Below, piece by piece: positions 1 through 49,664 of a DNA stretch of 49,664 bases. The position numbers and the translations under genes are program-made. Under the pieces are notes generated by a model. That model did not search any database. It was not told where the DNA came from and worked only from the letters and a program-made list of their open reading frames with translations. The stretch is from Desulfurococcales archaeon (GTDB taxonomy: Archaea > Thermoproteota > Thermoprotei_A > Sulfolobales > WAQK01), in the NCBI GenBank assembly GCA_027083135.1, contig JALWQH010000038.1, positions 1-49,664 on the forward strand. The letters run 5' to 3'. The first letter of the stretch is position 1, and the number at the start of each line of letters is the position of its first letter.

Positions 1-273
1 GAGGCTTGTCTTAGGAGGAGGTAAGTGGAGCAGGGTGGAGACTATGTAGTCTAAAGCTATGAGTAGTGACCATAGTGTTATCATGCCTCTGAATGAGTCG
101 CCTATAACCTTATAGTATTCTATCCTGCTCTTAGCATAGGCTTTGAGAAGCCTGCTCCTAAACAGCTTCTCCAGCGCTAATCCTATGCTAAGCGATGCTA
201 GCAGCACTACGACTATGTTTATTACAAGGCTTATGCTCTCAAACCCGTCTCTCAGAAACTCCACTATAGGCAA
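1..273 (-). CDS. MscS-like mechanosensitive channel, N-terminal part (cut by window edge)
   Basis: The reverse strand is open from a TTG at 273 to the window edge, giving 91 residues. Two hydrophobic segments (about residues 15-35 and 63-83) flank a basic stretch rich in Lys and Arg. This is the layout of the N-terminal membrane part of small-conductance mechanosensitive channels, but the diagnostic pore helix and beta domain lie outside the window. A GGGG run 4 nt before the TTG supports that start; a GTG three codons later is possible. Family assignment is tentative because only the least conserved part is visible. It is followed upstream by the SpoIIM-like gene on the same strand. Confidence 0.45.
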   Translation of the reverse strand, partial: MPIVEFLRDGFESISLVINIVVVLLASLSIGLALEKLFRSRLLKAYAKSRIEYYKVIGDSFRGMITLWSLLIALDYIVSTLLHLPPPKTSL

Positions 274-341
274 GCGCCCCTTACCCTATAGGATACCTGA
301 TAATACCGTCAGGGTTTATCTAGTATTTGGCTCTTAACCCA

Positions 342-932
342 TCACAATGAATGCAGGTTTAGGTTGAGCATCCAGGCTGTTGCCAAGCCTATGAGCGGTG
401 TTATCAGAACCTCTGTTACAGCTGCTACTAGGAGGAGCACTGCAACCTTCTTATATATTCCTAGGCCGCGCCTATATGCATCTGTGATGCTTGCCTTCCT
501 CCCCCTAGCCTTGTCAAGCAAGGCCTTAGCTGGCAGGAGGCCTGCATACGCTGCTAGTATAAAGGATGGTATTTCGAGTATGCCGTGGGGGAGGAGGAGG
601 GAGACGGCTAGGGGGGCGCCTTTAGCCATACCATATTTGCTGATTATATCTCTGACAACGTAGCCTACTACGTATCCATTAATGAATATTAATGCAAGCA
701 TGGGTAGGATCACTATGCCCGCGATCAATGAGAGGAAGGATGCTATGAGGTTATGTATGTAAATCTGGAGGAATAATTGCAGAGGGTTAGGCGTGCTGCC
801 AGCCTCCCTCTCCAGCTGTTTGAGCTGAGAGTTAACATACTTCTCAACAGGGCTTAGAGGATAAGCGAGGGCTACTATGAGAGACGCGATGTATAGTGCA
901 AGCAGCACTGCAGCTATGCGTGTAGCGTTCAA
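342..932 (-). CDS. SpoIIM-like (DUF95) integral membrane protein
   Basis: This 196-residue protein has four or five membrane spans (about residues 6-26, 55-78, 80-102, 108-135, 162-192) and the family signature LPHGILEIPSFILAA near residue 114. Archaeal homologues of stage II sporulation protein M are common membrane proteins of unknown role; their proposed link to membrane remodelling is inference from the bacterial sporulation protein. The start is TTG with GAGGAG four bases upstream, and a TTATTAAG box lies further 5'. It is transcribed in the same direction as the MscS-like fragment. Length is normal for the family. Confidence 0.8.
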   Translation of the reverse strand: MNATRIAAVLLALYIASLIVALAYPLSPVEKYVNSQLKQLEREAGSTPNPLQLFLQIYIHNLIASFLSLIAGIVILPMLALIFINGYVVGYVVRDIISKYGMAKGAPLAVSLLLPHGILEIPSFILAAYAGLLPAKALLDKARGRKASITDAYRRGLGIYKKVAVLLLVAAVTEVLITPLIGLATAWMLNLNLHSL

Positions 933-992
933 CGCTCCTCACTCTACTATAGGTGTTGGCCTTACACTTAATAAGCAGGGTGGGAGGAAAAA

Positions 993-2204
993 TCAGGCTA
1001 GCTTTTCCTTGAAGAGCTTGCCTAGAATCCTTATACCCTCCTCTATCTTCTCTGCAGGTGGGAAGCTGAAGTTAAGCCTCAGCGTGTTTTCTCCTCCACC
1101 ATGGGGGAAGAAATTACGCCCAGGCACGTAGGCGACGCCTCTATCAACTGCTTCTGGAAGCAGCTTCTTAGTGTCTACGCCTCTAGGCAGGTATACGAAG
1201 GTGAAGAAGCCGCCGATAGGTTTAACCCACTTGGAGCCTTCGGGGAAATATTCCTCCAGGGCTTTCAGCATAACGTCCCGCTTCTCCTTGTAGAGGCTGA
1301 CTATTCTCGGAATATTCTTGTCTATTATGCCTCTCCTAAACGCTTCTCCAGCTATGTATTGTGACAGGGAGGGTGTGTGGAGATCCATGTTCTGCTTTGC
1401 AAGCTCCATGTAATCTATTATTTCACGTGGCCCTATAGCCCAGCCTAGCCTAAGCCCCGGTGCAAGTATCTTGCTCGCCGTGCTCAGATAAATTACACGT
1501 CCCTCCTTGTCCATTTGTTTAAGGGGCTTGAAGTCCACGGGCTCGTAGAGGAAGTAGCTGTATGGATCATCCTCCACTATCAGGAAGTCATACTGGCTTG
1601 CAAGCTCTAAGAGATGTTTTCTACGCTCCATGCTCATGGTTACGCCGCTTGGATTCTGGGCTGTAGGCACCGTGTATAGGAGCTTAGGCTTCCTGCCCTG
1701 CGATGACAGGCTGCGCAGCTTGTCCTCAAGTATATTGGTATCCATGCCATCTTCATCCAGGGGTATTCCAACCATTTCAGCCCTCACTATTTTGAACACG
1801 TTGAGGGCTGCAAGATATCCGGGACTCTCAACCACTACTATGTCCCCTGGGTTGAGGAGGGTTAGGGCTGTGAGGTATATTGCCTGCTGGCTCCCCACGG
1901 TCACAATTATCTCATCGGGATCTGATACCGGTATCCCCCTCTTCCCCATATATTCTGCAAGGATCTCTCTGAACAGCCTTATACCCCTGGTTGGAGAGTA
2001 TTGGAGGGCCTTGTCACCGTGCTTGAGTAGAACCTCCCTGGAGATCTCTTCTAGCTCCTCTAGGGGGAAGACCCGGGGATCAGGGAGTCCTCCGGCAAGG
2101 CTTATGACATTCCCCTTCTCCACGACTCTAAGTATCTCCCTTATATCAGAGCGAGGCATGCGTTTAGCAGGCTCGGATATGAAGTCATGATAGCTGGGCT
2201 GCAA
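993..2204 (-). CDS. PLP-dependent class I/II aminotransferase (2-aminoadipate/aromatic type)
   Basis: Fold-type I aminotransferase of 403 residues, a full-length member of the MocR/LysN-like archaeal group. Visible landmarks are the NPSG turn (184-187), the cofactor aspartate in EDDPY (about 211-215), the Schiff-base lysine in STASKILAPG (Lys245) and the C-terminal arginine in TLRLNFS that binds the substrate carboxylate. It transfers amino groups between 2-oxoglutarate and a broad set of amino acids such as 2-aminoadipate, leucine or aromatics; the exact substrate cannot be read from sequence. Start is TTG with GGGGAA six bases upstream. It stands alone, 60 nt downstream of the hexuloisomerase gene on the same strand. 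Confidence 0.88.
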   Translation of the reverse strand: MQPSYHDFISEPAKRMPRSDIREILRVVEKGNVISLAGGLPDPRVFPLEELEEISREVLLKHGDKALQYSPTRGIRLFREILAEYMGKRGIPVSDPDEIIVTVGSQQAIYLTALTLLNPGDIVVVESPGYLAALNVFKIVRAEMVGIPLDEDGMDTNILEDKLRSLSSQGRKPKLLYTVPTAQNPSGVTMSMERRKHLLELASQYDFLIVEDDPYSYFLYEPVDFKPLKQMDKEGRVIYLSTASKILAPGLRLGWAIGPREIIDYMELAKQNMDLHTPSLSQYIAGEAFRRGIIDKNIPRIVSLYKEKRDVMLKALEEYFPEGSKWVKPIGGFFTFVYLPRGVDTKKLLPEAVDRGVAYVPGRNFFPHGGGENTLRLNFSFPPAEKIEEGIRILGKLFKEKLA

Positions 2205-2264
2205 ATTCTATTCCCCTGCTCATTATCAATCCAAGCTAAAATAAACCTTTATCCCATAGCCTAG

Positions 2265-2873
2265 CTATAATTCGATATTGGCATGTATTTTCTTTAAATC
2301 CTCCTCTGTTTTCCCTAATCTATGCATGAGTTCAACGATCACTCCGTCAAGGAAAACCATGGCTGTATCCTCGAATAATGTGCCCAGGGGGGCGAGAGGC
2401 TCATGTATTCCTAGTATCTGCCTTGCAAAATAATCCTCCTCTGCAGCTATTTTCGTCCTTCCCGGAACCTCTACCACTATGTCTGCAAGCCTGGCGAGAG
2501 GGCTGTCAGGGAAGCTTGTTATAGCTATTATCTTGGCACCCACATTTTTTGCCGCCTCGGCTGCCGTGACTATTAGCTTTGTTCTACCCGACCCTGATAT
2601 AGCTACCACCAAGTCGTTTGGACCTATGCTTGGGACAAGGGTTTCGCCGAGGGCGTATACATGGTATCCTAGGTGAAGCAGCCTCATGGCGAAGGCCTTA
2701 GCTACGAGCCCGCTTCTACCAGCACCCATGACGAGGATCTTTCTAAGATTATTTTTACGGTAGGTTTCCTCTAAAGCCTCGATCATTCTTGAAACCTGCT
2801 CAATCTTCAGCATCTTCAAAGCCGAGCTGATGAACCCTACGATTTCATCCACCGCCTGATACAAGTAATTCAT
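2265..2873 (-). CDS. hxlB: 6-phospho-3-hexuloisomerase (SIS domain)
   Basis: A single SIS sugar-isomerase domain with [20 protein letters not shown] near the N terminus, the phosphate-binding SGSGRT motif and the C-terminal [11 protein letters not shown] segment typical of hexuloisomerases. The enzyme interconverts 3-hexulose 6-phosphate and fructose 6-phosphate. In archaea without transketolase it works with hexulose-phosphate synthase, in reverse, to make ribulose 5-phosphate. No hxlA partner is seen here. ATG 2873 is chosen; GTG 2888 in frame is also possible, since the TATA-like ATTAATATGT at 2911-2920 predicts a transcript start near 2890. Confidence 0.88.
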
Positions 2874-2910
2874 TCCAGGCGTTCCCACCTGAATCTACTC
2901 TTGGACGCGG

Positions 2911-2944
2911 ATTAATATGTTTCCTTTAACATTATTTATAATGT
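2911..2944. promoter_or_regulatory. Promoter region with a 16-bp palindrome (hxlB, and possibly the RNA on the plus strand)
   Basis: ATTAATATGT (2911-2920) is the TATA candidate for hxlB. Immediately upstream lies the perfect dyad ACATTATTTATAATGT (2929-2944), whose AT core can read as a TATA element in either direction. On the plus strand it would place a start near 2963, before the GC-rich foldable region. It could equally be an operator. Confidence 0.5.
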
Positions 2945-2989
2945 GGAATACGGGCTAAGACTGATAAACCGCTATGCAGAGATACTATG

Positions 2990-3132
2990 ATGCGCCCCGC
3001 CTCCCCACGTCCCCCGAGGCCCCGGAGGGATGCTGTGAGGAGGGAACGGTCAGGCGGGGTACAATAGGCGTGTGGGATGAGCGTTAATCCATGCCCCTAG
3101 TCCGCTGAGGCCTGCTTTGGCCTGTGACGCAT
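2990..3132. ncRNA. Candidate structured RNA or structured leader (GC-rich intergenic)
   Basis: The non-coding interval between hxlB and the radical SAM gene is much richer in G+C than its surroundings and folds well on paper. ATGCG (2990-2994) pairs with CGCAT (3128-3132). Directly inside it, CCCCGCCT (2995-3002) pairs with AGGCGGGG (3052-3059). GGCGT plus GGAT pair with ATCC plus ATGCC around 3066-3095 with a 3-nt bulge, and AGGCC/GGCCT form a hairpin at about 3108-3122. Strand is not certain. It is not RNase P RNA, SRP RNA or tRNA by their conserved motifs. ORFs across it show no protein family. It may be a free RNA or a 5' leader of the radical SAM gene. Confidence 0.45.
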
Positions 3133-3169
3133 GCTGGGCCGGCCGTGACCGCTCCCCCTCATCACTGGA

Positions 3170-3179
3170 ATACTAAATA
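3170..3179 (+). promoter_or_regulatory. TATA box for the radical SAM gene
   Basis: TACTAAATAC lies about 26 nt before position 3200. The predicted start of transcription therefore favours ATG 3224 over the in-frame TTG 3200 as translation start. Confidence 0.5.
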
Positions 3180-3223
3180 CTTCTCTACGGAACACTAGGT
3201 TGAAGTACTGGTGGCTGGACACC

Positions 3224-4174
3224 ATGGCCGCGGAAGCGTTGAGAAATAGTGTTAGGGAGTTGTGTAGGAAGTGCAGCGTGGTAAGGTTATTTGATCCCTG
3301 GGGGAGCTCCCTCTGCACCTGCCCGCTTAAATACTCCCTCCACCCCTATACGGGTTGCAGCCACCTATGCCTCTACTGCTACGCCACCTCCTATATAGGT
3401 GTGAGGCCCAGCACCCCTAAGAAAAACTTCATTAGAAGGCTTAAACGGGATTTAAGATACGTCTTGCCCGTCCTGCCTATAGATATGTCTACAAGCAGCG
3501 ACCCTTATCCTCCTGAGGAGGAGAGATATAGGCTTACAAGACAGGCCCTGGAAATATTGGTGCCAAGAGGCTACAGGATCCTTATAACCACGAAAGGAGC
3601 CCTTGTTTCAAGAGACAAGGATATCCTAGCCAGCGGAAACGTAGCTGTAATGCTCACCATTACCACTCTTAACCGCGATCTAGCCTTAAGGCTTGAGCCA
3701 GGAGCGCCTCCCCCCGAGAAAAGGCTTGAAGCATTAAAGGAGCTTTCAGAGGCAGGTGTGCCTGTTGGCATAAGGCTTGATCCAATAATCCCTGGCCTCA
3801 ACCATGATCCCGGGGAGATTAAAGCACTGCTAAGAGAAGCTGTGGAGGCAGGGGCAAGGTTCGTTGTTACATCCACATATAAGGCAAAGCCCGACAATCT
3901 AGTCAGGATGAAGGCCGGGTTCCCTGAGATCAAGGAGATGCTGGAGAACCTCTATAGGCGTAGAGGTATATGGATGCATGGGTACTGGTATCTACCGGAG
4001 AATATGCGCCGCATGCTGCTGAAACCAGTAGTAGAGGAGGCTAGGAGGCTTGGCATAGGTTACGCCACATGCCGCGAAGGCTTCACAGATCCCGGGTTCT
4101 TCAATGCGGGTAGCTGTGATGGAACACATCTCATACCTAGAAGAATGGAGGCGGGGACATATTGGAAAGCTTGA
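3224..4174 (+). CDS. Radical SAM protein of the SPL-like COG1533 family
   Basis: The radical SAM cluster motif CxxxCxxC is seen as CSHLCLYC (cysteines 45, 49 and 52 from ATG 3224), followed by a TIM-barrel-like sequence with STSSDPYPPEE and a GIRLDPIIPG strand. These are hallmarks of the COG1533 group related to spore photoproduct lyase. It should bind a 4Fe-4S cluster and cleave S-adenosylmethionine; the substrate is unknown. Two extra cysteines precede the motif (CTC, about residues 31-33) and two lie near the C terminus (CREG, GSCDG), so an additional metal site is possible. It leads an apparent operon with two nucleotidyltransferase-fold genes. TTG 3200 is an alternative start. Confidence 0.82.
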   Translation: MAAEALRNSVRELCRKCSVVRLFDPWGSSLCTCPLKYSLHPYTGCSHLCLYCYATSYIGVRPSTPKKNFIRRLKRDLRYVLPVLPIDMSTSSDPYPPEEERYRLTRQALEILVPRGYRILITTKGALVSRDKDILASGNVAVMLTITTLNRDLALRLEPGAPPPEKRLEALKELSEAGVPVGIRLDPIIPGLNHDPGEIKALLREAVEAGARFVVTSTYKAKPDNLVRMKAGFPEIKEMLENLYRRRGIWMHGYWYLPENMRRMLLKPVVEEARRLGIGYATCREGFTDPGFFNAGSCDGTHLIPRRMEAGTYWKA

Positions 4175-4185
4175 TCGAAGGATTC

Positions 4186-5067
4186 ATGGCCATACTATAT
4201 GATGGAAGCATATGGATGGCTAAAGGCATAGATACCTGTAGCCCCGGATTCTCCCGGATGATCCTCTATAGAATAGGCCGCGATAAGCATAGAGTTAGGG
4301 GGCTAGGTGAGAGTATGCGCCTAGCCCGTGAGATATATCCATGGCTGTTCAGACATGATCCATGCATAGATATGGAGGTGCCGCTCATTCACCACAATCT
4401 TATCAGAGAAGTGATTGATCCCCGCTTAGCGGCAAGGAAAGCCTCGGGAAAGGCTGCCGAGCTCCTAGACCTTTTACATGAGGTTACACCTGGTCTTACA
4501 GGCTCGCTTGCCCTAGGATTAAGGGGAGGAGACATAGATCTCGTTATATATGGTTTCAGCGAGTCGGGGAAGGCGTATAGTATATTGGCTGAGCTTAGGG
4601 AGAAAGGTGTTACACGCCCCTTAGAGGGAGAAGCACTGCTCTCAGAATACCGTAAGAATGTTGCCGACACTCCATTCACGCTTCCAGAATATAGAAGGAT
4701 AGTTTCATCTAAGCTGCTTCTAGGAATATATAAGGGAGTACCCTATAGTATTAGGCTTATTCCTGTTAAAAAGGCATTGATACACCGTACACGTACACGT
4801 AGGCTAGGCTGGTGCACCCTTAAAGCAGTGATCACTGATGCTGGGAGAAGCTACATGACTCCTGCAAGCTATGAGATAAGCGTCTTGGATGCAGAGGGTT
4901 CTTGGAGGAGAGAGTGCCTGGAGGCTGCCAGGCTTGAGACATACAGGCTGAGATTCATGGAGCTTAAGGAGGGGATGCTCATTAAGGCTAGGGGGATCGT
5001 GGAGCTAAGAGGCTCTAGCTACATAGTAGTTCCTGATCATCCTGGAGGCCTGGTGAAGCCTCTATGA
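4186..5067 (+). CDS. Predicted nucleotidyltransferase (COG1665-like), first of tandem pair
   Basis: A polymerase-beta-type nucleotidyltransferase signature is visible: GS at residues 107-108 followed by DID (Asp117, Asp119) in GGDIDLVIYG. An N-terminal domain of about 100 residues precedes it and a mostly basic C-terminal region follows. COG1665 proteins are archaeal and biochemically uncharacterised; a role in nucleotide transfer to RNA or protein is inference. ATG 4186 has GAAGG four bases upstream; TTG 4162, overlapping the radical SAM gene, is possible. The following paralogue overlaps it by ATGA, so the two are probably co-translated. Confidence 0.65.
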   Translation: MAILYDGSIWMAKGIDTCSPGFSRMILYRIGRDKHRVRGLGESMRLAREIYPWLFRHDPCIDMEVPLIHHNLIREVIDPRLAARKASGKAAELLDLLHEVTPGLTGSLALGLRGGDIDLVIYGFSESGKAYSILAELREKGVTRPLEGEALLSEYRKNVADTPFTLPEYRRIVSSKLLLGIYKGVPYSIRLIPVKKALIHRTRTRRLGWCTLKAVITDAGRSYMTPASYEISVLDAEGSWRRECLEAARLETYRLRFMELKEGMLIKARGIVELRGSSYIVVPDHPGGLVKPL

Positions 5068-6053
5068 ATATTCCTGCGCTTGACCATCACTACGTGGAGG
5101 ATGAGTATGGCTTCTTCTACGTGGTTTACGGGAACCGTCACCCGCCTGGAAGGCTGCACGCCTATCTCAAATATATGCCTACGGATGGAGCTACACCGTG
5201 GTGTAAGAATAATAATATATGCTATGAGCGTGTGGTGAAGCACTACGCGTTGAATGAGATGCTGAGCGAGGCTCAGCGAATGGAGTACGAGCCTGTGTAT
5301 GGAGTGCTTGTCCCAACCCTCAGGCTTACAGGCCGTGAGAAAATACATGATCCCAGGCTTAGACTAGCAACACTAGTCTCTAAGCCTGAGGATAGGCTTG
5401 AGGAAAATATAGCTATGCTCGTGGATGGCTTTAGAGGAGTAGTGCATCCTGGAAGCCTAGGTGTCACAGGATCGGTGCTTATAGGCCTACATAACCCCTC
5501 ACTATCTGATGCTGATATAACGGTTTATGGGTGCAGGGATACGCTCCGCCTAATAGAATATGTAAGGGAAACAGGCCTCCTATCCCCCCTGCAACCCGAG
5601 GCTCTAGAGGAATGGGCTAGGATGGCAGCGCGGATCCGTGGTGTAGGCTTGAAATGGGTTCTCAGCATTTATAGGCCTTGGAGGAGGGGTGTGTATCGGA
5701 GCTTAACAGCATCGATTATCCCCGTGGATGATGTGGCACGCAGGTATGGTGAGACTATCTATAGAAGTATGGGATGCTCGGAGGTGAAGGTGAGGGTAGG
5801 TGGAATGCAGTGCTCAGCCCTCTATACGCCTGCAGAAGTAGAGGTGGAGAGTGCTGAGGTTCTCAGAGGTTCCTCTAAGGCAAAACCTTCAAGAATTATA
5901 AGCTTTGACACCTTATATTCCCCCCTACTCTACGAGGGCGGAGAATTAATTATCACAGGGGAAACCGTTGCTACAGGAAGTTCCTATGCCCTGCTCATAG
6001 GTACTAGGACGTGCGGCGGGATGGTACGTAAATATAGAGGCGTAACAATATAA
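5064..6053 (+). CDS. Predicted nucleotidyltransferase (COG1665-like), second of tandem pair
   Basis: Paralogue of the preceding gene with the same two-part layout. GS is at 136-137 and the metal-binding pair reads DAD (Asp149, Asp151) in SDADITVYG. The N-terminal domain contains YGFFYVVYGNRHPPGR, the form more typical of COG1665 proteins than the first copy. The C-terminal half differs strongly between the two, suggesting separate substrates or a heteromer. The start ATG overlaps the previous stop. The three-gene set of radical SAM plus two nucleotidyltransferases suggests a modification pathway, but this is not a system I can name. Confidence 0.66.
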   Translation: MNIPALDHHYVEDEYGFFYVVYGNRHPPGRLHAYLKYMPTDGATPWCKNNNICYERVVKHYALNEMLSEAQRMEYEPVYGVLVPTLRLTGREKIHDPRLRLATLVSKPEDRLEENIAMLVDGFRGVVHPGSLGVTGSVLIGLHNPSLSDADITVYGCRDTLRLIEYVRETGLLSPLQPEALEEWARMAARIRGVGLKWVLSIYRPWRRGVYRSLTASIIPVDDVARRYGETIYRSMGCSEVKVRVGGMQCSALYTPAEVEVESAEVLRGSSKAKPSRIISFDTLYSPLLYEGGELIITGETVATGSSYALLIGTRTCGGMVRKYRGVTI

Positions 6054-6068
6054 TAGGTTAAAGTTAAC
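6046..6068 (+). promoter_or_regulatory. Promoter of the PAP2-family gene with a 12-bp dyad
   Basis: AATATAATAGG starting near 6047 is a TATA candidate about 27 nt before the ATG at 6079, consistent with a leaderless message. The perfect dyad GTTAAAGTTAAC (6057-6068) lies between box and start, where a repressor could act. Confidence 0.4.
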
Positions 6069-6078
6069 TCATCCTCTA

Positions 6079-6972
6079 ATGAGGCTGGGGGGATTGGATT
6101 TAAAGAAGGGAGCTTCCAGGATGTTGAGGCTACTTGTAGACTGGGCTCCCTTCATAGTAGTCTACGTTTTATTTGAGTCTCTCCGAGGCCTTGTCCCCAA
6201 GGTCGTCCTCAGAATCGATGCTAGAACTCCCCTGGTCTTTGAGCAGAGCTTGTTCGGAGCACCTCTCTCACTCATAATGTATCATTACCGCTCGCTTATA
6301 GCGGAGTATTTCTCCTCAGTAATATACGCTATGCATCCCGTAGACGCTGTCCTCCTAGCCCTCCTCCTATATGCTCATAGGCGTGGATCGTATTACAGGT
6401 ATGTATCATCGTTCATGATAACCAGCATCATGGGGCTGGCATTGTATTTCGCATGGCCTGTCGCGCCGCCATGGATGGTTTTACCTGGCACAAGGATACC
6501 GAACTACCTGGCAAGATTCATATCGCTTCTGAGAGGAGCGACTTATGGGGATCCCAACCCCTTCGCCGCTATGCCGAGCCTTCACATGGCCCTAGCACTC
6601 CTAGTAGCATATTATCTCTACGTATCCTACAAGTCAGGCTGGGTGAGAGGGTTTGCAGTATCATGGCCTGTATTAATGTTGTTTTCAATAATATATACTG
6701 GTAATCATTATCTTCTAGACGCTATTATAGGCTTGATAATAGGAGCTGCCGGGATAAAGATTGGTGAAGCCTATAGTGCAAGGTTTGAGGCAGGCTTAGA
6801 GAAGGTTAAGCGAAGAGGGGATCTATCGCTTAAAGCTGTGGATAGCCGTGTTAGCATGCTTCTCGAAGCGCTTCACAGTTATAGTAGCCTTGACTTAGGG
6901 GATGCAGAGAAGCTTTTCCTAGGGTTCCGCAGGATGCTGGGTAATGCTCGTAGGAGGCATGAGAGGGTATGA
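6079..6972 (+). CDS. PAP2 superfamily membrane enzyme (Aur1/Ipt1-like)
   Basis: A polytopic protein of 297 residues with about six spans in the first 225 residues and a charged cytoplasmic tail of about 70. The active-site motifs are PSLH (166-169) and GNHYLLD (208-214), giving the two histidines and the aspartate of the PAP2 phosphatase/transferase fold. Their spacing resembles the inositol-phosphotransferase Aur1/Ipt1 branch rather than bacterial PgpB. The probable reaction is transfer or removal of a lipid phosphate head group, perhaps in archaeal inositol lipid or undecaprenyl/dolichol metabolism; which one is unknown. The stop overlaps the start of the next gene (ATGA). Confidence 0.75.
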   Translation: MRLGGLDLKKGASRMLRLLVDWAPFIVVYVLFESLRGLVPKVVLRIDARTPLVFEQSLFGAPLSLIMYHYRSLIAEYFSSVIYAMHPVDAVLLALLLYAHRRGSYYRYVSSFMITSIMGLALYFAWPVAPPWMVLPGTRIPNYLARFISLLRGATYGDPNPFAAMPSLHMALALLVAYYLYVSYKSGWVRGFAVSWPVLMLFSIIYTGNHYLLDAIIGLIIGAAGIKIGEAYSARFEAGLEKVKRRGDLSLKAVDSRVSMLLEALHSYSSLDLGDAEKLFLGFRRMLGNARRRHERV

Positions 6973-7934
6973 GGGGGACTCGTACATCAAGGCTATACTC
7001 GGCGCTAGGTGCCACTGAGGCTGCGGATTTGGCATTAAAGGAGCTGCATACCCTTGTGAGAAGCGTTGGAAGCATGGAGGAGCTTAAGGTCAGGACAGCT
7101 GAATTCGTTGGGGAGGTTCTTGCCGCGAGGCCTACCTCAGCCCTGCTGATCAATACTTTCAGGGAGCTTTTATCAGAGCTCCTAAGGCTCAGCGATTCAG
7201 GCGTGCCTCTAGGCGAAGCTAGGGATAAGCTGGCTTCACTGATCGAGCATAGGCTTGTTAAGGCACGTGAGGCTGTTGAGGATTTGGCTGAGATGGGTGC
7301 ACGTAGAATAGTGGGTGGCTCAGTCATACTCACACATAGCTACAGCTATAGCGTCATAAGAACCCTTGAAAAAGCTGTGGAGAGGGGGGCTAGGATCAAA
7401 GCCTATGTTACGGAGTCGAGGCCTGGCGGGGAGGGTTTAGTTACAGCTGAAGAACTGTATAAGCGTGGAATACCTGTTACCCTCATAGTAGACTCTGCAG
7501 CACGTTTTGTTATGAATAGGGTTAACATGGTTCTTGTAGGAGCCGAATCCATAGCCGCTAATGGTGCTGTTGTTAATAAGGTTGGTACTAGTCAGGTTGC
7601 ATTGGCTGCCCATGAGGCAAGGGTCAGAGTATTCGTAGCCGCAGGCACGTATAAGTTCAGCGTTGAAACAGTTTTCGGGGAGCTGGTAGAGATACCTAGT
7701 GTTCCTCCCTCCAGCCTCCTCTCCCCTGAGGAGCTCGGGCGGCTTGGAGCAGACTATAAGGTATGGGCGCCTCTCATGGATGTTACTCCGCCTGAATATA
7801 TAGATGCTATAGTCACGGAGAAGGGGATCATAGCTCCAGAGGCTGTTCCAGTTATTCTGAGGGAGCTTTACGGCTCCTGGCCTCCGCAGCTGCCTGAAAT
7901 AGAGGAACTCCTGGAAAAATTGAAGGGAGGGTGA
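6969..7934 (+). CDS. eIF2B-alpha/beta/delta-like protein lacking isomerase active site
   Basis: Member of the eIF2B-alpha / ribose-1,5-bisphosphate isomerase / methylthioribose-1-phosphate isomerase fold, 321 residues. Where the isomerases have a catalytic cysteine and aspartate, this protein has Ser124 (in THSYS) and Glu193 (in VGAES), so sugar isomerase activity is unlikely. It is best read as an archaeal aIF2B-type regulatory paralogue or a partner subunit of the enzyme encoded next to it. Part of its C-terminal half is nearly identical in DNA sequence to the neighbour (see findings). ATG overlaps the upstream stop; the downstream gene starts 3 nt after its stop, so all three genes look like one operon. 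Confidence 0.75.
   Translation: MRGTRTSRLYSALGATEAADLALKELHTLVRSVGSMEELKVRTAEFVGEVLAARPTSALLINTFRELLSELLRLSDSGVPLGEARDKLASLIEHRLVKAREAVEDLAEMGARRIVGGSVILTHSYSYSVIRTLEKAVERGARIKAYVTESRPGGEGLVTAEELYKRGIPVTLIVDSAARFVMNRVNMVLVGAESIAANGAVVNKVGTSQVALAAHEARVRVFVAAGTYKFSVETVFGELVEIPSVPPSSLLSPEELGRLGADYKVWAPLMDVTPPEYIDAIVTEKGIIAPEAVPVILRELYGSWPPQLPEIEELLEKLKGG
7561..7644 (+). repeat. 84-bp perfect direct repeat, copy 1 (paralogue conversion tract)
   Basis: This coding segment is identical base for base to 8548-8631 in the next gene, 987 bp away, although the two genes are otherwise clearly diverged. A second shared block is 7779-7821. Confidence 0.95.
7779..7821 (+). repeat. 43-bp perfect direct repeat, copy 1
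   Basis: Identical to 8763-8805. It encodes the DVTPPEYIDAIVTE segment of both eIF2B-fold paralogues. Confidence 0.95.
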
Positions 7935-7937
7935 GGA

Positions 7938-8927
7938 TTGACCGAGAATATTCCGAGAGAAGTAGTAATAATAGCTGATGATATCAGGAGCATGAGGATC
8001 CGGGGGGCTGGAAGAATAGCCAGGGCAGGGGCAGAGGCATTAAAGAAGGCTGCCCAGCTTTACCAGGGACCCTCCTCAGACTTCAGGAAATACATGGAAC
8101 GTGTAGCCAGTCTGATAGTGTCGACCAGGCCTACAGCCGTATCACTGCCTAACGCTGTCTCATACGTTATGAGGGCGTTGGAGGCAGAGGGGGATCTTAG
8201 AGAAATGGTGGAGGCTGTGGTTAGGAGGGCTGATGAATTCATAGAGTCAAGCCTCAAAGCGGTGCGTAGAATAGGGGTTATAGGGGCTAGGAGGATCATG
8301 GATGGAGATGTTATACTCACCCATTGCCACAGTACTGCTGCAGTGCAGGTAATAGTAACTGCTCACCGTATGGGGAAGAAGATAAGGGTTTTCTCAACGG
8401 AGACTAGGCCCAAGTTCCAGGGCAGGATAACGTACAGGGCTCTCAGAGAAGCAGGTGTTGATGTCACCCAGATCCCTGACTCTGCTGTTAGAAGCGCTAT
8501 GAAGATGGTTGACCGGGTGGTTGTGGGGGCAGATACTGTTACCAGTGATGGTGCTGTTGTTAATAAGGTTGGTACTAGTCAGGTTGCATTGGCTGCCCAT
8601 GAGGCAAGGGTCAGAGTATTCGTAGCCGCAGAGACCTATAAGTTCAGCCCTGCCTCCGCTGCAGGTGTTCCAGTTATCATAGAGGAGAGGGATCCCTCGG
8701 AAATAGTTAGCAGGGAATGGTTGGAGAAACATAAGGGTATAAGGGTCTATAATCCTGCGTTCGATGTTACTCCGCCTGAATATATAGATGCTATAGTCAC
8801 GGAGATCGGCGTGATCCCGCCGAAGGCAGCCATAATGGTTTTGAAGGAGAGGTTCGGAGAACTGAAGCCTCCCGACAGGCTTGTGTTGGCGGCGAGGGAT
8901 CATGATGAGGCTGGAGTATACTACTAG
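7938..8927 (+). CDS. Ribose-1,5-bisphosphate isomerase
   Basis: A 329-residue protein of the eIF2B-related isomerase family. It retains the catalytic cysteine in THCHS (Cys130) and the aspartate in GADTV (Asp199), at positions matching the characterised archaeal R15P isomerase of Thermococcus kodakarensis. That enzyme turns ribose 1,5-bisphosphate into ribulose 1,5-bisphosphate in the AMP phosphorylase / type III RuBisCO route of nucleotide salvage. Neither AMP phosphorylase nor RuBisCO is in this window. Start is TTG preceded by GGAGGGTGAGGA. Its stop codon is interlocked with that of the convergent coiled-coil gene (shared CTAG). Confidence 0.85.
   Translation: MTENIPREVVIIADDIRSMRIRGAGRIARAGAEALKKAAQLYQGPSSDFRKYMERVASLIVSTRPTAVSLPNAVSYVMRALEAEGDLREMVEAVVRRADEFIESSLKAVRRIGVIGARRIMDGDVILTHCHSTAAVQVIVTAHRMGKKIRVFSTETRPKFQGRITYRALREAGVDVTQIPDSAVRSAMKMVDRVVVGADTVTSDGAVVNKVGTSQVALAAHEARVRVFVAAETYKFSPASAAGVPVIIEERDPSEIVSREWLEKHKGIRVYNPAFDVTPPEYIDAIVTEIGVIPPKAAIMVLKERFGELKPPDRLVLAARDHDEAGVYY
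8548..8631 (+). repeat. 84-bp perfect direct repeat, copy 2
   Basis: Matches 7561-7644 exactly. It begins five codons after the catalytic aspartate codon, so the converted block excludes the active-site residues that differ between the two proteins. Confidence 0.95.
8763..8805 (+). repeat. 43-bp perfect direct repeat, copy 2
   Basis: Matches 7779-7821 exactly. The offset is 984 bp rather than 987 bp, one codon different from the first block, so intervening sequence has diverged by an indel. Confidence 0.95.
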
Positions 8928-9292
8928 CTGCTGACTACCTCTGCCTTCCGCTGTTTCTCCAGGATTTCTATGGCTTCCCTTAGAGCCTGCTTTCTGCGCT
9001 CGGGATTACTGGTAAGTATGACCTCGAATAGCTTTGCATTAAGATTGTAGAGTGTTGCAACCTCTGCTGCCAGGTCCTCCATCCTCCTCTCAACTTCCCG
9101 TAGCCTAGTGTTAAATGAATCTATTATTACTTCGACAGCCGATAACACGTCCTCTAATCCATGTACATGTTCGTGTTCATGAGCCATCTCGGGGTGGATC
9201 TCCATGACCTCCTCTACAACTTTCTCCAAATCCTCCTGTTTTTTCGGCATAGTCATCCTCATCTTCTTCCGCTTCTTTCCTCCGCTGCTCAA
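8924..9292 (-). CDS. Small charged coiled-coil protein, unknown function
   Basis: I do not recognise this 122-residue protein. It begins with a strongly basic stretch (KKRKKMRM), followed by a histidine/glutamate patch HEHEHVHG near residue 39 that could bind a metal, and then a long amphipathic helix from about 45 to 115 with heptad spacing. The likely promoter is GCTATTTTAGG near 9330, which predicts a transcript start near 9304, compatible with the TTG start at 9292. ATGs at 9262 or 9256 are alternatives. The stop overlaps the stop of the R15P isomerase gene on the other strand by four bases. Confidence 0.6.
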   Translation of the reverse strand: MSSGGKKRKKMRMTMPKKQEDLEKVVEEVMEIHPEMAHEHEHVHGLEDVLSAVEVIIDSFNTRLREVERRMEDLAAEVATLYNLNAKLFEVILTSNPERRKQALREAIEILEKQRKAEVVSS

Positions 9293-9506
9293 CTTTACGT
9301 CCCCCTAGCTCCCTCTAATTAACGCCCTAAAATAGCTTTGTACGAGGTATTTCAAATAACGAGCATGTGGGTATTCTTTTGCCTGGGAGGCGTGACGCTA
9401 TGCCTGGAGCACCTATTATGCAGGGGCAGAAACATTAGATTATGGCCTTCCGTATTATTTGGTGTCTTTTGCGGCTTGGCAGGGTTTATATGTGTCGCTG
9501 GCTAAT
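9293..9506. other. Intergenic region upstream of the structured RNA candidate
   Basis: No ORF with coding character was found. It carries the minus-strand promoter of the coiled-coil gene near 9330 and, at 9484-9492, the plus-strand TATA box of the RNA candidate. The rest shows no repeat or recognisable motif. Confidence 0.5.
9484..9492 (+). promoter_or_regulatory. TATA box of the structured RNA candidate
   Basis: GTTTATATG is centred about 20-24 nt before the first base of the terminal helix at 9507. That is close to the normal archaeal TATA-to-start distance, and no protein gene follows it on this strand before 10008. Confidence 0.55.
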
Positions 9507-9659
9507 GGTTCTCCTAGGGCCCGGCTGGGCGATGGGAGCCGTTGCTCCGAGCCCCGCCGGGCATAATCTAGATGGGAGGCCCGTGCCGCTGGGCTTCTAG
9601 GCTCCATGAACCCAGGGGATGAGCCTAGCAGGTGAGCCCCCATGGGCGAGGAGGGAACC
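9507..9659 (+). ncRNA. Candidate structured non-coding RNA, about 153 nt, family unknown
   Basis: The ends pair: GGTTC (9507-9511) with GAACC (9655-9659), and TCCT (9512-9515) with AGGA (9649-9652). Four hairpins lie inside. Hairpin A stacks GCCCGGC/GCCGGGC (9519-9525, 9556-9562), GGGC/GCCC, then GGAGC-CGTT-GCTCC. Hairpin B is AGGCCC/GGGCTT (9577-9582, 9591-9596). Hairpin C is a perfect CTAGGCTC/GAGCCTAG (9597-9604, 9621-9628) with a 16-nt loop. Hairpin D is GCCC-CCAT-GGGC (9636-9647). A TATA box sits at the right distance upstream. It lacks the GAGGAAAGUC core of RNase P RNA, the SRP helix 8 motif and a tRNA T arm. It is the best-supported unassigned RNA in the window. Confidence 0.65.
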
Positions 9660-9690
9660 AATGAAAACCGCACCACGATGAAACAAAACA

Positions 9691-9948
9691 CTACAGAGTG
9701 AGGCGGTTAGAGGAAGCGGTCTGGGAACCCACTATTAGTTTCGACCAGTTCTTAATGTACAGTCTTATAAGTGTAGCCACCCTACGCGCCGCGTCCTCCT
9801 CCATGCATTTAGTAGCTAGTTCTCCACCATTCTTCGGATACACGATGACCCTGGCTTTCCCATCCTTGCATCTCTCTACCTTAACGTCGGAGATAAGACC
9901 CCATGCAGCCATTCCCTCTATAGCGCTGGGATTCGCCTCCATATGCAT
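9691..9948 (-). CDS. Conserved-looking small protein, unknown function
   Basis: An 85-residue protein I cannot assign. It has an alpha/beta look: a helix (about 6-18), then alternating strands with VKVERC and KARVIVYP, and a C-terminal helix with an aromatic-basic end. ATG 9948 lies about 30 nt from the symmetric TATA element at 9975-9983, so the message is probably leaderless. An ORF of the same length on the opposite strand is judged to be a shadow because its composition is unlike a protein. The gene converges on the structured RNA candidate, with 31 nt between their 3' ends. Confidence 0.6.
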   Translation of the reverse strand: MHMEANPSAIEGMAAWGLISDVKVERCKDGKARVIVYPKNGGELATKCMEEDAARRVATLIRLYIKNWSKLIVGSQTASSNRLTL

Positions 9949-9974
9949 CGCCTAGGCATCATGTATTCAGCTAG

Positions 9975-9983
9975 GTTAAATAC
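9975..9983. promoter_or_regulatory. Shared TATA element between divergent genes
   Basis: GTTAAATAC lies 31 nt from the ATG of the minus-strand small protein (9948) and 29 nt from ATG 10008 of the E1-like gene. One near-symmetric box could serve both directions with leaderless messages. Confidence 0.5.
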
Positions 9984-10007
9984 GTGTAGCTCTAATTATT
10001 GCGGCTG

Positions 10008-10739
10008 ATGGCCATGCATGGAGAGAGGCTTGCTAGGCAAATAGGCCTCATAGGCTCTGAAGCGCAGAGGAGGCTCTCGGAGTCTACAGTAGCTGTGGTC
10101 GGTGTAGGAGGACTGGGATCGCATATAGCGCTTCAGCTGGCTATGCTTGGAGTAGGGAGTCTTATCTTAGTGGATGAGGATCGAGTAGAGGAGAGCGATC
10201 TGAACCGCCAAATACTCTACGGGTATAATGATATAGGTAGGCCTAAGGTAAAGGCAGCTGCTGAGAGGCTACGGGAAGTTAACCCCTCGATCAATATCCG
10301 CGTACATGCCGAGAGGCTTACTCAGAGCAACGTGGATAATCTTCTTAGGGGGTCGGACATAATTATGGATGGCCTGGATAACTGGGAGACCAGGTTGATT
10401 ATAAATGAGTATGCTGTGAGGACGCGTAAACCCTTCATACATGGTGGGGTTGATAGCTACTATGGCCAGATCCTGGTAGTATTGCCTGGGAGGGGGCCAT
10501 GCCTAGCATGCCTATTCCCAAAGCCTCCTCCATCCAGAACTGTGAACATAGTGGTTCAGACTGTGGCGCTGACAGCGTCAATCCAGGTCTCCGAGGCATT
10601 CAAGCTGATTACAGGGTTAGGTAAGCCTGCTCTGGGGAGACTCATAATAGTGGATTCTCTGAAGCCTACCGTGGAGCACATACCTGTTCAAAGAAACCCC
10701 ACATGCCCTGTCTGCGGCGGCCTCAGTCATGAGCCTTAA
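10008..10739 (+). CDS. E1-like adenylyltransferase (ThiF/MoeB/UbaA family)
   Basis: The nucleotide-binding loop GVGGLGS is at residues 32-38, followed by the conserved DEDRVEESDLNRQ segment with the Arg/Gln that contact ATP and DxxDN (GLDNWETR). Two CxxC pairs (CLAC and, at the C terminus, CPVC) form the structural zinc site. Such enzymes adenylate the C-terminal glycine of ubiquitin-like proteins (SAMP/MoaD/ThiS), feeding molybdopterin synthesis, tRNA thiolation or protein conjugation in archaea. Length is that of a MoeB-type E1. ATG 10008 fits the upstream TATA box; TTG 9999 is in frame. The 3' end overlaps the convergent pilin-like gene by 17 nt. Confidence 0.85.
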   Translation: MAMHGERLARQIGLIGSEAQRRLSESTVAVVGVGGLGSHIALQLAMLGVGSLILVDEDRVEESDLNRQILYGYNDIGRPKVKAAAERLREVNPSINIRVHAERLTQSNVDNLLRGSDIIMDGLDNWETRLIINEYAVRTRKPFIHGGVDSYYGQILVVLPGRGPCLACLFPKPPPSRTVNIVVQTVALTASIQVSEAFKLITGLGKPALGRLIIVDSLKPTVEHIPVQRNPTCPVCGGLSHEP

Positions 10740-11166
10740 GCAGAATTGAATCCTCGAATCCTGAAGGCAGTGTAACAACTATTCTATAATATTCTCCCAC
10801 CTGATACTTGGTTACATCTATGCTTGCCGTATAGCTTGCAACCTTTCCAGGCTTAAGGGGGGTATTAGGGCCTGTAAGGGTTAATGCTTCAACAAGCGTC
10901 CCGCTGGAGTCATACACGTAGGCGGGTGCGCCATTAAGAGCTATGTCAGCCTCACCCGTATTCCTTATGTAGAGCACAAGCTTGCCTTTACCCAGTGAAA
11001 GATCCCCTGATTCCAGGGAGAACCTTTCATTAAATGATGCGCCAGTACCCTTAACTGACGCTGAGAGGCCTGTTACCCAGGTATAAACTATTATCGATGC
11101 AGCCACGGCGATCAATATGAGCAGGAGTGTAGCCACAACAGGTGAAACGCTTCTCCGGAGGCTCAA
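10723..11166 (-). CDS. Type IV pilin-like / archaellin-like secreted protein
   Basis: The N terminus has a short basic leader (MSLRRS) followed by SPVVATLLLILIAVAASIIVY, a class III (type IV pilin) signal with the hydrophobic helix running directly on from the predicted cleavage site. The remaining 115 residues look like a beta sandwich with a Thr-Gly-rich surface. Such proteins are processed by a PibD-type peptidase and assembled into pili or attached to the membrane. It stands alone without visible assembly ATPase genes. TTG start, with GGAGG seven bases upstream. Confidence 0.7.
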   Translation of the reverse strand: MSLRRSVSPVVATLLLILIAVAASIIVYTWVTGLSASVKGTGASFNERFSLESGDLSLGKGKLVLYIRNTGEADIALNGAPAYVYDSSGTLVEALTLTGPNTPLKPGKVASYTASIDVTKYQVGEYYRIVVTLPSGFEDSILLKAHD

Positions 11167-11355
11167 GGTTCATCCTCCGAGATCCTAATATTGCTTCATC
11201 ATAATAAGGGATCCCAGTTAATTAAAAGTTACCTAGGAAGTAATGTTGGCTTAGAGAATGAAGGTTTGCATAATTCATGTCTCAAAGGAATTAACCACCC
11301 TAGAAAACCTTAGGATTAAAAGCCTCGCTTCAAATCAATAATATCTAGGTATACC

Positions 11356-12858
11356 ATGATCCGCTACTCCATCCTCCTGGCCTCCGCTATACTGACAATG
11401 CTTATCCTACCTTATGCTACATTAGGCTTAGAGGTGAGGGATGCCGGTATCGAGAAGAGGCATGATCCGCTTACCCCTCCTCTCTACACTTATCTAAGCT
11501 CCACTGATATTCTAAGGCTTATTAAGGGCCTCTCACCAAAGGCGCCAAGCCTTGGAGATCCCTACGTGCAGGCCCTTGAATCAATGAGAAGCTCGCTTAG
11601 CTCCTGGAATTCAAAGCAGTATGAGGAGGCTGCGAGTACTCTCAGCAGCCTGCTTCTATCAACAGGGCCCCAGATCCTTTCAAGGCTCAGCGGCAAGGAA
11701 CTCAAGGCTATGGCCCTCCTAGCTGCAAGCTCTCTTTCGGCTGAGAAGGATGTTGTAGAGGTAGATCTCAATGCTTATTCCAGCATACTTGAACATCTAT
11801 CTAGCCTCGGATTAATCCAGGATGGGCCTGAAAGCCTAAGCAGCCCCTCATACCTTGAGGATAAGGTGATAAGAGGTGACCTAGGAATAGAGCCCCTGCT
11901 CTCCTCGCAGTCTAGGCCTACTGACATAGAGCAGCTTGAAAGAATAATTAATGACCTCCTATCCAACACCACGCTTAACTCTAGTAGTCTGGGAGAAACA
12001 CTTAGAGAGATGGATCAGGCACTGCGCAGTGGGAACTACGAGGAATACAACAGGCTTGCCGAGAAGCTGTCAAGGCTTGTGGGAAACAGTAATCTAGGCG
12101 TGGATGGGGAGAACTTAAAGAAGCTCAGCTACCTTGCCTCCACAGGCTCCGCTAACGGAACCCTTGTATTCGACCCTGAAAAATATGCTAGGCTTCTCGA
12201 CATGCTGAATAAGTCAGGGCTGCTGAACATATTGATCCCCAAGGACTCTGCAGGGAACCCTATAATCAATGAAAGCATACTTAGAGAAATACTTCCAAGG
12301 GATCTCAATAGCACCGAGCAGATAAATCTAGGGGAGCTAATAAGTGGTAACATGAGTTCCCTTGGAACCTTGGAGCAGTTCAGCAACAATGGTTCGCTGC
12401 CCAACCTACATGTCCCTAAGATAAGGGCAGGTATAGGAACCTCTAATATTGGCGGAACCCTTCATTCAAGCCTAAGGAGCCTCGGTCTCATCCTAGGCCT
12501 ATCTCTAGCAGCAACCATGGCGGTGGTGGCAGCTTCTAAGGAGAAGCATGCCATTGTTAAAGCCATAGGCTTAGTAAAGTATAGTAGAAGGGGCAGACGA
12601 ATCCTCAGAGGCTCGCCTAGGACTAGGATAATTAAATGCTTTGAACTCCTTGTGGAAGCATTATCCTCTAAGGGTTACCCTAGGCTTCCTTGGGAAACAC
12701 ACCGTGAATATTCATCTAGGCTTAGCTTCACACCATACCATGATGCTGTAAGCAGGGCTTCCAAGCTATATGAAATAGCGCGTTATAGCGTTATGCCTGT
12801 AGGCGAGGAGGAGGCGTCAGCCTGCCTAGAATGCCTTGAGAGGGTTTGGGAGGCTTGA
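11356..12858 (+). CDS. Secreted/membrane protein with C-terminal DUF4129-like domain
   Basis: The 500-residue protein has a signal peptide (about 1-24), a long extracellular helical and Ser/Asn-rich region, one membrane span (about 374-394), then a cytoplasmic region whose residues 425-495 (KCFELLVEAL, PWETHREYSSRL) match the DUF4129 pattern found with MoxR/DUF58 genes. It opens a six-gene operon whose genes overlap or nearly touch. By analogy the complex may coordinate secretion or assembly of envelope components under control of the MoxR ATPase; no function is established. TATA-like GGATTAAAAG near 11310 fits the ATG start. Confidence 0.65.
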   Translation: MIRYSILLASAILTMLILPYATLGLEVRDAGIEKRHDPLTPPLYTYLSSTDILRLIKGLSPKAPSLGDPYVQALESMRSSLSSWNSKQYEEAASTLSSLLLSTGPQILSRLSGKELKAMALLAASSLSAEKDVVEVDLNAYSSILEHLSSLGLIQDGPESLSSPSYLEDKVIRGDLGIEPLLSSQSRPTDIEQLERIINDLLSNTTLNSSSLGETLREMDQALRSGNYEEYNRLAEKLSRLVGNSNLGVDGENLKKLSYLASTGSANGTLVFDPEKYARLLDMLNKSGLLNILIPKDSAGNPIINESILREILPRDLNSTEQINLGELISGNMSSLGTLEQFSNNGSLPNLHVPKIRAGIGTSNIGGTLHSSLRSLGLILGLSLAATMAVVAASKEKHAIVKAIGLVKYSRRGRRILRGSPRTRIIKCFELLVEALSSKGYPRLPWETHREYSSRLSFTPYHDAVSRASKLYEIARYSVMPVGEEEASACLECLERVWEA

Positions 12859-14390
12859 TAAGGTTTAAGAGCTTCATATTCGGCTTGCTCCTAGTAGGCT
12901 TAGTAGCAGCCATGTATGCCTCCCCCAAGACGTTGTTCCTGAAGATAGCGTTTAAAGGATCAGCCTCCCCCTTCAACACCCTATGGAACGGTACAAGCGA
13001 CCTGGCATCCCTGCTTAAAAGTAGAGGATACACCGTCGTCTCACCTATAACCAGCAGCGAGCTGAGCGAAGCCTTAAGCAGTGGTAGAAAGTATGGTAGG
13101 GTAATCTATGTAGTCATATCCCCGGACTTTCCACTTAACCCTGAGGGGGAGGATAAGCTTGCTGCCTCTATGCTCAGGCAGAGCGGCTCAAAAATATCCG
13201 TGCTTATAGCAGACGAAGACATAACCTCGAATCCATTCATCGAGGAATACGGTGTGAAGATAGCTGGTACGGCCATACTATACGGTGATGGTAATCCATT
13301 CCCCCAAGCAATATTCAAAGTACCGGAAAAATGCATACGCCAATCCGGCACTTCTCTAGTTGAGCCTGCCAATTATGCGGAGTATGTATTGTGGCTTGAC
13401 TGGGCGTCATTTATAAACATAACATCTCCAGGTACATCGAAACCCTGTGTGATAGGAGTGGCTACAGCCGTATCCGAGGGGAGCGCATGGTTCCACCCCT
13501 ATATTGTCGGAGTGCTCCTAGATCACTCTACAACTCCCTTAATAGGTGAGGGGAACATGATGATAGTGCTGAGTGATGGAAGCCTCTTCATAAACTCAGC
13601 TCTTAGGAGCAGTAGGGCTGACTACAGGGGCTTCGCGCTTAGCCTGTTCAGGCTTCTCTCAAATGGCTCTAAGCCTGAAGACACCCTTGTAATACTCGAT
13701 GCCGCACATTACTTTGAGAGAAAAATCGTTGATAAGAATGGATTTCCAACCAATGCTGTTCCCCTACCCCTAGTATTTCACCCGGCGATGCTTATGGTAG
13801 TAGCATTATACATGTGGAGGAGCGCTGAATCATGGTTCTATAGATATCTGGATCTCCAGCCGCTGGTCGGGCTGCCCGTCATATTGGTAGCGTCGATCCT
13901 AACCTACGGTTATCTTAGAAGGTTTACCGGGGCTAGAAGCATAGATGACACTAGGGTCAGAAGGGTTGAAGAAGTGGAGATACTGGCTGAAACCCCTGTC
14001 AGAATGAGGTATGCGGGCATCAGGCGGATCAGTAAGGGAGAGGCGCTTCATCTAGCCTTAGATCTCTACATGCTCCTAGACCATGTATTGGAGAAGAGCC
14101 TTGGAATAACAGTTGTAGAAGCCTTGGAGAATAATGAGAGCAGGAGATATCTGTCAAGGTCTACAGGCATAGGGGAGGAAGAGCTGGCTAGGATCCTTGG
14201 AAGACTTAAAGCCTTAAAGGAGCGGGCAGAAGGGTCAAGGAGATTCACTCCAGTAATACTAAGATGGGATGCTGTAGGCAGGAGAATAATAGGGGATGTG
14301 GAGAAAGTTCTTGAGGGACTAGGATACACTTTGACAAGCAGGTCGGAGAAATACAGGAGGCTGGAATACGGTGTCAGAGGATTATTCTAG
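12846..14390 (+). CDS. DUF4350-like membrane protein of the MoxR operon
   Basis: A signal/anchor helix (about 8-25) is followed by [20 protein letters not shown], characteristic of DUF4350 proteins, which have a flavodoxin-like or GATase-like fold outside the membrane. Two further hydrophobic segments (about 307-320 and 338-358) precede a 150-residue cytoplasmic helical tail. It overlaps the upstream gene by 13 nt from TTG 12846; a TTG at 12855 overlapping the stop is the alternative. DUF4350 and DUF4129 proteins regularly accompany MoxR and DUF58 genes in bacteria and archaea, and the order here supports that assignment. Confidence 0.68.
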
Positions 14391-14391
14391 C

Positions 14392-15333
14392 ATGCCTCTC
14401 AGCATGGAGCGCATGCATAAGCTTGCCCACGCCGTGTTATCTGAGACAGGCAAGGTTCTAGTAGGTCTTAGAGACGAGGTCAGGCTAATATTGTCATCTA
14501 TGATTGTTGGTGGTCATGTTTTGCTTGAGGGTGTGCCTGGTGTTGCTAAGACCACTATGGCTAAGGCTGTTGCAAGCGCCCTAAACCTAAAATACAGGAG
14601 AATACAATTCACACCAGACCTACTACCAGCAGACATCATAGGAACAATGATATATGATCCGAAGACAGGGGAGTTCAGGCTTAGGAAGGGCCCCATCTTC
14701 GCTAATATTGTGCTGGCAGATGAGATTAATAGGGCTAGTCCTAGGACGCAGTCAGCCCTGCTGGAAGCAATGCAGGAGAGACAGGTAACCATAGAGGGTA
14801 ATACGCTTAAGCTTCCCGAGCCGTTTATAGTTATAGCTACTCAGAACCCCATAGAGCTTGAGGGAACATTCCCGCTGCCTGAAGCACAGATAGATAGGTT
14901 CCTAATGAAGATAGAGATAGGCTACCCCGGCAGAAACGAGACCAAGGAGATCTTGAAGAGGCTGCGCATAATTGAGGAGTGGCCTATAAGGCCTGTGGCG
15001 GGAGCTGAGGACATCTTAGCAGCTAGGGACATAGTGTGGAGCATCCATGTTGAGGAGAGCGTCATGGACTATATTGTAAGCATAGTGGAGGAGACGAGGA
15101 GGCATCCAGCAGTCCGCCTAGGAGGGTCTCCGAGGGCCGCAATAGCGTTGCTGCAGGTTGCAAGGGCTCTAGCAGTAATGGATGGAAGAGACTATGTTAT
15201 ACCTGACGACGTTAAGAAGGCTGCTCTCCCAGTGCTTGTACATAGGCTTATCCTTAGGCCTGAGGCAGAGCTTGAAGGTGTGACTCCTAGAAGCGTGGTA
15301 AGCGACATATTGAAGAAGATCCCTGTCCCCTGA
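14392..15333 (+). CDS. MoxR-type AAA+ ATPase
   Basis: Walker A is GVPGVAKTT, Walker B is LADEINRA, sensor 1 is ATQNPIE, and the MoxR marker [11 protein letters not shown] follows. Pre-sensor and C-terminal helical lid are present, so the protein is full length (313 residues). MoxR ATPases act as chaperones that remodel or insert cofactors into partners, often through DUF58 or VWA proteins encoded next to them, as here. Likely cytoplasmic, docked to the membrane partners. ATG 14392 follows the upstream stop by one base; a GTG at 14371 within the upstream gene is the other option. Confidence 0.9.
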
Positions 15334-15344
15334 GGAGGGAGGAT

Positions 15345-16706
15345 ATGGGTGAAGAGCTTCAAGGCTTAGGGGAGGGCATAACCCCTAGGGGTAAGGCCCT
15401 GATCCTCATTGCGGCAATTTTCTACGGAATAGCCGTTGTAGCCCCACAGACTTCTGCACGCAGCCTACTAGTACTAGGCTCGTTTCTCCTAGTACTACTA
15501 TATATCTCTAAGATCCTGTTCGACCTGGAGCTTAAAGCCGCGTATAACCTTAGAGTTGAGAGAAGATTGGAGAAACCCCTTGTAGAGGGCCGGGCTACCA
15601 GGGTGGAGTTATCCTTAACTAATAATAGCCTTACCCCTCTCCTATTCGTAGAGATTATGGATCCCTATCCTCCTCTCTTTAGGCTTGTAGGCCTGTCGAA
15701 TAAGGGTGTAGTAAGTGTTCCGGGAAGAGGTAAGGCTACCCTAACCTATAAGGTGAAGCCCGTTGTAGGCAAGCATATCCTTCCCCCAGTCAAGATGATT
15801 ATACGTGATCCCGCAGGGCTCTTTGCAAGGGAGATAGAGGTCGGGGAAAGACAGGAGATCAGGGTTCAGCCTGGCTTCGAGGAGCTTAAAAGGAGGAGGA
15901 TACTTGTAATCCCTACTCTGAGCCCTGGAGGAGCATTGCTAGCTGGAAAAAGAGGCATAGGAACACAGTTCCTCGACCTACGAGAATATGTTCCTGGAGA
16001 CGAGTATAGGAGAATAGAGTGGAAATCCTCTGCCAGGCTTAGGAGACTCATGGTTAAGGAATACGAGCAGGAGACAAGCCTAGAGATAATGCTGGTACTC
16101 GACTCTTCGCCCACCATGGCTTATGGGATCATAGGTAGCACCAAGCTGGAATACTCTCTCAGGGCCCTTGCAAGCATAGCAGCCTACCTGCTGAGCAGAG
16201 GCGACATGGTGGGCCTAACCATAGCTAAAACACATGGAGCCAGAGTGCTTAAGCCTGGGAGAGGAAAACCACAGTATGCTAGGATAATGCATCTCGTATC
16301 CTCAGTGGAGTGGCCTCACAGCAGTACTGCTCCCCCTGATCTGGCTGAGGCTCTAGTAAAGGCTGCAGCCACTATGCGTAGGGGTAGAAGCCTCTACATA
16401 ATATTCAGTGACTTGGAGAAGCCTGAGGAAAGCGTGGTTCGCATTTCAGGCATCCTTGAAAAGCTTAGAAGCCTTAGAAACGAGGTCGTAGTGATCGCCC
16501 CATATACTCCTCTATTCGAGGTTAAGGGGCTGAGCGGCGTGGGTGAGGCTCTCTACAGAATCTATGCCGCCAGAAGTGTTGAGGAGAGAGCCCGCATATC
16601 TAAGGAGATGTTGAAGAAGAGGGTGGTTCTAGTGAACGTTGGGCCTGAGGACATAGTGGAAGCCACCCTAATGCGTGTAGAAGCTGTCAGGAGGATGATG
16701 GGGTGA
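15345..16706 (+). CDS. DUF58 protein with VWA-like domain
   Basis: Two N-terminal membrane spans (about 15-33 and 38-54) are followed by a beta-rich region and the DUF58 signature LREYVPGDEYRRIEWKSSAR. The C-terminal part has a VWA/MIDAS-like DSSPT motif and FSDLEKP. DUF58 proteins pair with MoxR ATPases; the VWA domain is expected to bind a partner through a metal ion. ATG follows a strong GGAGGGAGGAT site 12 nt after the MoxR stop. Its stop overlaps the next gene by four bases. Length (453) is normal. Confidence 0.85.
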   Translation: MGEELQGLGEGITPRGKALILIAAIFYGIAVVAPQTSARSLLVLGSFLLVLLYISKILFDLELKAAYNLRVERRLEKPLVEGRATRVELSLTNNSLTPLLFVEIMDPYPPLFRLVGLSNKGVVSVPGRGKATLTYKVKPVVGKHILPPVKMIIRDPAGLFAREIEVGERQEIRVQPGFEELKRRRILVIPTLSPGGALLAGKRGIGTQFLDLREYVPGDEYRRIEWKSSARLRRLMVKEYEQETSLEIMLVLDSSPTMAYGIIGSTKLEYSLRALASIAAYLLSRGDMVGLTIAKTHGARVLKPGRGKPQYARIMHLVSSVEWPHSSTAPPDLAEALVKAAATMRRGRSLYIIFSDLEKPEESVVRISGILEKLRSLRNEVVVIAPYTPLFEVKGLSGVGEALYRIYAARSVEERARISKEMLKKRVVLVNVGPEDIVEATLMRVEAVRRMMG

Positions 16707-17920
16707 GAGATTTGAGGAGGAGAGTAGTTGCTGAGGCTGCATCACGCCTAATACCGGCATTCATAGTAGCATATACAGCCTACCTTGTAGGCATGCATGC
16801 TGTGCGTGGCATAAGCCCCCATACCTGGCCTCTAATAACACTAAATGCCTTCAGCCTGGCTGGAATAAATGCATCCACCCTGACCTACTATGCCATAATC
16901 ACCGCGGTGGCTGTAGCAATAGTTGCCTCAGGATACTATGCCTTCACTATAGGTTCCACCCATAAGGCTGTTACAGCTCTGGGCATCATACCCCTGGTGT
17001 CAGCTTCCCTTGGAAACCTCCGCATGGGAGACGTGATTCTAGTTGCCATGGTAAGCCTGCTACTACTCTACATATACCCTTACCGTAGACGCTATATCAT
17101 TGGGGTCAGCGATAAAGGGGTGTCGGCTTCAGGCTGGCGGCCTGGATCAACTGCTTCCGCCGCATTATTCTATGCTGCTCCCCCCCTCCTAGCCATAGGA
17201 GGATCAACCATAGTTGCAGCGGCAATATCTTTCACTGTGAATCTTAACCTGGGAGTACCTCCCCCGCTGCCTGATATTTGGCGTCTCTTCGCATCAACGA
17301 GGCTAGCGTACATACTTATAGCAATACTGGTTACAGCTGGTGTTCTATGGGTTATAGGGGAGTTTGCCGGAGGGTTGCTTCTCTTCTATACTCTTACACC
17401 TAGAGACGCTATGAGCAGGGCCTCCAGGATACTATTGGAGGAGGAGCATATGCTTGAATCGTGGAGCACATGGCATCAGAGGATAATTATATGGAGCGCT
17501 AGTACCATTATGGGCATCCTCTCCTACCCCATAATGTATGGTGTTACCTGGCGTCTCCTAGGCAAGCTGGGTGCTTCTATACCTGGCTGGATGATGATGG
17601 CAGTAGATCTTGCTGCAGCTATTCTTGTATGGAGGGTTTTCCACATATATGTGAGGAGGGTGGTTATTCATAGGGGAGAGGCTTATAGAAGCCTTCTAGC
17701 AGTACCTCTCTCACTAGTAGTCCTTTACGCTGTACTCTCAGCTCTAGGCCTTCTCCCCCAGCAGCCCCTCTACTATGCTTTAGGCCTGCGTCCTCCCAGC
17801 AGTAAGGGCGATGTTCTAGCAGGAGTGTGGAATGACAAGTATATTGGAAGAACGCTTGAAGGCATGTTTAAAGAGTTTGAACGTATAGCTAGAATAGTGA
17901 TAAAGCTGCTCTGGGGATAA
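16703..17920 (+). CDS. Multi-span membrane protein of the MoxR operon, unknown function
   Basis: I do not recognise a family. The 405 residues contain roughly ten hydrophobic segments, with charged loops around residues 125-150 and 235-260, and a short soluble C terminus. GTG 16703 overlaps the DUF58 stop (GTGA), which implies translational coupling. Its place in the operon suggests it forms the membrane core with the DUF58, DUF4350 and DUF4129 proteins; that is inference. Confidence 0.7.
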   Translation: MRDLRRRVVAEAASRLIPAFIVAYTAYLVGMHAVRGISPHTWPLITLNAFSLAGINASTLTYYAIITAVAVAIVASGYYAFTIGSTHKAVTALGIIPLVSASLGNLRMGDVILVAMVSLLLLYIYPYRRRYIIGVSDKGVSASGWRPGSTASAALFYAAPPLLAIGGSTIVAAAISFTVNLNLGVPPPLPDIWRLFASTRLAYILIAILVTAGVLWVIGEFAGGLLLFYTLTPRDAMSRASRILLEEEHMLESWSTWHQRIIIWSASTIMGILSYPIMYGVTWRLLGKLGASIPGWMMMAVDLAAAILVWRVFHIYVRRVVIHRGEAYRSLLAVPLSLVVLYAVLSALGLLPQQPLYYALGLRPPSSKGDVLAGVWNDKYIGRTLEGMFKEFERIARIVIKLLWG

Positions 17921-17927
17921 GGGAGCC

Positions 17928-18164
17928 TTGAAGCTGCTACAAGCTGTCAGGGAGATTGTTATAGGGGGATCAGCCATAGTGCTGCTAGCCGCAAGTTTTT
18001 ACTTCTTCCTACTAAGCATAGATCTAGTTTCAGGCCAAACTCCGAACGTGACGGCTTCCCTGCTCTCCGCCCTCATAGGCTTCTCCGTCCTCTCAGCCGG
18101 GGTAACTATTCTGCGCTCATGGGCCATTGCAAGGGCTGCTGGAGAGAAGGCCGAGAGAGGATAG
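17928..18164 (+). CDS. Small two-span membrane protein, unknown function
   Basis: Seventy-eight residues with two hydrophobic helices (about 11-31 and 43-64) and a charged C-terminal tail. It follows the previous gene by 7 nt, starts with TTG after AAGGGAG, and closes the MoxR operon. It is likely a small subunit of the same membrane assembly. No family recognised. Confidence 0.62.
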   Translation: MKLLQAVREIVIGGSAIVLLAASFYFFLLSIDLVSGQTPNVTASLLSALIGFSVLSAGVTILRSWAIARAAGEKAERG

Positions 18165-18376
18165 GCTTCTCCCAAGCTCAGCCGGGGGTTCACAATGAGA
18201 TCCTCATAGCCTTAGGCTTGGAGGCGGCGTGGCCTCATCACTCTGTGACAGGTTACAGCAGCCATGGATTAATTTGTTTTCAACCCAACCAATACTAGGG
18301 AGTTAGACATGTATATGCTAGATGCACGTGTATGTATGGATGCCTCTACCAGCCATGGGGGTTCAAGGTGATAGGG

Positions 18377-19171
18377 TTGAGAAGCATACTAGTCGCCCTC
18401 GGCCAGATGAGCGTGGAGGATGGAGGAGTTTCAGAGAATATTGATAGGGCTCTCAGACTTGCAGGCATGGCTGGACGGCTTGAAGCCGACCTATTATTAC
18501 TGCCTGAAATGTGGTGTACAGGCTATGATCCTGGAGCTATAAGACGATACTCCTCGCATACCAGTCCCTGTTTCTCGGCTTTAAGCTACATGGGCAGGGA
18601 GCACGGCATGATGGTTGCAGGCACGCTGCCCCTGAAGGATGAGGAGGGAGTGGCTAACGCCCTCCTCCTGGTAGGAGAGGATGGGGAGATTAAGGCGCGT
18701 TACGATAAGATACACTTGTTCCCCCTGTTCAACGAGCAGTCATTGTTTAAGGCTGGCTTGAAGCCCGTTGTAGCTGATACGCGTATAGGGAGGCTGGGCT
18801 TTGCCACATGCTATGATCTAAGGTTTCCAGAGCTGATCAGGGCGTATGGGTTAATGGGAGTGGAGCTGCTGGTTGTACCTGCGGCTTGGGGGAAGCCTAG
18901 GCTGGCTCAATGGGTGAATATGACTAAGGCTAGGGCAGCTGAGAACCAATTCTTCCTCGCGGCAACTAATAGGTGGGGACCTAGCACGGCTGTAGGGGAG
19001 GAGTTTGCAGGTCATAGCGTGGTTGTTGATCCCTGGGGAGACCCTGTCGTCGAGGTGTATTCAGGCGTTAATTTAGGGTTAGCCGAGGTGGATCTAGACT
19101 ATATTGCTGAGGTTAGGCGGAGGCTCCCCTTATATGAGTCCAGGAGGCCTGAAGTCTATAAGCTCTCCTAG
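18377..19171 (+). CDS. Carbon-nitrogen hydrolase (nitrilase superfamily)
   Basis: The catalytic triad of the superfamily is visible: Glu44 in LLPEMW, Lys111 in RYDKIHLF and Cys145 in FATCYDLRFPE. It hydrolyses an amide or nitrile C-N bond; members of this size include omega-amidase and deaminated-glutathione amidase types, and the substrate cannot be fixed from sequence. TTG 18377 is chosen because GGTGAT lies four bases upstream and the product then begins at the first beta strand, as in relatives; ATG 18332 and GTG 18368 are in frame. It stands alone, 54 nt before ribB. Confidence 0.83.
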   Translation: MRSILVALGQMSVEDGGVSENIDRALRLAGMAGRLEADLLLLPEMWCTGYDPGAIRRYSSHTSPCFSALSYMGREHGMMVAGTLPLKDEEGVANALLLVGEDGEIKARYDKIHLFPLFNEQSLFKAGLKPVVADTRIGRLGFATCYDLRFPELIRAYGLMGVELLVVPAAWGKPRLAQWVNMTKARAAENQFFLAATNRWGPSTAVGEEFAGHSVVVDPWGDPVVEVYSGVNLGLAEVDLDYIAEVRRRLPLYESRRPEVYKLS

Positions 19172-19225
19172 AAAGGCAAAGCGAATAAGAGGCCGCGCCT
19201 CTAGGAGGCTCTGAGATGAGGCAGC

Positions 19226-19903
19226 ATGCTTGAAGAAGCGTACAGGGCTCTTAGAAGCGGAGGCGCCGTGATGATCTATGATGCTAGTGACAGGGAGGGT
19301 GAGGTGGACCTAGCCTTCCACGCATCCCTCATAACTCCGGGTAAAATAGCCTTGCTTAGAAGCATGGCTGGAGGCCTGATATGCTTCTCCACAACCGATC
19401 ATGTGAGAAGGGTTTTAGGCCTCCCCTTCATGAATGAGCTGCTGGAAAAATATCCTGGCCTCAGGGCACTAGCCTCTAAGAGGCTTGGCTATGGGGATCC
19501 CCCTGCCTTCACTATCTGGGTTAACCATATCTCATCGGTTACAGGTATACGGGATCCAGACAGAGCCCTCACGGCTAAGAGGCTTGAGGAAATAGTAGGC
19601 ATGATATATTCGGGTAGAGAGGAGGAGGCTAGGAAGGCGTTTCACGAGGAGTTCATGGCTCCAGGCCACCTACCAATACTTGCCTCCCGAGGCTTAAGGA
19701 GGAGGAAGGGTCACACAGAGCTGACAGTGGCTTTAGCCATGCTGGCAGGGCTGACGCCAGCAATAGTGTTCGCCGAGATGCTTGTAGAGGGAGGAGTGCT
19801 AAGCCTTGATAAGGCAAGGCTCCTATCCAGGGAGAAGGGTATACCGTTAACTACGGGTAGGGAGATCATGGAGGAGGCTTTCCGCATGGGTGTGGGACTA
19901 TGA
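19226..19903 (+). CDS. ribB: 3,4-dihydroxy-2-butanone 4-phosphate synthase
   Basis: The acidic loop DREGEVD near residue 23, the HTELTVALAMLAGL segment and the C-terminal PAIVFAEML strand identify the RibB family. It converts ribulose 5-phosphate to dihydroxybutanone phosphate plus formate, supplying the four-carbon unit of riboflavin. The 225-residue length is typical for the monofunctional archaeal enzyme. Its 3' end overlaps ribC by 4 nt, so the two riboflavin genes are co-translated. Confidence 0.92.
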   Translation: MLEEAYRALRSGGAVMIYDASDREGEVDLAFHASLITPGKIALLRSMAGGLICFSTTDHVRRVLGLPFMNELLEKYPGLRALASKRLGYGDPPAFTIWVNHISSVTGIRDPDRALTAKRLEEIVGMIYSGREEEARKAFHEEFMAPGHLPILASRGLRRRKGHTELTVALAMLAGLTPAIVFAEMLVEGGVLSLDKARLLSREKGIPLTTGREIMEEAFRMGVGL

Positions 19904-20364
19904 TGGTAGGCGTTGCTGACACCACGTTTGCCCGCGTAGACATGGCTTCACAGGTCATTGAGATCCTTAGGGCAGAGCTACCTGAAGCTAGAATAGTGCG
20001 GTACACTGTGCCTGGAATAAAGGATCTACCTGTAGCCGCTAAGAAGCTGCTGGACATGGGGTGCGACGCGGTGATAACGCTGGGATGGGTTGGAGCGAAG
20101 CCTGTGGATAAGTATAGCTACCTTGCAGCAAGCCTCGGCTTAATAATAGTCCAGATACTTGAGGGACGCCACGTCATAGATGTCACAGTCCACGAGGATG
20201 AAGCCGATGATCCTGCAAGGCTCGTGGAAATAGCTGTGGATAGGGCTAGGAAGCATACCTATAATCTCATAGCCTTGTTGAAGAGAGGCGGCGAGGGTCT
20301 TAGAAGCATGGCTGGAACTGGGAGAAGGCAAGGCTACCCCGATGCAGGGCCCCTTAAACCGTGA
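19900..20364 (+). CDS. ribC: Riboflavin synthase, archaeal type
   Basis: A 154-residue protein of the archaeal riboflavin synthase family, which is related to lumazine synthase and not to bacterial RibE. Markers are the N-terminal VGVADTTFARVD and the LGWVGAKPVDK loop. It dismutates two 6,7-dimethyl-8-ribityllumazine molecules into riboflavin. Overlap with ribB (shared ATGA) shows an operon; lumazine synthase is not in the window. The C-terminal 20 residues are Gly/Arg-rich and probably disordered. Confidence 0.92.
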   Translation: MMVGVADTTFARVDMASQVIEILRAELPEARIVRYTVPGIKDLPVAAKKLLDMGCDAVITLGWVGAKPVDKYSYLAASLGLIIVQILEGRHVIDVTVHEDEADDPARLVEIAVDRARKHTYNLIALLKRGGEGLRSMAGTGRRQGYPDAGPLKP

Positions 20365-20408
20365 CAAGCTATGCTTCTAAGGTGTTCTGTATAGTAGTTG
20401 GAGCAGAG

Positions 20409-20420
20409 CTATTTATTAAC
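20409..20420 (+). promoter_or_regulatory. TATA box of the acdAB operon
   Basis: TATTTATTAACT predicts transcription from about 20440, before the TTG start at 20481. Confidence 0.5.
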
Positions 20421-20480
20421 TAGACGGCTAATTAGTTAGAATGATGCACGTATAGCTTGATACCCGTAGAGGTGTGGCTA

Positions 20481-21896
20481 TTGAACCGCAGCATTGATGA
20501 GAGGGTTGAGCAGCTCAGGGTGTTCTTTAAGCCGAGGAGCATAGCTGTCATAGGGGCTTCCTCAAAGCCCATGAAGATAGGGAACGTGATAGTTAAGCAG
20601 CTTAAGAAGAGGTATAGCGGTAAACTATACCCTGTAAACCCTAGGCACGAGGAAATTGAGGGGCTTAAATGCTACCCCACTATACTGGATGTTCCAGGAG
20701 ATGTTGACCTCGCAGTAATCTCACTTAGAGCTGATCTTGTTCCAGGAGTGGTTAAACAGTCCATTGAGAAGGGGGTTAAGGGTATAATAATTGTCAGCGG
20801 GGGTTTCAGCGAGATAGGGCCTGAGGGAGCAAGGCTTGAAATGCAGATAAGGGACATGATCTCCCGCTCCGAGGTACGGGTTATTGGCCCTAATGGGCTT
20901 GGAGTACTCGACCTATACACTGGTGTGGACACATTCTTCCTCCCCGAGGAGAGGATGAAGAGGCCGCCTAAAGGGAGAATAGCCCTGATAAGCCAGAGCG
21001 GCGCCCTCTCAGCAGCAATAACCGACTGGGCTGCAGCCGAGGGTATAGGTATATCGAGGGCTGTAAGCTACGGTAATAAGATAGATGTAGACGACGTCGA
21101 CCTCCTATACTATTTTGCCGAGGATGAGGAGACAAGGGTTATAGCAATGTATGTTGAGGGATTGAAGCCTGGGAGAGGGAAGGAGTTCATAGAGGCTGCA
21201 CGATACGTTGCTAGGAAGAAGCCCATAGTGCTTCTTAAGGGAGGCAAGACTGCTAGGGGAGCAGTAGCAGCAGCATCCCACACCGCGGCGCTTGCTGGAA
21301 GCTACGAGGTGTTCCGCTCAGCTCTAAGGCAGGCAGGCATAATTGAGGCTGAGAGCATAGAGGACTTATTCGACCTGGCTAGAGCTCTAAGCATGCAGCC
21401 CCCAGCCAAGGGGCGTAGAGCAGCAGTTATAACTAATGCCGGAGGCCCTGCAGTCATGGCTACTGATGCTTTAGAGAGGCATGGCCTCGAGATACCCATA
21501 TTGTCGGATGAAACGCAGAAGAAGCTCAGGGAGAAGTTTCCACCATACTATGTCACCAAGAATCCCGTAGACCTTACAGGCGACGGCAGCTCTGAGGATT
21601 ACAGGCATGCCCTTGAAACAGTCCTCACAAGCGGAGAGATCGATGTCCTCCTAGTAATAGCGCTCGTCCAGACACCTAAACTCAACGTTGATGTAGCGGA
21701 TCTTATAGTAGAGAAGGCTAGGAGGCATGGTATACCCACAGTCGCCATGAGTTTTGGAGGGGAGCTTACTAGGAAGCTTGAAGCAAGGCTTGAAGAGAAC
21801 GGTATACCAGTCTATGAGACCTCTGAGAGGGCTGTGAGAGCCCTCTGGTCACTAGTAGAATATGGTGAGATTAAGAGGAGGCTTGGAGGTGATTAG
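20481..21896 (+). CDS. acdA: Acetyl-CoA synthetase (ADP-forming), alpha subunit
   Basis: CoA-binding Rossmann domain (VIGASSKPMKIGN), followed by two succinyl-CoA-synthetase-like flavodoxin domains with SQSGALSAA and the phosphohistidine loop AASHTAALAG (His267). With the beta subunit it turns acetyl-CoA (or acyl-CoA), ADP and phosphate into acetate, CoA and ATP, the main substrate-level phosphorylation step of archaeal fermentation. TTG 20481 follows GAGGTG; TTG 20457 is in frame. The beta gene begins two bases after the stop. Confidence 0.92.
   Translation: MNRSIDERVEQLRVFFKPRSIAVIGASSKPMKIGNVIVKQLKKRYSGKLYPVNPRHEEIEGLKCYPTILDVPGDVDLAVISLRADLVPGVVKQSIEKGVKGIIIVSGGFSEIGPEGARLEMQIRDMISRSEVRVIGPNGLGVLDLYTGVDTFFLPEERMKRPPKGRIALISQSGALSAAITDWAAAEGIGISRAVSYGNKIDVDDVDLLYYFAEDEETRVIAMYVEGLKPGRGKEFIEAARYVARKKPIVLLKGGKTARGAVAAASHTAALAGSYEVFRSALRQAGIIEAESIEDLFDLARALSMQPPAKGRRAAVITNAGGPAVMATDALERHGLEIPILSDETQKKLREKFPPYYVTKNPVDLTGDGSSEDYRHALETVLTSGEIDVLLVIALVQTPKLNVDVADLIVEKARRHGIPTVAMSFGGELTRKLEARLEENGIPVYETSERAVRALWSLVEYGEIKRRLGGD
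21885..21893 (+). promoter_or_regulatory. acdB: Full-length Shine-Dalgarno of acdB
   Basis: GGAGGTGAT, complementary to the whole anti-SD end of archaeal 16S rRNA, lies four bases before ATG 21898. It decides that start over GTG/ATG codons further upstream inside acdA. Confidence 0.8.
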
Positions 21897-21897
21897 A

Positions 21898-22599
21898 ATG
21901 AAAGGTGCCAGTATAGTTAAAAGGGTGTTGGAAGAGGGTAGGAAGAAGCTCTACGAGGATGAGGCCCTCAACCTTCTAAGAGCATACGGGCTACCCGTCC
22001 CTGCAGCCGGACTGGCTAAAAGCGAGGATGAAGCCTTAAGAATAGCGGGTGAGGTAGGCTATCCGGTCGTGCTTAAAATAGTGTCCCCCGACATCATACA
22101 TAAGAGCGATGTAGGCGGAGTCATACTAGGATTAGAGGATCCAGGCAGCGTTAGGGAGGCCTATAGGAGGATAATTAGAAGCGTGGGGGAGAAGGCTCCG
22201 AACGCCAGGGTAGTTGGAGTGCTTGTACAGCACATGGTTCCACAGGGATTAGAGGTGATTATAGGGGCCACCAGGGATCCCGTATTCGACTCTGTTGTGA
22301 TGTTCGGGCTTGGCGGCGTGTTTGTCGAGGTTCTCCGAGACGTGTCGTTCAGGGTAACCCCACTGACCAGGAGTGAAGCCTTAGCCATGACCAGGGAGAT
22401 CAAGGCCCACAGGCTTCTCGAAGGATACAGGAATACGCCTCCGAGAGATAGGGAAGCCCTAGCTAAAATAATACTGGGCGTCGCAGAGATCATGGACAAT
22501 GTTAAGGAGATCAGGGAAATAGATTTGAACCCTGTGATGTCATACACTGAGGGCGCCGTGATAGCGGATGCCCGCATCCTGGTAGCAGGGAGAGAGTAG
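21898..22599 (+). CDS. acdB: Acetyl-CoA synthetase (ADP-forming), beta subunit
   Basis: An ATP-grasp protein of 233 residues, the usual size of the archaeal separate beta subunit. It contains GYPVVLKI, SPDIIHKSDVGGV (with the second catalytic histidine, in IIHKSDVGG), the glycine loop MFGLGGVFVEVLRD and the metal-binding EIDLNPV motif. It forms the nucleotide site of the alpha2beta2 enzyme. Immediately downstream, 3 nt after its stop, a coiled-coil gene begins, so the operon has at least three genes. Confidence 0.92.
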   Translation: MKGASIVKRVLEEGRKKLYEDEALNLLRAYGLPVPAAGLAKSEDEALRIAGEVGYPVVLKIVSPDIIHKSDVGGVILGLEDPGSVREAYRRIIRSVGEKAPNARVVGVLVQHMVPQGLEVIIGATRDPVFDSVVMFGLGGVFVEVLRDVSFRVTPLTRSEALAMTREIKAHRLLEGYRNTPPRDREALAKIILGVAEIMDNVKEIREIDLNPVMSYTEGAVIADARILVAGRE

Positions 22600-22602
22600 G
22601 CC

Positions 22603-23478
22603 TTGGAGGATGCAGAGTCCCTCGCTGAACAGATAACCAGGCTGAGAGACGAGATTAAGGAGCTTAAGGAGAGGAGATTCGGCCTCATAGAAGAAGTATC
22701 TAAGCTGCGTGCAGAGAAGAGGGGGCTGGTGGAGAGGCATAAGGAGCTCATAGCTGAAGTGAAGAAGCTTAGAGAGGAGAAAAACAAGCTCTACGAGGAG
22801 CTTGGGAAGATAAAGGAGGAGAGGAAGCAGCTTGGAGAGAAGATGCATGCTATTGCAGTGCAGATTAGAGAGATGAGGCAGCAGGCCTTTCCCGGCTCAG
22901 AGCCGAAAATCTCTGTTCAGGCTCTTAAACGCAGGATAGAGGAGCTGGAATGGAGGCAGCAGACCAGTGTCCTCAGCTTGGAGGAGGAGAAACGGCTGGT
23001 TAGAGAGATAAGCAGGCTTGAAACACTGCTTGAAAAAGTGTTGGAGAAGAAGAAAAAGCGCAGGGAAGCTGAGATGACCTTAACGGAGCTTAAAGCAGAG
23101 CTCAACTCAATTAAACTGGAAATCACAGACCTGAATGCTAGGAGAACCAGGATTGGAGAGAAGATAGGCGAGCTTAAGAGAAGAATAGCCAATATAAGCT
23201 CAACTCTAGACGAGCTTTCAGTTAAGATAAAGGGGATGAACGAGCGTATCAATGCTTTGAACAAGGAGATCGACGATCTGAAAGGCGAGATCGACGCCAG
23301 GTATAGGGAGCTTAGGGAGGCTAGGCAGAGGCTCCGCGAGATCATGGAGGAGGAGAGGAGGAGGAAAGTCTCAAGCGTTGTTGAGAGGAAAAAGAAGCTT
23401 GTGGAGGAGAAGGTTAAGAGGGGGGAGAGGCTGACGCTTGACGACCTCAAGATCCTTTACGGTGAAAGCGAGGAGTAG
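22603..23478 (+). CDS. COG1340-like archaeal coiled-coil protein
   Basis: Nearly the whole 291-residue chain is predicted coiled coil: Glu, Lys, Arg and Leu in heptads with a short break near residue 90 (PGSEPKISV). This fits the archaeal COG1340 family, annotated as coiled-coil proteins of unknown role and common in crenarchaea. Start TTG follows the acdB stop by 3 nt. Why it travels with acdAB is unknown; the link may only be read-through. Last 40 residues (KRGERLTLDDLKILYG) form a conserved-looking tail. Confidence 0.75.
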   Translation: MEDAESLAEQITRLRDEIKELKERRFGLIEEVSKLRAEKRGLVERHKELIAEVKKLREEKNKLYEELGKIKEERKQLGEKMHAIAVQIREMRQQAFPGSEPKISVQALKRRIEELEWRQQTSVLSLEEEKRLVREISRLETLLEKVLEKKKKRREAEMTLTELKAELNSIKLEITDLNARRTRIGEKIGELKRRIANISSTLDELSVKIKGMNERINALNKEIDDLKGEIDARYRELREARQRLREIMEEERRRKVSSVVERKKKLVEEKVKRGERLTLDDLKILYGESEE

Positions 23479-23531
23479 TGGTCAGCTATATAAAACACGG
23501 CACATGATGTATTTTCCGGAGCATTAGGGTA

Positions 23532-24653
23532 ATGGGAGAGAAGGTATTAATAACAGTGGTGGATCTCGACGATGATCTTGGCAATGCTGGAATAGAGACC
23601 CCTATCATAGGCTGGGATAATGTTCTAAGAGCGGCGTTGAAGTATGCCTTAGAGCATCCCGAAGACTCTGATGCAAACGCCATCTTCGCGGGCCTACAGC
23701 TGTATAGGAAGCTCAGGGGAGAGGGGTATGATGTTGAGATATGTGTGATTGGGGGTTCTCCTAGAGGAGCTGTAGAGGCCTCCTTCTCCATTAGGAAGAG
23801 GCTGGAGGAAGTAGTTTCAAAGATGGAGGATCTTCGAGGAATAGTGCTGGTAAGCGATGGAACAGAGGATGAACAGGTTCTCCCAGTTATACAGTCACTG
23901 GTACCTGTGCTAGGTGTTAAGAGAGTGGTTGTTGAGCAGCTAAGAGGGGTTGAGGAGACGTATATACTGATAGGCAGGTATATTAAGAAAGCGTTAACGG
24001 AGCCCAGGTTCGCGAAGCTTTTCCTAGGTGTGCCCGGCCTAATAGTATTATCCATAGCTATTCTCTCCCTGCTCGGCCTCCTAAGCTACGCTCTCCCAGT
24101 AGCAGGATTCTTGCTGGGAGCCGCTATGATAGTGCGTGGATTCAGCCTTGAAGACAGGCTTCAGGGCTTCTGGTCCTCCTCCCCCGTCATGTTCGTAGCC
24201 TACACGTTATCCTCAATAACGCTCTTCGCAGCCCTAGGCATAACGTACTATACATTCCACACGAAATCCGTGACTGTTCCTGTTGCAGGGGATTTGCTGG
24301 GAATAGTTGCACCCCTCCTAGGCTTCTCAGCGTATTCTATCCTAGTGGGGAGAATAGTTGTAAGAATGCTTGATAAGAACCTGAGAATATGGTACGACCT
24401 GCTCGGCGTAATACTGGTGACGCTGGTGGTTTATACTCTTGCAAGGCTCTCAGACTCTCTGGCTGCACTCCCACCCAACCCTTCGCCTACCGATATAAGT
24501 AACGCGGTCTTCGGTTCAGGCGTGGTGTCAATACTTCTAATAGGCATGGTTGTCGTAGGATTCCTGACAGTGTTGTCCAGGATTATTGAGAGGAGACTTG
24601 GGGAGGAATTCAGCGGCCAAACCTCCTCTGCCTCCTCTGATAAGAGCGGATAG
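23532..24653 (+). CDS. DUF373 family membrane protein
   Basis: The N-terminal 170 residues are soluble with VVDLDDDLGNAG and LVSDGTEDEQVLPVIQS, the two landmarks of archaeal DUF373. The rest holds about five membrane spans. Function is unknown. TATATAAAAC near 23488 gives it its own promoter. The last 44 nt overlap the 3' end of the convergent cis-prenyltransferase gene, so the final 14 codons are read on both strands. Confidence 0.85.
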   Translation: MGEKVLITVVDLDDDLGNAGIETPIIGWDNVLRAALKYALEHPEDSDANAIFAGLQLYRKLRGEGYDVEICVIGGSPRGAVEASFSIRKRLEEVVSKMEDLRGIVLVSDGTEDEQVLPVIQSLVPVLGVKRVVVEQLRGVEETYILIGRYIKKALTEPRFAKLFLGVPGLIVLSIAILSLLGLLSYALPVAGFLLGAAMIVRGFSLEDRLQGFWSSSPVMFVAYTLSSITLFAALGITYYTFHTKSVTVPVAGDLLGIVAPLLGFSAYSILVGRIVVRMLDKNLRIWYDLLGVILVTLVVYTLARLSDSLAALPPNPSPTDISNAVFGSGVVSILLIGMVVVGFLTVLSRIIERRLGEEFSGQTSSASSDKSG

Positions 24654-25410
24654 CCCTCCATAGATCTATTCTCCTGAATTCAGGCCAATAAGCCTCGCAG
24701 AAATAGAGTTCAGAGTAGGCTGACTGCCAGAGCAGGAAGTTGCTTATTCTCTCCTCCCCCGACGTCCTTATGATCAGGTCGGGGTCAGGCGCTTCAGCCG
24801 TGTATAGGTGGTCTCTGAACACCTCCTCAGTTATCGAGGATGGTTTCAGTACGCCCTGGGAGACCTCCTCAGCTATTCTGCGGACAGCGTCTAATATTTC
24901 CTGCCTCCCACCATAGCATAGTGCTATGTATAGTAGGGGACCGCTCCTTTCAGCTGTTCTACGCTCAACTTCCCTAGCTAGTTTCACCACGCTTGCTGGA
25001 GCCAGATCCAGTCTTCCTATAACCTTCACTCTTAATCCTCTTTTCTCAGCCTTCTCATCGCTCATTAGTTCTCTAAGCCCCTTCTCAGCCAGCTCGAACA
25101 ACTTCTCCCTCTCCTCAGGAGGCCTGTAGAGGCAATTCTCAGCCGACATAGCATATATGGTGACAGTCTTTACCCCTAGATCCCATATCCAGTCCAAGGT
25201 TTCCCTCAGCTTCCTGTAACCCTCCCTGTGCCCAAACCATGGTGGAAGCTTGTTGAGGCTAGCCCACCTCCTATTACCGTCGGGAATTATGCCTATGTGT
25301 CTAGGCATAGATCCCCTTCTAATCTGCCTCCACAGTACCTGCTCATAGATCCTGTAGATAGGGGCAAGTATTATTCTTCCAAGATACCGTAGAGGCGTTG
25401 ATCCCCTCAT
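24610..25410 (-). CDS. uppS: cis-prenyltransferase (polyprenyl diphosphate synthase, UppS/DHDDS family)
   Basis: Characteristic motifs are HIGIIPDGNRRWA (about 38-50, with the catalytic aspartate and RR), SAENCLYRPPEE (the SxENWxRPxxE motif with Cys for Trp), and the C-terminal RTSGEERISNFLLWQ followed by YSELYF. It condenses isopentenyl diphosphate with an allylic starter to make the long cis-polyprenyl chain of archaeal dolichol, the glycan carrier for N-glycosylation. Length 266 is normal. The promoter is the symmetric TATA element at 25441-25450. Confidence 0.92.
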   Translation of the reverse strand: MRGSTPLRYLGRIILAPIYRIYEQVLWRQIRRGSMPRHIGIIPDGNRRWASLNKLPPWFGHREGYRKLRETLDWIWDLGVKTVTIYAMSAENCLYRPPEEREKLFELAEKGLRELMSDEKAEKRGLRVKVIGRLDLAPASVVKLAREVERRTAERSGPLLYIALCYGGRQEILDAVRRIAEEVSQGVLKPSSITEEVFRDHLYTAEAPDPDLIIRTSGEERISNFLLWQSAYSELYFCEAYWPEFRRIDLWRAIRSYQRRQRRFGR

Positions 25411-25440
25411 CTCTATCGGAAACCGTATCTTATACGTGTC

Positions 25441-25450
25441 CTTATAAATT
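25441..25450. promoter_or_regulatory. Shared TATA element between divergent genes
   Basis: CTTATAAATT is centred 35 nt from the cis-prenyltransferase ATG (25410) and 36 nt from the NTPase ATG (25481). No other TATA candidate is needed for either gene. Confidence 0.6.
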
Positions 25451-25480
25451 GCTTCATCCTAAAGGGCAGAGGGGTCAAGC

Positions 25481-26062
25481 ATGCTTGTAGCGGTAGGCTC
25501 CTCTAATCCATCTAAGGTCAATGCTGTTAGAGCAGTGTGGAAGATACTGGGGGATGCCGAGGTTAAGGGTGTTGAAGTGGAGACAGGGATACCTCCTCAG
25601 CCTATAGGCTTAAGCCAGACGCTGAGAGGCGCTGCAAACAGGGCTCTCAGAGCCATGGATGCCTTAAACGCCGACTACGGTGTGGGAATAGAGGCAGGCC
25701 TCATACCCGTACCAAGCACCTCAGGCTACCTTGACCTTCAGGCAGCAGTAGTCGTGGGGCCTGGGAGGAGAGCCAGCATAGGCTTCTCCCAGGCATTCGA
25801 ACTCCCAGCAGAATGGGTTCAACACATAATACTTGGCGGCCATGAACTCGAAGACGTTGCAGTAGAAAAGACAGGGATACCGCGCATAGGTGAGAAGATA
25901 GGCGTTATAGGCTGGCTTACCTCAGGCCTAGTTACAAGGCTAGATCTATCCTCCCAGGCAGTAATGATGGCTCTAATACCATGGAGCAGGAACAAGATAT
26001 ATGGTTCTCTAATACACATCGAAAAGCTACTGGAAAAACTAGGCAACGAGGCATCCAGGTAG
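25481..26062 (+). CDS. YjjX/DUF84-type inosine/xanthosine triphosphatase
   Basis: The ITPase-like fold begins VAVGSSNPSKVNAV, with the typical SNPSK phosphate loop, and continues with GLSQTLRGAANRA and YGVGIEAGL, all markers of the DUF84 branch (E. coli YjjX, MJ0226 relatives). It removes non-canonical ITP/XTP from the nucleotide pool. Length 193 fits. The start is ATG with GAGGGG upstream; transcription is likely from the shared TATA element. Confidence 0.85.
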   Translation: MLVAVGSSNPSKVNAVRAVWKILGDAEVKGVEVETGIPPQPIGLSQTLRGAANRALRAMDALNADYGVGIEAGLIPVPSTSGYLDLQAAVVVGPGRRASIGFSQAFELPAEWVQHIILGGHELEDVAVEKTGIPRIGEKIGVIGWLTSGLVTRLDLSSQAVMMALIPWSRNKIYGSLIHIEKLLEKLGNEASR

Positions 26063-26246
26063 AGGTGCAGGCAGACTCGCAGGACACCCAATATTAAGGC
26101 AGGCTGCTCTGAAACCCGCTCTCCATAAAGCTTCCACATACTTCAGTTCTGCTTGGATTCCGCCCTCCAGCATCCTCTTATTTACTAAGGGCCCATGGGT
26201 TCCTGAAGCCTAAGGTATAGGAGCCTGCATCCATGAGAATAACTGC

Positions 26247-26263
26247 CTTCTCCCTAGGAGAAG
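26247..26263. repeat. 17-bp inverted repeat in the gap before the S8e gene
   Basis: CTTCTCC and GGAGAAG flank a 3-bp centre, within a 293-bp gap (26063-26355) that otherwise holds only the S8e promoter. It may be a hairpin or a protein site; no gene was found in the gap. Confidence 0.45.
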
Positions 26264-26310
26264 ATACGCGTGTTCTTATGAAATATAGTGGTGTGTAGAA
26301 TTGCTCCCAG

Positions 26311-26320
26311 TAAATAATAT
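26311..26320 (+). promoter_or_regulatory. TATA box of the S8e-SRP19 operon
   Basis: TAAATAATAT predicts a start near 26342; GGTGGGG at 26347-26353 then serves as ribosome binding site for ATG 26356. Confidence 0.55.
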
Positions 26321-26355
26321 TAGCAGGCTGAGAAGAGGAGGAAGGCGGTGGGGAT

Positions 26356-26745
26356 ATGAGCTACTATCAGGGCAACGACCTCAGGAAGCCTAGTGGTGGG
26401 CACAAGGCCAGGCATCATAAGGTTAAACGGAAATACGAGCTTGGAAGACCTTTCACGGAGACAAGGCTAGGCCATGATGATAAGAGAAAGGTGAGCAGAG
26501 TTAGAGGGGGGAATATTAAGGTTAGGGCAAGGATCATTGCATTTGCCAATGTAACAGACCCTGAGAAAGGCGTTACAAGGAAGACAAGGATACTCAGGGT
26601 TCTGGAGAATAAGGCTAATCCGCATTATACGCGTAGAAACATAATTGTTAAAGGCACAGTTATTGAGACCGAGCTCGGAAAAGCTGTTGTGACTTCTAGG
26701 CCTGGGCAGGACGGCGTGGTCAACGCTGTTTTAACGAGATCCTAG
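26356..26745 (+). CDS. rps8e: Ribosomal protein S8e
   Basis: A small-subunit ribosomal protein found only in archaea and eukaryotes. The basic N terminus with KPSGGHKARHHKVKRKYELG, the TRKTRILRVLENKANPHY segment and a C-terminal VTSRPGQDG are diagnostic. Length 129 is typical for archaeal S8e, which lacks the eukaryotic insertion. SRP19 begins 20 nt downstream, so the two are likely one transcript. Confidence 0.95.
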   Translation: MSYYQGNDLRKPSGGHKARHHKVKRKYELGRPFTETRLGHDDKRKVSRVRGGNIKVRARIIAFANVTDPEKGVTRKTRILRVLENKANPHYTRRNIIVKGTVIETELGKAVVTSRPGQDGVVNAVLTRS

Positions 26746-26765
26746 GCTTCTCGGTGACATAAGCC

Positions 26766-27065
26766 TTGACAAAAAGAGAATATAAGGATCGCAGGATAAC
26801 CATATGGCCCATATACATAGACTCCTCAGAGCCCCGTGGACAGGGTAGGAGGCTCCCACTAGGAGAGGCTGTACGTAAACCAAGAGTGGAGGAGATACTC
26901 GAGGCCGCTGAGGAGCTGGGCTTAAATCCCGAGAGAATAGAGGCATCATACCCTAGGAAATGGTGGAATATTAGAGAGGCAGTACTAGTAGATAAAAAAG
27001 GATCTAAGAGGGAGATCCTACGGGCAATAGCTTCAAAGATAAGGGAGAACAGGTTGAAACACTAG
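26766..27065 (+). CDS. srp19: Signal recognition particle 19 kDa protein
   Basis: The IWPIYIDSSEPRGQGRRLP segment near the N terminus and the SYPRKWW motif around residue 61 identify SRP19. It binds helices 6 and 8 of SRP RNA and allows SRP54 loading during protein targeting to the membrane. Length 99 is normal. TTG start. The SRP RNA itself was not found in the window. Confidence 0.94.
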   Translation: MTKREYKDRRITIWPIYIDSSEPRGQGRRLPLGEAVRKPRVEEILEAAEELGLNPERIEASYPRKWWNIREAVLVDKKGSKREILRAIASKIRENRLKH

Positions 27066-27118
27066 GTATTACCGCGAACCCTCATGGCATTCTAAGTATG
27101 GTTTCAAGGGCCCCAGCC

Positions 27119-27128
27119 TTTAAATAAT
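27119..27128 (+). promoter_or_regulatory. TATA box of the gar1-tfb operon
   Basis: TTTAAATAAT predicts transcription from about 27150. This rules against the in-frame ATG at 27132 and in favour of GTG 27177 as the start of gar1. Confidence 0.6.
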
Positions 27129-27176
27129 ACCATGGGTAATACCCTTAGATGCCATCCTACGGCCGGGGGCCTAGCG

Positions 27177-27467
27177 GTGAAGCGTGTGGGTCGTGTTGAC
27201 AAAGTTGTGCGGACAGGCCTTATCCTGGTCAGAATAGAGGGTTCTAAGCCGCCTAAAATAGGGTGGAAGCTGTATACTGAGGATAAAAGGCCTGCTGGAA
27301 TAGTGGTGGACATCATAGGCCCCGTGGATAAGCCTTTCGCCGTGGTTAAGCCTCTCGAAGGCATCACGATGGTTGAGGGAGAGGAGCTTTACCAGGCTCC
27401 TCCACGCCCTAGGAGGAGTAGGGGGAGACGCAGACCCCCGGCCAGGAGGCGGGGTAGGAGGAGATGA
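27177..27467 (+). CDS. gar1: H/ACA RNP protein Gar1
   Basis: From GTG 27177 the product starts (M)KRVGRVDKVVRTGLILVR, the standard first strand of archaeal Gar1, followed by the six-strand barrel with PAGIVVDIIGPVDKPFAVVKP and an Arg/Pro-rich tail. Gar1 binds the Cbf5 pseudouridine synthase in H/ACA ribonucleoproteins and helps substrate turnover. The start is set by the upstream TATA box and by family length. The stop overlaps the tfb start (ATGA), a gene pairing seen across archaea. Confidence 0.9.
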   Translation: MKRVGRVDKVVRTGLILVRIEGSKPPKIGWKLYTEDKRPAGIVVDIIGPVDKPFAVVKPLEGITMVEGEELYQAPPRPRRSRGRRRPPARRRGRRR

Positions 27468-28381
27468 GTATAAGCATACAGCCAAGCTCTATATGTAAGC
27501 GTGAAAGCATTATCTTTGATGAGGAGAGGGGGGAGTATATTTGCCTTGAGACGGGGGAGGTCCTAGAACACCACGTCATAGACCAGGGGCCAGAATGGAG
27601 AGCATTCACACCAGAGGATGATGCACGCAGGAATAGGACAGGCTCCCCGCTTACGCCAAGGGTTCATGATAGGGGGCTTACGACGGTTATAGACATATAT
27701 GATGTGAGGAGATACGCTCATTCTCCACGTCAGAAGAAGAGGGCTAGAATGCTTGCCAAGCTTCAGCGCAGGGTAAGGGTATCGAAGAGCGATAAGAAGC
27801 TCGTGGATACTCTGGCCGTAATGAACAGTGCTGCAGCGCGGCTTGGGCTTCCACAGACGGTTAAGGATGAGGCCGCCACTATTCTGAGAAAAGCCGTGGC
27901 TGCCCGCCTTATACGTGCCCCTAAGCGCAACGCATATGTCGCTGCCTCAATGCTCGCCGCTGCAAGGGTTTACGACTACCCATTATCGCAGAGAGATGTT
28001 ATGAGCGTGCTGGATATAGAGCGTAAGGAGGAGATATGGCATGCCCTGAAGAAACTGGTTGAAAACAAGATCCTAGGTCATGCTAGATACAGGTCGCCTG
28101 ATCCTAGGAAATACGTGTATAGGCTTTCAAACAGGCTTGGCTTACCCGATAGCATAGCTTCAAGAGCCGCCTATCTCTTAGGTGTAGCTGAGAAGCATAG
28201 TGTTACTAATGGTAAAAGCCCTATAGGAATGGCTGCTGCAGCCGTTTACCTTGCCAGCGTATTCTTCGATGACAAGAGAACACAGAAGGAAGTTGCAGAC
28301 AGCGCAGGTATAACTGAGGTTACTGTTCGAAACAGGTATAGGGACATCGTCGAGAACTTCGACATAGAAATCCTCATCTAA
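27464..28381 (+). CDS. tfb: Transcription initiation factor B (TFB), divergent paralogue
   Basis: The zinc-ribbon region has two cysteines (Cys11 in ICKRES and Cys27 in YICLETGEV) in place of four, as in other crenarchaeal TFBs. The B-reader/linker (DQGPEWRAFTPEDD) and two cyclin repeats follow, ending in the TQKEVADSAGITEVTVRNRY helix that reads the BRE. The first cyclin repeat is unusual: the GRSIE-type helix seen in the main TFB is replaced by APKRNAYVAASMLAAARV. This suggests a second TFB rather than the housekeeping one; that remains inference. It follows gar1 with a 4-nt overlap. Confidence 0.88.
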   Translation: MSISIQPSSICKRESIIFDEERGEYICLETGEVLEHHVIDQGPEWRAFTPEDDARRNRTGSPLTPRVHDRGLTTVIDIYDVRRYAHSPRQKKRARMLAKLQRRVRVSKSDKKLVDTLAVMNSAAARLGLPQTVKDEAATILRKAVAARLIRAPKRNAYVAASMLAAARVYDYPLSQRDVMSVLDIERKEEIWHALKKLVENKILGHARYRSPDPRKYVYRLSNRLGLPDSIASRAAYLLGVAEKHSVTNGKSPIGMAAAAVYLASVFFDDKRTQKEVADSAGITEVTVRNRYRDIVENFDIEILI

Positions 28382-28407
28382 TCCAGCTTAAATAATCAAA
28401 CCATATG

Positions 28408-28412
28408 TTTTT
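28408..28412 (+). terminator. T-run terminator after tfb
   Basis: TTTTT lies 27 nt after the tfb stop, followed by CCCGG and a second short TTTT (near 28425). Oligo-T on the coding strand is the normal archaeal termination signal. Confidence 0.45.
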
Positions 28413-28488
28413 CCCGGTTACCAATTTTAGCCTATCTCTCCTAATCCACATGTAACCTAATCATTATCCCCTATATCAGCGTGGTTAA

Positions 28489-28522
28489 GCCTCACTCTAA
28501 ATAAAGATATATGGGGTGAGGC
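28489..28522. promoter_or_regulatory. TATA box flanked by an inverted repeat, upstream of the TFE-beta gene
   Basis: TAAATAAAG (about 28498-28506) sits between GCCTCAC (28489-28495) and GTGAGGC (28516-28522), a perfect 7-bp inverted repeat with a 20-bp spacer. A dimeric regulator bound to both arms would cover the TATA box and start site. Confidence 0.5.
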
Positions 28523-28561
28523 TAGAATAATTCTTGACAGCGTCTTAAGGTGATGAACCTA

Positions 28562-28963
28562 ATGACATTGACGCGGAAGGAGAGAAGCCAGGGAGCAACG
28601 CAGATAAGCATACTTGAGGAGAAAGCCCTCAGCCTGATTAAAGGAAGGGGGGACCAGGGAGTCCCGCAAAGTGAGCTTTGGAAGCTTCTAGGCATAGATA
28701 GCCGGGATGGTTCAAGGATAACGTTGAGGCTTCTTAAGAAAGGCCTGATCACAAGAGAGCCGACAACATATAACGGTAAGAAAACATATATACTCTACTA
28801 TGTCCAGCCTCGTGTTTCCAAGGCGTTAATCAAGATAGATTCGATCAAGGATATACCATGCTTCAGATGCCCCTATGCTGACAGATGCGGGCCTGGAAAC
28901 TTCTATAACCCTGAGACATGTGTCTACTTGAGCCAATGGCTTAGGGAGGCCAAGGATCCTTAA
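28562..28963 (+). CDS. Transcription factor TFE-beta (RPC39/RPC34 homologue, Fe-S)
   Basis: A winged-helix domain (about residues 15-80, VPQSELWKLLGID, LLKKGLITRE) is followed by a C-terminal cysteine cluster Cys100, Cys103, Cys109, Cys120 in CFRCPYADRC and ETC. This layout matches archaeal TFE-beta, the homologue of human RPC39, whose 4Fe-4S cluster is needed to pair with TFE-alpha and open the promoter DNA. It is a crenarchaeal feature lost in many euryarchaea. ATG 28562 lies seven bases after AGGTGAT; ATG 28553 and GTG 28550 are in frame. Confidence 0.85.
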   Translation: MTLTRKERSQGATQISILEEKALSLIKGRGDQGVPQSELWKLLGIDSRDGSRITLRLLKKGLITREPTTYNGKKTYILYYVQPRVSKALIKIDSIKDIPCFRCPYADRCGPGNFYNPETCVYLSQWLREAKDP

Positions 28964-29045
28964 CGCCAGGGCATACATCAAATATTGTTTAGCATCAATG
29001 AGCCGGAAAATACTGGATAAAGGTTGGATGATGCTGGGGAACATG

Positions 29046-30326
29046 TTAGGGAGTGTTTATTATTCCAGGAAGCTTTGGAAACGATGCTGCTAAGGCTATG
29101 TGTCGTGCACCGGTTATGAAGCGCGTCATCCGTTCTACGCCTAACCCCCACCCGGCGCTCGGAGGTATGCCTCCACCTTCAGCCAATTCTAATAGCCACT
29201 TATATCTAGCTGGATTTTCTCCCAGAGCCTTTATTCTTTCAGCCAGCTTGTCGGCCCTGTATTCTCTCTCCCCGCCATCTATTACTTCTCCATATCCTTT
29301 TGGAAGTATTAGGTTGAAGTCCCTGTTATACCTAGGGTCATAGGGGTCGGGTTTATAGTAGAAGCCTCTGCTCGTGACTGGGAAGCCTGTTATCCATACA
29401 GGTGTGTCGAAATGCTCCGCTACTGCTGTCTCAGCCTCATGGCTCAGCTCCATGCCCCACTCAACATCGTATCCCAGCCTCTTTGCCAGGCTTAAGGCTT
29501 CCTCATAGCTTATCTTCTGGAATGGGGGTTTAAGCTCCCTGAATCCTGGGTTAAGGCCTAACACTAGATCCTGGTGTTCATCTAGTAGTTTCTTTGAGGC
29601 GTAGTGCAGGGTCTTCTCGGCAAGGCTCATAGCCTCCTCCGCGCTCAGAAGCATTGCCTCCACATCCAGCTGGGTGAACTCGGCTAGATGTCTTCCAGTG
29701 GAGATGTTCTCCTCAGGCTCCTCCCTTATGTTTCTAGCCACGAAGAATACTTTTTCGAACACGCCTATTCCAGCCTGCTTATACATTATCACGCTGCTTG
29801 TCAGCTCATATATACGGCCATATAATCTTGTCTCAAGTTTCCTAGCTCCTCTGAGGCCGGGATCCGATACTACTGATACCATTGGTGGTAGAAGCTCTAT
29901 GAACCCCTCACCATACAGGTATTCCCTAGCATACCGGAGGAACAGGTGTTGCACTAGTAGTGTTTTACTCCAGCGTGGATGCCTCATATACCAGGGGCTA
30001 TGCCTGGCCAGCTCCTCGAGGCTTCCAGGCAGCTCCAGGTAGCTTATAGGAGGCTTTGAGGGCTTAAGGCATACCTCATAGTCCTCCACGTGTAGTGATA
30101 GTCCATCATAGTAGCCCTCCATGCAGAGCAGCGTCTCGCCTGGCAGTCTCAGAATATCCTTCGACTTGGAGCCTTGGAGTGGCATTTCCCTCAGGCCGCT
30201 TGCATCACGTAGAAGTGGGTGGCCCTGCTCGCTGACACCTACAATCCACGCGATTATCCCTACATGGGATGGCTTTAGAATTCGGGATAGGAGATGGGAC
30301 CTAGCACAGTGTGTTAAAACACACAC
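29046..30326 (-). CDS. asnS: Asparaginyl-tRNA synthetase-like class II synthetase
   Basis: Class II motifs are present: motif 2 in FVARNIREEPEE followed by HLAEFTQLDVEA, and motif 3 in GWGLGVERMTRF. The segment NLILPKGYGEVIDGGERE and the DPYDP loop resemble asparaginyl rather than aspartyl enzymes. The first 95 residues form a weakly conserved OB-type anticodon-binding domain, which separates it from archaeal asparagine synthetase A (about 290 residues without that domain). It charges tRNA-Asn if the OB domain works. Start GTG sits inside a 16-bp palindrome (30309-30324). Confidence 0.76.
   Translation of the reverse strand: MCVLTHCARSHLLSRILKPSHVGIIAWIVGVSEQGHPLLRDASGLREMPLQGSKSKDILRLPGETLLCMEGYYDGLSLHVEDYEVCLKPSKPPISYLELPGSLEELARHSPWYMRHPRWSKTLLVQHLFLRYAREYLYGEGFIELLPPMVSVVSDPGLRGARKLETRLYGRIYELTSSVIMYKQAGIGVFEKVFFVARNIREEPEENISTGRHLAEFTQLDVEAMLLSAEEAMSLAEKTLHYASKKLLDEHQDLVLGLNPGFRELKPPFQKISYEEALSLAKRLGYDVEWGMELSHEAETAVAEHFDTPVWITGFPVTSRGFYYKPDPYDPRYNRDFNLILPKGYGEVIDGGEREYRADKLAERIKALGENPARYKWLLELAEGGGIPPSAGWGLGVERMTRFITGARHIALAASFPKLPGIINTP
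30309..30324. repeat. 16-bp palindrome at the start of the AsnRS-like gene
   Basis: GTGTGTT and AACACAC are separated by two bases. It spans the first codons of the gene, just downstream of the CTTAAG-type TATA candidate at 30361-30366, so it could be a repressor site or a 5'-end hairpin. Confidence 0.5.
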
Positions 30327-30420
30327 CTCTCACCGTGCATCTGCTGAGACAGGTGTAGTACTTAAGAGCTGCGCCGCTCATCATAGAGGAAGTGCAGCAT
30401 TATTTGAGGCGGGATAAGCG

Positions 30421-31206
30421 GTGACCCGCATACTCTGCGTAAGGGATGCAGGATTAGTGGAGGAGGCTCTCTCAGCACTAGGAAGACTAGGATTAGAGAG
30501 GGATGGATGCATAGACTTAGGGAGCTCTGACACGCGTGTAGAAAATGTTCTTAGAAGAGTGTTGGAAGACACGCTTGGCAGGGGGATCTTAAGCGGTATG
30601 GCCCTGGAAGCAGATCCTACTGCAAGGACTAGAGAGATATTATTGGAAGGCAGAGCAGAATGGGTTCTAACGCTACCTCCCCGCAGCGGCTCAGACTTAT
30701 GGTTTATTCTAGGGTTAAATGGGAGGAGAGGGGTGATTAGGGGTTCGGAGACAGCTATTCTGACAATAGCCTTAGCTGGAGCACTATATTCAGCAGGCTG
30801 GAATGCTGGCTTCCTATGGCCTGATAGAATTCTAGTGGATGGCGTGGAGACTGTTAGGATGAATGTAGAAGTGTTTGTAAGACCCTATAATATTGGGCTA
30901 CTCATATATCCACTTATAATTAGAGAGAGGGATATTTTTCTCCATTCTTCCCTCCTATTACTAGTCGTGCTGCACTTAGCATTCGTTGGAAAAATGATGC
31001 TTGAGGGGAAGGCTGAGGATCTGGTGTTCAAGGCTGCGCGCCTGGATTTAGCTAGGGGGAGAAGAGTGGTAGTGGAGGTTGAGGGAGGCCTGGTTGAGGG
31101 AGTGGCATTGGGATGTGATGATGATGGGCGATTAATCATTGAGACAGGTTTAGGAAGGGCTGCTATATCTAGTGGCAGGATAGCCTGGCTAGAGGGGTAT
31201 CATTAG
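30421..31206 (+). CDS. Degenerate biotin-protein ligase (BirA-fold) homologue
   Basis: The middle segment FLWPDRILVDG (about 137-147) aligns with the KWPNDxLVxG motif of biotin ligases. The last 50 residues (ARGRRVVVEVEGGLVEGVALG, DDGRLIIETG, SSGRI) match the SH3-like C-terminal domain of BirA. However, the biotin/ATP loop GRGRRG is missing and the catalytic lysine of KWPND is Leu. The protein is therefore unlikely to adenylate biotin and may be a regulatory or partner protein. GTG start; divergent from the AsnRS-like gene, and its 3' end overlaps the next, convergent gene by 18 nt. Confidence 0.62.
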   Translation: MTRILCVRDAGLVEEALSALGRLGLERDGCIDLGSSDTRVENVLRRVLEDTLGRGILSGMALEADPTARTREILLEGRAEWVLTLPPRSGSDLWFILGLNGRRGVIRGSETAILTIALAGALYSAGWNAGFLWPDRILVDGVETVRMNVEVFVRPYNIGLLIYPLIIRERDIFLHSSLLLLVVLHLAFVGKMMLEGKAEDLVFKAARLDLARGRRVVVEVEGGLVEGVALGCDDDGRLIIETGLGRAAISSGRIAWLEGYH

Positions 31207-32307
31207 GCTCCTTGGAACCCCCTTGACCTTTACTACTAGTAGCAGGTATGCTAGGCTCAGCACGAAGATGCCCATTGCTGCTTCTCCTGCAATGGGCCAG
31301 AGCACCGTGGATGCTAGGAGTAGGAGGAAGGGTGCATGCCCATACCTCCTCTCAGTGGATGTTCCCAGGAGAACGGGTAGCATGAGGGGGGCATGAATAT
31401 AAATGTGGGTTCCAATGAACCCCATTACAAGGGCGTGTATAACGGCTAGGGATCCTATTCTCCCATCCATCCAGAGGATAGTGGTTGCTGCAAGCCATAT
31501 CCAGGATGCAGTAACGTAGAGATGTCCCACTAGGAAGTATAAGTGACTTGACCTGGCAGGCCCAGGCCTCATGCCCAGCGCCTCGCTAAGCCTCCTAGGT
31601 GTGAGATACACCCTAGCTGCCAGGAAGTATAGTAGAGGTGATGCTGTAAGCACCCCTACTCCTAGCTTAGGGTAGAGAATCAAGGCTATGAGGCCTAAGC
31701 CGACCATACCATGCATTAATGCTACAAGCCTTGGATCAGCCCTCTCACCATACGTGGACGGCATAGAGTGGATAGTTACAGAGTATATGGCCTGGACGGG
31801 CAGAGCGTAGAGGAGGCCGATGATCTCAGGCCTATGAACACCCCCCCTAAACGCCAGGAACCCTGCATAGGCTGCTGTGGAAGCATATGTGAAAGACATT
31901 GAAAGAAGGGACAGCCTTACGCTCGGACCCCTTGGAGACATGGCTGAGTAAAGCATGCCTATGGAGAGGAGAAGAGATGAGAAAGCCAGAGCTGCCGCGC
32001 CAGCACTCCTCCCTCCAATCAGAACAGCTGCAGGCACTACGAGAAGAACAAGTGAAGAAGCCCTGAGAATCATGGAGGCTTTGGCCAGGATGCCTGAGGG
32101 CTTAATCCCTGAGACAGCGTAGGATACTGCTACACCCCCCACAAAGAGTGGTAGGAAGCCGAATACAATTAGATCCGCGTGGAGATGGTGGTTCCCAGCA
32201 GCCAGGACTCCGAGAGCCCCTAGCAGCAGCAAGAGCGAAGCAGCCACAGGAATCAATGCGGATCTCCTAGTATGGCTGATGAGCCAGGCAGACATGCTAC
32301 GCACCAT
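31189..32307 (-). CDS. NnrS-like histidine-rich polytopic membrane protein
   Basis: About eleven or twelve membrane helices cover the 372 residues. Conserved-looking histidines lie in or near helices: NHHLHADLIVFGF (about 40-52), HSMPSTYG, LMHGM, SHLYFLVGHLY and HALVMGFIGTHIYIHAP. This pattern resembles the NnrS/haem-copper-binding membrane family, where such histidines hold haem or metal, but similarity is weak. Start ATG is 25 nt from a TTTTTAATTATCC TATA candidate near 32330, consistent with a leaderless message. Confidence 0.5.
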   Translation of the reverse strand: MVRSMSAWLISHTRRSALIPVAASLLLLLGALGVLAAGNHHLHADLIVFGFLPLFVGGVAVSYAVSGIKPSGILAKASMILRASSLVLLVVPAAVLIGGRSAGAAALAFSSLLLSIGMLYSAMSPRGPSVRLSLLSMSFTYASTAAYAGFLAFRGGVHRPEIIGLLYALPVQAIYSVTIHSMPSTYGERADPRLVALMHGMVGLGLIALILYPKLGVGVLTASPLLYFLAARVYLTPRRLSEALGMRPGPARSSHLYFLVGHLYVTASWIWLAATTILWMDGRIGSLAVIHALVMGFIGTHIYIHAPLMLPVLLGTSTERRYGHAPFLLLLASTVLWPIAGEAAMGIFVLSLAYLLLVVKVKGVPRSLMIPL

Positions 32308-32393
32308 TGCCTAGTGTAGGATGAAAGGATAATTAAAAACCTTCATGTAATGAATCCGTATTTCCATCCTTTTCAGGCTTAATGCTAGACGAA

Positions 32394-32404
32394 CATAATA
32401 ATTA
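32394..32404 (+). promoter_or_regulatory. TATA box of the box C/D sRNA candidate
   Basis: ATAATAATTAG is centred about 28 nt before the terminal stem of the C/D sRNA at 32428. No protein gene starts downstream on this strand nearby, so the box is best explained by the small RNA. Confidence 0.5.
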
Positions 32405-32427
32405 GGTTGATCTGCCTATGCTTTCAT

Positions 32428-32488
32428 AGGGCGATGATAAGGCTTACAAGGCCTGATCTAGTGATGCGCGAACCCGCGGATGAGCCCT
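32428..32488 (+). ncRNA. Box C/D guide sRNA candidate
   Basis: The layout is that of an archaeal 2'-O-methylation guide: box C ATGATAA (32434-32440), a 12-nt guide, box D' CTGA (32453-32456), a 4-nt linker, box C' GTGATGC (32461-32467), a second 12-nt guide, and box D ATGA (32480-32483). Terminal stem AGGGC/GCCCT (32428-32432, 32484-32488) closes it. Boxes C and D each depart from consensus by one base. The D' guide would pick GCCUUGUAAGCC, methylating the fifth base (U); the D guide CCGCGGGUUCGC, fifth base G. An own TATA box supports transcription. It ends just before the stop of the GH130 gene on the other strand. Confidence 0.62.
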
Positions 32489-33622
32489 CTAAGCTATCTT
32501 TCCATTATCCAGCTCGGCCAGCAGGTCGTCTAGATGCATTGTGGCAAGGGATGCGAAGTAGTCTGAGGCGCCATAGCTTATAAGCAGCTGGTCATCTACT
32601 CTCAGCGCACCGCAGGGGAAGACTACGTAGGGCCTATCACCGTATATCTCGTAGTTCATTCTAGGCTCCATAACGTATCTCGGCGTTACAGCAAGTATTC
32701 TGGGTACCTCCTCCCTGTAATCCAGCATCATGGCGAATACCCTGTAGATCTCGGTGTCCTTGTCTACTCCATGTGCAAGCAGCAGGTAGACTCCGGGTTT
32801 AAGTTCTATTGGGGGGGAAGACCATCCAAGCTTGGATTCATAAGGTGCTGGCTCCATCACCCTCCATGCCTCCTTCAAATACACCTCCCTGACATCGTCG
32901 AAGCTCTCCCTAGCCTTCCTCATCTCATCCCAGGAAACCTTTGAGACTGCTAGGATGAAGAGATCACCGTGATCTAAGCGTAGGTGAGGCCTATGGAACA
33001 CTATGACCCCGTCTCCAGGAGCCTCAACTATGAATGAGTCCTTATTACTCACCATCCAGGGTCTAAGCTCGTCTGGGAGGAGGAAGACGTATCTCTTCTC
33101 CCATTTCCCATTACCGCTACTAACAGCTGTGACGGGAAGGGTTCTCTCGCTCCACACCCTTGGGTTAAAGTAGTTGGCTGTTCTGCCAACATAGGTCATA
33201 TAGTATTCGTCTCCTATAATGGTGGCACGAGGATCCTCCGTACCCCATATATCGTATCTCGTGGAGGGAGCTACTATAAGCTCGCCTGAATAATGGCTTG
33301 CTGATACCGAGCCCTCCAAGATGTCTGGGAGATTAAGATCTATTTTAGCTATGGCGCTTACATACTTATAATACCCCATGATTATCCTAGCGTAAAGCGA
33401 GAAGCAATCGGGGCAGCCACGCCTAAAAGTGATGGCTGGGTTAAATATGGCGACAGGATTGTTGACGGGATAATTGGTTAAGTGCACTCTTCTAGGAGCT
33501 ATTACCCCTCGCCGCCTAGCTATATCTACTGTCTCATAGCTTCTCAACCTAGATGCTTCTCTCCCCCCTGAAGCCTCTTTAAGCCATGCCTTAAGCCCCT
33601 CCTCCAAGCCTGCTTTCTCCAA
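32489..33622 (-). CDS. GH130-family glycoside phosphorylase/hydrolase
   Basis: Five-bladed propeller protein with NPAI near residue 57, GTEDPRA (about residue 125) where the catalytic aspartate lies, YMTYVGRT and a C-terminal LLISYGASD: the pattern of GH130 enzymes. These phosphorolyse or hydrolyse beta-mannosides, releasing mannose 1-phosphate from short mannan oligomers in characterised members. Archaeal versions are often next to GT4 glycosyltransferases, as here (42 nt apart, same strand), which suggests synthesis or recycling of a mannose-containing glycan. TTG start. Confidence 0.82.
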   Translation of the reverse strand: MEKAGLEEGLKAWLKEASGGREASRLRSYETVDIARRRGVIAPRRVHLTNYPVNNPVAIFNPAITFRRGCPDCFSLYARIIMGYYKYVSAIAKIDLNLPDILEGSVSASHYSGELIVAPSTRYDIWGTEDPRATIIGDEYYMTYVGRTANYFNPRVWSERTLPVTAVSSGNGKWEKRYVFLLPDELRPWMVSNKDSFIVEAPGDGVIVFHRPHLRLDHGDLFILAVSKVSWDEMRKARESFDDVREVYLKEAWRVMEPAPYESKLGWSSPPIELKPGVYLLLAHGVDKDTEIYRVFAMMLDYREEVPRILAVTPRYVMEPRMNYEIYGDRPYVVFPCGALRVDDQLLISYGASDYFASLATMHLDDLLAELDNGKIA

Positions 33623-33664
33623 GCCCCTGCACCTACCTCTAAATGCTTGGAGGGAGAGGAGGCT

Positions 33665-34843
33665 TTAAACTTGGGGGTATATGCGGCCTCCACTACTATA
33701 GGCTTCTAGATGCATGCCTGCAATACGGCTCCAAGATGTTTTAAGTGCGTATCCCCACACCTTCTCTCCTACTTCCTCCCAGCCTATGGTTCCACGCAGT
33801 AGTCTATCAATCCTCTCAGCTATTAGCGCGGTGTTATTCTCGGGTGCTGAGAGCTCTGGAGCTAGATAATAGTATTCGAAGAGCCTGGGGATCCTTGTAA
33901 CCACTAATGGCTTACGGCTCCCCATGGCTAGGTGGAGGATACCGCTTACACTGTAAAGCCCCTTCTTCTCCCTATATGGAAGCACAACCATATCCGAGGC
34001 TGCAAGTATTCTTAGAAGCTCGTCTCGTGTAAGCCTTTTCCTCACAATGATGGCTAGGTCTCCGAGGCCTTTAAGCGCGTTTAAAGCGCTTCTCACGGAT
34101 GGAAGATGCTTCTTTTTCTGTATGTTTCCAGCCACTATTACTTTGAACCTCCTGCCCCTGGCCCTCAGCCTGGATGCGGCATCTGCAAGCAGATCTAATC
34201 CTTTATCCCATCTAAGGAAGCCTGGAGTAGCTATGAGTACTTCCTCCCCAACCCTTATCCCCATGTTTCCCAGCACCTCATCCTTCGGGTCATTGAGATA
34301 CGGGTTGATCAGGGTGCCGTGGGGGATCATGTATACGTTGTCCAGTCCTACGCCCTGGCTCCACAGTTCGAATTCCTGTAGAGGACTATGCACCACTACG
34401 ATGTCTGTAAGGGCGCTTATCCTTTTTTGAAACCAGGTATACTCGTAGCCCATAACGGAGTGGTACACGCTGTGCAGGGTTATGGCCACTTTATCAGCAT
34501 ACTGCTTAGCCTCCTCCACGAATTTTATGAAGGCCTCGGAGTTTGGGTGAAGGCCGTATTCATGCTGCAGGTGTAGGACATCGTATTTACCATGCTCCTC
34601 TACGCCTTTCTCCAGGGCCTTCAGTATCTTCTTGTAGCTGGGCTTGCTCCTAATATGGCATGGTATTATGAGGGCTCCTGTATTACTATCCACGTATGGT
34701 TTGCGAGGCTTGCCAAAATAGTCGGCGTAAACATGGATGGTGCATCTAGGACACTTGTCTCTGAGGCCTTCTATGAGAAGCCTAGTATACTCGCCTATGC
34801 CGCAGGGGGTCGGAGGATATGTTGTGAGATAGGCTATCCTCAT
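33665..34843 (-). CDS. GT4-family glycosyltransferase
   Basis: GT-B fold: the N-terminal domain begins RIAYLTTYPPTPCGIGEYTR with the Gly-rich acceptor loop, and the C-terminal domain carries VLIATPGFLRWDKGLDLL and the donor-binding VVLPYREKKGLYSVSG segment. It uses a nucleotide sugar (often GDP-mannose) with retention. ATG 34843 is chosen because AAATATATTAAG at 34859-34870 predicts a start near 34840; GTG 34855 is in frame. It is the promoter-proximal gene of the GT4-GH130 pair. Confidence 0.87.
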   Translation of the reverse strand: MRIAYLTTYPPTPCGIGEYTRLLIEGLRDKCPRCTIHVYADYFGKPRKPYVDSNTGALIIPCHIRSKPSYKKILKALEKGVEEHGKYDVLHLQHEYGLHPNSEAFIKFVEEAKQYADKVAITLHSVYHSVMGYEYTWFQKRISALTDIVVVHSPLQEFELWSQGVGLDNVYMIPHGTLINPYLNDPKDEVLGNMGIRVGEEVLIATPGFLRWDKGLDLLADAASRLRARGRRFKVIVAGNIQKKKHLPSVRSALNALKGLGDLAIIVRKRLTRDELLRILAASDMVVLPYREKKGLYSVSGILHLAMGSRKPLVVTRIPRLFEYYYLAPELSAPENNTALIAERIDRLLRGTIGWEEVGEKVWGYALKTSWSRIAGMHLEAYSSGGRIYPQV

Positions 34844-34935
34844 TCCCAGTACCACTTAATATATTTGTAAGGCAAGGTAAAAACAGAGACGATTAGCATG
34901 GATCGACGGGAAGGGTCGGGCTTCAAGGGGGAAGC

Positions 34936-35778
34936 TTATTCTTGCTGCAGCAGGCTGGGCTCCTCTAGATCCTGGGGGAGGAGGACGCGGCGCGGCCTAT
35001 ATCCTAGAAGCATGAAAGCCTCGTCGAGCCTAGGCTTCCTGGGATACGAGTCAACATCCCGGAAGAAAAGCCATATCAGTGAGGCCAGGCTTGCCAGGCT
35101 CCACGGCGATATTTTAAGAGTGGTGACAGTATTGTCTCCCAGCCTGAGCACAGCTTTTTCAAGCATGCCTCGCAGCGGATCATAATCCTCGATTAAACCA
35201 AGCATGATGCTGCCTGCCTGATCCCTAAGCACATTGATCCACTGCATCCTGCTCTTGATCCACAGGTATATGTGGTCGAGCATTCTGACCAGTATGATGC
35301 CCTTATCATCCATCTTCCCGCTGATGCCTGCTAGAAGCCTTGAAAGCCTCCAGGGATCCATGAGGCTTGAAGAATATCCGTGAAGCAGCACCGCGTTAAA
35401 TCCTTCTCCAGGAATATTCGTGGAGAACGGGTCGGCCTCCACCGTCTGAACATTTATCCCGATCCTGCTGCCCCAGCGTTCAGCAAGTTTTAGGAGGTGG
35501 CCTCTACTATCAATTACAAGGACGCCTGCACGTATATTTCTATCAGCCAGGGCCCTGGCTAAAGCCGTTGAGCCTAGAGCTGAGCCCCCCATGATCTCGG
35601 CTATCAGTAGATCCTTATGCTGGAGCAGTACAGGAGACCATGGGTGCTCTGCAAGCATCCTCGTATAGAATTTCAGGTTGTGTTCAAACTGCCTTCTACC
35701 TTTATCCTCAAAGGGGTTCAGCATGCTTGTATCATACTCTAAGGGGGAGCCCATTATGCCTGCCTCTCTCATAAACAT
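34936..35778 (-). CDS. Methyltransferase-like protein, function unknown
   Basis: The middle of the 280 residues looks like a Rossmann methyltransferase: ILVAEIMGG-type motif I (seen as IAEIMGGSALGS near 59), LVIDSRG as motif II, and FNAVLLHGYSS as motif IV. The C-terminal 100 residues are helical and hydrophobic. Substrate unknown; neither a nucleic-acid nor a lipid motif is evident. ATG 35778 or 35772 lies 24-30 nt from the symmetric TATA element at 35797-35805. Confidence 0.5.
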   Translation of the reverse strand: MFMREAGIMGSPLEYDTSMLNPFEDKGRRQFEHNLKFYTRMLAEHPWSPVLLQHKDLLIAEIMGGSALGSTALARALADRNIRAGVLVIDSRGHLLKLAERWGSRIGINVQTVEADPFSTNIPGEGFNAVLLHGYSSSLMDPWRLSRLLAGISGKMDDKGIILVRMLDHIYLWIKSRMQWINVLRDQAGSIMLGLIEDYDPLRGMLEKAVLRLGDNTVTTLKISPWSLASLASLIWLFFRDVDSYPRKPRLDEAFMLLGYRPRRVLLPQDLEEPSLLQQE

Positions 35779-35796
35779 TGTTTTAGATGGTAGTCC

Positions 35797-35805
35797 TATT
35801 ATAAT
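35797..35805. promoter_or_regulatory. Shared TATA element between divergent genes
   Basis: TATTATAAT contains the perfect 8-bp palindrome ATTATAAT and lies between the minus-strand start (35778/35772) and ATG 35838. It is the only TATA candidate in the 33-59 bp gap. Confidence 0.55.
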
Positions 35806-35837
35806 CTTGTATGGAGGAAGCCGTTATAATATGCTGC

Positions 35838-36857
35838 ATGGAGTTGAAAGGAGGGTCTGTAGGGTTGCCTGGTAAGCTTCCATTAAGACTGCTTGAGAAA
35901 TATGTTTTCCCGAGAATAGGGGTTAGGGATAGCAGGGTGGTTGTAGGGCCTAGGGTAGGCGAGGATGCAGCAATAATTGATCTTGGGGGCAGGTTCCTCA
36001 TAGTTCACGCGGATCCCATTACGGAGGCTGCATATAGGGTAGGCTGGCTGGCCGTCCACATAGCATCCAACGACATAGCGGTGCGTGGGGCATCACCTCT
36101 ATGGATAATTGGAGTAATACTTCTCCCAGAAGATTATAGTGAGGGGGTGCTTGACCATATTACACGAGATATGGATGAGGCGGCGCGGGAGCTGGGGGCT
36201 ATGATTATTGGAGGCCATACGGAGGAGACTCCGCGGCTTGATAGACCCATGGTTGTATGCACCGTTATGGGCCTGGCTGACAGGTATGTGTCAACATCGG
36301 GTGCCAGGCCCGGCGACAAGGTGCTCCTCATAGGCTGGGCAGGGCTTGAAGGCACAGCTGTGCTTGCCTCTGATTTCAGGAATAAGCTTCTAAAACTAGG
36401 TGTAGGGGAAGACGTGTTGAGGAGGGCTGAAGGCCTCTATAGGAGGATAAGCATAGTGAAGCCCGCCTTAAGGCTAGCGGAGTTCGGGGCCTCCTCGATG
36501 CATGATCCCACCGAGGGGGGCCTCATAGGAGGCCTAGTGGAAGTCGCAGCAGCGTCACGTGTTAGAATAGAGGTGTGGGAGAAACGCATACCTCTACTCG
36601 ACGAGACAAGAATCATCGCGGACAAGCTCAGCATAGATCCATTAAAACTCATAAGCAGCGGCGCACTCATAGCAACTATCCCCGAGGAAAGAGTAAAGGA
36701 TCTAGGGAAGACAGGGATAAACTACTCTATTATTGGGGAGGTACATGAAGGAGAACCTCACCTAATCCTTCATAGAATCAATGGGGAAACCGAGATCTAC
36801 TATGAGCCTCCGGAGGATGAGCTGGCGAGACTCTGGGGTGAGATGAGGAGAAAATAA
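35838..36857 (+). CDS. AIR synthase-related (HypE/ThiL/SelD-like) protein
   Basis: PurM-like ATP-binding fold: VGEDAAIIDLG near residue 40, VHIASNDIAVRGASPLW, GGHTE and the C-terminal domain with MHDPTEGGLIGGL and SSGALIATIP. These are HypE/AIR-synthase markers, but the C-terminal cysteine (PRxC) that carries the thiocarboxamide in true HypE is absent; the chain ends GEMRRK. It may therefore be a paralogue with another small-molecule phosphotransfer role. Start ATG 35838 fits the shared TATA box; ATG 35811 lies before the predicted transcript start, and TTG 35865 after GGAGGG is possible. Confidence 0.78.
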   Translation: MELKGGSVGLPGKLPLRLLEKYVFPRIGVRDSRVVVGPRVGEDAAIIDLGGRFLIVHADPITEAAYRVGWLAVHIASNDIAVRGASPLWIIGVILLPEDYSEGVLDHITRDMDEAARELGAMIIGGHTEETPRLDRPMVVCTVMGLADRYVSTSGARPGDKVLLIGWAGLEGTAVLASDFRNKLLKLGVGEDVLRRAEGLYRRISIVKPALRLAEFGASSMHDPTEGGLIGGLVEVAAASRVRIEVWEKRIPLLDETRIIADKLSIDPLKLISSGALIATIPEERVKDLGKTGINYSIIGEVHEGEPHLILHRINGETEIYYEPPEDELARLWGEMRRK

Positions 36858-36879
36858 ATCTCCTGGCTGATCATAATGC

Positions 36880-38079
36880 ATGCGGGGATACTCCGTGAAG
36901 CTTCAAGGCATCCTCACATTACTCCTGGTTGTATCCATAATTATGGCTTCAGCCTCGTATCATGCAAGGCTCTCAGCATCCCCCTCTAAGGATAAGAAGC
37001 CCTATGTATGGGTGTGGATGTGTCTAGATGTATGTGAGCCTGGAAAAGACGAGCTACATATAAATCAGGTCAAGGCTTATAGGAGCCTCATAGACGCTGT
37101 CTCCTATGAAGCATATATTGTTGGTCAGGGAGGCCTCCTAGAGCATCATCCACGTGTTGCATGGGACGTCACACCTGATCTAAGGGCTCTGGGAGTCGAG
37201 ACATGGCCCATGATAGTCAGCGCCAATATTCAGAACATAAGAGCAGTGTTTGATAATGAGGATTCATTCATAGCTCAAGCTGTGGGAATAGCGCTGAGCC
37301 TGAATATAACTGGGTTCAACATAGATTTCGAGCCTACTGGAGGTGCAACACACCAGGATGCTGTGCGGTACGCCGAGTTCCTCGACAAGTTTGCAGCAGA
37401 GCTTCATAAGCATGGATTTAAGCTGAGCGTTGACGTGGCCCGCTGGTCCCCCATATGGGATCTAAGCCTCCTAGCGAAAACCAGAGTAGACTACATAATA
37501 GACATGTCGACCTACGCCTCCAGGGATACCACGTTCCTCAAATACCTGGACATGGATCTAGCAGAAATACCTGGAGATAAACTTGTAGTGGGACTCTGCA
37601 CCTACAATCTATCCAGCGATACACTGTTCCCTGAAAGCGAGGTTGCATTCAGATTCGCCAAGCTGATAAATAGAGGCGTATCCAGGATAGCAATATGGAG
37701 AACACTGCTACCAGTATCCTGGATAAGGTACATAAAGCTGTATAGGGAGGCAATGCCTATCCCAGCAACCATAACGACCCTAGGAGCAGTCACCGTGACC
37801 GATACTGTGACGAAGACTGAGACTGTGACGAGAACGGTGACCGCAACCTCTACAAGCACCACGATAAGCACTACAGTATCCACCAGGCTTATTCCAACCA
37901 CAAGAACCATGACCGTGACAAGCACGCTTACCAGAACCTCGCTTAAAACATCAACTACAACGCTGTACAGCACTAAGACAACCACGGTAACAAGGAATCA
38001 GTATAGCCTAGCTGCAACCCTAGGCGTGGTGGGGTTAATCATAGGTTTGGCTGCAGGCTATCTTGGCCGTAGGAGCTAA
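36880..38079 (+). CDS. Surface-anchored GH18-like protein with Thr-rich stalk
   Basis: Signal peptide (about 8-27), a TIM-barrel domain to about residue 290 with the GH18 region TGFNIDFEP (residues 144-152), then about 75 residues rich in Thr, Ser and Val (298-374), a membrane helix (378-395) and a final GRRS. GH18 enzymes have DxxDxDxE; here only Asp149 and Glu151 remain, with Thr144 and Asn147 at the other two positions. It may be a weak glycosidase or a glycan-binding surface protein. The stalk is probably O-glycosylated. Its stop is interlocked with that of the convergent amidohydrolase gene (CTAA). Confidence 0.65.
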   Translation: MRGYSVKLQGILTLLLVVSIIMASASYHARLSASPSKDKKPYVWVWMCLDVCEPGKDELHINQVKAYRSLIDAVSYEAYIVGQGGLLEHHPRVAWDVTPDLRALGVETWPMIVSANIQNIRAVFDNEDSFIAQAVGIALSLNITGFNIDFEPTGGATHQDAVRYAEFLDKFAAELHKHGFKLSVDVARWSPIWDLSLLAKTRVDYIIDMSTYASRDTTFLKYLDMDLAEIPGDKLVVGLCTYNLSSDTLFPESEVAFRFAKLINRGVSRIAIWRTLLPVSWIRYIKLYREAMPIPATITTLGAVTVTDTVTKTETVTRTVTATSTSTTISTTVSTRLIPTTRTMTVTSTLTRTSLKTSTTTLYSTKTTTVTRNQYSLAATLGVVGLIIGLAAGYLGRRS

Positions 38080-39359
38080 CCTAGAATACTGTACAGGAAG
38101 TCTGAAAGCCTATCCGTGATGCCTGCCGCCTCCCGCCGCCATTCCTCCAGGTTTCTCCCCCTAGAATATATTAGGCGTCCATTAACTATTGTATGCGTTA
38201 CATCTCTCCCCGTGGCAGCATATACTATGGCTGAGATAAGATTATCTTTTCTGAGGGGCTGGAGATACAGGCTGCCTGCATCAAGTAGAACTAGGTCTGC
38301 CTTCCTCCCCTCCTCTACTACGCCTGCATCGACGCCGAGAAGAGATGCCCCATGCTTTACAGCAGAGGATAAGGCGTGGAGGGCCGATACACCTGTATCC
38401 CAGTAGCCATGGCGTTGTAGAAATACGGCTATACGCATCTCCCTGAACATGTCGAGGCTATTATTACTGGCAGCACCATCAGTTCCTAACGCCACTCTTC
38501 CCCCGGATTCTAGGAGTTCCCTTAAAGGTAGCTGCCCGGCTGTAGCCAGCTTCATGTTGCTTGCAGGGCAGTGGACTATTCCAGCCTTTCTCTCCACAGC
38601 TAATCTGTACTCCCAGCTGGCAGCCCAGCCCATATGTACGAGAATAGTATTGCTGCCTAGCGCTCCAATTCTGCCTAGGAGTTCCACGGGAAATACCCCA
38701 TAACGTCTATGTATCTCATAAACCTCTCTCCGAGTCTCGGCTACATGTATGTGTAGCTGGGAGTTAAGCCTAGTAGCCTCATCATAAGCTGCCCTTACGG
38801 TTTCAGGAGACACCTTGTAGAGCGAGTGGACATTAGCTATAGGTGATGCTAGGCCTTTCAGGCTTCCGGCAATGCTTCTAAGCTTCCGCCTCCACTCCTC
38901 AAAGCCGCTATCCTCCATGAGCACGGGGCCTACCTTAGCCCTGATCCCAAGCTCTTCAGCAGCCCTAGCCGTCTCCAAGGGGTGGAAATACATGTCTATG
39001 AAGCCGGCTGTGCCTGTAGATGCCATTTCAAACACGGCCAGCTTCGAGGCAAGATACACTATGCTGGGCGTAAGCTTTGCCTCAACTCTCCACATATATT
39101 TCAACCATTCATGCAGCTCGGAATCATCGTGAAGCCCTCTAAGCATGGTCATAGCCGCATGTGTGTGGGCATTATAGAGTGCAGGCATAGCTATGCTGCC
39201 CCTACAGTCAACCACTATTCCACTCCTACCGGAGCATCCATCACCAACACATTCTATAAGGCCCTCATCAAGGAGTATGCTTGCATTCTCCAGTATTCTG
39301 CCCTTATCATCGAGTGTTAAGATATACTTGCACCTGTCAAGCAGAATAGGCTCAGACAC
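38076..39359 (-). CDS. Amidohydrolase: MTA/SAH (5'-deoxyadenosine) deaminase family
   Basis: Metal-binding motif HTHAAMTMLRG, then HVAETRREV, LVHMGWAA and the catalytic LGTDGAASNNSLD mark the 5-methylthioadenosine / S-adenosylhomocysteine deaminase group of COG0402. It deaminates adenosine derivatives to the inosine form, recycling by-products of SAM chemistry, which includes the 5'-deoxyadenosine made by radical SAM enzymes. Length 427 is complete. GTG start after a G-rich stretch; TATA-like CTTTATATCCC near 39428 or AGTTAAAAC near 39400. Confidence 0.85.
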   Translation of the reverse strand: MSEPILLDRCKYILTLDDKGRILENASILLDEGLIECVGDGCSGRSGIVVDCRGSIAMPALYNAHTHAAMTMLRGLHDDSELHEWLKYMWRVEAKLTPSIVYLASKLAVFEMASTGTAGFIDMYFHPLETARAAEELGIRAKVGPVLMEDSGFEEWRRKLRSIAGSLKGLASPIANVHSLYKVSPETVRAAYDEATRLNSQLHIHVAETRREVYEIHRRYGVFPVELLGRIGALGSNTILVHMGWAASWEYRLAVERKAGIVHCPASNMKLATAGQLPLRELLESGGRVALGTDGAASNNSLDMFREMRIAVFLQRHGYWDTGVSALHALSSAVKHGASLLGVDAGVVEEGRKADLVLLDAGSLYLQPLRKDNLISAIVYAATGRDVTHTIVNGRLIYSRGRNLEEWRREAAGITDRLSDFLYSILG

Positions 39360-39688
39360 CCCCGCCCCTCCCCCATATATCCTGCCTGAAGACCTGTTTT
39401 AACTAGAGGTCTGGGCCTATGGGATATAAAGCAAGTGGTAGTGGAGATGATGCAATGGTATGGCTTCAGCTCTCCTAGCACTATGGAGCGGGCTGGAGGT
39501 ATAAACCGCTGTTTACCGCTATAGGGTTGTTTCATATGCTTTAGGCTTGATTAGAATTACCTCTAGAGAATCCTGTTCTGCTTGCATGTCCTTGGAGGTC
39601 GCTTGGAATCATGTATGAGAACCCCAGGTTTTTTGCCTAATTACATATCAGAGCCTAGGCTGGATAATTCTGCGTCGTTGATGAATGG
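39360..39688. other. Intergenic region without a recognisable gene
   Basis: About 330 bp with no protein-like ORF. It holds the amidohydrolase promoter at its left end and a T6 run at 39629-39634 that would terminate plus-strand transcription, though no plus-strand gene precedes it. No repeat or stable fold stood out. Confidence 0.4.
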
Positions 39689-40630
39689 TTATTGGCCCAA
39701 CACTATTTTACGCACTGTTTCGGCTGGAGGTTCTAGTACGCTTATCTCTGCCTCCATCCCCTTAGCATCATTAATCATCTTCAAGGCTTCGCTGCCCTTA
39801 GCGTTCTTGCCGCCTGCCTCCAGGGTTGCGGCAGCTATGCTTCCCCGGTAGGCTAGTATTCTTGCAAGATACTTGTTTGCAGGAATATTTACGGTGATGT
39901 ATAGGTAGTCTTTACCTGCTCCCTTAGCAGCCTGTTTGACTAGGCTTTCAGCATCCTCGATCTTCGATCTAAATGTACGTATATGCTTGGAGTTCAATAG
40001 GAGTTCGGATACTATTAGGATGTCTGAGAGGGCCTCACTGCTCTCCTCTAAATTCCTGCTGGGTGCTGGCAGGCTAGGCGCCTTAGGCTTCTCCTCAACC
40101 ATCCTAGGCTTCTCCTCTCTTCTAGGCTTCGCCGGAGCAGCCGGGGTGGGAGGTGCTGCAGGCCTGGCAGGCGCTTTAGGCTTCTCCCTAGGCTTCCTCC
40201 CAGCCTTGACTACGGCCTCCTGCAACCTGGTGCCGAAATCCTCTAACGCCAGGTTCATACGATAGTTTAATGCTGATTCCACTATGAAGCCTGCTGAGAG
40301 CTGCATGACGAGTTCAAGCCTGGTCTCAGTAGGTGTGAGGGCTTCGAGAACAATATCTATGGTCATAACGAAGTTTCCCTCACCTATATATACTATTTTT
40401 CTGGGAGGTTCGAGTACTCTTCGGAATCTGGCTCTAAGCCTCCTAACCACGCCGAAGGCGGCCTTTACCTGTATTTCAACATCGGCTTCCCCATCCCTCT
40501 CCTTGATCCTGTCGAATACTTGAAGGAGCCTCAGGAAATTCGCCGGCATGCTAAGATAATTATAAGTCTCCTCTAAGCCGGCATACACCGAGTATACGCG
40601 TGTAATTCTCCTAACCCCGCCTCCCCCCAT
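39689..40630 (-). CDS. START/SRPBCC-like domain fused to an unknown C-terminal domain
   Basis: Residues 5-135 read as an SRPBCC (START-like) fold of the CoxG type: RVYSVYAGLEETYNYLSMP, a central run of alternating strands and a long C-terminal helix. A linker of about 50 residues rich in Pro, Ala and Lys (140-195) leads to a 110-residue alpha/beta domain (about 200-313) that I do not recognise. The START fold usually holds a hydrophobic ligand. Start ATG follows the symmetric TATA at 40672-40681 by 42-46 nt. The glycine run after the start (MGGGG) is odd, but no later start fits better. Confidence 0.55.
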   Translation of the reverse strand: MGGGGVRRITRVYSVYAGLEETYNYLSMPANFLRLLQVFDRIKERDGEADVEIQVKAAFGVVRRLRARFRRVLEPPRKIVYIGEGNFVMTIDIVLEALTPTETRLELVMQLSAGFIVESALNYRMNLALEDFGTRLQEAVVKAGRKPREKPKAPARPAAPPTPAAPAKPRREEKPRMVEEKPKAPSLPAPSRNLEESSEALSDILIVSELLLNSKHIRTFRSKIEDAESLVKQAAKGAGKDYLYITVNIPANKYLARILAYRGSIAAATLEAGGKNAKGSEALKMINDAKGMEAEISVLEPPAETVRKIVLGQ

Positions 40631-40671
40631 ACAGCTGGCTATGATTGCCAGTGAAGTAAAATGGTGAAAAC

Positions 40672-40681
40672 CTTATAAAAA
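40672..40681. promoter_or_regulatory. Shared TATA element between divergent genes
   Basis: CTTATAAAAA is centred 46 nt from ATG 40630 on the minus strand and 47 nt from ATG 40723 on the plus strand. Confidence 0.55.
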
Positions 40682-40722
40682 CATGCTGAAACTATAGGTT
40701 TAGGTACGATTGTGGGATACCA

Positions 40723-41253
40723 ATGATAACGATGCTTTATGCATCAATATATCAGAAGAGGCTTCCAGTTGAGCTGAGGTTCAACTCGCAGGAGGTGAGG
40801 GCGGAGCGCATGTTGAGGCATCTTGAAATAAGCCTGCCCTGCCCCCCAGACCAAGTGGAGAGACGTGTTGATGAGATACTGGTAGGGCTCTCAAAGTATT
40901 CCAGCCTTTCAGCCTCATCGCGGATCGCATCCATACTTCTAGCGCTTATAGGGTTGATGGTGTCAGGCCTAGGCCTCCTAGAATCACTAATAGTGTTAGC
41001 GCTTGTCGTGATCCTTGTAGGGGGGGCAGCGGTGCTTTACCTCTACTCGAAGTACGAGGAGAAGCATAGTGGGGGAGCCTATCCTGAATACTATTACAGG
41101 GAGAAGATGAAGGGCTGGCTAATAGATGCTGCTAGAATAGCATCTACACGCGTAGCTGGGAGTAGGGGGAGAGCCATTATAGGGGGCTTGATCTACGACT
41201 ACTTTATTGAGAGGCGTCGCAGCAGGGTGTATTTGAGGTTGCATCCTGTTTAA
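40723..41253 (+). CDS. Two-span membrane protein, unknown function
   Basis: Of 176 residues, the first 65 are soluble and charged. Two adjacent helices (about 67-85 and 88-107) form a membrane hairpin, and a basic cytoplasmic tail ends RRSRVYLRLHPV. I recognise no family. The stop TAA is interlocked with the TAA of the convergent ABC ATPase gene (shared TTAA). Confidence 0.6.
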   Translation: MITMLYASIYQKRLPVELRFNSQEVRAERMLRHLEISLPCPPDQVERRVDEILVGLSKYSSLSASSRIASILLALIGLMVSGLGLLESLIVLALVVILVGGAAVLYLYSKYEEKHSGGAYPEYYYREKMKGWLIDAARIASTRVAGSRGRAIIGGLIYDYFIERRRSRVYLRLHPV

Positions 41254-42338
41254 CTATATGTGAGTCTGCGGCCAGTCTTCTTGTCGAAGAGATGTATCCG
41301 GCTGGGCTTAAACCTAATTCTCACCGTTTGCCCTGGCTCCACCCTGATCTCAGCTGGCGCAAGGATCTTGAGGACGGTTCCATCAACCTTAACGTTGATT
41401 ATTGAATCCCTGCCTAGAGGCTCGACAACGTATATTGATGCTTCCACCCCTCCAAGCCCATCACGCCTATATATCTCCAGGTCTTCAGGCCTCACTCCAA
41501 GCACAACTTCCCCCCTCTCAGCCCCTATTCTCCCCAGCTCTGCTGGAAGCCTCACCTTGAAGCCCCCAGCCTCGAAGAAATACTCCCCGTTCCTCTCAAC
41601 CACGCTTCCCTCGACGAAGTTCATGGGAGGGCTGCCTATGAATCCTGCTACGAACAGGTTGGCAGGCCTATTATAAAGGACCTCAGGGGCGTCGAACTGC
41701 TGGAGCCTGCCCTTATTCATAACAGCTATCCTGTCTGCCATTGTCATTGCTTCTACTTGGTCGTGTGTTACGTATATGGTTGTGACTCCTAGCTCCTTCT
41801 GCAGCTTCTTGAGCTCAGCCCTCATATAAACCCTAAGCTTAGCATCAAGATTACTCAAAGGCTCATCCAGCAGTAAGACGTCAGGCTCCTTAGCTAATGC
41901 TCTTCCAAGAGCCACTCTCTGCTGCTGTCCTCCGCTCAGCTGTCCAGGCTTCCTATCCAGCAGCTCCTCTATTTGGAGGAGCCTTGCAACCTCACGTACC
42001 TTTCTATCAATCTCGCTTTTAGGAGTCTTCTTAAGCTTGAGGGGGAATGCTATGTTATCGTAGACAGTCATATGGGGATACAAGGCATAGCTCTGGAAAA
42101 CCATTCCTACATTGCGGTCCTTTGGGGGAAGATCAGTGACATCCTCATCGTCGAAGAATATTCTACCCCTGCTCGGCTTATATATCCCAGCAATCATGAG
42201 CAGAGTCGTAGTCTTACCGCATCCGCTTGGACCTAGAAGAGCGACGAACTCACCGTCTCGCACATGAATATTCAGGTCAATAACCGCGGCAACCCTGCCG
42301 AAATACTTGCTTACATTCTCCAGCCTCACCCTCACCAT
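41250..42338 (-). CDS. Carbohydrate ABC transporter ATPase (MalK/UgpC/MsmX type)
   Basis: Walker A GPSGCGKTT (36-44), Q loop MVFQSYALYPHMTV, signature LSGGQQQRVALGRALA, Walker B VLLLDEPLSNLD and the H loop YVTHDQ are all present, followed by a C-terminal TOBE/OB regulatory domain ending in RFKPSRIHLF. It powers CUT1-class sugar import; its permeases lie at 43392-45261 and a binding protein at 48187. ATG 42338 follows AAGGTGGT; GTG 42347 is in frame. The leader carries two hairpins (see below). Confidence 0.93.
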   Translation of the reverse strand: MVRVRLENVSKYFGRVAAVIDLNIHVRDGEFVALLGPSGCGKTTTLLMIAGIYKPSRGRIFFDDEDVTDLPPKDRNVGMVFQSYALYPHMTVYDNIAFPLKLKKTPKSEIDRKVREVARLLQIEELLDRKPGQLSGGQQQRVALGRALAKEPDVLLLDEPLSNLDAKLRVYMRAELKKLQKELGVTTIYVTHDQVEAMTMADRIAVMNKGRLQQFDAPEVLYNRPANLFVAGFIGSPPMNFVEGSVVERNGEYFFEAGGFKVRLPAELGRIGAERGEVVLGVRPEDLEIYRRDGLGGVEASIYVVEPLGRDSIINVKVDGTVLKILAPAEIRVEPGQTVRIRFKPSRIHLFDKKTGRRLTYS

Positions 42339-42368
42339 AGGCACCACCTTCTTAGGCCGCAGGTAGAA

Positions 42369-42388
42369 GCCCCGAGAATACCCGGGGC
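42369..42388 (-). promoter_or_regulatory. Leader hairpin 1 of the ABC ATPase gene
   Basis: Read on the minus strand, GCCCCG and CGGGGC flank the 8-nt loop GGTATTCT. It lies 30 nt before the start codon. Confidence 0.6.
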
Positions 42389-42397
42389 ACCATATTA

Positions 42398-42432
42398 TTC
42401 CCAGGGCTAGAATACAGGGTGAGCCCCGGGAA
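42398..42432 (-). promoter_or_regulatory. Leader hairpin 2 of the ABC ATPase gene
   Basis: Arms TTCCCGGGGCT and AGCCCTGGGAA (minus strand) form 11 pairs, ten Watson-Crick and one G-U. On the plus strand the G-U position becomes an A-C mismatch, so the structure fits minus-strand RNA. The 13-nt loop contains GTATTCT, as in hairpin 1. Confidence 0.6.
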
Positions 42433-42448
42433 ACCCAGCCTCATAGAA

Positions 42449-42488
42449 ATATAATAGCTAGTGGGAATATATAGGTTTATATTAAACC
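42449..42488 (-). promoter_or_regulatory. Promoter region of the ABC ATPase gene with a palindrome
   Basis: Three AT-rich candidates lie in a row: CTATTATATTTC (about 42448-42459), CTATATATTCCC (about 42462-42473), and the palindrome GGTTTATATTAAACC (42474-42488, 6-bp arms, 3-bp centre). The palindrome may be an operator for sugar control. A start near 42435 would include both leader hairpins. Confidence 0.5.
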
Positions 42489-42585
42489 GCCTGAAGATCC
42501 TTCAGGAACCATGAAGTATTCCTGCATAAGCCCTCCGATCAGCTAGGGACTCAATGATCAATGTACTGCCGTAGTGCTGAGGGCT

Positions 42586-42966
42586 CTAGGCTGCTCTATG
42601 CTTCCCTCCCCGCTTGGCCTTCAGGGTTACCGAGGCGTGGAACCCCAGGCTCCATGATCCATACATATTGTGGAGCCTATACGTGGTCTTGGAGAGTTTT
42701 TCTAGGAAGCTTAGGATCATCTCCTCCACTCCTCCCTCATCGTAGAGGACCTTGTATCCGAGTGCAAGTCCTGAGAGAAAGCTGCCTGGGACGAGGTTTT
42801 CACGCAGCCCCTTCATACCGAAGACATGGATGTCCAGGGGCCTCCTAATACTCCTCTCCAGGCTTTTAGCCAAGAGGTATTCTTCGCTGAGCGCTCGGCG
42901 AGCCCTCTCAAGATCCTTAGCAGCCTCTGCATGGAAGCGGCGAGCAAACTCCTCGTAGAAACCCAT
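42586..42966 (-). CDS. Hypothetical helical protein
   Basis: I do not recognise this 126-residue protein. It is mainly alpha-helical and Arg/Glu-rich, with a central DIHVFGMKG strand and a basic C terminus (KAKRGGKHRAA). It lies downstream of the HEPN pseudogene on the same strand but does not have a nucleotidyltransferase motif, so it is not the usual MNT partner. ATG start. Confidence 0.5.
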   Translation of the reverse strand: MGFYEEFARRFHAEAAKDLERARRALSEEYLLAKSLERSIRRPLDIHVFGMKGLRENLVPGSFLSGLALGYKVLYDEGGVEEMILSFLEKLSKTTYRLHNMYGSWSLGFHASVTLKAKRGGKHRAA

Positions 42967-43073
42967 CTTTGACTTCCCACTATACTATACCAGGGGCAGT
43001 AAAAACTAACCAGAATAATAGGCCCACCTAAGCCTCAGACAGCAAGAGAGACATAAATAGTCTTTACATCTTA

Positions 43074-43385
43074 GAATGCCTTTTACACCCAATAGTGTTC
43101 CTTGCCCATACCAATATACTCGCGGATATGCTCTCTATGAATACTGGTTCCCATATCCGATCTCTGTCCCCGTAGATTATAGAGCGGAGCTGGAGCCTGA
43201 TGCTATGAGTCCTGGGATAATTGCCTACTAGGAGGAGCACGTATTTTAAGGTAGAGCTGCAGCGTCTGCTCGGCTAGGAAGCATGCAACATCGTATCGCC
43301 CAGAGCTGGCAGCATGCTCGGCTTCAGCTAGGAATTCTAGAACCCTCTTCCTAAGCAAACCTGCCTCCTCCCTACTCAAACTCAT
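43074..43385 (-). pseudogene. HEPN domain gene broken by a one-base frameshift
   Basis: From ATG 43385 the first 47 codons give a HEPN start (RYDVACFLAEQTLQLYLK), after which the frame runs into a stop at 43203. Dropping one A from the four-base A run (TTTT on the plus strand, 43244-43247) restores the family sequence: YVLLLVGNYPRTHSIR and on to a stop at 43074. HEPN proteins are often RNase toxins or minimal-nucleotidyltransferase partners. It follows the sugar permease gene by 6 nt. A sequencing error, a real inactivation or programmed slippage on A4 cannot be told apart from this sequence alone. Confidence 0.72.
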
Positions 43386-43391
43386 CTGTAG

Positions 43392-44276
43392 TCAGCCTTT
43401 CACGCCGCCTACATATATTCTTAGGAGCAGTTTCTGAGAGGTGCTGAAGAATATTAGTACTGGCAGCGTGTAGAAGAGGCCCATTGCTGTGAGGAGCCCC
43501 CATTGAGGCATTGATTCCAGGTCTGATATAAGGTAGTATATGAGTACTGGAAGTGTGTAGAGCTTCTCGTTGGATACGTAGGTGTATACTAGGAGGAACT
43601 CGCTCCACCCTGAGAGGAAGGAGAATATGGATACTGCCCCTATCCCTGGGAGCACTAGTGGGAGAATGATGTATCTCCACACCTTCCAACGCGAGCATCC
43701 GTCCACCAGTGCAGCCCACTCTAGGTCCCATGGAATATTATCGAAGAATCCTTTGATTATCCATGACGCCATAGGTATCTCTAAGCCTGCCTTAACTATC
43801 ATTATCCCTGTAAGGGTCACGTAGCCTCTGCCGTAAAGCCCCATCTTATTTAGAAGTATGAAGAGGGCTATTAGGAGTATGACGCTTGGGAAGGCGTGCA
43901 ACGCTATTATGAACTCCATCATCTTCATCCTCCCCTTAAACTCCATTCTTGAGAGGGCGTATCCAGCCATACTGCTGACCAGGACTACTAGGCCTGCCAC
44001 CCCGAGCGCTAAGTACAGGGTGTTTGCAACGTAGGGCCATATGCTTAGACCAGCCTCGTATACCGTGGATACACGTGTCCACAGGAACCTCCAGTTGCTC
44101 AGAGTGAAGCCTGAGGGCAATATGCCCTGGATAACCCTGGCTGAGAAGCTCTGGGCTATTAGCCAGGCATACATTATCCATATTGGTATGGCTGGAATAA
44201 CAGCTACCACTATGATTACAATTATCTTCGCGGTTTTCCTCAGCAGGGCTCTCGTCCTCCTATTCTTGGCAGGCAT
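43392..44276 (-). CDS. Carbohydrate ABC transporter permease (MalG type)
   Basis: Six membrane spans with the conserved cytoplasmic EAA loop EWAALVDGCSRWKVWRYIILP, which docks onto the ATPase. The terminal FFSTSQKLLLRIYVGGVKG matches MalG-type (CUT1) permeases, whose last residues also contact the ATPase. Length 294 is normal. It starts 4 nt after the stop of the MalF-type gene. Confidence 0.93.
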   Translation of the reverse strand: MPAKNRRTRALLRKTAKIIVIIVVAVIPAIPIWIMYAWLIAQSFSARVIQGILPSGFTLSNWRFLWTRVSTVYEAGLSIWPYVANTLYLALGVAGLVVLVSSMAGYALSRMEFKGRMKMMEFIIALHAFPSVILLIALFILLNKMGLYGRGYVTLTGIMIVKAGLEIPMASWIIKGFFDNIPWDLEWAALVDGCSRWKVWRYIILPLVLPGIGAVSIFSFLSGWSEFLLVYTYVSNEKLYTLPVLIYYLISDLESMPQWGLLTAMGLFYTLPVLIFFSTSQKLLLRIYVGGVKG

Positions 44277-44280
44277 GCCT

Positions 44281-45261
44281 CTACACCTCCACCTTGCTTG
44301 GCTCCATCATCCTCCTGAAGCCGAATACCTTGAAGTATAGGATGATTAGGGCCAGCCCTATGACTACGAGTATCATGGATAGGGCTGAAGCGTATCCGTA
44401 GAGCTTCTCGGCGAACGCCTTCCCATACGAGTATAGGCTCCACACCAGGACTCCGGACTCGCTTGCCACGCCGTAGGCGTCGCTCGTAGCTCTCCCCCCA
44501 CCCCACACCATGAGTATATACTCGTATGATGCTAGTAGGCTGAGGGTCTGCCAGGCTGTCACGAATAGCATAGGCCATTTCAGCAGGGGTACTATTATCC
44601 TCCTGGCAACCTGGAAGTCGGAGGCCCCGTCAACTAGGGCCGCGTTTATGAGGTCGGGTGGAATAGACTTTATCGCTGCAGTGTATATTATCATGCCGAA
44701 GCTTGCACCCACGTATCCGTTTATCATTATCATGAGGATCCTGGAGTAAGGTGTGTAGAGGATCCAGCTCTGAGGCAGCCAGCTTTTAGGCACCCCTACG
44801 GCTGAGAGCAGAGTGTTCATCATGCCGTACCTCGGATCAACGAACCACACCCACATCAAGGCATATATTACTCCAGGCGTGACTCTTGGCAGAAGCCATG
44901 TGACTCTGAGGATCATTGATGCAATCTCGTTTCTGAGGAAATAAGCTATAGCTATTGATAGCAGCAGGGAGAAGAAGGCGTTTATTGCAAGCGTGCCTGA
45001 CACATAGATGACTGTGGTTCTAATAACCTCGGCGATCTTAGGATCCTTTAAGCCAAGGATTCTCTGGAAATTGCTGATAGTGTAGTGCACCTTGCTTGTG
45101 AAGAAGTTCTCAATGAATGCTAGGAAGTTCCTGTATGAGAGATCAGTGAATCCCAGATATACGGTGAGTATCAGGGGGCCTACCCATGCTATGAGTATCA
45201 TTACTAGCAGGGGGGTGAGGAAGAGCCATGGCAGTATTCCACGCCCTACCCGCAGCCTCAC
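44281..45261 (-). CDS. Carbohydrate ABC transporter permease (MalF/UgpA type)
   Basis: A 326-residue inner-membrane protein with six or seven spans and the EAA loop INAALVDGASDFQVARRIIVP. It forms the channel with the MalG-type subunit. GTG start with GGAGG eight bases upstream; TATA-like CACTTTAATTCC near 45340 gives a leader of about 60 nt. The partner binding protein is 2.9 kb away on the other strand. Confidence 0.93.
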   Translation of the reverse strand: MRLRVGRGILPWLFLTPLLVMILIAWVGPLILTVYLGFTDLSYRNFLAFIENFFTSKVHYTISNFQRILGLKDPKIAEVIRTTVIYVSGTLAINAFFSLLLSIAIAYFLRNEIASMILRVTWLLPRVTPGVIYALMWVWFVDPRYGMMNTLLSAVGVPKSWLPQSWILYTPYSRILMIMINGYVGASFGMIIYTAAIKSIPPDLINAALVDGASDFQVARRIIVPLLKWPMLFVTAWQTLSLLASYEYILMVWGGGRATSDAYGVASESGVLVWSLYSYGKAFAEKLYGYASALSMILVVIGLALIILYFKVFGFRRMMEPSKVEV

Positions 45262-45361
45262 CGCTGCACCCTCCTTGAAGCAATGCAGCCTTGGAGGCTC
45301 CGCGGAGAAAGCGGCAGCCTATGCTGGTATACGTGGATGTGGAATTAAAGTGTTTGCAGCC

Positions 45362-45709
45362 TCATGGAGCTAAGCTATGAGGCCTTGAGAAAAATCCGCC
45401 TATACCGCCACCTATGCCTGATATAAATGCCCCCAGTATGGAGGAGGCTAGGAAGACAAGTGCAACAGCACCGCCCACCAGCATTCCCCAGAGCCCTGCT
45501 ATAAGCCCGCCTACAGCCACGATTACTGTTGCAACCACTATGCCTCCCAGCAGGCCTCCCAGAAAACCTGCTATGAAGCCCCGCTTAACACCCATCTTGG
45601 CGAAATATCCTCCCAGCAAGCCTGCTACAAAGTGCCCTAGAATAGGAACCCATCCCAGGACAACTGTGAGAAGGAAGACTAGTAGGATGCTGGAAGCATA
45701 TCTAGCCAT
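45362..45709 (-). CDS. Glycine-rich membrane protein (DUF5518-like)
   Basis: The 115 residues contain three or four hydrophobic helices with many GxxxG steps (AGLLGGYFAKMG, GGLLGGIVVA, GGGIGG). This resembles archaeal DUF5518 proteins of unknown function. It lies 29 nt downstream of hypC on the same strand, after GGGAGCC before the ATG, so it may be the last gene of the hyp operon. Confidence 0.6.
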   Translation of the reverse strand: MARYASSILLVFLLTVVLGWVPILGHFVAGLLGGYFAKMGVKRGFIAGFLGGLLGGIVVATVIVAVGGLIAGLWGMLVGGAVALVFLASSILGAFISGIGGGIGGFFSRPHSLAP

Positions 45710-45738
45710 GGCTCCCCCTAATAATGCTGGAGGCAGGG

Positions 45739-45972
45739 TTATTCACTATTATGCTCCCCTAGGAACTCCAGGTATTCGCGCCATGTCCTCAGAACCTCTT
45801 CAGCCTCCTCAGGCCTTAGCTCAGATATGGCTATGCCTGCATGCACCACCACGTAGTCTCCAGGCTTCACGTCCACGAGGCTTACATCAACCTCCCTCAC
45901 AATGCCTCCGAAATCAACCAGTGCTATGCTGTCCTCTACTCTTACCACTCTTCCAGGAATGCCGAGGCACAT
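45739..45972 (-). CDS. hypC: Hydrogenase maturation protein HypC
   Basis: Starts MCLGIPGRVV with Cys2, the residue that binds the Fe(CN)2CO precursor together with HypD, and contains VDFGGIVREVDVSLV and GDYVVVHAGIAI typical of HypC/HupF. It shuttles iron to the large subunit of NiFe hydrogenase. Length 77 is normal. It is 12 nt downstream of the MinD-type hypB. Confidence 0.94.
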   Translation of the reverse strand: MCLGIPGRVVRVEDSIALVDFGGIVREVDVSLVDVKPGDYVVVHAGIAISELRPEEAEEVLRTWREYLEFLGEHNSE

Positions 45973-45984
45973 TTCACACCGCCT

Positions 45985-46734
45985 CTAAGCTAGGCCCACT
46001 ATGCGGGGCGCTACGAGTTCCCTAAGCTTTAACGCTATACCCGAGCCTAGCAGGTCTCCAGGCCTTCCAACAGCCTCCTCCACGCCGGGCTCGAAGGGCA
46101 GTACTGCCAGCAGACTTAATCCAAGCTCCTCATACCTATCCTTAAATGGGGAATAGGGTGTGAGAGCCATGTTTTCAATAAGTCCTAGCACGCTTATCCC
46201 TGAGTCTCCCAGCATCTTCGAAATCCTCGCAATGGAGTGCAGGGATAATAGGCTCTGAGTGGATACTAGGAGAGGTTTCGGAGACTCGGATAGCAGCATT
46301 ACTTCAAGCATCTCGTCGGAGAGGCCTGGAGGCATGTCAAGGAGAAGCACATCCAGGGCGCCCCACACAGTTATGGCCAGCAGCTCCCTTATTGCATCAG
46401 CTATGCCTGCTCCCCTGAGAACCAGGGGAGCGTCGCGGGAATAATAGGCTGGGGACATGAATTTAACGCCGTGTATTATTGGGGGGACAACTCCTCTTTC
46501 CTCGCGTGGCAGGATCTGTGTTCCAGCCCCTAGGACGAGGTGCGCCGTGGGATTAGTTATATCGAGGTCTAGGAGCCCTACTCTTAGCCCCCTTTCAGCA
46601 AGGATGAGTGCAAGCATAGATGATATAAGGGTCTTCCCCACTCCTCCCTTAGGGCTTACAACAGGTACTATTACCTTAATTTCCTTAAGCCTTCTCCTAG
46701 CAGCAGTAACGCGTGGATCCTCTCTAACCCGCAT
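45985..46734 (-). CDS. hypB: MinD/Mrp-type ATPase HypB (archaeal ATPase form)
   Basis: Deviant Walker A SPKGGVGKT (27-35), LLDLDITNPTAHL and LLDMPPGLSDE place it in the MinD/Mrp ATPases. It sits between hypA and hypC with spacings of 2 and 12 nt. In Thermococcus kodakarensis the HypB partner of HypA is exactly such an ATPase and not the bacterial GTPase, so the same role, loading nickel through HypA, is likely. Mrp/Nbp35 Fe-S carriers are the alternative, but the C-terminal CxxC of those is absent. Confidence 0.8.
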   Translation of the reverse strand: MRVREDPRVTAARRRLKEIKVIVPVVSPKGGVGKTLISSMLALILAERGLRVGLLDLDITNPTAHLVLGAGTQILPREERGVVPPIIHGVKFMSPAYYSRDAPLVLRGAGIADAIRELLAITVWGALDVLLLDMPPGLSDEMLEVMLLSESPKPLLVSTQSLLSLHSIARISKMLGDSGISVLGLIENMALTPYSPFKDRYEELGLSLLAVLPFEPGVEEAVGRPGDLLGSGIALKLRELVAPRIVGLA

Positions 46735-46736
46735 TT

Positions 46737-47135
46737 CTACTCTACCTCCAGCTCCTCTATTACGAGCCCCCTACCCTCCTCAACATAATAGTCCCTGGAT
46801 CCGCAGTGGGGGCATGATGCGAAGGCATAGATGGCTTCAGGGAGGAAGTGTATAGCCTCCCTCATATCCTCGTCCAGGTTTAAGTCGTCGAGAGTCCATG
46901 ACCCCCCACACCTCCTACACTTAAAGGAGGCTTTAACCAGGTGTAGGATTATTTTCCCCACTTTTACTTCATTCTGCGATAACAGGTGCTTAAGGGCGAA
47001 CTCGAAGACTTCGCGGTCCACGTTCTGCAGCTCGCCTAGCCCTAATACAAGTGTCTTAACATTGCTCCAACCCTCCTCTCTCCTCTTCTCCTCCAAGTAT
47101 TCTACAACAGCCTCAGCTAAAGCCCATTCATGCAT
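46737..47135 (-). CDS. hypA: Hydrogenase nickel insertion protein HypA
   Basis: From ATG 47135 the product starts MHEWALAEAV, which gives the N-terminal Met-His pair that binds nickel in HypA. An in-frame ATG at 47174 would bury it 13 residues inside. The zinc site is Cys73/Cys76 (CRRCGG) and Cys108/Cys111 (CPHCGS), with the longer insertion of archaeal HypA between the pairs. It delivers nickel to the hydrogenase large subunit, helped by the MinD-type HypB encoded next. The ZIP transporter gene ends 75 nt upstream. Confidence 0.9.
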   Translation of the reverse strand: MHEWALAEAVVEYLEEKRREEGWSNVKTLVLGLGELQNVDREVFEFALKHLLSQNEVKVGKIILHLVKASFKCRRCGGSWTLDDLNLDEDMREAIHFLPEAIYAFASCPHCGSRDYYVEEGRGLVIEELEVE

Positions 47136-47209
47136 GTGGCATACGCCTTCAAACAGATACTCTGCTTCAGACATATTATGGTTTTTGGCGCAATAATAAC
47201 AATTAATTA

Positions 47210-48025
47210 TCAGAGTGCTGAGTCCAGGTAGAGCATGAGTATGAAGCCTAGGAGGAAGCCTAGAGTAGCCTTGGATTCATGCCCGCTCCTATGGCTCTCT
47301 GGGAGAGCCTCACTGCTAACAACGTAGATCATTGCACCCCCACCGAAGCCGAGCAGCCATGGTAGAAGCATGGTGGACCATGCGCCCAGCAATGCTGCAA
47401 GCCCAGCCATGACGAGTTCTGTTAGGCCGCTTAGAGCACCTACAGCGAAGCCAAGCCATCTCCGCCCAGTAGTCACAGCTACTGGAAGCGTGACGGCTAG
47501 TCCTTCAGGTATATCCTGGATCCCTATAGCCAGTCCAACAGCCACTCCCTGGAGAGGACTGTATAGGCTGGAGGCTCCTATGGCCATCCCCTCAGGCAGA
47601 TTATGGATTAGAAGGGCGAATGCGACAAGCCATGCCGCCTTAAGCTTCCTCAGCCCCCATTCAGGCCCCTCATAGCCTTTAACCAGGTGCTCATGGGGGA
47701 GAAGCCTGTTGGCCAGGTAGATTGCCACAGCTCCCAGCGTGAAGCCTCCTATAGCCACGTTTATCCCAGCCATATTTATGGCGGGGAGCAGAAGGCTGGT
47801 GAAGCTCGCCACGAGCATTACACCACTGCTGAAAGCCATTCCCACATCCATGAGCAGCGCGGATTGCTCTAACCTGCTAGGCTCCTTAACGAGGAAGACG
47901 CCAAGCGATCCTAGAGATGTGAGCAGCGCGGCTATCCCTCCCATGAGCAGCGCCGTCGTTATTCTGCCTCCACCACTAAGACCCAGCAGAACATCAACTA
48001 GGCTTTCTAAGCCTCCGCTCATCAT
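47210..48025 (-). CDS. ZIP family metal transporter
   Basis: Eight predicted spans, with the two ZIP metal-site helices HNLPEGMAIGASS and GIQDIPEGLAVTLP (HNxPEG and xxDxPEG). The loop between spans 3 and 4 carries HEHL. It imports divalent metal such as zinc or iron; the position just upstream of hypA makes a metal supply for hydrogenase maturation attractive, but that is inference. ATG 48025 after GGAGGAT. Confidence 0.88.
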   Translation of the reverse strand: MMSGGLESLVDVLLGLSGGGRITTALLMGGIAALLTSLGSLGVFLVKEPSRLEQSALLMDVGMAFSSGVMLVASFTSLLLPAINMAGINVAIGGFTLGAVAIYLANRLLPHEHLVKGYEGPEWGLRKLKAAWLVAFALLIHNLPEGMAIGASSLYSPLQGVAVGLAIGIQDIPEGLAVTLPVAVTTGRRWLGFAVGALSGLTELVMAGLAALLGAWSTMLLPWLLGFGGGAMIYVVSSEALPESHRSGHESKATLGFLLGFILMLYLDSAL

Positions 48026-48116
48026 ATCCTCCTTATTATGGCTAGTATAATGGTATACGTGATAAAAATATTGTGATCGCTGAATAGGTGTAAGAAAAAC
48101 TTAAGTATAATTTCCA

Positions 48117-48126
48117 CAATATATTG
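48117..48126. promoter_or_regulatory. Palindromic TATA-like site between the ZIP and binding-protein genes
   Basis: CAATATATTG is a perfect 10-bp palindrome 61 nt before the binding-protein start; AGTATAATTTCC just upstream is a second TATA candidate. Either could serve one or both genes. Confidence 0.4.
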
Positions 48127-48186
48127 GGTAGAATTAGTATCTAGCCGCTATTCACCTAGAAGATCCTCGTTAACGGGGTGTAAGCC

Positions 48187-49659
48187 TTGAGGATAAGGAG
48201 AGGCCAGGTCTCTACTACTGCTATAGCCCTCCTGATCATAGGCTTAGTAGTGGGAGCTGCTGCAGGATACCTGGCGGCTCCGCGTAAAGGTAAAACTGTG
48301 ACAACCACTATTCAGGGAGGCACATCAACTGTGACAAGTATGATAACGCAGACTATTACTAAGGCTGCAGGCGGGGCTAAAACCATAACTATAACAGTAT
48401 GGGCCTCAGGATCGCCTGCCGACACCACCAGGTATAAGAACATCATAAAAGCCGCTGAGATTCTCAACGAGATGCTGGAGGATTCGGGATCGCCTGTTAG
48501 AATCCAGGTCAAGTATCAGTGGTTTAGAGGCGACTACTTCGACAAGCTGACGGCAGCCTTCGCGGCAAACCAGGCTCCAGACATCATAGCCATGAAGGAT
48601 CTACCAAAGCTTGTTGAAGGAGGATACGTGATCCAGCTTGACAAGTATGTTGGGAAGTATAAGCTGCTGCTGGAGGACGTGTATCCAAGCCTCTGGAATG
48701 CAACTAAATATAAGGGGCATATATGGGCTCTACCCGAGGATACTGAGGCGAGGCCCCTATACTATAGGAAGGATGTGCTCAGGGAGATGGGGTGGAGCGA
48801 GCAGGAGATTGACTCTCTCCCACAGAAGATCCTCAGCGGGGAGGTAACCCTGCAGGATCTGATAAAAGTGGCTGTGGAGGCTAAGCAGAAAGGATTGGTG
48901 AAGTGGGGCTTCTACCATAGGCCCAACTGGGGTGGAACGCCATTCCTAATATTCTACTACCAGTATGGAGGCATAGCCCAGGATCCAACTACAGGTAAGC
49001 TAGTCTTAGTGAAGCACGCGGCCCTCAAGACCTTGGAACTCCTCTACAATATGACGCAGGTCTACAAGGTGCTGCCACCCACCATGATAGGAACTCCCTG
49101 GAGAACCATACACGTGGACTTCGTAAACGGCAGAGTGCTCTTCTGGTTCGGCGGTACATGGCATTGGGCCGAGTGGCGTGTAGCAGGCTACCATGAGAAG
49201 CTCGGCAACCTCACCGAGGAGTATGAGTGGAAGAACATAGGCTTCGCCCTAGTACCCGCACCTGAGAAAGGGTTAAAGCCGCTGACTCTTTCAAGCCCCT
49301 ACCTCTACTATGTGACCAGTAAATCCAAGTACCCTGAGGTAGCATTCCTACTAATACTCATAGCCACGTCGCCGCCCCTTGACGCCATACATGCCATTGA
49401 CAGCGGACACCTGCCTGTAAGGATGACGACAGTGGAGGAGCCATACTATAAGAAATCCAAGTTCCACACGGCTGTAGCCTACATGCTACAGCACACAAGC
49501 TACGAGCCTCTAAGCCCCCACTACGACGCATACAAGAATGCATGGATAGAAGCCATAGCCAGCGTGGAGAAGGGCTCAGCAACTCCTCAGAAAGCCCTGG
49601 AAAACATGGTTAAAACACTGCAAAGCGAACTCGGAGACCAGATAATAATAAGGGACTAG
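48187..49659 (+). CDS. Carbohydrate ABC transporter substrate-binding protein
   Basis: N-terminal membrane anchor (about 10-30, TTAIALLIIGLVVGAAAGYL), a Thr-rich linker (38-62), then a family 1 extracellular binding protein: ITVWASGSPADTTRY, APDIIAMKDLPKLVEGGYVI and the C-terminal helices around WIEAIASVEKG. It captures sugars outside the cell for the MalF/MalG-type permeases and ATPase on the opposite strand. TTG start with GGGGTG upstream. The stop is inside the window, so the gene is complete. Confidence 0.92.
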   Translation: MRIRRGQVSTTAIALLIIGLVVGAAAGYLAAPRKGKTVTTTIQGGTSTVTSMITQTITKAAGGAKTITITVWASGSPADTTRYKNIIKAAEILNEMLEDSGSPVRIQVKYQWFRGDYFDKLTAAFAANQAPDIIAMKDLPKLVEGGYVIQLDKYVGKYKLLLEDVYPSLWNATKYKGHIWALPEDTEARPLYYRKDVLREMGWSEQEIDSLPQKILSGEVTLQDLIKVAVEAKQKGLVKWGFYHRPNWGGTPFLIFYYQYGGIAQDPTTGKLVLVKHAALKTLELLYNMTQVYKVLPPTMIGTPWRTIHVDFVNGRVLFWFGGTWHWAEWRVAGYHEKLGNLTEEYEWKNIGFALVPAPEKGLKPLTLSSPYLYYVTSKSKYPEVAFLLILIATSPPLDAIHAIDSGHLPVRMTTVEEPYYKKSKFHTAVAYMLQHTSYEPLSPHYDAYKNAWIEAIASVEKGSATPQKALENMVKTLQSELGDQIIIRD

Positions 49660-49664
49660 CAGTG

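Follow-up and report, generated by a model that had tools for sequence, protein, structure and literature searches.

The IS200/IS605 and IscB systems are known to have stand-alone omega-RNAs as well as derivatives without protein genes (PATEs). Like the element described here, they keep the transposon ends and give guide RNAs that lack a neighbouring nuclease gene, but they belong with another transposase family and their RNA is different. IS607 transposons insert at GG, have GG at the element ends and cause no target duplication (PMC6188088). The RAGATH-18-derived reRNA of IS607 TnpB is structured, sits at the tnpB 3′ terminus and coincides with the right end of the transposon; its guide comes from the flank, and the left end bears a G-rich motif (PMC11061315). 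The present locus resembles these systems in each respect, but here tnpB and tnpA have both been lost, the promoter side joins the RNA directly, and that RNA belongs to an archaeal sequence family that no Rfam model matches. Sense-overlapping and circular omega-RNAs of Halobacterium (PMC12558985) are likewise archaeal, overlap tnpB, as the RNA studied here does in homologous elements, and have been shown to be expressed; they differ in belonging to the IS200/IS605 family and in retaining tnpB.

IS607-linked MITEs have been described in Staphylothermus marinus (14 copies of ~260 nt; PMC2678158). In the available part of that description they resemble the present element in being multi-copy, related to IS607 ORFs and, in some cases, disruptive of genes; they differ in being presented as inverted-repeat elements that look like the sequence preceding the ORFs, and no guide RNA is recognized there. 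If our genome G064 is S. marinus, its match at 346.6 kb to the covariance model R1, which we built from 39 copies of the RNA reported below, agrees with the MITE that splits Smar_0327/0328 in that part of the source. The match lies just beyond Smar_0325 at 345.5 kb, and most R1 matches in G064 are weak. A literature search spanning few subscription papers found no description of omega-RNA-bearing IS607 MITEs or of TnpB-less archaeal omega-RNA elements.

Extent and identity of the element

The locus lies in a window of 49,664 nucleotides (the whole stretch of DNA analysed) from a Desulfurococcales archaeon, whose assembly is referred to as the source genome. An earlier note had placed a new, unassigned structured RNA at 9507-9659. 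These limits are too short: in an alignment of own-family copies, similarity breaks off sharply at GGGCAGAAACATTAGATTAT on the left and at TTAGAGGAAGCGG on the right, and the flanks are unrelated, which sets the unit at 9424-9719 (296 bp, plus strand). The unit starts with GG-GCAGAAACAT and finishes with AAGC-GG, and no terminal inverted repeats are apparent by eye at its ends. MITE is a loose label for it, since IS607 elements have no such repeats. The left end (9424-9505, plus strand) is conserved among copies and bears the promoter; its motif GGGCAGAAAC also begins the full-length IS607 elements L041 and L058. The TATA box that had been noted ahead of the RNA (TTTATAT, 9485-9491, plus strand) is kept by almost every full-length copy in the genus, and transcription would be expected to start at ~9510-9515. 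GC content is 0.66-0.67 across the interval versus ~0.47 in the surrounding region.

The remainder of the unit, 9514-9719 on the plus strand, is both an omega-RNA (reRNA) scaffold and the right end of the element. The window copy scores 145.3 bits (E 1e-49) against R1, of which it is itself one of the 39 training sequences. Homology ties the RNA to the tnpB 3′ region and the right end of IS607 transposons. In other families its core (~9519-9655) directly follows a TnpB-like reading frame ending WHRDVVAVWNLL..., which extends into the RNA and gives tails such as GDGSGAPSPAGLNLDGSPVPLGSTAAHEP; the TnpB tail is thus translated omega-RNA. By our own count from the listings, 31 R1 matches begin 2-8 bases past a same-strand TnpB zinc-ribbon (TNB) domain. 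The full-length element L041 contains, in order, the left-end motif, an IS607 transposase (NF033518, 249.5 bits; cut-off 110), a 404-aa TnpB (TIGR01766 above cut-off; NF040570 at 84.6 bits, under its cut-off of 100) and the right end. The adjoining TnpB domains and the anatomy of L041 identify the RNA as the omega-RNA of an IS607 TnpB.

The element in the window encodes no protein, and its full-length relatives encode an IS607 serine transposase. A reading frame at 9442-9600 (plus strand) is no gene of its own: it holds the remnant GAVAPSPAGHNLDGRPVPLGF of a TnpB C-terminal tail, which matches the tail GDGSVAPSPAGPALDGRPVPLAS of the L030 TnpB, and a Pfam search with this frame gave no match. 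Short, multi-copy, complete at both ends and devoid of genes, the unit has the properties of a non-autonomous derivative. We conclude that 9424-9719 is very probably a non-autonomous (MITE-like) element of the IS607 family that carries an omega-RNA and has lost both genes.

Insertion site and host gene

The flanks beyond CGG are unrelated between copies, so that variable sequence stands directly after the right end. By homology to TnpB systems, the presumed guide is the ~16-20 nt of host flank at 9720-9739 (TCTGGGAACCCACTATTAGT, plus strand). At the left boundary of solo copies, the last base is G in 22 of 23 and the preceding base in 20 of 23; nearly all right ends read CGG. Judged from these boundary sequences, the ends appear to follow the IS607 rule. 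Joining the flanks of solo copies to restore genes gave no convincing case.

The earlier claim that no protein gene follows for 350 bp overlooked the minus strand, where a conserved gene (9691-9948, 85 aa, recognized from sister-genome homologues) holds the element in its 3′ end and terminates within it at 9691. Its last nine codons and stop are supplied by the element: the homologues terminate LIVTG-stop and LIIAG-stop, and the window gene, which terminates LIVGSQTASSNRLTL-stop, reads LIVGSQ followed by element-derived TASSNRLTL-stop. Only the gene end was compared because gene order around it differs in the two sister genomes from which these homologues come.

In several families, the homologue of this gene has a conserved stretch, TGATGA...GGTATTACCGYTGA, either at its 3′ end or downstream of it (L213, L214, L215, L216 and L217). 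The stretch resembles a C/D-box sRNA and is missing where the element sits in the window. Elsewhere in the window, at 27063-27150, an inverted-repeat stretch (GGTATTACC...GGGTAATACC) surrounds an intergenic-looking segment.

Structure of the RNA

On the plus strand, 9507-9659 folds at -82.5 kcal/mol (z -2.76), and only 1 of 200 dinucleotide shuffles is equally good, which agrees with the earlier view that the fold exceeds chance. The minus strand of the same interval folds nearly as well (z -2.36); the strand therefore cannot be fixed from folding alone. Compensatory changes in relatives, which had been suggested as a check, are abundant in the 39-copy alignment: 85.5% of cells are paired, 22 of 42 pairs have changed on both sides, and cells with such changes number 117 against 47.6 in shuffled alignments and at most 55 with slid partners, for a structure drawn by hand from this alignment and then scored on it. 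RNAalifold unaided recovers the first two hairpin domains. Covariation thus supports the fold, including the stacked hairpin.

This hairpin, originally delimited at 9519-9562, is conserved with compensatory changes at 9522-9559, where helix 1 (9522-9530/9551-9559) carries an apical hairpin (9535-9539/9544-9548); 90-99% of cells are paired and six pairs have changed on both sides. A second hairpin (9576-9581/9591-9596, spanning 9576-9596) has 92% of cells paired and four pairs changed on both sides, and the conserved GUGCCGYU sits in its loop. The third domain (9602-9654) is formed by 9602-9604/9650-9654 around a variable hairpin (9611-9619/9638-9646), and seven pairs across its three helices show changes on both sides. 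The variable hairpin folds in most copies and is lost in some copies of the source genome. All three domains lie on the plus strand.

Other helices of the proposed structure did not hold up as conserved features. The perfect 8-bp stem (9597-9604/9621-9628) is present in the window sequence but is not conserved, with 40% of cells paired, a level not above that of shuffles; the conserved fold re-pairs its strands, joining 9602-9604 with 9650-9654 and 9611-9619 with 9638-9646. The closing helix (9507-9512/9654-9659) is complete only in the window copy, and 16 other copies retain 0-4 of its 6 pairs. Beyond the third domain, the right-end hairpin region (9656-9719, plus strand) runs to the terminus AAGCGG; here AACC at 9656-9659 can pair with GGTT at 9705-9708, a pairing taken from the window sequence alone. 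The counterpart right-end hairpin of the other subtype, TCCCTA/TAGGGA, covaries.

No core of RNase P, SRP, tRNA, 5S or C/D RNAs had been seen in the interval, and database searches concur: Rfam gave no match at the gathering threshold anywhere in the window, relaxing E to 10 over 9300-9990 gave chance matches only (best 13.2 bits, PyrR205), and a tRNA scan was empty. Of the proposal of a new, unassigned structured RNA, the structure stands, since the RNA is conserved and covarying and has a conserved TATA box; the novelty of its class does not, as it is homologous to TnpB omega-RNA/reRNA. That is a known functional kind of RNA, though its archaeal sequence family is absent from Rfam. Conservation and covariation give good support to a structured RNA with its own promoter, from which it would be transcribed.

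Distribution and variation of copies

The source genome has 19 R1 matches, 11 of them strong (>100 bits). A DNA search with 9440-9760 gave 12 scored matches there, the long ones 71-77% identical over up to ~280 bases, and many matches in other families of the order. Of the 147 genomes of the order, 84 have at least one R1 match (43 of 61 genera), and matches extend to other families of the phylum. Protein-less copies number a dozen or more in many archaeal genomes. Of the 17 strong copies in the complete genome G021, 14 lack a neighbouring TnpB domain. G072 has ~47 R1 matches, 37 of them above 100 bits (the largest number seen), against nine TnpB zinc-ribbon matches, and G002, a genome just 87% complete, has six R1 matches against none; these zinc-ribbon counts are lower bounds for TnpB, and PF07282 misses paralogues that lack the zinc ribbon. 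IS607-linked MITEs are newly recognized here as carriers of omega-RNAs, and they often outnumber tnpB.

Most strong copies still have their left and right ends, the TATA box and a large part of the fold; several copies in the source genome are shortened or have a broken hairpin. One right-end-only fragment (C48:7138-7224; L061:501-587, minus strand) lies directly after a 232-aa gene. Some source-genome copies, such as L023 and L025, look mosaic, with near-identical RNA parts and other parts that differ, which suggests that recombination or gene conversion may have taken place among them.

Origin of the protein-less copies and their partner proteins

Solo copies occur in a relative, G030. Two of these, L043 and L044, nearly match the left end of the full-length element L041, including the tnpA start (ATGTTGGAGAGGTTGTTGAAGCCT), and pass from there straight into the omega-RNA at GCGGGGCGATGGGAGC; AAGCC is present at both breakpoints. 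Since they fuse the left end and first tnpA codons of L041 to the omega-RNA, L043 and L044 are internal deletions of an IS607 element. The deletion removed tnpA and tnpB but left the promoter part and the guide-RNA part in place. In layout, the window copy agrees with the G030 solo copies, namely left end, TATA box, omega-RNA and presumed guide from 9720. A direct full-length parent of the window copy was not found.

Four serine recombinases exceed the Pfam cut-off in the source genome, and no left or right ends of the element were found at their loci. Next to one omega-RNA copy, contig C16 encodes a 124-aa TnpB remnant that belongs to the same subfamily and is 67% identical to L041 over 158 residues; C48 encodes a 393-aa IS607 TnpB of a different subtype. 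This fragmented assembly of 57 contigs yielded no intact TnpB from the subfamily of the C16 remnant. Two further TnpB paralogues, on C6 (386 aa; L225:101-1261, minus strand) and C20 (cut by the contig end; L236:1-about 1300, minus strand), are 46% identical and lie next to IS607-type recombinases; a related omega-RNA, which scores 65.7 bits, lies at the 3′ end of the C6 paralogue. Both lack the zinc-ribbon cysteines, and PF07282 misses them while matching TiaS on C54. They also lack the RuvC-II glutamate, reading VIVGDV and VVVGNV where others read VMERL or ALEDL, and could thus be nuclease-dead TnpB or possess a rearranged active site. A PDB sequence search with TnpB gave no match at 1e-3.

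Proposed mechanism and alternative explanations

The element very probably derives from an IS607 transposon, composed of the serine recombinase gene tnpA and the RNA-guided nuclease gene tnpB, through loss of both genes, and consists of the left end with its promoter joined to the omega-RNA and right end. In the proposed mechanism, a transcript from the TATA box would start at ~9510-9515 and cross the right end into the flank, and the guide RNA would then consist of the scaffold and 16-20 nt of flank from 9720 onward. An IS607 recombinase could mobilize the element in trans by exchange at GG, and TnpB, also in trans, could bind the RNA and cut the empty site (left flank, GG and guide), which would favour retention of the copy. 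Guide use and cutting are modelled on established TnpB biology (PMC11061315, PMC8612924).

The structured RNA could instead be a host non-coding RNA of a new class, multi-copy by accident and unrelated to transposons, and a conserved promoter and fold without a match in Rfam would be expected of such an RNA. It abuts or overlaps tnpB in many genomes, however, where it forms the IS607 right end, and the solo copies of a relative are deletion derivatives. This link to tnpB refutes the host-RNA reading, to which we assign next to no probability, and a stand-alone new class is ruled out because the interval lies inside the dispersed repeat 9424-9719 and its homologues adjoin tnpB. Descent from an IS200/IS605-type transposon with a Y1 transposase, which would make the element a PATE, is suggested by the occurrence of TnpB in both the IS200/IS605 and IS607 families. 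We consider it exceedingly improbable and dropped it: the source genome has no Y1 transposase, the full-length parents carry an IS607 serine recombinase, and GG termini are a mark of IS607.

Orphan omega-RNAs might have been exapted and kept as dispersed trans-acting guides that are loaded by TnpB paralogues, two of them nuclease-dead-looking, to act as TldR-like RNA-guided regulators or genome guards in hyperthermophilic archaea. The excess of promoter-bearing RNAs over TnpB and the two source-genome proteins that lack the RuvC-II glutamate and zinc cysteines point in this direction. The guide sequences merely follow the insertion site, however, and the right ends of the paralogues differ. 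In the source genome, the only perfect match to the presumed guide (9720-9735) is its own site, and all others have at least two mismatches; 25 matches, one being the own site, occur at up to three mismatches, against 11 for a reversed control pattern. With no other match below two mismatches, a second target is not evident, and we regard such a regulatory role as unlikely. Decay to a transposon end without current function, its structure inherited from its time with tnpB, is considerably easier to envisage, and we deem it quite possible, if somewhat short of probable. The window copy may now be unused because the only TnpB of the same subfamily found in the source genome is a remnant, and the shortened copies and broken hairpins would also fit decay. 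Against this, most strong copies have lost neither end nor the TATA box and preserve much of their fold despite 71-77% identity, and paralogous recombinases and TnpB-like proteins persist in the source genome. A relic would share the identification as a non-autonomous IS607 element with an omega-RNA and differ only in present activity, so the two are not exclusive.

Significance

The interval 9507-9659 is a real, covarying RNA, the omega-RNA end of a non-autonomous IS607 element and no new RNA class. With R1, an IS607 omega-RNA family of archaea that is missing from Rfam now has a covariance model. TnpB is thought to aid transposon persistence by cutting the empty donor site. In these archaea the guide RNA seems to spread alone, as judged from the 14 of 17 strong copies without a TnpB domain in G021 and the ratio of 37 to nine in G072. 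It can now be tested whether elements that carry a guide but no protein gene make use of TnpB supplied in trans, whether TnpB is titrated or misdirected when a single cell contains many guides, and how hosts cope.
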